A DNA stretch of 34,295 nt from a virus. Location of the stretch: positions 1-34,295 of IMG/VR virus record IMGVR_UViG_3300006339_000152. One strand, written 5' to 3'. Each line of letters starts with the position of its first letter. Positions within the stretch are counted from its first letter, which is position 1. A program made the translations under genes and the position numbers. Below, piece after piece: positions 1 to 34,295 of this stretch. The notes beneath the pieces are model-generated. The model was not told the DNA's origin. It made no database searches and saw nothing but the letters and a program-made list of their open reading frames with translations.

Positions 1-35
1 AAATTTAGGAAAGTCAAGGGAAAAATTCAAAAAAA

Positions 36-173
36 ATGAGAAAAATCAAGGTTTTTTTAGTTGTGTGTTCGCTTTTTGTTCTAGTTTCTTGTGGAAACGT
101 TCATAATTGCAGATTTTCCTATGACATAGACAAATTTCCGAATCGGGAAGCAGTTTACCTGTGTGATTTTTAG
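36..173 (+). CDS. Small putative lipoprotein (45 aa)
   Basis: The 45-codon frame starts with a basic n-region (MRKIK), then a hydrophobic stretch (about residues 6-17) ending in LVSC-G, a good lipobox with C19 as the expected lipidated residue. The mature part would be only 27 residues with two further cysteines (C25 and C43 by my count). This predicts an envelope-anchored phage lipoprotein. The length resembles small outer-membrane spanins or exclusion lipoproteins, but it is not proline-rich and no partner inner-membrane spanin is visible, so I assign no function. No clear Shine-Dalgarno precedes the ATG. A late-promoter box begins one base after the stop, so this gene probably belongs to an upstream transcript. 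Confidence 0.6.
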   Translation: MRKIKVFLVVCSLFVLVSCGNVHNCRFSYDIDKFPNREAVYLCDF

Positions 174-181
174 TATAAATA
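174..181 (+). promoter_or_regulatory. T4-type late promoter box TATAAATA
   Basis: Exact match to the T4 late -10 consensus, directly after the lipoprotein stop. With the usual T4 spacing transcription would start about 187, only a couple of bases before the ATG at 189, so the first mRNA would be nearly leaderless. It would drive the small-gene run into L7/L12. Confidence 0.6.
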
Positions 182-188
182 CTATATT

Positions 189-350
189 ATGACTTATTGC
201 AACAATTGTGGGAGAGAATCCCATTGCGGAAAGCCAAAGTATGAAATGATGGAAGCAAGAAAATTGGAAATCTGTAAATATTGTAGATGTGATGATAAAA
301 AATGTAGTGTGAAAAGGAATAAACAGAATGTCAAAAGAAAAAAAGTTTAA
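189..350 (+). CDS. Cys-rich small protein (53 aa), putative zinc-binding
   Basis: The 53-residue product has C4-x2-C7, H12-C13, C29-x2-C32-x-C34 and C39, followed by a basic tail (KRNKQNVKRKKV). Two CxxC pairs about 25 residues apart look like a minimal zinc ribbon or knuckle. Comparable short Cys-rich proteins with a 'YCxxCGxxxHCG' start occur in marine T4-like phages, from memory rather than a search. The basic C-terminus would suit nucleic-acid contact. The gene overlaps the next one by 23 nt in another frame. A TATAAATA box ends 7 nt before the ATG and there is no Shine-Dalgarno. Function unknown. Confidence 0.6.
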   Translation: MTYCNNCGRESHCGKPKYEMMEARKLEICKYCRCDDKKCSVKRNKQNVKRKKV

Positions 351-534
351 GTTTACAGATAATAAAGAAATAAATCAAGAAATATCTGCTACGAGTTGGA
401 AAAAGGCAGTTAAATCTTTTCAAAATAAAGTAAAAACGCCATTAATCTTTATTGAGTGGATAAGTAAGAAAGGTCAAGAGATGACCAAGTGGCAAAAACT
501 ACCTATAGGTAGAAAAGATAAGATAGGAAAGTAA
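328..534 (+). CDS. Hypothetical protein (68 aa)
   Basis: Lysine-rich 68-residue protein with no motif I recognise. The middle (residues about 23-60) has an aromatic/hydrophobic pattern with several tryptophans (W24, W44, W55) that fits a small folded domain. It starts inside the end of the Cys-rich gene and stops 3 nt before the L7/L12 start, so it is translated as part of one tight polycistron. The run of overlapping genes and the absence of a competing frame support it being real. Function unknown. Confidence 0.5.
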   Translation: MSKEKKFKFTDNKEINQEISATSWKKAVKSFQNKVKTPLIFIEWISKKGQEMTKWQKLPIGRKDKIGK

Positions 535-537
535 ATT

Positions 538-900
538 ATGAGTAATATTGATACGTTAGTAGAACAATTGGGTAAATTAACAGTTATTGAAGCGGGTGAA
601 TTAGCAAAAAAACTAGAGAAGACTTGGGGTTTAGATTTAAATGCTATAATGAGTACACCTGCACCAGTTGAAGAAGTAAAAGAAGAGTCTTTATTCAAAA
701 TTACACTAACAGGTTTTGATCCTGATAAAAAAATTAGTGTAATTAAAGCAATTAGAGCTTTTAAAGATATGGGACTACTTGAAGCAAAGAATTTTGTAGA
801 AGGTTGTCCTTCAATTATCGCTGAAGACCAAGCAAAAGATGAAGCAGATAAAATTAAGGCAGATATTGAGTCTGCTGGAGGTAAAATAGAGGTAAAATGA
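538..900 (+). CDS. rplL: Ribosomal protein L7/L12 (bL12), phage-encoded
   Basis: Full-length 120-residue bL12. Residues 1-34 match the N-terminal dimerisation/L10-binding domain (LVEQLGKLTVIEAGELAKKLEKTWG). Residues 35-50 are a short Pro/Glu/Val hinge, and 52-120 are the C-terminal factor-binding domain with V68-I69-K70, R73, G79-L80 and E82-A83-K84. These are the residues of the bacterial helix surface that contacts EF-Tu, EF-G and IF2. The protein should therefore be able to join the host ribosomal stalk. Viral bL12 genes have been reported from marine phages, so the family is known, but a complete one is uncommon. It is followed by a TM mini-protein that starts on the ATGA overlap. Family assignment is secure; exchange into host ribosomes is inferred. 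Confidence 0.93.
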   Translation: MSNIDTLVEQLGKLTVIEAGELAKKLEKTWGLDLNAIMSTPAPVEEVKEESLFKITLTGFDPDKKISVIKAIRAFKDMGLLEAKNFVEGCPSIIAEDQAKDEADKIKADIESAGGKIEVK

Positions 901-995
901 TAGAATATTTAAAAGACGCAAAAAAATGGTTAACTGAAACTAAAGTTCCAGTATACGTTTTAATATTAGTAGTTCTAATTTGGATATTAGCATAA
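897..995 (+). CDS. 32-aa single-pass membrane mini-protein
   Basis: The frame opens on ATGA, overlapping the L7/L12 stop by 4 nt, a typical translational-coupling arrangement. The product has an amphipathic, charged first half (IEYLKDAKKWLTETK) followed by a hydrophobic segment at about residues 17-31, ending in Ala and a stop. That is one transmembrane helix, probably with the N-terminus in the cytoplasm. Size and topology fit small phage membrane proteins, such as lysis or superinfection accessories, but nothing identifies the role. It stops 4 nt before the PAAR gene. Confidence 0.55.
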   Translation: MIEYLKDAKKWLTETKVPVYVLILVVLIWILA

Positions 996-999
996 AGCA

Positions 1000-1299
1000 A
1001 TGCCAGGTATCAGTAGAAAAGGCGACCAATTAACAACAGGACACACTTGTGCTGGAGTAACTACGTTAGATACTCCAACACAATCTACTGTAAGAGCAAA
1101 TAATATTGTTATAGCAAGAAAAACAGATAAAACTGTAGTACACCCAGCACCACCACCACCTTTTTGTCCAGCACACGTGATGATGGTTAATGTAGGAAGT
1201 TCTACAGTTAGAGTTGTAGGATTACCTGTATCACGAATTGGTGATAGCGCAGACGCAGGACAATTAATTAAAGGTTCTACTACTGTAAGAGCGGGTTAA
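1000..1299 (+). CDS. PAAR-motif baseplate spike-tip protein
   Basis: The 99-residue protein has the PAAR-family layout: N-terminal MPGISRKGD followed by TTGHTC, then repeated short beta hairpins and GLPVSRIGDSAD, with a C-terminal GSTTVRAG. H15, C17, H48, C56 and H59 (in PPPPFCPAH) are candidate ligands for the metal that stabilises the tip. PAAR proteins cap the gp5-type spike and sharpen it for membrane piercing (T4 gp5.4 is the counterpart). The location immediately before gp25 and other wedge genes supports a baseplate role. Length is normal for a single-domain PAAR. Confidence 0.88.
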   Translation: MPGISRKGDQLTTGHTCAGVTTLDTPTQSTVRANNIVIARKTDKTVVHPAPPPPFCPAHVMMVNVGSSTVRVVGLPVSRIGDSADAGQLIKGSTTVRAG

Positions 1300-1319
1300 A
1301 CTGTATAAATATTACAGTT
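1286..1319 (+). promoter_or_regulatory. Putative hairpin-assisted initiation region of gp25
   Basis: TAAGAG (1286-1291) lies 28 nt before the gp25 ATG, too far to act directly. Between them is a perfect 7-bp inverted repeat, AACTGTA (1299-1305) and TACAGTT (1313-1319), with a 7-nt loop, ending exactly at the ATG. Folding would leave a 7-nt spacing from TAAGAG to the ATG. T4 gene 25 is known to use an intercistronic hairpin of this kind. The TATAAATA box lies partly in the stem and loop. Confidence 0.5.
1304..1311 (+). promoter_or_regulatory. T4-type late promoter box TATAAATA (gp25)
   Basis: Exact late-promoter consensus in the 20-nt gap between PAAR and gp25. The expected start near 1317 would give an almost leaderless gp25 mRNA (ATG at 1320). 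It overlaps the inverted repeat described for 1286-1319, so the same bases may act as DNA promoter and as RNA hairpin in read-through transcripts. Confidence 0.6.
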
Positions 1320-1802
1320 ATGGCACAAAGCAATTCAGCATTTTTAGATGATTATACAAAACACGTTAAAAGTACTAGTACTAGAACATCTAGGAAATTT
1401 AAAGATATAGATTTAGACTTCGGTAGAAATCCAATTACTAATGACGTTAATGTGGTTGAAGACGCAATAGCAATAAAGAGGTCTGTTAAAAATTTAATAC
1501 AAACAAATTTCTATGAAAGACCTTTCCATCCAGAATTAGGTTGTGGTGTAAGGGGATTGCTTTTTGAAAATTATTCTCCAGTATTGAATGTCTATTTAAA
1601 AAGAAAAATAGAAGAGTGTTTAATTAATAATGAACCTAGAATTGAGTTAACTGGTATTATGATAAATGGAGATGATTTTGAAAAAGGTGCAAGAGTTAGT
1701 GGTAATGCTGATGAGAATAGATTAGATGTAACCATATATTTTAATATTATAGGTGTACCAGAACCACAAGAAACAGCAATAAGTTTACAAAGGTTAAGAT
1801 AA
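1320..1802 (+). CDS. 25: Baseplate wedge subunit gp25
   Basis: The 160-residue protein carries the gp25/lysozyme-like wedge signature: DIDLDFGRNPITNDV (about residues 29-43), a helix IAIKRSVKNLIQTNFYERPFHPELG, and the diagnostic EPR triad at 105-107 in NNEPRIEL. In contractile tails gp25 sits in the wedge core with gp6 and gp7 and initiates sheath polymerisation. Length is close to T4 gp25 (132 aa) with about 25 extra N-terminal residues rich in Ser/Thr. No Shine-Dalgarno lies at normal distance; see the hairpin at 1286-1319. The next gene follows after 7 nt. Confidence 0.92.
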   Translation: MAQSNSAFLDDYTKHVKSTSTRTSRKFKDIDLDFGRNPITNDVNVVEDAIAIKRSVKNLIQTNFYERPFHPELGCGVRGLLFENYSPVLNVYLKRKIEECLINNEPRIELTGIMINGDDFEKGARVSGNADENRLDVTIYFNIIGVPEPQETAISLQRLR

Positions 1803-1809
1803 GAAGATT

Positions 1810-2451
1810 ATGAGTGAATATAATAAATTTTTAGAAAGAACAATTGCAAAATCACAGCAATGTAATAGGAATTGGGATTTATCTAAACAAATTCCAGATA
1901 AAGATATTAAAACGATGGAACAGGCGGTGACACAATGTTCATCTAAACAAAACCGTGTATTTTATAAAGTTCTATATACACAAGACCGTAATAAGATTGA
2001 AGCAATACATAATGCTACAGATGGTTTTACATATCGTTTGCAAAAGGACAAAGATGGTAATTATTTAACAATTACTAATCCTCAAGTATTAGCAAATACA
2101 TTATTTGTTTTTGCAAAAGATAGAGATGATAATATGGAAGCCAGAACGGATAAAGAGAATGAACTTGGCATAGAAGAAGAAAGAAATTCTGAAGACGGAA
2201 AGACGGATGAAAATCGTGCAATTGGAATTGCTGCTGGATATTTAACTCTTACTGCTAATCTTTTAGGATATGAATCAGGTTGTTGCCAGTGTTTTGATGG
2301 AGATAAAGTTAAAAGTATATTAGGTGAAGATGTATTTTTGTTAATGGGTGTAGGTTATGGTGATAAAACAAGACCACGAAAAGAACATCATATGGATCCA
2401 AGCATTACATTTCCTTCTTTCAATAAAAAAATAAAAGTAGAACGAGTATAA
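1810..2451 (+). CDS. Nitroreductase-like flavoprotein
   Basis: The 213-residue protein fits the nitroreductase fold. N-terminal RNWDLSKQIPDKDIKTMEQAVTQ is followed by SSKQNRVFYKVLYTQD (the 'PS..N.Q.w.f.vv' region) and the C-terminal half contains AIGIAAGYLTLTANLLGYE, then GEDVFLLMGVGYGDKTRPRKEHH, which resembles the FMN-contacting end of the family. A Cys pair with one more Cys (GCCQC) sits where the family has a substrate-side loop. Such enzymes reduce nitro, quinone or enone groups using FMN and NAD(P)H, usually as dimers. Finding it between gp25 and gp6 is odd: it could be a virion protein that lost catalysis or an enzyme hitch-hiking in a late operon. Family call is from pattern only. Confidence 0.65.
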   Translation: MSEYNKFLERTIAKSQQCNRNWDLSKQIPDKDIKTMEQAVTQCSSKQNRVFYKVLYTQDRNKIEAIHNATDGFTYRLQKDKDGNYLTITNPQVLANTLFVFAKDRDDNMEARTDKENELGIEEERNSEDGKTDENRAIGIAAGYLTLTANLLGYESGCCQCFDGDKVKSILGEDVFLLMGVGYGDKTRPRKEHHMDPSITFPSFNKKIKVERV

Positions 2452-2455
2452 TAAG

Positions 2456-4309
2456 ATGTCACAACATAAATTACAAATATCAGAATTAGATTTTGATTTA
2501 ATTAAAGCAAATTTAAAAACATTTTTACAAAGTCAAACTCAATTTCAAGACTATGATTTTGAAGGGTCTAGTTTATCTATTCTATTAGATGTACTATCAT
2601 ATAACACTCACTACTTGTCATACATTGCTAATATGTCAACTAATGAAATGTATTTGGATAGTGCTGATATTAGAAAAAATATTGTTTCATTAGCAAAGAT
2701 GTTAGGATATACTCCTACATCTCCTAGAGCACCAAGAGCGTCTATTGATGTTGTTGTTAATGGCGCAACAGGTTCGTCTGTTACAATGCAGAAGGGAACA
2801 GTTTTCACAACTACAGTTGATACAGTTGATTATCAATACGTGACTAATGAAGATATAACAATTTCACCAGTAAATGGAGTTTATAAATTTGAAAATGTGC
2901 CTCTTTATGAAGGAACATTGGTTACATTTAAATATACATATGACACAAATGATACTGACCAGAAATTTGTTATACCTAGTGTTTTAGCAGATACTTCAAC
3001 TTTAAAAGTTATTGTTCAAACTAGTGGAACAGATACAGCACAAAAGGTTTATACAGTAGCGGGTGGTTATAATGATGTATCAAGTATTTCAAAAGTATAT
3101 TTTATACAAGAAGGTGTAAGTAATAAGTATGAAATTTATTTTGGTGATGGTGTAACAGGTAGAAAATTAGAAGATGGTAATATTGTAATAATGGAATATA
3201 TTGTAACTAATACAATAAATTCAAACGGTGCTTCAAAATTTAATTTATCAGGAAATGTTGGTGGATTTACAAACGTAACTATAACAACTGAATCAAATTC
3301 TTCAGGTGGTGCAATTGGAGAATCAAATGAGTCAATAAAATTTAATGCACCTTTACAATATGGTGCTCAAGATAGAGCAGTTACAGCAACTGATTATGAA
3401 ACTATAGTTAAATCAATTTATCCAAATGCATTATCAGTAAGTGCTTGGGGTGGAGAAGATGATGAAACTCCAACTTACGGTGTTGTAAATATTTCAATTA
3501 AAGCAAAATCAGGAACAGTATTATCAGATACATCAAAAGCAGATATAGTAACTCAATTAAAACCTTATAACGTTGCTTCAGTAAGACCAATTATAAAAGA
3601 TCCAGAAGCAACTTCTGTATTAATTACTTCAAATGTTAAGTATGACGCAAAGGCAACAGCAAAAACTGCTGATACTATAAAGGCAGATGTTATTGATAAG
3701 TTACTAGCTTATAATACTTCTACTTTACAAAAGTTTGATTCAGTATTTAGATTTTCAAAAGTTACAGGTTTGATTGATAATACAGATGATAGTATTTTAT
3801 CAAACATCACAACTGTTAAAATAAGAAAATCTTTCCAACCTATACTTTTAACATCTTCAAAATATAGTATCTATTTTAGAAATGCATTATATAATCCACA
3901 CTCTGGACATATGGCAAGTACAGGTGGAATATTAAGTTCATCTGGATTTAAAATTGATGGTAATGATAACGAATGCTTTTTTGATGATGATGGCGCAGGT
4001 AATGTAAGATTATATTATTTGTCAAGTGGAGTAAAATCTTATTTAAATTCAACACAAGGTACTATTGATTATGGCACAGGTGCAATAATAATTAATTCAT
4101 TAAACATTGCTAGTATATCAAATATTAGAGGCACAACTTCAACAGTAGTTGAATTAACAGTAACACCAAGTTCTAATGATGTTGTTCCAGTTAGAGACCA
4201 AATTGTTGAAATGGATATTGCAAATTCAACTATAACGGTTACTGCTGATAGTTTTGTAGGAGGAAGTGCTGAGGCAGGTGTGGGATACACAACTACTTCC
4301 AGTTATTAA
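2456..4309 (+). CDS. 6: Baseplate wedge subunit gp6
   Basis: The 617-residue protein begins with the gp6/baseplate-J type N-terminus: DFDLIKANLKTFLQSQ, then YDFEGSSLSILLDVLSYNTHYLSYIANMSTNEMYLDSA, and KMLGYTPTSPRAPRA. A middle segment GAQDRAVTATDYETIVKSIYPN (about residues 302-323) is the conserved J-domain turn, and about 325-400 continues with beta strands ending in VRPIIKDPEA. gp6 forms the dimeric ring that joins baseplate wedges, with gp25 and gp7. T4 gp6 is 660 residues, so this is complete. It lies 4 nt after the nitroreductase and 6 nt before the gp7-like gene, consistent with coordinated wedge assembly. Confidence 0.9.
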   Translation: MSQHKLQISELDFDLIKANLKTFLQSQTQFQDYDFEGSSLSILLDVLSYNTHYLSYIANMSTNEMYLDSADIRKNIVSLAKMLGYTPTSPRAPRASIDVVVNGATGSSVTMQKGTVFTTTVDTVDYQYVTNEDITISPVNGVYKFENVPLYEGTLVTFKYTYDTNDTDQKFVIPSVLADTSTLKVIVQTSGTDTAQKVYTVAGGYNDVSSISKVYFIQEGVSNKYEIYFGDGVTGRKLEDGNIVIMEYIVTNTINSNGASKFNLSGNVGGFTNVTITTESNSSGGAIGESNESIKFNAPLQYGAQDRAVTATDYETIVKSIYPNALSVSAWGGEDDETPTYGVVNISIKAKSGTVLSDTSKADIVTQLKPYNVASVRPIIKDPEATSVLITSNVKYDAKATAKTADTIKADVIDKLLAYNTSTLQKFDSVFRFSKVTGLIDNTDDSILSNITTVKIRKSFQPILLTSSKYSIYFRNALYNPHSGHMASTGGILSSSGFKIDGNDNECFFDDDGAGNVRLYYLSSGVKSYLNSTQGTIDYGTGAIIINSLNIASISNIRGTTSTVVELTVTPSSNDVVPVRDQIVEMDIANSTITVTADSFVGGSAEAGVGYTTTSSY

Positions 4310-4315
4310 TGACAA

Positions 4316-6901
4316 ATGGCAAAATTTAATGATAAGATTTCTACAATACTTTCTGGTCAACTACCTGAATTCGTAGTTACTGAACATCCAAAGTTTGCTG
4401 AATTTCTTAAAGTCTATTACCAATTACTAGAGTCCGCTGAGTTATCAGTAACTTCTGTTAAATCTACAGAAGGTATCTTATTAGAAACAGAAACAGACCA
4501 AGCAAATAATTTAGTTTTAAATGCAAGTGCTTTAGGTAGTGCAAGAACATCACTTGACGCAGGTGATAAACTTATTTTTGAAATTTACTCTGGTACTGAA
4601 TATGGAAAATTTGAAAGAGGTGAAACAATTACAGGACAAACTTCTGGTGCAACTGCTGTTGTATTAACAGAAGATTTAGATACTAAACGTTTATTCATAA
4701 GTGCTAATAGTAAATTTATAACAGGTGAAATAATTGTAGGTGGTAGTTCAAATGCTTATGCAACAATAAATAATTATAAACCCAATCCAGTAAATAATAT
4801 TGCTGACCTAGTTAACTTTAGAGATCCAGATAATGTAATTAGTAATTTCTTATCAAATTTTAGAGATGAGTTTCTTGCAACACTACCAGATACATTAGCA
4901 AATCAAGTTGACAAAAGAAGTCTTATAAAAAATGTTAAATCACTTTATCGTTCAAAAGGAACGAATAGAGGACACGAAATATTTTTTAGAATATTATTCA
5001 ATGAAGAATCACAAACCTTTTATCCAAGAGAACAAATATTAAGAATATCAGATGGTAAGTATGATACATTAAAAGTTTTAAGAGCTATTGCTGATATTGG
5101 CGATACAGCACAATTAGTTGGAAGAACAATTACAGGTGCAAATAGTGGTGCCTATGCAGTTGTTGAAAATGTTACCAATTTTCAAATAGGTGCAGATACA
5201 GTTACAGAATTTATTTTAAATAGTGATTCTATTCAAGGCACATTTCAAATTGGAGAACAACTACAAGGTTCTGCTTCAGATGAAGACGATTGGTATATTA
5301 AAGCAACTATAACAGGAATACCAGGAACAAAATCACTTACAAATGATGGTGCATTAAATGAAACTACTGATACAATTAAAGTTATTGCAGGTGGAGTTGG
5401 TGCTATATTTAATATTGATGAAGTTGGTTCTGGTGGAATAACAGATATTGTAATTAATAATAAAGGAATAAATTATGAAGTCGGTGATAAATTAGTATTT
5501 GATAATACTGGAACAGGTGGAAGGGATGCTGCTGGATTTGTAAGAGTTATTAATGGTGGTATTGCAGGTGAAGATTCTGACCAAATAGTTTTAGAAGATG
5601 GTACTATGGCAGCAGACCCATATTTTGGTAATAGTATTATGCAAGAATTAGGAACAGGCACAGGAACAATTGAAAAGATATTTTTAATTTATAATGGAAC
5701 AGGATATACTTCTTTACCTGGCGTAACTATAACATCATCAGGCGGTTCAACTGGAAGTGTAAAGGCGTGGGGTGATGAAATTGGAAGAATTATTGCATTA
5801 AAAACAATTGAGTTAGGAAAAAAATATCAAGACGCTCCTAGTCCTCCAGTATTAGAATTTTATAACAGTTGTGTATTAACAGGTGCTACTGGTCTATTTA
5901 CAGTAGGGCAATCTTGTACAGTTTCAGGTGGACAAGGAACAATTGTTTCATATAACACTTCTACAAATGTATTAAGAATTAAAAGTATTACAGGTGCATT
6001 TACAGAAGGTCAATTATTATCAGCAGATTCAGGTGGGTCAGGAACTATTGCTAAAATTGATGTTGCAACAGCAAATGTCAATGTAGTTTCAGTTTCAGAT
6101 ACAGATGGTAAATTTATTAATGAAGATGGTAAACTTTCTGAAGTAACAATGAAAGTACAAGATAGTAGATACTATCAAGATTTTTCTTATGTATTAAAAG
6201 TTGCTAGTTCTATTGCAGTATGGCGGGACGCATTTAAAAAGACAATGCATACAGCAGGATTCTATTTTACAGGTCAAGTAGATATTACTTCACAACTAGA
6301 TGTTAGAGGAACACTACCATTAGTTGGTGCTGTTTCTGGTAGAACAGAAGTTGAAATACCATTAATTGCAATTCTTAATACTTTATTCTCGGTGATATTT
6401 GGTAGAAGATTAGGAACGATAGATGATGGAACATCTTTAAGAGCAAAACCTCTTGAACCAGGAGCTATTGATTTAGACCATAATACAAATGAACATTTTG
6501 AAGCAAATCAAAGAGATTTAACTTTAACAAGACCTGGATTAACAATAGATTATTTGAGTAGAAAAAGGGCAACAATAGGTGGTCAATTTGTTAAAGCTGG
6601 TTACGCATATGCTGGACCAAAATGGGGAACACTTAATAAGTATGCAAATACTATATTTAATACTTCAATTGGTGGTACAGGACATACGTTTGAACAATTA
6701 AATAATTTAAAAATATTTGGAACAAGAACTAGTTTAGATGGTCAAGGTGGAGTATTCCTAATGTCTTCTCATCCTGAAGGACAGAAAGTTAAAATGGCTC
6801 TTGCGTTTCCTTCATTCTTAACTTATAGTAATAATGAGTTTAGTAATACAGTAACTAACTTCTCTCAAACAGGACCAACTTTTGATGATACAACACCGTA
6901 A
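4316..6901 (+). CDS. gp7-like baseplate wedge / virion structural protein
   Basis: The 861-residue protein opens with ILSGQLPEFVVTEHPKFAEF-LKVYYQLLE, the N-terminal helix pair common to marine-phage wedge proteins. Residues about 188-230 (LPDTLANQVDKRSLIKNVKS, then YRSKGTNRGHEIFFRILF) resemble the P2 gpI/T4 gp7 tail domain. Between and after are beta modules of the form GETITGQTSGATAVV, GEIIVGGSSNAYATI and GQLLSADSGGSGTIAKI, repeated in degenerate form, which also occur in the DUF4815 protein. Position after gp6 supports gp7, but the sequence is too divergent from T4 gp7 (1032 aa) for certainty. It could instead be a marine-specific wedge protein of unknown number. Confidence 0.65.
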   Translation: MAKFNDKISTILSGQLPEFVVTEHPKFAEFLKVYYQLLESAELSVTSVKSTEGILLETETDQANNLVLNASALGSARTSLDAGDKLIFEIYSGTEYGKFERGETITGQTSGATAVVLTEDLDTKRLFISANSKFITGEIIVGGSSNAYATINNYKPNPVNNIADLVNFRDPDNVISNFLSNFRDEFLATLPDTLANQVDKRSLIKNVKSLYRSKGTNRGHEIFFRILFNEESQTFYPREQILRISDGKYDTLKVLRAIADIGDTAQLVGRTITGANSGAYAVVENVTNFQIGADTVTEFILNSDSIQGTFQIGEQLQGSASDEDDWYIKATITGIPGTKSLTNDGALNETTDTIKVIAGGVGAIFNIDEVGSGGITDIVINNKGINYEVGDKLVFDNTGTGGRDAAGFVRVINGGIAGEDSDQIVLEDGTMAADPYFGNSIMQELGTGTGTIEKIFLIYNGTGYTSLPGVTITSSGGSTGSVKAWGDEIGRIIALKTIELGKKYQDAPSPPVLEFYNSCVLTGATGLFTVGQSCTVSGGQGTIVSYNTSTNVLRIKSITGAFTEGQLLSADSGGSGTIAKIDVATANVNVVSVSDTDGKFINEDGKLSEVTMKVQDSRYYQDFSYVLKVASSIAVWRDAFKKTMHTAGFYFTGQVDITSQLDVRGTLPLVGAVSGRTEVEIPLIAILNTLFSVIFGRRLGTIDDGTSLRAKPLEPGAIDLDHNTNEHFEANQRDLTLTRPGLTIDYLSRKRATIGGQFVKAGYAYAGPKWGTLNKYANTIFNTSIGGTGHTFEQLNNLKIFGTRTSLDGQGGVFLMSSHPEGQKVKMALAFPSFLTYSNNEFSNTVTNFSQTGPTFDDTTP

Positions 6902-6906
6902 ATGAT

Positions 6907-6914
6907 TATAAATA
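6907..6914 (+). promoter_or_regulatory. T4-type late promoter box TATAAATA
   Basis: Exact consensus in the 34-nt gap after the gp7-like gene. Expected start near 6920 leaves a short leader containing AAGGAAG, a good Shine-Dalgarno, before the ATG at 6936. Confidence 0.65.
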
Positions 6915-6935
6915 GTAAAGTAATTTAAGGAAGAA

Positions 6936-8438
6936 ATGGCAAAAAAATCAATAGATATAGGATCAGCAGCTAATGACGGAACAGGTAGTAACCTACGTGT
7001 TGGTGGTGGTATTATAAATGATAACTTTAATGAAATTTATACTGCTCTAGGTGACGGTACTACTATAGACCAGAATAGATTACTTAATTTAGCAGGTGGT
7101 ACTGGTATTGATACTACTTTAGTTGGTAATACTTTAACTTTTGATATTGACGCTACAGTTCTTACAGAAACATCAACAGATACATTAACAAATAAATCAA
7201 TTGATTTAGCAACTAATACCATTACAGGTACTACAGCACAATTTAATACTGCTTTGTCAGGTGATGATTTTGCGACACTTTCTGGTGTAGAAGTTCTTAC
7301 AAGTAAAACTTTAACTACTGCTACTCTTGGTGGTAAATTGATAAACGATTCTGGTGATATGGAGTTAGAACCTGTTACTGCTAATTTAGTAATTAGAGGT
7401 GATGGTTCTTCCCAAGACGCAAAAATTACACTAAATTGTGATGCTAATACACACGGACAGACTATAACAGCACAACCTCATAGTTCGGGTCAAACTAACA
7501 CAATGTTATTACCAAAAGGCGGTAATTCAACTTTAGTTTCAGAAATTGCAACACAAACTTTAACAAATAAAACTTTAGACAGTCCAGTTATTAACACACC
7601 AACAGGTGATGTAGTATCATTATCAGGTTTTCAAACCCTTACAAATAAAACTATTTTAACTCCTGTAATTACAGGTTCTTTATTCAATATTGCAGATGAT
7701 ACATCAACAACTTCTTCCATAGCACAAGGAGATGTTTTTAAAATATCTGGTGGTACTGGTATAACAACAGTTGTAAGTGGTGATACTGTTACACTAACAG
7801 CTGGAGGACTTACAAATTCAGAATTAAGTGGTACTGCTGGAATTTCAAATGCTAATTTAGCAAATAATTCAGTTACTATTGGTTCTACAGCAATTGAATT
7901 AGGATCAACTGCTTCAACAGTAAATGGTTTATCATTAATAGGTTCTGCTTATATAACAGTTAGTGGACAAAATTCAGCAATAAGATTTAATCACGTAAAC
8001 TTAGCAGCCTTTCCTAATTCAACTACTTATTCAGGTACACCTGCTTTAGATGAAACAACACTTAAACCTTATATAGCAACTACTTCAGGTTGGGTTGAAA
8101 TGTTAACAGAAAATTCTAGTGCTGATGATATTTCAAATGTAAGTATGACAGGAATTACTGATGGACAAGTATTGGCTTGGAATTCTTCAACTACAAAATT
8201 TGAACCAACAGCTGCCGCTTCAGCTACACCTTTCACAACAGATAAATCACACGTAGGTGATGGTTCAACAACAGGATTTACAATTCTTGGTAGTAGAACT
8301 GTAGATAATATTTTAGTATTTGTAAATGGTATTTGTTTAGTACCAACAGACGATTATACATATGCTGGAACAACATTAACTTTTATAACAGCACCTGCCA
8401 ATAGTGCAGAAATAGTAATAAGATATTTAGGATCATAA
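6936..8438 (+). CDS. Tail-fibre / virion structural protein with TLTNKTL repeats
   Basis: The 500-residue protein starts with IDIGSAANDGTGSNLRVGGG followed by INDNFNEIYTALG, a frequent N-terminal attachment module of marine phage fibres. Four short repeats follow in the pattern (Q/D)TLTNK(S/T)(I/L), typical of fibre shafts. Around residues 285-330 is a module SELSGTAGISNANLANNSV, recurring in the fibre protein at 30347-32059. The C-terminus (VGDGSTTGFTILGSRTVDNI, then VFVNGICLVPTDDYTY and EIVIRYLG) is a small beta domain common at fibre ends. It has its own late promoter and Shine-Dalgarno, so it starts a new transcription unit. Receptor role is inferred. Confidence 0.7.
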   Translation: MAKKSIDIGSAANDGTGSNLRVGGGIINDNFNEIYTALGDGTTIDQNRLLNLAGGTGIDTTLVGNTLTFDIDATVLTETSTDTLTNKSIDLATNTITGTTAQFNTALSGDDFATLSGVEVLTSKTLTTATLGGKLINDSGDMELEPVTANLVIRGDGSSQDAKITLNCDANTHGQTITAQPHSSGQTNTMLLPKGGNSTLVSEIATQTLTNKTLDSPVINTPTGDVVSLSGFQTLTNKTILTPVITGSLFNIADDTSTTSSIAQGDVFKISGGTGITTVVSGDTVTLTAGGLTNSELSGTAGISNANLANNSVTIGSTAIELGSTASTVNGLSLIGSAYITVSGQNSAIRFNHVNLAAFPNSTTYSGTPALDETTLKPYIATTSGWVEMLTENSSADDISNVSMTGITDGQVLAWNSSTTKFEPTAAASATPFTTDKSHVGDGSTTGFTILGSRTVDNILVFVNGICLVPTDDYTYAGTTLTFITAPANSAEIVIRYLGS

Positions 8439-8439
8439 A

Positions 8440-9738
8440 ATGGGAATTAGAACAAGAAATAGAGCTAACAATGTAAATGCAGATGGCACACCTTTAACTT
8501 TAGGTGCAAGTGTGCAACCAGTTAAAGATGATGTAACAGCTTTGGCTTTAAGAGAAGCAACAAACGAATCGTCTGCTGCTTTCAATTTGCCTAATACTTT
8601 TATAGATACGTTTTCAGATGACACAAATCTAGGAACACAAACAGATGTAGATAGAGTTAGTGGTCATATAACAACTGCTATAACAACTGTTGACGAATGG
8701 GTAAGTGATGCTAATACTTTAGCATTATTACATTATAATGGAGCTAATGCTGGAACAGTATTTACAGATAGTTCTTCACACAATAGAACAATAACTAGAC
8801 GTAATCAACCTACTACAAATACAGGAGAGAAAAAATTTGGAAGTGCTTCTGCTTTCTTTGATGGTTCAGATGACTCTTTATCAATGCCTGATAGTGATGA
8901 TTGGATTTGGGGAACAGGTGATTGGACTATGGAAACTTGGATATATATGAACGTCAATACAGGCACACACGGATATGATATATTCAACCAAGCAAAAACA
9001 GATTCTACCGATACTGGTGGTGCTTGGCATTGGGGTATTAGTCCTAATGCAGGAATGAAACAAAAATTTAATGTTTATCATAGAAATAGTACAACAACAG
9101 CAGATGATTTTGCTTTTGAATCTGGTACTGCTATGTCAACAGGTCAATGGTATCATATGGCAGTAGTTAGAGATGGAGGTACAATAAGATTTTATAAAGA
9201 TGGTGTACAAGATGGTTCTGCTTCTGTACCAACTTCTTCTGGTGGTCATTTAATGACTGGTGCTTTAGGTGGTCAAGTATGGATAAGTAAAAGAGCTTAT
9301 ACTGACTCTTATGGTGTTCTTAACGGTTATTTAGATGAAATGAGAATATCAAATAATTGTAGGTATCCTAATGGAACAACTTTTACTCCACAAGAACGTA
9401 CAACATCAACAGCTACAGGAACATTAATTCAATCAGCTAATACAGTAGATGTAGCTAAAACAAAAGTAGCTGGAACAATGCTTTATAAAGATGGTATTGG
9501 AACAGGAGTTATCGGAACGGATTTAAAGATATATTTCAGTTGTGATAATGGTTCAAATTGGACTGAAGCGGTAAGTTATGATACTATTACTCCAGTCTAT
9601 AGTACTGGTGTTAAACAAGTCCGTTTAGGAGAAACAACTTGTACAAGTGGCACAGGAGTTATTTACAAAGCTGTTTGGGCGAACCAGACAGATACTACTA
9701 AAGAAACACAACTCCACGGAATAGGAATTAATTACTAA
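8440..9738 (+). CDS. LamG/concanavalin-like lectin-domain virion protein
   Basis: The 432-residue protein contains one clear LamG-type jelly roll from about residue 92 to 325. It has the opening TLALLHYNGANAGTVFTDSS, then SASAFFDGSDDSLSMP, WTMETWIYM, the core GQWYHMAVVRDGGTIRFYKD-G and the closing LNGYLDEMRISNNCRY. Such domains in phage fibres bind carbohydrates or hold fibre parts together. The N-terminal 88 residues look like an attachment segment (GIRTRNRANNVNADGTPLTL), and the C-terminal 100 residues form another beta domain (VAGTMLYKDGIGTGVIGTDL). The start is 1 nt after the previous stop, so translation is coupled. A host-glycan-binding role is inferred. Confidence 0.78.
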   Translation: MGIRTRNRANNVNADGTPLTLGASVQPVKDDVTALALREATNESSAAFNLPNTFIDTFSDDTNLGTQTDVDRVSGHITTAITTVDEWVSDANTLALLHYNGANAGTVFTDSSSHNRTITRRNQPTTNTGEKKFGSASAFFDGSDDSLSMPDSDDWIWGTGDWTMETWIYMNVNTGTHGYDIFNQAKTDSTDTGGAWHWGISPNAGMKQKFNVYHRNSTTTADDFAFESGTAMSTGQWYHMAVVRDGGTIRFYKDGVQDGSASVPTSSGGHLMTGALGGQVWISKRAYTDSYGVLNGYLDEMRISNNCRYPNGTTFTPQERTTSTATGTLIQSANTVDVAKTKVAGTMLYKDGIGTGVIGTDLKIYFSCDNGSNWTEAVSYDTITPVYSTGVKQVRLGETTCTSGTGVIYKAVWANQTDTTKETQLHGIGINY

Positions 9739-9750
9739 TTAGAAAACTTG

Positions 9751-9758
9751 TATAAATA
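9751..9758 (+). promoter_or_regulatory. T4-type late promoter box TATAAATA (gp8)
   Basis: Exact consensus in the 38-nt gap before gp8. Expected start near 9764, followed at once by AAGGAA (9765-9770) as Shine-Dalgarno and the ATG at 9777. This promoter can also feed the DUF4815 gene downstream. Confidence 0.68.
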
Positions 9759-9776
9759 TAGATAAAGGAAATAAGA

Positions 9777-11237
9777 ATGCCAGCAATTATAACAAATAAA
9801 TTCAGAATACACAACTCGGAACAATTCCAAGAAGCGTTTACTGAAGCGTCAGGAAATACTTTCTATTTAGGTATAGGAAGACCTCAACCATTTGGGACTT
9901 CTACAAGAGGAGATGGAAGAACAAATAATGAAGGAACAGACGCATTACCTGTGACTCCTGCAGATAACGAAAATACACAAAATTTTACATATGATGATAT
10001 GCTTGCTTGTAAAAAAGTAGCAAGTACAAATGCTGGATTTGTAATTCCTAGAAGAAATTGGACGACTGCTACTGTATATGATTATTACAGACACGATTAT
10101 GGAGAATACATTACTGGAACAACAACAGCACAAACTTCAAATAGTGGTGCTGTTACTTTATATGACGCAACTTTTTATGTATTAAGTGCTGCTAGAAATG
10201 TTTACAAATGTTTAGATAATAATAGCGGTGGTACTTCAACTGTAGAACCTACAGGAACATCAACAACAATATTAGCAACTGCTGATGGATACAAGTGGAA
10301 ATATATTTACACTTTAACTGCTGCTCAACAAGCAGAATTTTTATCAGTAGATTTTATGGCAGTTGGTACAAATGGAACAGTTAATGCTGCTGCTGTAGAT
10401 GGTGCAATCAATGTAATTAAAATTAAAACAGCGGGTTCTGCTGGTACAGATGGAACACACGCAAGTGTTCCAATACGAGGAGATGGATCAAGTGGAGTTT
10501 GTTCAGTAACCATTGCTTCAGGTGCAGTTACAGCGGTAACCGTAACTACTCCAGGAACAGGATACACTTACGCATATATTAAACTTGCAGATATAAATGC
10601 TGCTGGTGGTGGTGCATTAATTAGTACAGAATTAGATTGTATGATTGAACCAAAAGGTGGACACGGATTTAATGCAGTACAAGAGTTAGGTGGATTTTTT
10701 GTTATGTTGAATACAAGTTTAGAAGGAACAGAATCAGCTAATTCAGGTGACGTAACTGTTGCAAATGATTTTAGAAAAGTAAGTTTAATAAGAGACCCGA
10801 AATCAGGTGGTACTGCTGCTTCTGCTGCTACATTGAGAGCAACAAGTGCCGTTGTTGGTGCGTCCAGTAATTTAACATTTTCAGTTGACGAAAAAATTTC
10901 ACAAGCAAGCACAGGTGCAGTTGGAAAAGTTGTAGAGTGGGATCCAACAAATAAAATATTATATTATATTCAACCAAGACACAATGATGAGGGAGTAGAT
11001 ACTAACGGTAATCAGACAGCATTTAGTGGCACAAATATTATTACTGGTGCAGATACAAACGCAACTTTAACACCTGCTACGACAACAGGTACAGTTAATA
11101 GTCAAACATTTTCAAACGGATATTCTAGTTCGGAAATTGACCACGGTTCAGGTGAAATAGTTTATGTAGAAAATAGAGCGCCAATCACTAGAGCTGCTGA
11201 CCAAACCGAAAATATCAAATTGATTATAGAATTTTAG
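9777..11237 (+). CDS. 8: Baseplate wedge subunit gp8
   Basis: The 486-residue protein carries the conserved marine gp8 pattern: MPAIITNKFRIHNSEQFQEA, then NTFYLGIGRPQPFG, YDDMLACKKV, VIPRRNWTTATVYDYYRHDY, TLYDATFYVLSAARNVYKC, STVEPTGTST and DGYKWKYIYTLTAAQ. gp8 is a wedge component that dimerises and contacts gp7 and gp10 in T4. T4 gp8 is 334 residues; here an insertion rich in Gly/Thr (about residues 215-330) makes it longer, including a VTTPGTGYTYAYI motif also seen in neighbouring structural proteins. It ends 9 nt before the DUF4815 gene, whose Shine-Dalgarno (GGGGAG) overlaps this gap. Confidence 0.85.
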   Translation: MPAIITNKFRIHNSEQFQEAFTEASGNTFYLGIGRPQPFGTSTRGDGRTNNEGTDALPVTPADNENTQNFTYDDMLACKKVASTNAGFVIPRRNWTTATVYDYYRHDYGEYITGTTTAQTSNSGAVTLYDATFYVLSAARNVYKCLDNNSGGTSTVEPTGTSTTILATADGYKWKYIYTLTAAQQAEFLSVDFMAVGTNGTVNAAAVDGAINVIKIKTAGSAGTDGTHASVPIRGDGSSGVCSVTIASGAVTAVTVTTPGTGYTYAYIKLADINAAGGGALISTELDCMIEPKGGHGFNAVQELGGFFVMLNTSLEGTESANSGDVTVANDFRKVSLIRDPKSGGTAASAATLRATSAVVGASSNLTFSVDEKISQASTGAVGKVVEWDPTNKILYYIQPRHNDEGVDTNGNQTAFSGTNIITGADTNATLTPATTTGTVNSQTFSNGYSSSEIDHGSGEIVYVENRAPITRAADQTENIKLIIEF

Positions 11238-11246
11238 GGGAGTTAA

Positions 11247-14200
11247 ATGCCAAGTCCAACAGATTTTAACTTATCGCCCTATTATGATGACTTTAATGAA
11301 AATAAAAAATTTCATAGAGTTCTTTTCAGACCAGCATTTGCTGTACAGGCGAGAGAGTTAACACAATCACAGACGCAATTACAAAACCAAGTAGAAAGGG
11401 TTAGTGACCATCTATTTGAAAAAGGTGCTATGGTTATACCTGGAGAAATCGGGTACGACTTAAATTACACTTCAGTAAAACTTTCAGCAAAATCAAACTC
11501 AACTTTAGCAGATTATAATGGATTAGAAGTAACAGGTGCAACTTCAGGTCTTGTTGCAAAAGTTATAGGTGTATCTGTAGCTGATGGAACTGATCCAGAT
11601 ACATTATTTGTAAAATATTCAAAAACTGGAACAGATAATACATCAACTTCCTTTTCTGATACAGAAATTTTAGATTGTACAATTAATTCTTTGGCTGCTA
11701 CAGCGACTGTTGCTTCAACACATAAAGGTTGCGCTGCTGAAGTACAAAAAGGAGTTTATTATATTAATGGATATCACGTTGAAGTTTTACAACAAACAGT
11801 AGTACTAGACAAATATACAAACACACCTTCATATAGAGTTGGTTTATTAGTTACAGAATCTTTTGTAACTCCAAATGAAGATGGAAGTTTAAATGATAAT
11901 GCTCAAGGAACATCAAATCAAAATGCTCCTGGTGCTCATAGATTTAAAATTGATTTAACACTTCAAAAGAAAACTTTAGCAGCTACAGATGATAAAAATT
12001 TCATAGAATTATTAAGACTATCAAAAGGTATTTTACAGAATAGAGTTAGAAATACAGAATATGGAGTATTAGAAGATACTTTTGCTCGTAGAACATATGA
12101 TGAGTCAGGAGATTATATTATTAAAGGTTTTGAATTAGATATAAGAGAACATTTACTATCAGGAAATAATAGAGGTATTTACGCTTCAGGTGCAGGTGGT
12201 GATTCATCTAAACTTGCAATAGGTTTAGCTCCAGGAAAAGCATATGTTAAAGGTTATGAAATAGAAAAATTAGGAACAACTTTTGTTGATGTAGATAAAG
12301 CAAGAGAGTTTGATACAGAACCAAACTTTAAAACTAGATTTGATTTAGGTAATTACTTAAACGTAACTAACGTTTATGGTACACCAGATATTGGTTTTGT
12401 AACAGGTGATATAGAATCATATAAAAGTCTTGACTTATATAGTACGGCAACTGCTGTTAGAGGTGTAGTTAATACAGCAGCAGGTTCAAGTATTACTCAA
12501 ATAGGAAGAGCAAAGTCAAGAGGATTTGAATACTCATCTGGTACTGCTGTAAATAATATTGTTTCAAGTGGTGGTTTAACAAGTTCTATTTTTAAACATT
12601 ATCTATTTGATGTAGAAACGTATACTCACTTAAATATATTAACAGCTCAAGCTTTTACAACTGGTGAAACTGTAACAGGTGGCACTTCTGGTGCAACTGG
12701 TGTTGTTCAATCAATATCAACAACAGAAACGGCAACAATTAATAGTATAACTCAAGCAAATCCTTGCGTAGTTCAACACGCAAGTCCCCATAATTTTTTA
12801 GATGGACAACAAGTTACTATTGCAGGTGTTGGAAGTTCTTGGGCAATTGATTCAGTTGTAACTACTGGTGGAGTATTTACAGTTAGAGTAGTTAATTCTA
12901 CAGATTATAATTTATACAAAGAAGATGGAACAACTCCTGTTAATTGTACAACTCCAGGTACAGGTGGAACAACAGCACACGGAATTGTAATAGCTTCAAA
13001 TGTACAAGGTTCATTTACACCAGGTGAAATAATTACAGGTGGAACTTCAAGTAATACAGCAACTTTACAAGCAGATGTTTTAGGACGTAAAGCGGCAATA
13101 GTTTATGGTTCTTCTGATATTAAAACAATTAGTATGACAGGTTCTCCTGGGTATGTTGCGGATGTAGTGAGAGATAATGTTAGTATGACAGGTACACTAT
13201 CTGTCGCAGGTGCAGGAACAATAATTAATGGATTTGGTACAAGATTTACAGATGAATTAAAAATTGGAGATAAAATTACATATATAACAAATACTCCTCT
13301 TGCAGAAACAAATGAAGTAGCCTATGTTATTAATGATACAAGTTTTGCAGTAACTTTAGGTGCAGGTGCTGATGTTACCAAATCATCTTTTACTAGAGGA
13401 CGTGGTGCAGTAAAAGAACCAGGTAAAAATATTTCTATCTTTAAAATGCCTTATGAAACTATTAAGACATTAAAGACAACTGTTAATTCAGGAATAACAG
13501 ATACAAATTTTGCAATTAGAAGACATTTCACAGCAACATTATCAGGTAATGGTGACGCTTCAATTACAGCAGGAACAAATGAAACATTTAGTGGATTAAA
13601 AGAATCAGACTTTACTGTTTCTATTATGACAACTGGTGGTGGTAGTGCTGGTGCAGTATCAGATATATTAAGTTTAAGTGGTAGTAACCATTTAGCACAA
13701 ACAATATTTACTTTAGCAGGTTCTCCAACTGGTAAAACTTTAACATTAAATTTTGGTACTAATTATGCAGGACATAAAGTAAAAATATTAGCAACAGTTA
13801 ATCGTTCAGTTGCAAGTTCTAAAACTAAAACATTAAATTCAGCACAAACAGTACAAATTGCTACACAAGCAACTGTTGAATCTGGTGTATGTGGATTAGG
13901 TAGAGCAGATGTTTATAAAATTAATAACATTTATATGGCAGCAGATTTTTCTACAAATGCTATTGCTGGTGATACAGATATTACAGATAGATTTGATTTA
14001 GATACAGGACAAAGAGATAACTTCTATGACATTGGAAGAATTAAATTAAAAAATGGTGCATTAACACCAACAGGAAGATTACTAGTTAATTTTGATTACT
14101 TCTCTCACGGTTCTGGAGATTATTTTGATGTAGACTCTTATTCAGGTATTGTTGATTATGAAAATATACCAGCATACGAATCATCAACAACTAATGAAAG

Positions 14201-17200
14201 ATTTGAATTAAGAGATACTTTAGATTTCAGACCAAGAGTTGATGACGCTTCAACAATAAATTCAGGTAGCCAAGACCGTTCATATGACGGTGTAGGTGCT
14301 TCTACAGTTGATTCAGTTAAATTTGGTACAGACATAACATCCGATTTTGAATATTATTTACAAAGAGTTGATAAAATATATTTAGATTCAGCTGGAAAAT
14401 TTCAAGTATTGAGTGGTGCAAGTTCAGCAACACCAGATGTTCCTGGTTCTTTAGATAATGCTATGCATATGTACACTTTATTTTTACCAAGTTATGGATT
14501 AGATACAGCTGATGTTAGTATAGAAACAGTTGACAACCGAAGATATACAATGAGAGATATTGGACATTTAGAAAGAAGAATAACAAATGTTGAATATTAT
14601 ACTCAATTGTCTTTATTAGAAGTTGCTGCTCAAACATTACAAATACAAGACGCTGATGGATTTGATAGATTTAAAAATGGATTTGTTGTAGATAATTTTA
14701 CAGGACACGCAATAGGTGACCCAGGAAATGTAGATTATAAAGTTTCAATGGATATGGCGAAAGGTGAAATGAGACCAACATTCCACGAGGATGCTATTCA
14801 ACTTATTGAACGTGATGGTGATGGTACAGCTATTGTTGCCGCTGATAGAACGGATGGACAATACCAAAAAACTGGAGATTTAATTACATTACCTTATAGT
14901 GAAACTGCTTTAATAACTCAACCGTATGCAAGTAAATCAATTAATGTTAACCCATTTGGAATATTTACTTGGATAGGTTCAATTGCATTAACACCAGCAA
15001 ATGATGAATGGAAAGAAACAGAAAGAGCACCAGAATTAACAATTACAAATGATGATGGTACTTGGGATACTTTAGTTGCTGTTTCTGGTAATCCAAATCT
15101 TCAAGAAGTAGAGATAGGTACAGTATGGAACGAGTGGACAAATAATTGGACTGGAACATCAACAACTAATACTACAGAAAATTTTGAACAAAGAGGTGGT
15201 CACGGTTGGAGAGTAATGCAAAGAGATATCCAAACAACTACTCAAACTGGAACAAGAACAAGAGCAGGAATTAGACAAGTAATAGTTCCAAAAACAATAA
15301 CAAATAGTATTGGTGATAGAATTATAAGTGTAGCATTTGTTCCGTTTATTAGAAGTAGAACAGTATCATTTACTGCTACAAGAATGAGACCAAATACAAG
15401 AGTTTATGCTTTCTTTGATAGTGATGATATATCTACTTACATAACACCAGATGGTGGTTCTTTAGGTGGTAATCTTGTCACGGATGCTAACGGTGCTGTA
15501 ACGGGAACTTTTGCAATACCTGATCCAAAAGTAAATTCAAATCCAAGATGGCGAACAGGTCAAAGAATTTTTAGATTAACAAGTTCATCTACAAACGTTT
15601 TAACACAAGCACCAGATACAGCTGCTAATGCTGAATATATTGCTAGAGGTATTATAGAAACAGTACAAAATACAATTATTTCTACAAGAACAGCTGCTAT
15701 AGAATTTAGAGCAACTAATGAAACAGAAAATGTAACTAGAACGGATGTCCAACGAGGGGCAGCTAGACAAGTTGGTTATCACGATCCATTAGCACAAACA
15801 TTTATGATTGATGACGCTGGAGGTGTTTTCTTAACATCTATGGATTTATTTTTCAGTTCTAAAGACGCTAATGTACCTTTAACTTTACAAATTAGAAATA
15901 CTGTAAATGGTTATCCAGGACAAAATATATTACCGTTTAGTGAAGTATCATTAAATCCACCTTCAGTTAATATAAGTGCTGACGCAACAGTTAAAACTAC
16001 ATTTACTTTTGCAAGTCCTGTTTATGTACAAGAAAATACAGAATATTCTTTTGTATTAATGGCAAACTCAACTGATTACAATTGTTATGTTGGTAGATTG
16101 GGAGAAACTGTAATAGGTTCAGATAGAACAATATCAGCACAACCATATGCTGGTGTAATGTTTAAATCACAAAATGGTGTGACTTGGACAACTGAACAAA
16201 ACGAAGATATTAAATTTACATTGAAGAGAGCAGAATTTGAAAATGTAACTGGAGATGTTATGTTGACAAATAATACTTTACCTGCTAGAACACTTAAACT
16301 TAATCCATTACGAACAACAAATGCTTCAGGTGTAGTTAGAGTTTATCATCCAAATCACGGAATGCACGGCACATCAAATAATGTGACCATTGCAGGAGTG
16401 TCGGCTGGTACCTATAATGGTATTGCTCATACTGATTTAAATGGAACATATACAAGTATTTCAAATGTAACCCTAGATAGTTATGATATTACAACAGCTG
16501 GAACAGCAACTGCTACTGGTGATATTGGAAGCAATACTGTAACTGCAACACAAAATAGAAAATATGATGTAATGAATTTATCAGGTGTTCAAACAATGAA
16601 ATTACCTGGTACAAGTATTGAATGGTATATTAGACCAACTACTGGACAATCAATGCACGGTGCAGAATCAGAATTTAGTTTAACTTCAACGGCAAATAAA
16701 GTTGCTGTTGTTAATTCTGAAAATGTACACTTTAACAATCCAAAAGCTGTAATGAGTGAAATAAATGAAACAAATGAAATGTCAGGTCAAAAATCTTTTT
16801 GGTTAAATTTAAAACTTTTAACTACTAATACAAAAGTTTCACCAGTTTTAGATACACAACGAATGAGTGCTTTTATGATTTCAAATAGATTAAATAATCC
16901 AACTTCTGGTAATACACCAGATTTTGTTGATGATATTGCTTCAACTGGTTCATCTACAGCTGCTCTTTATTTAACTAAACCTGTAGTATTAGAAAATTCA
17001 TCAACTTCTTTAGACGTTAGATTGACTTCAAATGTTAGGTCAAGTTCAGTAGTACAAGTTTATCATAGAACATTAGGACCAGAAGATGATAGAAAGATTG
17101 AAGATTTATCTTGGACACCATTTAATACAGATGGTTCGGAAGATACAACAGTAACACCTGCTGAAGATGACACAACATTTAGAGAATACAAATATTCAGT

Positions 17201-17312
17201 AGCTAGTTTAAATCCATTTACATCTTTACAAATTAAAATAGTAATGAAAGGGTCTATCTCATCATATCCTCCAATTGTAAGAGATATGAGAACAGTAGCA
17301 TTGGCGATATAA
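11247..17312 (+). CDS. Giant DUF4815 virion structural protein (2021 aa)
   Basis: The longest gene here. Its N-terminus NLSPYYDDFNENKKFHRVLF, followed by RPAFAVQARELTQSQTQLQN and EKGAMVIPGE, is the hallmark of DUF4815 proteins of marine T4-like phages. The middle holds GETVTGGTSGATGVVQ and GEIITGGTSSNTATLQ modules like those in the gp7-like protein. Near residue 1510 a domain starts with YHDPLAQTFMIDDAGGVFL; it continues with VPLTLQIRNTVNGYPG, a probable jelly roll, up to about 1670. The C-terminal part (about 1870-2021) includes PVVLENSSTSLDVRLTSNVR and ends in PPIVRDMRTVALAI. It is probably a baseplate-to-fibre connector. A strong GGGGAG Shine-Dalgarno suggests high expression. Specific role unknown. 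Confidence 0.82.
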   Translation: MPSPTDFNLSPYYDDFNENKKFHRVLFRPAFAVQARELTQSQTQLQNQVERVSDHLFEKGAMVIPGEIGYDLNYTSVKLSAKSNSTLADYNGLEVTGATSGLVAKVIGVSVADGTDPDTLFVKYSKTGTDNTSTSFSDTEILDCTINSLAATATVASTHKGCAAEVQKGVYYINGYHVEVLQQTVVLDKYTNTPSYRVGLLVTESFVTPNEDGSLNDNAQGTSNQNAPGAHRFKIDLTLQKKTLAATDDKNFIELLRLSKGILQNRVRNTEYGVLEDTFARRTYDESGDYIIKGFELDIREHLLSGNNRGIYASGAGGDSSKLAIGLAPGKAYVKGYEIEKLGTTFVDVDKAREFDTEPNFKTRFDLGNYLNVTNVYGTPDIGFVTGDIESYKSLDLYSTATAVRGVVNTAAGSSITQIGRAKSRGFEYSSGTAVNNIVSSGGLTSSIFKHYLFDVETYTHLNILTAQAFTTGETVTGGTSGATGVVQSISTTETATINSITQANPCVVQHASPHNFLDGQQVTIAGVGSSWAIDSVVTTGGVFTVRVVNSTDYNLYKEDGTTPVNCTTPGTGGTTAHGIVIASNVQGSFTPGEIITGGTSSNTATLQADVLGRKAAIVYGSSDIKTISMTGSPGYVADVVRDNVSMTGTLSVAGAGTIINGFGTRFTDELKIGDKITYITNTPLAETNEVAYVINDTSFAVTLGAGADVTKSSFTRGRGAVKEPGKNISIFKMPYETIKTLKTTVNSGITDTNFAIRRHFTATLSGNGDASITAGTNETFSGLKESDFTVSIMTTGGGSAGAVSDILSLSGSNHLAQTIFTLAGSPTGKTLTLNFGTNYAGHKVKILATVNRSVASSKTKTLNSAQTVQIATQATVESGVCGLGRADVYKINNIYMAADFSTNAIAGDTDITDRFDLDTGQRDNFYDIGRIKLKNGALTPTGRLLVNFDYFSHGSGDYFDVDSYSGIVDYENIPAYESSTTNERFELRDTLDFRPRVDDASTINSGSQDRSYDGVGASTVDSVKFGTDITSDFEYYLQRVDKIYLDSAGKFQVLSGASSATPDVPGSLDNAMHMYTLFLPSYGLDTADVSIETVDNRRYTMRDIGHLERRITNVEYYTQLSLLEVAAQTLQIQDADGFDRFKNGFVVDNFTGHAIGDPGNVDYKVSMDMAKGEMRPTFHEDAIQLIERDGDGTAIVAADRTDGQYQKTGDLITLPYSETALITQPYASKSINVNPFGIFTWIGSIALTPANDEWKETERAPELTITNDDGTWDTLVAVSGNPNLQEVEIGTVWNEWTNNWTGTSTTNTTENFEQRGGHGWRVMQRDIQTTTQTGTRTRAGIRQVIVPKTITNSIGDRIISVAFVPFIRSRTVSFTATRMRPNTRVYAFFDSDDISTYITPDGGSLGGNLVTDANGAVTGTFAIPDPKVNSNPRWRTGQRIFRLTSSSTNVLTQAPDTAANAEYIARGIIETVQNTIISTRTAAIEFRATNETENVTRTDVQRGAARQVGYHDPLAQTFMIDDAGGVFLTSMDLFFSSKDANVPLTLQIRNTVNGYPGQNILPFSEVSLNPPSVNISADATVKTTFTFASPVYVQENTEYSFVLMANSTDYNCYVGRLGETVIGSDRTISAQPYAGVMFKSQNGVTWTTEQNEDIKFTLKRAEFENVTGDVMLTNNTLPARTLKLNPLRTTNASGVVRVYHPNHGMHGTSNNVTIAGVSAGTYNGIAHTDLNGTYTSISNVTLDSYDITTAGTATATGDIGSNTVTATQNRKYDVMNLSGVQTMKLPGTSIEWYIRPTTGQSMHGAESEFSLTSTANKVAVVNSENVHFNNPKAVMSEINETNEMSGQKSFWLNLKLLTTNTKVSPVLDTQRMSAFMISNRLNNPTSGNTPDFVDDIASTGSSTAALYLTKPVVLENSSTSLDVRLTSNVRSSSVVQVYHRTLGPEDDRKIEDLSWTPFNTDGSEDTTVTPAEDDTTFREYKYSVASLNPFTSLQIKIVMKGSISSYPPIVRDMRTVALAI

Positions 17313-17316
17313 TAAA

Positions 17317-17538
17317 ATGGCAAACGGAATATTGAAAGTTGAAGGACACTCAAATTTAGTTAGAGATATAAGTACTAATGCTATAGTAAGAACAAGTAAT
17401 GAATATGCTATCTATATGAAAAGAATAAGACAAAGAGAAGAGAATGCAGACCAATTAAGAGGTATGTGTTCCGAGATAAATAATTTAAAGAAAGAATTAA
17501 GAGAAATAAAAGATTTAATTAAGAAGGTTATAAAATAA
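17317..17538 (+). CDS. Small coiled-coil structural-module protein (73 aa)
   Basis: The 73-residue protein begins GILKVEGHSNLVRDISTNAI, a short conserved-looking N-terminal motif that I associate with small proteins next to DUF4815 genes in marine myoviruses (memory, not searched). Residues about 38-73 are highly charged with heptad-like spacing (REENADQLRGMCSEINNLKK and onward), predicting a coiled coil that probably oligomerises. It lies 4 nt after the giant gene and 1 nt before the next fibre-like gene. A role as assembly factor or minor virion subunit is possible, but nothing proves it. Confidence 0.6.
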   Translation: MANGILKVEGHSNLVRDISTNAIVRTSNEYAIYMKRIRQREENADQLRGMCSEINNLKKELREIKDLIKKVIK

Positions 17539-17539
17539 A

Positions 17540-18472
17540 ATGGCTGTAAGAAATATAGCATTAACAGATACACTAGAACAATTTAGAACAAATTTTAACG
17601 ATATGTGTCTAAATGATTTTGGAGATATTGGAACTTTAGACCCTTCAATGTCGGCAACTAGTGTTATTGGTGCAGTTAATGAATTAGCTAGTCAAATTTT
17701 TGCTGCTGAAGGTTGGAAGATGGAAGATTCTTCTTCAACTGTACAGCAAATTGGTGCAGGTCAAACTGCTCAATTTAAAGGTGTTTCAAACCAAACAACT
17801 GCTGTTGTATCTGTTCCAGATATTTTAACAATTGGTTTAACAAATGTTGTTAATATTACTACTTCTTTATCAGCTCCAATTGTATCTGCAGGAAGTTTAA
17901 CTTTAACAAATGGTTCTATTACAGATTCAAGTGGTTCTATAGATTTTGGAGATGACCATATAATAACAACTGGTGACATACAAGCAAATAATATCACAGC
18001 GCCGACTATTACAACTACAGGTGGGACGAATACTTTAGGAACAGTTTCAGTAGTTGGTAATACATTTTCATCTACAGATTCTACTGTACTTCATTTTGAT
18101 GATGATGTTCAAATTGAAGGTGGATTAAAAACAAATACTATTACTGCTCGCACAGGAGATAGTGTTAATTTTGGTGGTAGTCATATATCAACAAATAATA
18201 TAACAACAAGTGGGGCTATTTACTTAACAGGTGCAAATAGCAATTTAGGTATTTATTTTGAAGGTGCAACAAATGACGCATTTAAAACATATATAAGACC
18301 TACAGACCCTACAGCAGAAAGAATAGTAACATTACCTGACTCAACAGGAACAGTTGCTTTAACTAATACGACAGGATATGCTGATGGTACTATTTTTACA
18401 TCTTCATCAACTTTAGTAATCTACAATTCAGCGGGAGTAGCGCAAAAGACGATTGTTGGTAGTGCTACATAG
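17540..18472 (+). CDS. Fibre-like virion structural protein (310 aa)
   Basis: The 310-residue protein begins with a helical segment (TDTLEQFRTNFNDMC, then GAVNELASQIFAAEGWKMED) followed by beta-rich, Thr/Ser/Asn-rich repeats (TLTNGSITDSSGSIDFGDDH, GDIQANNITAPTITTTGG). The C-terminal module FEGATNDAFKTYIRPTDPTA and ERIVTLPDSTGTVALT matches the end of the 126-residue protein at 32284-32664 (FEGNLENAFETTLSVEEPTA, DRILKLPNTSGTIGTS). That motif is widespread in short phage fibres and may be a trimerisation or attachment piece. The gene starts 1 nt after the coiled-coil gene. Exact virion location unknown. Confidence 0.65.
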   Translation: MAVRNIALTDTLEQFRTNFNDMCLNDFGDIGTLDPSMSATSVIGAVNELASQIFAAEGWKMEDSSSTVQQIGAGQTAQFKGVSNQTTAVVSVPDILTIGLTNVVNITTSLSAPIVSAGSLTLTNGSITDSSGSIDFGDDHIITTGDIQANNITAPTITTTGGTNTLGTVSVVGNTFSSTDSTVLHFDDDVQIEGGLKTNTITARTGDSVNFGGSHISTNNITTSGAIYLTGANSNLGIYFEGATNDAFKTYIRPTDPTAERIVTLPDSTGTVALTNTTGYADGTIFTSSSTLVIYNSAGVAQKTIVGSAT

Positions 18473-18483
18473 GAGATTTAATT

Positions 18484-19413
18484 ATGGCTATACGAGCTCC
18501 TTTATATTATAGCGGCGGCAATTTGAAAGAGATGTCTTCTGCCGAAGTAGACCAAATAATAGCACAAGCAATTTATCAATATTCACAAACACCATCTGTT
18601 GTATTATCAGTAGTAGGTTCTGGCGGAAACGTAGGATCAATAACTGATACAAGACAACAAGCGGGTGCTATGTTAACACACGCTTCAGCATTTCCAAATG
18701 AAGCAACAACACCAGAACCTACAACGGTAACTATTACTTACGATAAAATAGAGCAAACTGTAACCTCTGGTTCAGCACCAACTGATTCAGGAAAAAGTTG
18801 GCCTGTCTATAGAACAGCAGGTAATGATATTCAAGCAATGTCTTTACAAGATGTTAAAGATACATTTATACATCCTGCTATTGATTTATTGACAGCGGCG
18901 ACCACAACAAGTGAACAAGCTGGAACATATCATATTAATGCTTCAAATAGTGTTGCAGGTTCTACTTTAGTTAACGCAACACCAATTTATGTAAATACTC
19001 AAGCAGATACAACTGCTTATGCTGCTGGAGATATTCCTGAAGATTTAGACCAACCTACAACAATTGCAAGTTATTATTTGCATAGAGTAGATGGTGTTGA
19101 TACTACTATAACAAGAAGTCCGCTTTATGTAACTGGTGGAAATGATTTACAAGATTTTACAGAAGTTGCTTTTGAAACATTATTAGCAAGTCATATTAAA
19201 TATACTGCCGCTGCTTCAGTAGATGGTTATAAAATAACTTATAGTTATGCAAGTGGAGTAAATAGAGGTTCTGGTATGGCAGATACAATACTGACAGGTA
19301 CAGGAGATTATCAAACACATCAAGCGGGTGGAGATGATTATAGAGCGCAAGAGTTTCCAAATGGTACACCTACAACAGCAAATACTTGGTATTTGAAAAT
19401 ATTAAAATCGTAA
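18484..19413 (+). CDS. Triplicated-repeat virion protein (309 aa)
   Basis: Three diverged copies of one unit make up the protein: it restarts at P6 (PLYYSGGNLKEMSSAEVDQI), P107 (PVYRTAGNDIQAMSLQDVKD) and P213 (PLYVTGGNDLQDFTEVAFET), a period of about 100-106 residues. Each copy has the small strand P(L/V)Y..(S/T)GG(N).L..., a helix, then beta strands. This looks like a structural protein made by internal triplication, perhaps mimicking a trimer in one chain. A good AGGAG Shine-Dalgarno begins in the preceding stop codon. No family name is recognised. Placement among fibre genes supports a virion role. Confidence 0.6.
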   Translation: MAIRAPLYYSGGNLKEMSSAEVDQIIAQAIYQYSQTPSVVLSVVGSGGNVGSITDTRQQAGAMLTHASAFPNEATTPEPTTVTITYDKIEQTVTSGSAPTDSGKSWPVYRTAGNDIQAMSLQDVKDTFIHPAIDLLTAATTTSEQAGTYHINASNSVAGSTLVNATPIYVNTQADTTAYAAGDIPEDLDQPTTIASYYLHRVDGVDTTITRSPLYVTGGNDLQDFTEVAFETLLASHIKYTAAASVDGYKITYSYASGVNRGSGMADTILTGTGDYQTHQAGGDDYRAQEFPNGTPTTANTWYLKILKS

Positions 19414-19429
19414 ATTATAGGAGTATATT

Positions 19430-19927
19430 ATGATTAATGAAGAAAATTTTATAACAGCACATTTCATAGATAATGAAAGAAAAAATATTGAAGTATTATT
19501 AAAAAGTGATGACGGAACAGCAGTCAATCCACATATACTTGAATATGATGTTGACAATCCAAATTGTCAAGAGTTATTAAAACTTTGTTCTTTAGACCAA
19601 CTTCACGAAAATACTTATACTAAAAAACAAGAAGAACGAAAAGCTTATATTAGTCAAATTAAAAATATAGCACAAAAAGAAGGTCTTATTAAAGATATAA
19701 TAGAAGAGGTTAATCCTAAATTTATTGAGTTGATGATGGATTTTCTTTTAAGTAATAAGAAAGAACATATAGACCGTTTATTCAATTTTAAAATATATTT
19801 GTTTGAACAAGATGTAGTAAAGAATTGTAAAGACCAAAGTACAAAATCTGCTATTAGAAAAGCAAAAACTCCTTTAGAAGCACTTAAAATTTATATTAAA
19901 CTTTGGGAAGATACCAATAAGATTTAA
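19430..19927 (+). CDS. Conserved-looking small protein (165 aa) at the end of the structural run
   Basis: The 165-residue, Lys/Glu/Ile-rich, mostly helical protein has ILEYDVDNPNCQELLKLCSL (about residues 37-56) followed by a helix-rich half (FIELMMDFLLSNKKEHIDRL). Comparable 'I.HILEYD..N..C.E.L' proteins occur with marine T4-like structural genes, by recollection only. A TAGGAG Shine-Dalgarno precedes the ATG. The last 32 nt overlap the 3' end of the minus-strand SPASM-glycosyltransferase gene (convergent, different strand), with no room for a separate terminator. Function unknown. Confidence 0.55.
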   Translation: MINEENFITAHFIDNERKNIEVLLKSDDGTAVNPHILEYDVDNPNCQELLKLCSLDQLHENTYTKKQEERKAYISQIKNIAQKEGLIKDIIEEVNPKFIELMMDFLLSNKKEHIDRLFNFKIYLFEQDVVKNCKDQSTKSAIRKAKTPLEALKIYIKLWEDTNKI

Positions 19928-20981
19928 TCCATTCTTCTTTACAAGAGTGTATATCAGTTTCGGGTCCAGCAAAGTGTACTATTTTTATATTAGGATGTGG
20001 TTTATCTAATATCATATAATCTTCTTCAAATCTTTTACAATACTCTACATTATTTTCTAAATTTTGTTCTTTATCTAAAGTATATTTACCAATCCATTTA
20101 CCTTTAACTAAAGATATTATTATATCATTTTTAGTTGCTATATCTTCAACAAAGTTTTGTTCACCAAAATATTTGTAATGTACTTGTCCTGTATTATAAT
20201 AATGTAGTTGCCATTTTTCTGGATCTTTTATAAAAGTATCCCATATAACTTTACATTGTCCAGATTTAAATTTAAAGAAACCGCCTTGAACTTTTGGTTT
20301 TGGTAATCCCCACCATTTGTCATAAGATACTAATTCATTATCTACTACAGGCCAACCTATTAAATCATCCATATTATTTACAATAATCTGGTCAATATCC
20401 ATAATAATAATTTCATCTCTAGGATTTTGTTCCATAAATTCTGGATTAAAGAAAGATAATTTATGCCAATGGCGTTTTATTTTACTATCTTTTGGTAAAG
20501 GAATAACTTTATCTGCTTTAACATTTGGATTATCGCTATAACAAATAAATTCAAATGGTAGGAAACAATATTTTTTTAATCCATTATAAAGTTTTTCAAC
20601 ATAATCAGGTGAATATTTTCCTTCAAAATAAACACAACATATTTTAATATTAGTTTTTCTATCTTCTGTAAGTGCGTATTTGTCGTGTGGGTTTTCTCTT
20701 GCTCTATTAGCACTATGATGTAAAGGTACACTACAAAATCTTTGGCAAAGTGTAGCTGGATTAGTTTTTAATTCTTCAAAAAAGTTTTTCCATTCTTTAC
20801 TATTAATAATATCTTCTATCTTTTCGTTATTTGCAAGTTTTAAATGTTTTTGTCTTAATCTTGCTATTTGAGGTTCTATTAAAGCTATAGGAGTGTCTAC
20901 CCAACAACAAGGCATTATATAACCAGTTGCTGTATAAGAAAGTTCTTTAAACGATAAACATTTTGGATTAATCTTTTTCAT
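19896..20981 (-). CDS. SPASM-domain / glycosyltransferase fusion protein
   Basis: This 361-residue protein joins two normally separate parts. Residues 8-83 are a SPASM-type cysteine domain: C8, then G20-YIMP-C25-C26-W, DIINSKEWKNF, and C79-QRF-C83. It lacks the CxxxCxxC radical SAM core. Residues about 113-361 are a GT-A type glycosyltransferase with the metal/nucleotide-sugar DxD as D195-I-D197 (IIIMDIDQIIV), plus YNTGQVHYKYFGEQNF and KIVHFAG near the end. The gene overlaps the upstream radical SAM gene by 14 nt (start in ATGAAAAAG). It may supply the auxiliary iron-sulfur domain in trans or carry substrate to the radical SAM partner. Donor and acceptor are unknown. Confidence 0.72.
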   Translation of the reverse strand: MKKINPKCLSFKELSYTATGYIMPCCWVDTPIALIEPQIARLRQKHLKLANNEKIEDIINSKEWKNFFEELKTNPATLCQRFCSVPLHHSANRARENPHDKYALTEDRKTNIKICCVYFEGKYSPDYVEKLYNGLKKYCFLPFEFICYSDNPNVKADKVIPLPKDSKIKRHWHKLSFFNPEFMEQNPRDEIIIMDIDQIIVNNMDDLIGWPVVDNELVSYDKWWGLPKPKVQGGFFKFKSGQCKVIWDTFIKDPEKWQLHYYNTGQVHYKYFGEQNFVEDIATKNDIIISLVKGKWIGKYTLDKEQNLENNVEYCKRFEEDYMILDKPHPNIKIVHFAGPETDIHSCKEEWIKSYWYLPKV

Positions 20982-21738
20982 TTATTTTCCTAGTTGATAA
21001 AATTGTTTTTTTAGGACTATGTGTATTTTTAAAAAATCTTTCATCTTTTAATTCATCTAATGCTACTTTCCAATCTTTATAACCTTTATTTTTTATATTT
21101 TTAAACATTCGTAAATCATCATTATAACGGTTAACATAGTAATTTGGATTTCTAGGTTTATATTTGTCACCACCGTAATGCCAACGACCTGAAAAAACTA
21201 AATCAAATTCAATATTGTTTGCCTTTGCCATACTTCTTGCTTCTTCTATATCATATTCATTATATCTGAAAACAATATATTGCCAAACAGAAGTTTTACA
21301 TTTTTTAGCACATAACTTTGCCATTTCAAATAATTTTTCACCATCTTGATGAATTCTATATTTGTGACTATCTTTAGGTAGACCATCAATACCAAACAAC
21401 CAAACTCCTTTAGGGTTTGCTTCAAATGCCTTTTCATACCATTTTACAGGTTTGTGTGTGGATGCTGTATTAATCGTTACTGGAATATTTTTTTTGTAAC
21501 AATATTTTAACATATTAATCAATAAAGGATTAGCAGTAGGGTCTGATATTTGACCACAAAAAAGTAGTCCCTTTTCAAAGTAATTAGCAATTTTTATAAA
21601 ATCATCCCACGGCATATCTTGTCCAGGTACTGGATGTCCAGTTCTTCTTATTGCTTGTCTTTGACATTTAGGACACTCTAAAGGACACTTATGACTAGAG
21701 TCTATATTAATTTTTCTATTTGAGAAATCGTATATCAT
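20968..21738 (-). CDS. Radical SAM enzyme lacking its SPASM domain
   Basis: The 256-residue protein has the [4Fe-4S] motif C18-x3-C22-x2-C25 (CPLECPKC) near the N-terminus, a GQISDPTANPLL segment in the place of the GGEP/S-adenosylmethionine motif, and then the beta/alpha strands of a partial TIM barrel (VTINTASTH, VWLFGIDGLP). It ends without the C-terminal Cys cluster, which instead opens the next gene on the same strand; see 19896-20981. It starts on an ATGA overlap with the upstream radical SAM/SPASM gene. It probably generates a 5'-deoxyadenosyl radical to modify a peptide or sugar substrate, which cannot be identified from sequence. Confidence 0.8.
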   Translation of the reverse strand: MIYDFSNRKINIDSSHKCPLECPKCQRQAIRRTGHPVPGQDMPWDDFIKIANYFEKGLLFCGQISDPTANPLLINMLKYCYKKNIPVTINTASTHKPVKWYEKAFEANPKGVWLFGIDGLPKDSHKYRIHQDGEKLFEMAKLCAKKCKTSVWQYIVFRYNEYDIEEARSMAKANNIEFDLVFSGRWHYGGDKYKPRNPNYYVNRYNDDLRMFKNIKNKGYKDWKVALDELKDERFFKNTHSPKKTILSTRKINEKD

Positions 21739-22856
21739 TTACACTTTCCACAATGTCTTTGGCATTGCCATACAGCATTAACATCATTCCAACTATTAGG
21801 TAATGTTTCTGTATACCATTTATGATTTATTATATCTAGTAAACTAGAAGTAAAAATATTAAGTTCTTTTTTATATTTTTCATATTCTTTCATAACTGGA
21901 TGTTTCATAAAATCACTTTCTTTAGAAGGATTGTGTTCATCTAAAAAATAAGGATTAGAGAAATAACAGCAAGGTAAAACTTGACCACTTGATTCAATTT
22001 CAAGTTTATTTGCTTTTTGCCATTTGCAAGTTATATCTATTATTTCTTTTTTTTCTTTTCTTATTTTTTTAACCATTTTACTATCTAGTACTGTTAATTT
22101 TGTTGTTTGTTTAGTAAAGTCACCAACTTTTTTTTCTCTACCTTCATCATCTGTAAAACAATCTGCTTCACGTTTGTTATAGGTCTCTTCTTCTTTTGAA
22201 AAATCAACACCAGCTTTTTCTAAACTTGCAGTTTCTTTTCCAGTAAAAAAAGTCATTTCATTACGACCTTCCCAACGGTCAGTTAAAATTCTGTTGTGTT
22301 TGGTTGCTCCGTGATCCATAACTAATTTTTCAATTTCATCTAAATGATTTTCATTATGTTTCCATACTAAAGTATCAACTCGTATTCTTGCTGGAGTGTT
22401 AGATAACATCTCCATATTTTTTAAAATTTTATCCAAAAAAGTAAACTGTCTATATCTTTCGTGCATTTTTTGTGTGGTGCCTTCAACAGCAAAAACAACG
22501 TGTAGGTTTTTACCTCCTATTGATCCAAACTCCCACCACCAATCTTCATTTCTTAATGAACCATTTGTATTAATAGAAATATGTGCTTCTGGATTTACTT
22601 GTCTAATATATCTTGCTATATCTAGTAAGTCATTATTTGTTAAAGGGTCTCCCCACGTACCACAAATATTATAATTATAAATGTGTTTAGCAACTTGTAC
22701 AGGAAAAGCTCTTTTAAATTGGTCTAAAGACCATACAATATCTGGTAACCATTCGTGTGCTTTTAATCCAGTTAAGTTTGTTCTATGACATTGAGGACAT
22801 CCAGCATTACATCTAGTTGTAATATCAAGTTTTAAATCAATAGGAAATATCCACAT
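21735..22856 (-). CDS. Radical SAM/SPASM enzyme (complete)
   Basis: I chose the ATG at 22856, giving 373 residues: GGAGAT lies 6 nt upstream, and the ATG overlaps the preceding stop as TAATG. An in-frame ATG 15 nt earlier (22871) has a poor ribosome site. In the short numbering the cluster motif is C16-x3-C20-x2-C23 (CNAGCPQC), followed by CGTWGDPLTNNDLLDI for the S-adenosylmethionine pocket and INTNGS. The SPASM end has C277, G-QVLP-C296-C297-Y, LDIINHKWYTE and C365-QRH-C369-GK-C372, the same pattern as the SPASM segment in the GT fusion gene. SPASM enzymes usually modify peptides or proteins. Substrate unknown. Confidence 0.85.
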   Translation of the reverse strand: MWIFPIDLKLDITTRCNAGCPQCHRTNLTGLKAHEWLPDIVWSLDQFKRAFPVQVAKHIYNYNICGTWGDPLTNNDLLDIARYIRQVNPEAHISINTNGSLRNEDWWWEFGSIGGKNLHVVFAVEGTTQKMHERYRQFTFLDKILKNMEMLSNTPARIRVDTLVWKHNENHLDEIEKLVMDHGATKHNRILTDRWEGRNEMTFFTGKETASLEKAGVDFSKEEETYNKREADCFTDDEGREKKVGDFTKQTTKLTVLDSKMVKKIRKEKKEIIDITCKWQKANKLEIESSGQVLPCCYFSNPYFLDEHNPSKESDFMKHPVMKEYEKYKKELNIFTSSLLDIINHKWYTETLPNSWNDVNAVWQCQRHCGKCK

Positions 22857-23713
22857 TATATTATCTCCCATAACTTTTCAAATTTCTTACTAATTAAATG
22901 TATTAGTTTAGCAGATTTTAATTCTTTAGTGTGTTCATCTTCTGGCATTACATAAGTGTGCCATTCTTTAGGTATATTATACCAATTTATATTATACTTG
23001 TCTAATAGATAATGGAAAAAGACTTCATTGTTAGGAAAAAATTGTTTTGATATTTCTTCTCCAAATAGTTTTTCTTTTTTTGCTGTATATAAAACATCTA
23101 AAAGTTCATCTAATTTTTCTGTATATTTTAATTGTTTTATAGCATTTGAATTGCCACCTAATATAGCTGTATTTGCTATTAAATAATCCGTATCAAAATT
23201 GTTATCTAATGCTAACATTGATTTTTTAGCAATAGCTTTAACGTACATACTATATCCATCAAAATTGCTAACTATTTCCTCATATGTGTTTATTTGTTTC
23301 TTATAACGTTTTAATGCGCTTGTACTCCATATATTTTCTTTAGTTGCATTGGGAGCGTGAACACATATCTTATTCATATCAAACTTTTCAAAAAAGGATT
23401 CAGTTGTATTTGGTACTACATCAAAATCAAAATAAAGAACATTGTCAAATTCTTCACCTAGTTTTTCCCATATATGTATCTTGTATAGATTGATTATATC
23501 AAATTGATAACCACTAAATTTCTTTTTAAATTTTTGCCAATAGGTGTCGTTTTCATAAAGTCTATATTCAGCATTACAATGCTTAGCATATTCTTTCTTA
23601 ACATCTATTAATTTTTGATAGTGTTTTGCTAATTGTATTTTAGTGAATTGATGTTTTTCACTTAAATTAGGTTCATTATTTTCTATGTATATACTATAGA
23701 TTATATTTTTCAT
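22856..23713 (-). CDS. Glycosyltransferase (GT-A fold), paralogue B
   Basis: I place the start at the second Met of an ATGATG pair (285 residues), because GGAG lies 5 nt before it and because this aligns MKNIIYSIYIE with MKRAIYSIYID in the upstream paralogue. A longer frame begins at 23734. The DxD is in VLYFDFDVVP (D96 and D98), after FDIINLYKIHIWEKL. A Gly/Asn segment ANTAILGGN and a C-terminal SAKLIHLISKKFEKLWEI complete the homology. It resembles GT8-like transferases that add a hexose from a nucleotide sugar. It overlaps its upstream neighbour by 20 nt. Acceptor could be a virion protein or host glycan. Confidence 0.75.
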   Translation of the reverse strand: MKNIIYSIYIENNEPNLSEKHQFTKIQLAKHYQKLIDVKKEYAKHCNAEYRLYENDTYWQKFKKKFSGYQFDIINLYKIHIWEKLGEEFDNVLYFDFDVVPNTTESFFEKFDMNKICVHAPNATKENIWSTSALKRYKKQINTYEEIVSNFDGYSMYVKAIAKKSMLALDNNFDTDYLIANTAILGGNSNAIKQLKYTEKLDELLDVLYTAKKEKLFGEEISKQFFPNNEVFFHYLLDKYNINWYNIPKEWHTYVMPEDEHTKELKSAKLIHLISKKFEKLWEII

Positions 23714-24572
23714 CATATCTCCATACGGCGTCAAAGTCTTTGCAGACAGCGTGTACTATTTTTGTTTCTTTTGGTATAAAATGTTGACTATCAAAGAAGT
23801 AATGCCACCTTCTATCTAACCATTGTATACCAATTTTATTTATATTTACTTTATATGAAAAGATTGTTTCATTATCATATCTAAACATATCAATAATATT
23901 TTGTGGATACATACCATCTTTATCATTTCTTAATTTTGTCATTAAATCTATTGTATCTTTAAAATCACCAAAGAAATCTAATTTTAAAATTTGTTCTTTT
24001 GAAGCACCAATGATACCAGTATTGATAACATCATTTTTAGGATCAAGTCCTTTCTCTATAAGCATTGCTTGACAATTAAAATACTTTGCTGTTGGACTTC
24101 TAATGCCGTGTTTAATTTCATCTATACTCATCATCATTTTATTAATCATAGTATTGTTATTATAAACAGCAATATGATTTTGTATATCCCATATATCAAA
24201 AAAGGAATCTTTGGTTACAGGTACAGCATCAAAATCTAAATATAAAATTTCATCATATTTTTTTGCTAGTTCATATAGTAAATGTATCTTGTAAAAATTT
24301 ACAATTTCATAACCTGTTAATTCTGGAAAGTCTTTACGTAGATTTTTTTCAAAGGTTTGATAACGTTTATCATATTCAAACATAATAAAAGTTGCACCTA
24401 TGGTGTCAGCATAGTTGCGTTTGGATTCAATTAACCTTTTATAGTGCTTTTTAAATGCATTAACGGTTATGATTGCCTTTTCTGCTGTGTCTTTTCTATG
24501 CTTTGATTTACCATAATGCTCTTTCGCTGGCACATCAATGTAGATACTGTAAATTGCTCTTTTCATACTCAT
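23694..24572 (-). CDS. Glycosyltransferase (GT-A fold), paralogue A
   Basis: First gene of the minus-strand operon, 292 residues. It has N-terminal KRAIYSIYIDV, then YEIVNFYKIHLLYEL and the DxD in ILYLDFDAVP (D113 and D115), followed by VINTGIIGAS and a closing KIVHAVCKDFDAVWRY. The pattern is shared end to end with the downstream gene, so the two arose by tandem duplication, yet identity is low enough that specificity has probably diverged. No Shine-Dalgarno is seen before the ATG at 24572; a late-like box lies just upstream on the same strand. Family is GT8-like by motif; donor sugar unknown. Confidence 0.75.
   Translation of the reverse strand: MSMKRAIYSIYIDVPAKEHYGKSKHRKDTAEKAIITVNAFKKHYKRLIESKRNYADTIGATFIMFEYDKRYQTFEKNLRKDFPELTGYEIVNFYKIHLLYELAKKYDEILYLDFDAVPVTKDSFFDIWDIQNHIAVYNNNTMINKMMMSIDEIKHGIRSPTAKYFNCQAMLIEKGLDPKNDVINTGIIGASKEQILKLDFFGDFKDTIDLMTKLRNDKDGMYPQNIIDMFRYDNETIFSYKVNINKIGIQWLDRRWHYFFDSQHFIPKETKIVHAVCKDFDAVWRYDEKYNL
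23837..23844 (-). promoter_or_regulatory. Possible internal late promoter box
   Basis: On the minus strand this reads TATAAATA, inside glycosyltransferase paralogue A and about 120 nt before the start of paralogue B. It could give extra transcripts of the downstream genes, but the bases also encode an Asn/Ile/Asn/Lys stretch in AT-rich DNA, so chance is plausible. Confidence 0.25.
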
Positions 24573-24579
24573 ATAAATA
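24572..24579 (+). promoter_or_regulatory. T4-type late promoter box TATAAATA (rightward)
   Basis: Exact consensus, overlapping the start codon of the leftward glycosyltransferase gene by one base. Expected start about 24585, giving a leader of roughly 20 nt before the ATG at 24604. It would drive the methyltransferase-to-GNAT operon. Confidence 0.62.
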
Positions 24580-24588
24580 ATACTAGAC

Positions 24589-24596
24589 TATTTATT
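24589..24596 (-). promoter_or_regulatory. Late-like promoter box AATAAATA (leftward)
   Basis: One mismatch from the late consensus on the minus strand. Expected start near 24583, about 10 nt before the leftward gene start at 24572. It faces the rightward box at 24572-24579, so the two transcripts would overlap at their 5' ends. Confidence 0.4.
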
Positions 24597-24603
24597 AAAG
24601 ATT

Positions 24604-25170
24604 ATGGATACTATATTAAAAGTGATTGATGGAGTGACCACGGATAGACTGGTCAAGTCTATTATAAATTCACTAAACGAAAATCAAGAGAAAAGTAAAG
24701 ATTGGCTTATAGAGAAGTCAACGAAATACTTTAGCTTTTTTAATTCTCCTTCTGTAGTTATAGCGGCAGGTTGGTATGGGCATTTAGCAAATAAGCTAAA
24801 AGAATATACTAAAGGAGAGATTGTTTCCTTTGATAAAGACCTAATGTGTAAAAAGATTGGGCAAAGACTTTATAAAGATATTACATTTACAGAAGCAGAT
24901 GTAAAGTATTATGATATTAAAAGATTTAATATAGTTATATGTACTTCTTGCGAACATCTTGGTCAACATTTAATAGATGATTTTTTAAAGAGAAGAAAGA
25001 AAGGATCGTTAGTTATATTTCAATCAAATAATTATTTTTCAATTGACGAGCATATTAATTGTCATAATAGTGTAGTAGAATTTGAGAAGAGTTTAAAATT
25101 AGAAAAGGTATTATATAGGGGCACTTTAAAATTGGATAAGTATGAAAGATATATGGTGATAGGATTATGA
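24604..25170 (+). CDS. Class I SAM-dependent methyltransferase-like protein
   Basis: The 188-residue protein has a Rossmann-type methyltransferase core. PSVVIAAGWYGHLANKL (about residues 49-65) stands where motif I binds S-adenosylmethionine, EIVSFDKD (D77) is motif II, ITFTEADVKYYD is a motif III candidate, and FNIVICTSCEHLGQHL resembles motif IV. Motif I lacks the usual GxGxG, so cofactor binding is less certain. Length is short but complete for a small-molecule or sugar methyltransferase. It leads the rightward operon and overlaps the epimerase by ATGA. A role in capping or altering sugars would fit its neighbours. Target unknown. Confidence 0.6.
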   Translation: MDTILKVIDGVTTDRLVKSIINSLNENQEKSKDWLIEKSTKYFSFFNSPSVVIAAGWYGHLANKLKEYTKGEIVSFDKDLMCKKIGQRLYKDITFTEADVKYYDIKRFNIVICTSCEHLGQHLIDDFLKRRKKGSLVIFQSNNYFSIDEHINCHNSVVEFEKSLKLEKVLYRGTLKLDKYERYMVIGL

Positions 25171-25919
25171 AGATATTATTAACAGGTAGTGATGGATTTA
25201 TTGGTAAAAATCTTTCAGTATGGTTATCAGAAAAACATTTTGATGTAATTGGTTTAGACCGTAATACAGGTAAAGAATTACTTACCTGTGATTTAAAATA
25301 TGATGTTGATTGTGTTGTACATCTGGCAGGTCTATCTGGTGTCAGACAAAGTTTTGAAAATCCTACAGACTATTGGAAACAAAACGTTATCGTAAGTCAA
25401 AGAATATTTGACTATTTTAAAGATACAAGAATTTTGTATGCAAGTTCAAGTACTGCATATGAACCCTGGAGAAATCCTTATGCAATGAGTAAGTATAGTA
25501 TGGAACAAATTGCTCCTGCAAATAGTTTAGGTATGAGATTTACTACTGTATATGGACCAGGTGCAAGAGATACTATGTTGATACCAAAAATTTTAAAAAA
25601 TGATGTGCCATATGTTAATACAAATCATAGTAGAGATTTTATACACGTGTATGATATTTGTTCAGCGATTGAATCTATATTAAGACAAAAATCAATTACA
25701 GCATTTCCTGAAAAGACAGGTGCAATAGATATAGGAACAGGTATTACAAATAAGTTAACTGATATGATGGACTACTTTGGAATTACTCCTGAAAAAAGAG
25801 TTGGTGGTGATACTGAAAGACTTGACAACAAAGCAAACATAGACGCAATGACAAGTTATGGTTGGGAACCTCAATATGAAGTAAAGAAATATATTGAAGA
25901 TAATAGGAGAACGAATTAA
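25167..25919 (+). CDS. NAD-dependent nucleotide-sugar epimerase/dehydratase (extended SDR)
   Basis: The 250-residue protein has the nucleotide-binding LLTGSDGFIGKNL (G7-x2-G10-x2-G13), VVHLAGLSGV, a serine in YASSSTAYE and the catalytic pair Y105-AMS-K109. Later come GMRFTTVYGPGA and SRDFIHVYDIC, both standard for the extended SDR family of sugar epimerases (GalE/WcaG-like). It is shorter than typical members (about 310-340 residues), mainly in the C-terminal substrate domain. Such enzymes make donor sugars in the cytoplasm, so it could feed the three glycosyltransferases on the opposite strand. The exact reaction cannot be told. It begins on an ATGA overlap with the methyltransferase. Confidence 0.88.
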   Translation: MKILLTGSDGFIGKNLSVWLSEKHFDVIGLDRNTGKELLTCDLKYDVDCVVHLAGLSGVRQSFENPTDYWKQNVIVSQRIFDYFKDTRILYASSSTAYEPWRNPYAMSKYSMEQIAPANSLGMRFTTVYGPGARDTMLIPKILKNDVPYVNTNHSRDFIHVYDICSAIESILRQKSITAFPEKTGAIDIGTGITNKLTDMMDYFGITPEKRVGGDTERLDNKANIDAMTSYGWEPQYEVKKYIEDNRRTN

Positions 25920-25921
25920 AT

Positions 25922-26542
25922 ATGAGTTACTTATATGACACAATAGCAAGATATGGCGACCTTATTCCTTTGAATTGTAATTTAAAGTATAAAATATTTG
26001 AGGAAGGTTTAAAATTATTTGATGATAAATGGGTTCAATATAATCCTAGAAAAAAGATTGCTAGGTATGGTTTAAGTATTACTAGTTTGGATGGTAATTT
26101 TTCTGGCATACCAGATTTGGATTCAATAAAAGAATATAATAGAGAAAATAATTTAAAACTTAATGAACCAGATTTTAAAACTCTAACCCCCTTTTGGCCT
26201 TATGTTGAATCAGTATTATCAAAATTTAAAAATCATTTAGGAAGAACTCATATTATTAAGATGTCAGCGGGTGGACAATTTCCATCTCATAGAGACCATT
26301 TTGATAGAGAATTACCAACGTGTAGATTATTTGTTCCAATCTATAATTGTAATCCACCATATAATTATTTTATTTTAGATAATAAAGTTTTGAATTTTGA
26401 ATACGGAAGATTATATTTTTTAAATACTGCTAAAGAACATATAGTATTTACAAGTAAACAAGAATCAATGTTTATAGTAGCAAATACTATCTTAACAGAA
26501 AAATCTACTGATTTAATATTACATAATATGATGAGTAGTTAA
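25922..26542 (+). CDS. 2OG-Fe(II) oxygenase-like protein 1 (Asp/Asn hydroxylase type)
   Basis: The 206-residue protein has a double-stranded beta helix pattern. H123-R-D125 (FPSHRDHFD) and H173 (NTAKEHIVF) form the HxD...H iron triad, and GRLYFLN precedes the distal His as in aspartyl/asparaginyl beta-hydroxylase relatives. The usual Arg ten residues after the last His is not seen (K179 lies nearby), so 2-oxoglutarate binding may differ. The helical N-terminal 100 residues have no known motif. First of three oxygenase-like genes in a row; the next gene starts directly after its stop. Likely hydroxylates a protein or sugar-linked substrate, identity unknown. Confidence 0.68.
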   Translation: MSYLYDTIARYGDLIPLNCNLKYKIFEEGLKLFDDKWVQYNPRKKIARYGLSITSLDGNFSGIPDLDSIKEYNRENNLKLNEPDFKTLTPFWPYVESVLSKFKNHLGRTHIIKMSAGGQFPSHRDHFDRELPTCRLFVPIYNCNPPYNYFILDNKVLNFEYGRLYFLNTAKEHIVFTSKQESMFIVANTILTEKSTDLILHNMMSS

Positions 26543-27091
26543 ATGAACTCATACCAATGTATAAATGATATAATAAGTATTGATGAAAGAAAGCAACTTT
26601 TGTCTGAAGCAATGAGTTATAATTATGAAAATTATAAAACTTATAAAGGAACACCTACAGGAATACAAGTTGTTAGTACATACAAAGGAGCTGTTCCTAT
26701 AGTAGGTTTGGTTAAAAAAATGATTAATAAGACCAACCCTAAATTGAATTTTTTTATAGCAGTTTTTATGAAGTTTGCTCCAAATGATGGAACTGGAATA
26801 GGTAACAATAACTATGGTATTCATAAAGATGACCACCTTGGAAGAACGTCTTGTATTACTTGGGCATTATATCCAGAATTAAAAGATTTTTCTCCCATAA
26901 AATATTATAATGAAGATGAAACTTTTAATGAAGCTGTATATTATAAAGAGAAACCTTTAATCATTACAACTAGAAATAATCATAGTGTTGATAATAAAAG
27001 TGAAAAAGCAAGATATACTTTTCAAATATGTTTTTATGATTCAATAGAAAAATTGGCAGAATTAGACCAAAAGGGAGAATTGTTTATATGA
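26543..27091 (+). CDS. 2OG-Fe(II) oxygenase-like protein 2
   Basis: The 182-residue protein shows all four diagnostic residues. H94-K-D96 (NYGIHKDDHLG) and H147 (TRNNHSVDN) bind iron, and R157 (EKARYTFQI), ten residues on, is in place for the 2-oxoglutarate carboxylate. The N-terminal half (NDIISIDERKQLLSEAM) looks like the start of a prolyl-4-hydroxylase-type phage oxygenase, and length matches such phage proteins (about 180-200 aa). It sits directly after oxygenase 1 and overlaps oxygenase 3 by ATGA. This is the most convincing enzyme of the three. Substrate unknown. Confidence 0.75.
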   Translation: MNSYQCINDIISIDERKQLLSEAMSYNYENYKTYKGTPTGIQVVSTYKGAVPIVGLVKKMINKTNPKLNFFIAVFMKFAPNDGTGIGNNNYGIHKDDHLGRTSCITWALYPELKDFSPIKYYNEDETFNEAVYYKEKPLIITTRNNHSVDNKSEKARYTFQICFYDSIEKLAELDQKGELFI

Positions 27092-27633
27092 AAACAGATA
27101 TAAAAACTCTTCGCCAATACGCTAGATTAAAAAAACTTCCTGAAGTTATTAATCTTGGTAATATTGAAGAAAGTAAAAGATTATCTCTATTAAAAGATGT
27201 TGATAAAACACCTATAAGTAATGAACGTGCTATTAATAATAGAAAGGGTGTGTATGGTGTAGAACATAATTATTTAACACCAGCAGGAAAAACTTATAAT
27301 CAAAGGCATATAGATTACTTTAATATTGATATAGAATGCTTAAAAAATTTTATAGATAAATCTGATTGGAGATATGCAGAATTAGAAAAAAAATCAAATA
27401 TACCTGAACATTTAGATAACCCTTATTATTATAGATTAATTGTTATGTTAAAAGGCGAACACGAATTTATTTCAAAAAAAAATAAAATTATAATGCGTGA
27501 AGGAGAGGTTTGGTTTATTAACTCCGCTTATCACCATTCGGTATACAATATTAACAAAGATAAAAGAATTGCATTGTTAGGAAAAATGGAGATTAATGAA
27601 AACAATACCAAATTATTACGAGCTAGAACCTGA
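27088..27633 (+). CDS. 2OG-Fe(II) oxygenase-like protein 3 (Asp/Asn hydroxylase type)
   Basis: The 181-residue protein has H108-L-D110 (NIPEHLDNP), H150 (SAYHHSVYN) and R160 (KDKRIALL), the HxD...H...R set with the usual ten-residue H-to-R gap. RLIVMLKGEHEF and REGEVWFINSAYHHSV are close to cupin-type aspartyl hydroxylases. The N-terminus is basic and carries no motif. It starts on ATGA in the stop of oxygenase 2, and its last 38 nt overlap the radical SAM gene, so all are co-translated. Only weak resemblance to the other two outside the metal site, so they are probably ancient paralogues or independent gains. Confidence 0.7.
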   Translation: MKTDIKTLRQYARLKKLPEVINLGNIEESKRLSLLKDVDKTPISNERAINNRKGVYGVEHNYLTPAGKTYNQRHIDYFNIDIECLKNFIDKSDWRYAELEKKSNIPEHLDNPYYYRLIVMLKGEHEFISKKNKIIMREGEVWFINSAYHHSVYNINKDKRIALLGKMEINENNTKLLRART

Positions 27634-28525
27634 AAATAACATTTTTCAAGATGTTGTAATTGATGTTACACATAGATGTAATATGAATTGTAAGAATTGT
27701 TATATTCCAAATAGAGAAATACCTGATATGGATATTAACAAAATGTTAGAGGCAATTAAAAAGTTTCCTAAAAAAACAATGATACGAATTATTGGTGCAG
27801 AACCAACTATGCGTAAAGATTTACCAGAAATGATAACTCTTATTAAAAAAACTGGTCATAGGTGTACTTTAATTACAAACGGTTTAAGATTAGCAAATGA
27901 CTCATATGTAAAAACTTTAAAACAACACGGTTTAACACATTGTTATATTAGTATGAATGGTGCTGATAATGATGATTGGTATGAGAAAATAGATGAGTTA
28001 AGATGTGCTACTAAAAAAGTAAAAGCTCTTGAAAATTTAAAAAATAATAAATTTCTTATTGACACAGGAACAATTATTGTAAAAGGTATTAATGATGATG
28101 TAATAAGTAGACTATTATCTATGTTTGAAAGATTAGAAGTTAAAAATGTAATGGCTAGAATAAAAAATGTAGGCAATCTTGGTAGAAGTATGTATGATAA
28201 TGAAAGTGGAAATTATACTATGGATGATTTGATAGGGTTGGCAAGTAAACAAACTGGTCTTAGCGTAGATTATATTGAATCGTGGCGAAACAAACCTATC
28301 TATCAAAACACCGAACCAGAAATAGATAGTTTTATTTTTCCATTAAAAAAAGAACAAGAAGGTAAACTATTACATAAAAGTGGTATATGGTTTAAAATAG
28401 CAAATTGGAAAGGCAATGGCGGTAAAATACCTTTTGCAGGTCAAACTAGAAGAGGTAGATTAACACCTGATTTTAAAGTTGCACCTTTCTTTGAACACGT
28501 GGTAGCAAATGAAGGCGGATATTAA
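27596..28525 (+). CDS. Radical SAM enzyme (third), without SPASM
   Basis: The 309-residue protein has C28-x3-C32-x2-C35-Y (CNMNCKNCY), the classical radical SAM cluster motif, then RIIGAEPTMRKDLPEMI (GAEP at 67-70 for S-adenosylmethionine) and TLITNGLRL, with DTGTIIVKGIND further on. No C-terminal Cys cluster is present. The sequence style (G-x-EPTMR) differs from the two minus-strand enzymes, so it belongs to another subgroup. The start has GGAG five nt upstream, inside the end of oxygenase 3. The C-terminal part (about 240-309) is basic with KGNGGKIPFAGQTRRGRLTP. Substrate unknown; adjacency to the oxygenases and a GNAT-like protein suggests a shared modification pathway. Confidence 0.82.
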   Translation: MKTIPNYYELEPENNIFQDVVIDVTHRCNMNCKNCYIPNREIPDMDINKMLEAIKKFPKKTMIRIIGAEPTMRKDLPEMITLIKKTGHRCTLITNGLRLANDSYVKTLKQHGLTHCYISMNGADNDDWYEKIDELRCATKKVKALENLKNNKFLIDTGTIIVKGINDDVISRLLSMFERLEVKNVMARIKNVGNLGRSMYDNESGNYTMDDLIGLASKQTGLSVDYIESWRNKPIYQNTEPEIDSFIFPLKKEQEGKLLHKSGIWFKIANWKGNGGKIPFAGQTRRGRLTPDFKVAPFFEHVVANEGGY

Positions 28526-29087
28526 TATAAAAAATGTTTTAAATGATAAAGATACATTATCTAAATTATCATCTAAAGCAGTAAAAGACTCTTATCATAA
28601 TTTTCACAATTTTGATAGAAGACTATCAAATTATTTAAATTATCATATTGTAGAATATGAAAATGAAGTTATTGCAATGGCAGGAATGTTTCAAAGTAAA
28701 TTTTGGCCTTCTAATTTTGTAAGAGTATTAGATAGATGTTATTATTTTAAAAAGGTAAGAAGTAATACATTGAATTCTTATCAAACAGGTGGAATTGCTA
28801 CAACTCATTTATTACCTTTACATATAAAAATAGCGTTAGAAAAAAACTTGATACCTTTCTTTTCAATAGCTGGTATTAAAAGAAGAGCTGCTATGAAAAA
28901 GATGATAAAGAGGTGGAATATTAATCACAAACACAAATTAGTGCTGTTGCCTAAAATGTACTTTACCTGTAATCAAAATGTTGATGAAAATCCAAACGAT
29001 ATTTTTTGCTGGCAAAATGTTGCAATTTTAGACGTTGATGGTTATAAAAATTTTAATTTACCTTACCGTGAATTAAAGCGTAACTGA
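28509..29087 (+). CDS. GNAT-like protein, putative acyltransferase
   Basis: The 192-residue protein has a strand pair YHIVEYENEVIAMAGMFQS, then VRVLDRCYYFKKVRS, a helix TTHLLPLHIKIALEKNLIPFF and KRRAAMKKMIKRWNI, an order that resembles GNAT N-acetyltransferases and their phage relatives. The typical Q/RxxGxG/A acetyl-CoA loop is not obvious, so the call is tentative. The ATG lies inside the last 17 nt of the radical SAM gene. The 3' end overlaps the minus-strand gene at 29073 by 15 nt, tail to tail. If it is an acyltransferase it could act on amino sugars made or attached by the neighbours. Confidence 0.42.
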   Translation: MKADINIKNVLNDKDTLSKLSSKAVKDSYHNFHNFDRRLSNYLNYHIVEYENEVIAMAGMFQSKFWPSNFVRVLDRCYYFKKVRSNTLNSYQTGGIATTHLLPLHIKIALEKNLIPFFSIAGIKRRAAMKKMIKRWNINHKHKLVLLPKMYFTCNQNVDENPNDIFCWQNVAILDVDGYKNFNLPYRELKRN

Positions 29088-29402
29088 AGGTTCAGTTTCA
29101 CCAACTAGTTCCTCAGTAAATACTATATTATTACTTGAGCAATAGTTTTCTCTAGCAGTTTCATTAGCAACTCCTATATCACTTTCTTGTAATAAATCGG
29201 CAGTTGCTCCATCTTTGTAATTTAATTTATAATATTGCTTTAAACCATCATTTGACTCAAGCTTTTCGTAAGATATAATAGATGGATTAGCTCCATCATC
29301 TGCTTTTAAGCTTTCTATATATGCTTTTGCTTCATCATTAACTTGATACCACTCCGTATCAGTATTTGGTCTGGTGTATGTAATTAGTGTCCAGAAACTC
29401 AT
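29073..29402 (-). CDS. Small acidic protein (109 aa), function unknown
   Basis: I start it at 29402 because AAGGAG lies 7-8 nt upstream and the product begins MSFWTLITYTRPNTDTEWYQ; an in-frame ATG 27 nt earlier would be preceded by poor signals and would span the ribosome site. The product is acidic, with ADDGANPSIISYEKLESNDG and a C-terminal GETEPSVTL. No domain recognised. It is the only minus-strand gene right of 24.6 kb and has its own leftward late promoter (29433-29440). It may be a small virion or regulatory protein; the sequence does not tell. Confidence 0.6.
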   Translation of the reverse strand: MSFWTLITYTRPNTDTEWYQVNDEAKAYIESLKADDGANPSIISYEKLESNDGLKQYYKLNYKDGATADLLQESDIGVANETARENYCSSNNIVFTEELVGETEPSVTL

Positions 29403-29432
29403 AAATATTCTCCTTTTAATATGTAACATTAT

Positions 29433-29440
29433 TATTTATA
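29433..29440 (-). promoter_or_regulatory. T4-type late promoter box (leftward), half of a divergent pair
   Basis: TATTTATA on the plus strand reads TATAAATA on the minus strand, giving a start near 29427 and about 25 nt of leader with AAGGAG before the ATG at 29402. It lies 4 nt from the rightward box at 29445-29452. Confidence 0.68.
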
Positions 29441-29444
29441 CCTG

Positions 29445-29452
29445 TATAAATA
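29445..29452 (+). promoter_or_regulatory. T4-type late promoter box (rightward), half of a divergent pair
   Basis: Exact TATAAATA. Expected start near 29458, giving about 26 nt of leader with GGAGAT before the ATG at 29484. With the leftward box it forms TATTTATA-CCTG-TATAAATA, whose two boxes are perfect mirror images. Confidence 0.7.
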
Positions 29453-29483
29453 GTAATATGAGTTTAAAAATGGAGATAAATGT

Positions 29484-29687
29484 ATGATAACAATTGACAA
29501 AAAAGAGTATGATGAAACGAAGTTTAGTCCTGAATTACAGAATTGCATAGCAGTAAGACAAGAAATCCAGGTAAGCAAAACTAGACATTTAATTGAGATT
29601 GAAAAGATAGATGTTTTAACTAAATATTACAACGAAAAAATAGTCAAATTGATTAAAAAAGAAGTACCAGAATCCGAGAAAAAGTAA
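29484..29687 (+). CDS. Small helical protein (67 aa), function unknown
   Basis: The 67-residue, Lys/Glu/Ile-rich product (ITIDKKEYDETKFSPELQNC, then IAVRQEIQVSKTRHLIEIEK) is predicted all-helical with heptad-like spacing after residue 20. GGAGAT precedes the ATG by 7 nt. It is the first gene of a new rightward transcription unit and its stop is followed directly by the ATG of the 111-residue gene. It could be a chaperone or small structural subunit for the downstream fibre genes, by location only. Confidence 0.5.
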   Translation: MITIDKKEYDETKFSPELQNCIAVRQEIQVSKTRHLIEIEKIDVLTKYYNEKIVKLIKKEVPESEKK

Positions 29688-30023
29688 ATGGCAGCAATAG
29701 CTAATCTAACGATAGACCAAGGCGCAACCTTTAGTTCAGACGTAACTGTAAAGGATGCTAATGGACAGGCGTTTGACCTAACTGGTTATACGGCGGCGGC
29801 GAAGATGGCTAAAGGTTTTGCTTCCACAAGAACAAGAATTAATATGTCTACTTCAATAGCAGCAGACGCTACCACAGGAGTAGTTACTCTCTCATTAACA
29901 GCAACAGAAACAGGTGATTTGGATGCTGAGAGATATGTGTACGACCTTGAGATTACAAAGGATGCTGGAGTTACTAGAGTTATTGAAGGCATTATAACTG
30001 TAAGACCACAGGTTACTGTCTAA
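29688..30023 (+). CDS. Ig-like fibre/baseplate small virion protein (111 aa)
   Basis: The 111-residue protein starts MAAIANLTIDQGATFSSDVT, then NGQAFDLTGYTAAAKM, a middle TGVVTLSLTATETGDLDAER, and ends YVYDLEITKDAGVTRVIEGI-ITVRPQVTV. This is the Ig-like N-terminal module of phage baseplate/fibre adaptor proteins (BppU-like type), here as a stand-alone protein, as I recall from marine myoviruses. It probably connects fibres to other virion parts. It begins directly after the preceding stop. It is followed by a 34-nt gap containing a late promoter. Confidence 0.68.
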   Translation: MAAIANLTIDQGATFSSDVTVKDANGQAFDLTGYTAAAKMAKGFASTRTRINMSTSIAADATTGVVTLSLTATETGDLDAERYVYDLEITKDAGVTRVIEGIITVRPQVTV

Positions 30024-30031
30024 TTAAATAT

Positions 30032-30039
30032 TATAAATA
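30032..30039 (+). promoter_or_regulatory. T4-type late promoter box TATAAATA
   Basis: Exact consensus in the 34-nt gap after the Ig-like gene. Expected start near 30045, giving a short leader that starts within or just before AGGAGAG and the ATG at 30058. Confidence 0.65.
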
Positions 30040-30057
30040 TTCACAGGAGAGAATTGG

Positions 30058-30336
30058 ATGGCAGATATTACAGCCACGGTAGGGCAAAAAACTACTACAA
30101 CAGCAAATATAAATGTAAATACTGGAGATGGTCCAGAGGCAGTTTCGGTAACTTTACCATCTACGGTAGCAGTACAAAATTCTTCCCTAAAATTTGCTCT
30201 TCTTGGTGATGTTGACACAACACATTTAGATGATGGCGCAATGATTCAATATAGGTCTAGTGATAATAAATTTGTAACTAGAACCGAAATAGTTACTACA
30301 ACAGGAACACTATTATTTAATTGTGGGAGTTTTTAA
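30058..30336 (+). CDS. Small beta-rich virion protein (92 aa)
   Basis: The 92-residue protein has Thr/Val/Asn-rich strands (TATVGQKTTTTANINVNTGD, then LKFALLGDVDTTHLDDGAMI and a C-terminal VTTTGTLLFNCGSF). It looks like a small beta-sandwich adaptor rather than an enzyme. A strong AGGAGAG ribosome site and its own late promoter imply high late expression, as for a virion part. The fibre gene begins 10 nt downstream. No family recognised. Confidence 0.55.
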   Translation: MADITATVGQKTTTTANINVNTGDGPEAVSVTLPSTVAVQNSSLKFALLGDVDTTHLDDGAMIQYRSSDNKFVTRTEIVTTTGTLLFNCGSF

Positions 30337-30346
30337 AAACTAGCAT

Positions 30347-32059
30347 ATGGCAACAGTAATACAGATAAAACGTTCATCAAGTACTTCAGCACCAGCTACA
30401 TTAAAACTTGGGGAATTAGCATTTACTTATGGAACAGGAACTCAAGGTAATCTAGGAGATAGATTATTCATTGGGGAAGGTGGAGTTGATGGAAATGGTG
30501 ACGCAAATAATATATCAGTTATCGGTGGACAATATTTCGCTGAAATTTTGGATCACGTACAAGGTACATTAACAGCAAACGGTGCTGTAATAATAGATTC
30601 AAATAAAGCAATAGACGAATTCATTGTAGGTAATTCTACTAGTGTAGGTGGAACAATAAAATTTAATGAAGGTACTAATAACGGTACTAACTTTGTAGGA
30701 CTTAAAGCACCTAACTTACTATCAGCTACAACAACATTTGCATTACCAGGTGCTGATGGTTCTCCTGGTCAGTTCTTAAAAACTGACGGTGCTGGTAATT
30801 TAGAGTTTATGACTGTTAATCAATATATTGATTTAGCAGGTGATACAGGAACAGATACTTACAATACAGCTGAAACATTAACTTTCGCTGGTGGCGCAGG
30901 TATGGATACAGTTGTTACCGATAACAATGTAGAAATTCAGGCGAACACATTAACAGATTCAAATTTATCGGGTAGTGCAGGTATATCAAATTCTAATTTA
31001 GCAAATCCTACTACAACATTAGGTAGTTCAGTATTAACTTTAGGTGCTACTGAAACAGATATTGCAGGATTAACTTCTTTAGTAATTGATGACATTACAA
31101 TTGACGGTCAATCAGTTACAACAACAGCGGCAAATAAAAATATTAATTTAACACCACACGGAACAGGTACAGTTATTTTACCAAGTGGTTATGAAGATAG
31201 AGCAGGATTTCAAAATCAATCAGTTGCAAACAAAGCATACGTTGACCAAGTTGCTCAAGGTTTAGATACTAAACCATCTTGTAAAGCAGCAACAACTGCT
31301 GATTTAGTAGCAACTTATAATAATGGAACATTAGGTGTTGGTGCAACATTAACAGCAGATTTTAACGGTGCAATATCAGTTGACGATATAGCATTAAGTG
31401 TTAACGATAGACTTTTAGTTAAAGACCAAACAGACGCAACCGAAAACGGTATTTATAAAGTTGACCAAGTTGGTACTGGATCAACTCCTTTTATATTAAC
31501 AAGAGCAACTCCAGAAGACCAACCATCTGAATTAAGTGGTGGTTCATTTGTATTTGTAGAAGAAGGAACTATTGGTTCTAACAATGGATATACATTTACA
31601 CATACAGGACAACCAGTATTTGGAACAACTGATTTAGATGTATCACAATTTTCTGGTGCAGGTCAAATTACTGCAGGTGCAGGTTTGATTAAAGATGGTA
31701 ATACGATAGATACAAATCCTGATAATAGTTCAATTGAAGTTTCAGGTGACCAAATAAGAGTTAAACCTTTAGGTGTTACAGATTCAATGATTGCAAATAA
31801 TACTTTAACAGGTGCTAAATTTGCTGATCCTCTTTATTTCAAAGATGAGTCTTCAACACAAGGACAAGTTTCAATTGGAGGCACTTTAGAATTTTTAGCA
31901 GGTGAAGGAATTAATACAATTGCTAGTGGCAATCAATTACAAATAGTTGGAGAATTAGCAAGTACATCAAACATTGGTGTTGCTTCTTTTTCTGCTGATA
32001 ACTTTACAATAACAGCTGGTGACGTTGAAGTAACTACAGTAGATGGAGGAACTTTCTAA
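30347..32059 (+). CDS. Tail fibre protein (570 aa)
   Basis: The 570-residue protein opens with VIQIKRSSSTSAPATLKLGE, then LAFTYGTGTQGNLGDRLFIG, the 'KRS...P..L..GELA' head common to phage fibres. The middle repeats small beta motifs: LSGSAGISNSNLANPTT matches the fibre protein at 6936-8438. About residues 284-405 form a domain NQSVANKAYVDQVAQGLDTK followed by DDIALSVNDRLLVKDQTDAT and ENGIYKVDQVG, seen in many phage fibres. C-terminal repeats (SIEVSGDQIRVKPLGVTDSM) end the chain. The next gene overlaps by 1 nt (TAATG). Ribosome site is poor (GGGAG 17 nt away). Likely binds host surface. Confidence 0.75.
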   Translation: MATVIQIKRSSSTSAPATLKLGELAFTYGTGTQGNLGDRLFIGEGGVDGNGDANNISVIGGQYFAEILDHVQGTLTANGAVIIDSNKAIDEFIVGNSTSVGGTIKFNEGTNNGTNFVGLKAPNLLSATTTFALPGADGSPGQFLKTDGAGNLEFMTVNQYIDLAGDTGTDTYNTAETLTFAGGAGMDTVVTDNNVEIQANTLTDSNLSGSAGISNSNLANPTTTLGSSVLTLGATETDIAGLTSLVIDDITIDGQSVTTTAANKNINLTPHGTGTVILPSGYEDRAGFQNQSVANKAYVDQVAQGLDTKPSCKAATTADLVATYNNGTLGVGATLTADFNGAISVDDIALSVNDRLLVKDQTDATENGIYKVDQVGTGSTPFILTRATPEDQPSELSGGSFVFVEEGTIGSNNGYTFTHTGQPVFGTTDLDVSQFSGAGQITAGAGLIKDGNTIDTNPDNSSIEVSGDQIRVKPLGVTDSMIANNTLTGAKFADPLYFKDESSTQGQVSIGGTLEFLAGEGINTIASGNQLQIVGELASTSNIGVASFSADNFTITAGDVEVTTVDGGTF

Positions 32060-32280
32060 TGTTTGGTTGGATAAAAAGATTAATTAATAAAACAGTTAGT
32101 TCTTACGAACCAGTTAAACCAAAGACTACTACTATTACAATTAAAGATTTAAAGAACAAAACAAAAAAAGAATTAGAGAGAATTGGTAGAAAATTAGGAA
32201 TTGAATTAGATAGAAGATTATCTAAAACAAAATTAGTAAATAGAATTAAATTTAGGGCGAAATTAAAAAGGAAGAAATAA
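32059..32280 (+). CDS. Small basic protein with SAP/HeH-like helices (73 aa)
   Basis: The 73-residue, strongly basic protein (over a third Lys/Arg) has an N-terminal amphipathic MFGWIKRLINK, then a Pro/Thr linker and TITIKDLKNKTKKELERIGR with KLGIELDRRLSKTKLVNRIK. The last part has the spacing of a SAP, HeH or Rho-N helix-extended-helix: 'dLk..tKkeLe.ig..lGI..d.r.sK..Lv..i'. Such motifs bind nucleic acids or proteins. It starts inside the stop of the fibre gene (TAATG), so it is translationally coupled. Sitting between fibre genes is unexpected. Either a DNA-binding role unrelated to fibres or an assembly helper. Confidence 0.5.
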   Translation: MFGWIKRLINKTVSSYEPVKPKTTTITIKDLKNKTKKELERIGRKLGIELDRRLSKTKLVNRIKFRAKLKRKK

Positions 32281-32283
32281 ACT

Positions 32284-32664
32284 ATGGCAACAAAAATAAA
32301 ACCATACCGTACAGAAGTAGCAACTCGTATTCCAGACGCAAATAATATGGATGTTGGAGAGTTGGCTGTTAATGTAACAGATGGTAAATTTTATATAAAA
32401 AAATCAGCTGGACAGATTAAAGAAATTGGTGGTGCAGGTTCGGTAACTTTGCAAGACGCAACTAGTAATGGTTCTATTACAAATAGAGATATTACTATGA
32501 ACGGATCAAATTTTATATTTGAAGGGAATTTAGAAAATGCGTTTGAAACTACTTTATCAGTAGAAGAACCAACAGCAGATAGAATATTAAAATTACCTAA
32601 CACTTCAGGTACTATTGGTACTTCGGATGACGCATTAGCATATTCTGTAGTTTTTGGTTCATAG
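32284..32664 (+). CDS. Short fibre-like virion protein (126 aa)
   Basis: The 126-residue protein combines an N-terminal fibre head (IPDANNMDVGELAVNVTDGK and FYIKKSAGQIKEIG) with the module FEGNLENAFETTLSVEEPTA and DRILKLPNTSGTIGTS, matching the end of the 310-residue protein at 17540-18472. The first part is the 'GELAVN..DGK.Y.K' motif often found where fibres attach to phage heads or tails. It looks like a minimal fibre or a piece carried over from a longer one. It lies 3 nt after the basic small gene. Exact place in the virion unknown. Confidence 0.62.
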   Translation: MATKIKPYRTEVATRIPDANNMDVGELAVNVTDGKFYIKKSAGQIKEIGGAGSVTLQDATSNGSITNRDITMNGSNFIFEGNLENAFETTLSVEEPTADRILKLPNTSGTIGTSDDALAYSVVFGS

Positions 32665-32679
32665 GTTTGTTGAAAGATT

Positions 32680-33027
32680 ATGCCGTCAACATTTAAAAAT
32701 GCAGGAATGACTGTAGGGGTTTTAGATAATTCCTCAGCAGATTTATATACAGCAGGCGGTTCTGAAACTGCTGTAATTCACGCATTATATATTTCAAATA
32801 AAAGTGGATACAGTACAGCAAGAGTTAATGTAAAAGTTACTACTGACGGTGGAACAACTTATAGACATATAGGTAGAAATTTAGAAGTTCCTGCTAGTAA
32901 TACATTAACTTTAGATAAACCAGTAAATTTGGAGAACAATGACATATTAAGAGTGGTCGCTGATCCTTCTCCTGATTCAACTTCTGTTGATGTTGAGGCA
33001 GTAGCAAGTATATTGGCAATAACTTAA
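32680..33027 (+). CDS. Small virion protein, beta-sandwich type (115 aa)
   Basis: The 115-residue protein starts MPSTFKNAGMTVGVLDNSSA, then TAVIHALYISNKSGYSTARV, TYRHIGRNLEVPASNTLTLD and KPVNLENNDILRVVADPSPD, with a final VEAVASILAIT. This alternating pattern is a compact beta sandwich that I recall from small proteins of marine phage structural clusters (often annotated only as conserved hypothetical). It shows no enzyme motif. AAAG lies 4 nt before the ATG as a weak ribosome site. It probably decorates the virion or links fibres. Confidence 0.6.
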   Translation: MPSTFKNAGMTVGVLDNSSADLYTAGGSETAVIHALYISNKSGYSTARVNVKVTTDGGTTYRHIGRNLEVPASNTLTLDKPVNLENNDILRVVADPSPDSTSVDVEAVASILAIT

Positions 33028-33037
33028 TAAATAAATA
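33026..33037 (+). promoter_or_regulatory. Possible weak late promoter (AATAAATA repeats)
   Basis: Two overlapping copies of AATAAATA, one mismatch from the late consensus, in the gap before the gene at 33050. Expected start 33039-33043 leaves a leader of about 7-11 nt. The first copy overlaps the previous stop codon. Weak evidence. Confidence 0.3.
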
Positions 33038-33049
33038 TAGAGAAATAAA

Positions 33050-33670
33050 ATGGCTTATATAATCCCAGGAGAAATCAAAAAACAAAAAGTATTCAATGGT
33101 ATAAGACGTACTAAAGAGGGTATGTGTTATCTATCTTCTATTGATCCAAATTTTACTACTCAACCAATAGAAGTATCAAAGTACTATGAAGATGGTAAAT
33201 CTGATAGTGTTGCTAGAGATGAAGGAGATTACCTTGAAGAAAGATTAGAGATGTTTGAAGTTCAATATTTCACAGGTGACGGTGCTACCAAACAATTTAC
33301 AATATCAACACCAGTTTTAAATGAAACAAGAATAGCTTGTTTTATGGATGGTGTTAGACAAGAAGCATTTTCAACCTATACATTAACAGGTGGAACATCA
33401 CTAAATTTCGTATTAATTCCAGCGTCAGGTGCTAGTATTGTGGTTGGTCAAATTAATAAAAGATACTATAATAATGATAGCGATAGGTACCAACAAATTA
33501 AATATTCAGATGATACCACAACTACATTTCTTATAAATAGTGATAGTGGAGATTTAGTTAGAAGAAGTAAGCAAATAGCAATAAGGTCAGAATTAGCAAT
33601 TGATGACTTTAATACTTTTGAAGATTTAACGTCAACGGTTAATGCAACGACTTATCAAAGCGCTGTTTAA
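33050..33670 (+). CDS. Virion structural protein (206 aa)
   Basis: The 206-residue protein begins MAYIIPGEIKKQKVFNGIRR and ends in a beta-rich half (EMFEVQYFTGDGATKQFTIS, VLNETRIACFMDGVRQEAFS, YTLTGGTSLNFVLIPASGAS and IVVGQINKRYYNNDSDRYQQ). The latter 'F.GDG.T..F.I........V.VDGV.Q....YT..GT.L.F...P..G..I.V' pattern is a frequent fibre/baseplate module, as in the C-terminal domain of the protein at 6936-8438. So it is probably a fibre-associated subunit with a unique 75-residue head. It precedes the repeat protein at the window end by 34 nt. Confidence 0.65.
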   Translation: MAYIIPGEIKKQKVFNGIRRTKEGMCYLSSIDPNFTTQPIEVSKYYEDGKSDSVARDEGDYLEERLEMFEVQYFTGDGATKQFTISTPVLNETRIACFMDGVRQEAFSTYTLTGGTSLNFVLIPASGASIVVGQINKRYYNNDSDRYQQIKYSDDTTTTFLINSDSGDLVRRSKQIAIRSELAIDDFNTFEDLTSTVNATTYQSAV

Positions 33671-33704
33671 GATGGACAAAATTAGTAGGTAAATAGAGAG
33701 AAAA

Positions 33705-34295
33705 ATGGCAGATTTCAAATTAGGACGATTAAAGTTTAAATGGAGAGGCGATTGGTCAGGAACAACTGGCTATGTTATTGATGATATCGCAAAATATGGT
33801 GGTAATGCTTATGTGTGTATTCAAAATCACACGTCACCAGCAACAGAACAAGATTTTTATACAAGTCCTGGAACATTTACAGAATATTGGCAATTACACC
33901 AAGAATCATTTTACTTTAAAGGTGCATATGCTGACGGAACTTGGTACAAATTAAACGACCTAGTTTCTTATGGTGGTAAACAATACCGTTGTACTACTCA
34001 ATACACATCATCAGGCACAGTTTTAGACCAGTCTAAATTTGAACAATTTAGTGATGGTATTATTTTTAAAGGTGATTATGCTTCTAGTACACAATACAAA
34101 TTAAACGACCTAGTTAAGTATGGTGGTAGAACATATAGATGTACTACTGAACATACATCAGCGGCTGGTGGAGATATCAATATAGTTTTAGGAAACTTTG
34201 ATATCTATAGTGAAGGTTTAGCATTTAAAGGCGACTTCCAAGTTAACACATATTACAAATTAGATGATGTTGTTAAATTTGGTGCATATCAATAT
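33705..34295 (+). CDS. Repeat-containing fibre/adhesin protein, 5' part (runs off window)
   Basis: The frame is open from the ATG at 33705 to the end of the window (197 codons so far). It consists of tandem units of 50-60 residues starting at F11, F71, F121 and F174. The shared pattern is F-K-G-D/A-Y/W/F, then Y-K-L-N-D-L-V, Y-G-G, Y-R-C-T-T and (H/Y)-T-S. Aromatic and Cys spacing resembles carbohydrate-binding repeats (CBM5/12-like), a guess. Two adjacent units share an identical 21-base stretch at 33945-33965 and 34095-34115, pointing to recent unit duplication. AGAGAG precedes the ATG. Probably a long receptor-binding virion protein; total length unknown. Confidence 0.7.
   Translation, partial: MADFKLGRLKFKWRGDWSGTTGYVIDDIAKYGGNAYVCIQNHTSPATEQDFYTSPGTFTEYWQLHQESFYFKGAYADGTWYKLNDLVSYGGKQYRCTTQYTSSGTVLDQSKFEQFSDGIIFKGDYASSTQYKLNDLVKYGGRTYRCTTEHTSAAGGDINIVLGNFDIYSEGLAFKGDFQVNTYYKLDDVVKFGAYQY

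Follow-up and report, generated by a model that had tools for sequence, protein, structure and literature searches.

A T4-type late promoter box close to the gp25 start codon in marine T4-like phages, and a clade-local hairpin that overlaps it

Gene 25 in a marine T4-like phage starts directly behind an inverted repeat that overlaps a late promoter box, raising the question of whether its translation depends on a hairpin that delivers a distant Shine-Dalgarno (SD) sequence, as the initial annotation proposed, or on where the late transcript begins. The window, which is the whole stretch of DNA that was analysed, has 34,295 bases and 31% GC, and is organized with a PAAR gene followed by gp25, a nitroreductase-like gene and gp6; the nitroreductase-family match between gp25 and gp6 (1810-2451) is weak (1e-4) and barely under the Pfam cut-off. 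The PAAR stop codon and the gp25 ATG are 20 nt apart (ACTGTATAAATATTACAGTT), and the features of this region are as follows.

174..181, + strand: second late box TATAAATA, ending 7 nt before ATG 189 of a 53-aa ORF
1000..1299, + strand: PAAR-motif (gp5.4-like) gene (PHROG 281, 1.3e-12; Pfam PAAR, 8e-5, under the curated cut-off)
1286..1291, + strand: TAAGAG, the proposed distant SD, which belongs to Val-Arg codons toward the 3' end of the PAAR gene, pairs weakly with the anti-SD and is not co-conserved with the hairpin
1297-1299, + strand: TAA stop codon of the PAAR gene
1299..1305, + strand: hairpin 5' arm AACTGTA, whose first A is the final base of the PAAR stop and whose 3'-terminal TA also opens the late box
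1304..1311, + strand: late promoter box TATAAATA, T4-type, exact sequence
1313..1319, + strand: hairpin 3' arm TACAGTT, abutting ATG 1320
1317..1319, + strand: predicted late transcript start (~1317) and 3-nt leader GTT, placed from T4 spacing (+1 being the 6th nt past the box)
1320..1802, + strand: gp25 baseplate wedge protein gene (Pfam GPW_gp25, 9.6e-12; PHROG 261, 6.3e-40)

The best explanation of the locus as a whole, a fairly confident one, is a near-leaderless late gp25 mRNA; the hairpin, confined to read-through RNA, would be either neutral or, at most, a lid over the AUG. The first part is the firmer, and by analogy with T4 spacing the late mRNA is quite probably leaderless or near-leaderless and free of an SD. 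The box at 1304 has the exact TATAAATA sequence and no -35 element, as in a T4-type late promoter; late sigma factor, late co-activator and clamp proteins (gp55-like, gp33-like and gp45 type) are encoded by the isolates Mosig and HTVC008M, where they are annotated, and not by the 34-kb window fragment. The T4 late box spans -13 to -6 (PMC1524935), and with this geometry the gaps of 5 to 9 nt seen in this group predict that gp25 RNA starts between -4 and +1 relative to the AUG. Late RNA polymerase of the gp55/gp33/gp45 type would thus begin 0 to 4 nt before the AUG or right at it, and the late message from which gp25 is made would have little or no leader and no SD. The predicted start at 1317 lies 3' of the hairpin 5' arm, so that, from position alone, the late RNA would not contain the stem. 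The proposal that transcripts of the local promoter lose the hairpin and are practically leaderless is supported as a prediction from the box position, and concerns a widely conserved feature.

Relatives were compared at 214 gp25 loci with 75 distinct start contexts, to which a DNA pattern search was added. All 39 distinct upstream cores, from marine Pelagibacter-type phages, have NATAAATA located 5 to 9 nt 5' of the gp25 ATG, with gaps of 5, 6, 8 or 9 nt (39/39), the start codons of contigs being picked by frame and nearness to the box, and the annotations of the isolates concurring. The gap is 8 in Mosig and 5 in HTVC008M, and it is conserved in lineages both with and without the hairpin; in the gap-5 cases the 5' end would fall inside the gene if transcription started a few nucleotides downstream of the T4 distance. 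Across the window, Mosig and HTVC008M, TATAAATA occurs 10 times at a gap of 5 or 8 from ORF starts; 55 other 8-mers of equal composition do so 0.6 times on average and 5 times at most. Distances from late boxes to starts are two-peaked, being either 5 to 8 nt without an SD or mostly at least 16 nt and usually with one. The near class comprises eight genes in HTVC008M (including gp25, gp2, a neck protein and a CsgF-like gene) and four in Mosig, all at annotated starts. Gene 2, the DNA end protector, provides an independent test, and the box ends 5 to 8 nt before its ATG in 53/53 distinct contexts. Most of 55 contexts contain no SD within 20 nt of the AUG, and the few matches are weak (best, -3.7 kcal/mol) and none is strong. 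At the level of sequence, the promoter-AUG spacing, its conservation and the absence of a strong nearby SD are thus established, and the best reading is that SD-free, near-leaderless late mRNAs would serve a small set of genes.

Several other starts have features of note. In the window, the 53-aa ORF (MTYCNNCG...; 174-350 with its box) is a second near-leaderless start, and its arrangement recurs in relatives' records with a gap of 6 to 7. In L250, an unrelated 286-aa ORF (MAKVSFSQYSMWSSCQHQYKL...) begins 8 nt past a TATAAATA box. Gene 2 contexts L303-L307 often have a terminator-like hairpin and a T-run directly 5' of the late box, and gene 2 may be insulated from read-through by this arrangement.

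The near-ATG box is not general to T4-like phages, as is evident from four cyanophage genomes, in which ATAAATA-N5-8-ATGGC was not found, and from the positions of the T4 boxes, which, where followed by an ATG, are mostly far upstream and usually have an SD between. No near-ATG late box was seen at T4 gene 25, and in Methylophage Melnitz gp25 is preceded by an ordinary, SD-containing leader. The marine promoters share with those of T4 the box TATAAATA and, in relatives of the window phage, the gp55-like and gp33-like proteins and a clamp, but T4 boxes are mostly well upstream with an SD, whereas the marine class ends 5 to 9 nt before the ATG. The predicted transcripts resemble leaderless mRNAs of bacteria and phages in that the AUG is at or within a few nucleotides of the predicted 5' end and there is no SD; they differ in that a large group of phages conserves a fixed promoter-AUG distance at particular late genes, 25 and 2 among them, the 5' ends being predicted ones. 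A literature search of incomplete coverage found nothing direct on leaderless T4-type late mRNAs or on transcription starts of pelagiphages. If 5' ends confirm the prediction, leaderless late transcripts are the source of some structural proteins in a large group of marine phages that is also abundant. The promoter and the start codon would in that case form one unit, inseparable in evolution, and the timing of translation would be unlike that imposed by T4 leader hairpins and SD sequences. It would also bear on the handling of leaderless mRNA by streamlined marine bacteria and by phage-coded ribosomal proteins. Attention also moves off the hairpin, for whose proposed role there is little support.

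The hairpin itself was described correctly in every coordinate: it is a perfect 7-bp inverted repeat with a 7-nt loop and fully (100%) complementary arms, ending at the gp25 ATG, and the late box (1304-1311) does overlap it, covering part of the 5' arm and the loop. RNAfold of 1270-1340 includes the stem (-14.9 kcal/mol, z -1.87), with 11 of 200 shuffles folding equally well. Perfect 7-bp hairpins with loops of 3 to 10 nt end at 0.12% of window positions; ATG 1320 is the sole ATG among 684 with one ending just 5' of it (∼0.8 expected), and the sole gene start among 32 (∼0.2 expected). When the free bases are randomised and the box, stop and ATG are kept fixed, 0.2% of trials give a fold that is as good or better; four of the seven stem pairs use bases that are fixed otherwise, namely the TA of the box and the AA in or beside the TAA stop. 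From the window alone, it is suggestive that the hairpin is beyond chance.

Hairpins in the relatives are of several types. Type A has the arms AACTGTA/TACAGTT, A2 extends this stem to the AU of AUG (9 bp), B has AACTGTATA/TATACAGTT (9 bp), C has a shifted box, D has AACAGTA/TACTGTT with both sides changed in a double compensatory change, and E and F are weaker with one bulge; the stems of A2 and B' are lengthened to 9 to 10 bp, into the AUG. Null fractions are at most 0.2% for types A to D, although the relatives share ancestry and the fractions are hence not independent. In the gp25 protein tree the hairpin forms fall in one supported clade (99/97), with D nested among A and B; types G and H, in which the hairpin is weak or lost, also lie inside this clade. 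All more distant gp25 lineages are devoid of the hairpin, the exception being a weak E form in L226, L231 and L232. The annotation had named covariation of the arms as its check and uncompensated variation as its refutation, and both were found: L011 is compensated, and L012, L016, L028 and L242 vary without compensation. A pattern search with the 3' arm alone recovered many unrelated ATGs besides gp25, and the uncompensated L242. Once the relatives' sequences are included the hairpin is beyond chance, but within one clade only; as read from these comparisons it is real and partly maintained, but clade-local and, because several sister lineages lack it, dispensable. Late promoters are not generally accompanied by hairpins, as other late boxes in the window, Mosig and HTVC008M have none, with the exception of a short TAGTA-TAAA-TACTA at box 174 that is mostly a consequence of the promoter sequence.

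That the hairpin is neutral has close to an even chance, though somewhat short of it. It would then be a chance inverted repeat around the promoter, perfected through template-switch (quasi-palindrome) mutation and retained under the separate constraints on promoter, stop and start, with only the promoter position under selection. The four of seven pairs on bases fixed by box and stop codon are consistent with this, as is the loss of the hairpin in types G and H within the clade, and relatives without the hairpin still keep a TTAC-N-GTT-ATG like that of the 3' arm. Hairpin-templated mutation could also have produced both the 9-bp type B and the compensatory type D. Against neutrality, the free bases of both arms do not vary among 14 sequences with the hairpin, compared with invariance at just 4 of 13 four-fold gp25 sites; type D differs from L006 at both paired bases despite a four-fold divergence of just 3/50; and the A2 and B' stems reach into the AUG. 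Conservation of the arms could, however, also stem from promoter constraint or from hairpin-templated mutation.

A function as a lid on read-through RNA, the second part of the preferred explanation, is possible but doubtful, and would operate as follows. The hairpin would form only in RNA reading through from upstream, for example from box 174, the nearest upstream late box able to yield RNA over gp25. Its stem, which abuts and often enters the AUG, would close the start codon on such RNA, and gp25 would then be made from the short late transcript only, in the manner of T4 gene e. In the predicted read-through fold of the window, the U and G of the AUG are 85-90% paired, and two of the three AUG bases are paired in several relatives, although not in L005; in most hairpin types at least part of the AUG is predicted to be paired. 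Some relatives lacking the hairpin are likewise predicted to pair their AUG in read-through RNA, and the predicted leaderless RNAs are not uniformly open. By analogy, T4 gene e is the closest known analogue for this part of the explanation, as its late promoter lies inside an inhibitory stem and frees translation late (PMC3014915). The T4 gene e, soc and I-TevI leaders likewise have a late box in the 5' side of a hairpin, such that late RNA is without the inhibitory arm and read-through RNA contains it, but late RNA of T4 keeps a normal SD, whereas that of the window is predicted to be almost without a leader, and inhibition here is putative.

Delivery of a distant SD, the role first proposed for the hairpin, is highly improbable. 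As in the split ribosome-binding site of T4 gene 25, the hairpin would loop out 21 nt of read-through RNA so that TAAGAG (or GAGCGGGU) nears the AUG and ribosomes initiate. The geometry is plausible on paper, since TAAGAG is followed by 7 nt (CGGGTTA) before the stem and would be 7 nt from the AUG after folding, and T4 genes 25 and 38 are precedents (PMC3014915). Pairing of GAGCGGGU with the anti-SD (-5.1 kcal/mol) is near that of ordinary SDs of the window phage, and GCGGG is kept in several hairpin-bearing relatives though GCG is a rare Ala codon (6%). However, the SD and the hairpin are not conserved together: L005 and L261 have 9-bp stems without an upstream SD, and L012 and L016 have a true GGAGG SD where the hairpin is weak or absent. 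Anti-SD pairing upstream of the hairpin is -5.1 kcal/mol in the window, -3.1 in L005 and -5.8 in T4, and L261 (UUUCCGCUGGCUAA) has no purine-rich match; the rank correlation of SD strength with the hairpin across the 55 contexts is weakly positive (0.29) and clade-driven, and was left unused. The helix leaves no single-stranded nucleotides before the AUG (8 nt in T4), the folded stem would lie 2 nt from the end of the best SD match, TAAGAG itself is mostly paired upstream in the predicted fold, and the SD-like bases are C-terminal PAAR codons. The distant SD-like bases are weak, and the hairpin probably does not deliver an SD. In the window, the rare GCG codon (6% of Ala codons) lies in GTAAGAGCGGG (1285-1295), and many close relatives keep this codon.

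The related suggestion that gp25 uses the same device as T4 gene 25 fails on direct comparison, which also rules out homology between the two hairpins. The gene is the same, and in both a short hairpin lies between a weak purine-rich stretch and the AUG, but the T4 hairpin differs in sequence, leaves 8 nt free before the AUG and has gene 26 upstream and no late box, whereas that of the window leaves 0 nt, has the PAAR gene upstream and a late box inside, and is not co-conserved with an SD. According to a review of the T4 work (PMC3014915), only close T-even phages have the gene 25 split site, and non-coliform T4-like phages are without it.

Least probable, by a small step, is that the inverted repeat works as DNA, as a promoter-opening aid or a protein-binding operator: the late box and the first transcribed bases lie at its centre, the compensatory change keeps DNA as well as RNA symmetry and no G-U pairs point to RNA, but other late promoters in the same phages and most gp25 promoters of relatives have no such repeat, and T4 late promoters require only the box (PMC2988020).

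A broader and speculative extension, unlikely as a whole, is that marine T4-like phages of SAR11-type hosts would set apart a class of late genes on strictly leaderless mRNAs by means of the fixed box-AUG distance, perhaps with ribosomes biased late in infection by phage ribosomal proteins (bS21 in Mosig and HTVC008M, bL12 in the window), and with a hairpin that silences read-through gp25 in the window's clade. Mosig (L215) and HTVC008M (L219) both encode bS21, which is linked to SD-dependent initiation, alongside late genes of the leaderless type. In the window, the ribosomal protein bL12 is encoded at 538-900 with both domains (Pfam, 6e-22 and 2e-9), between late box 174 and the PAAR and gp25 genes. 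A published survey (PMC6375957) lists bL12 only for smaller cultivated phages, whereas here it is found in a T4-like phage.
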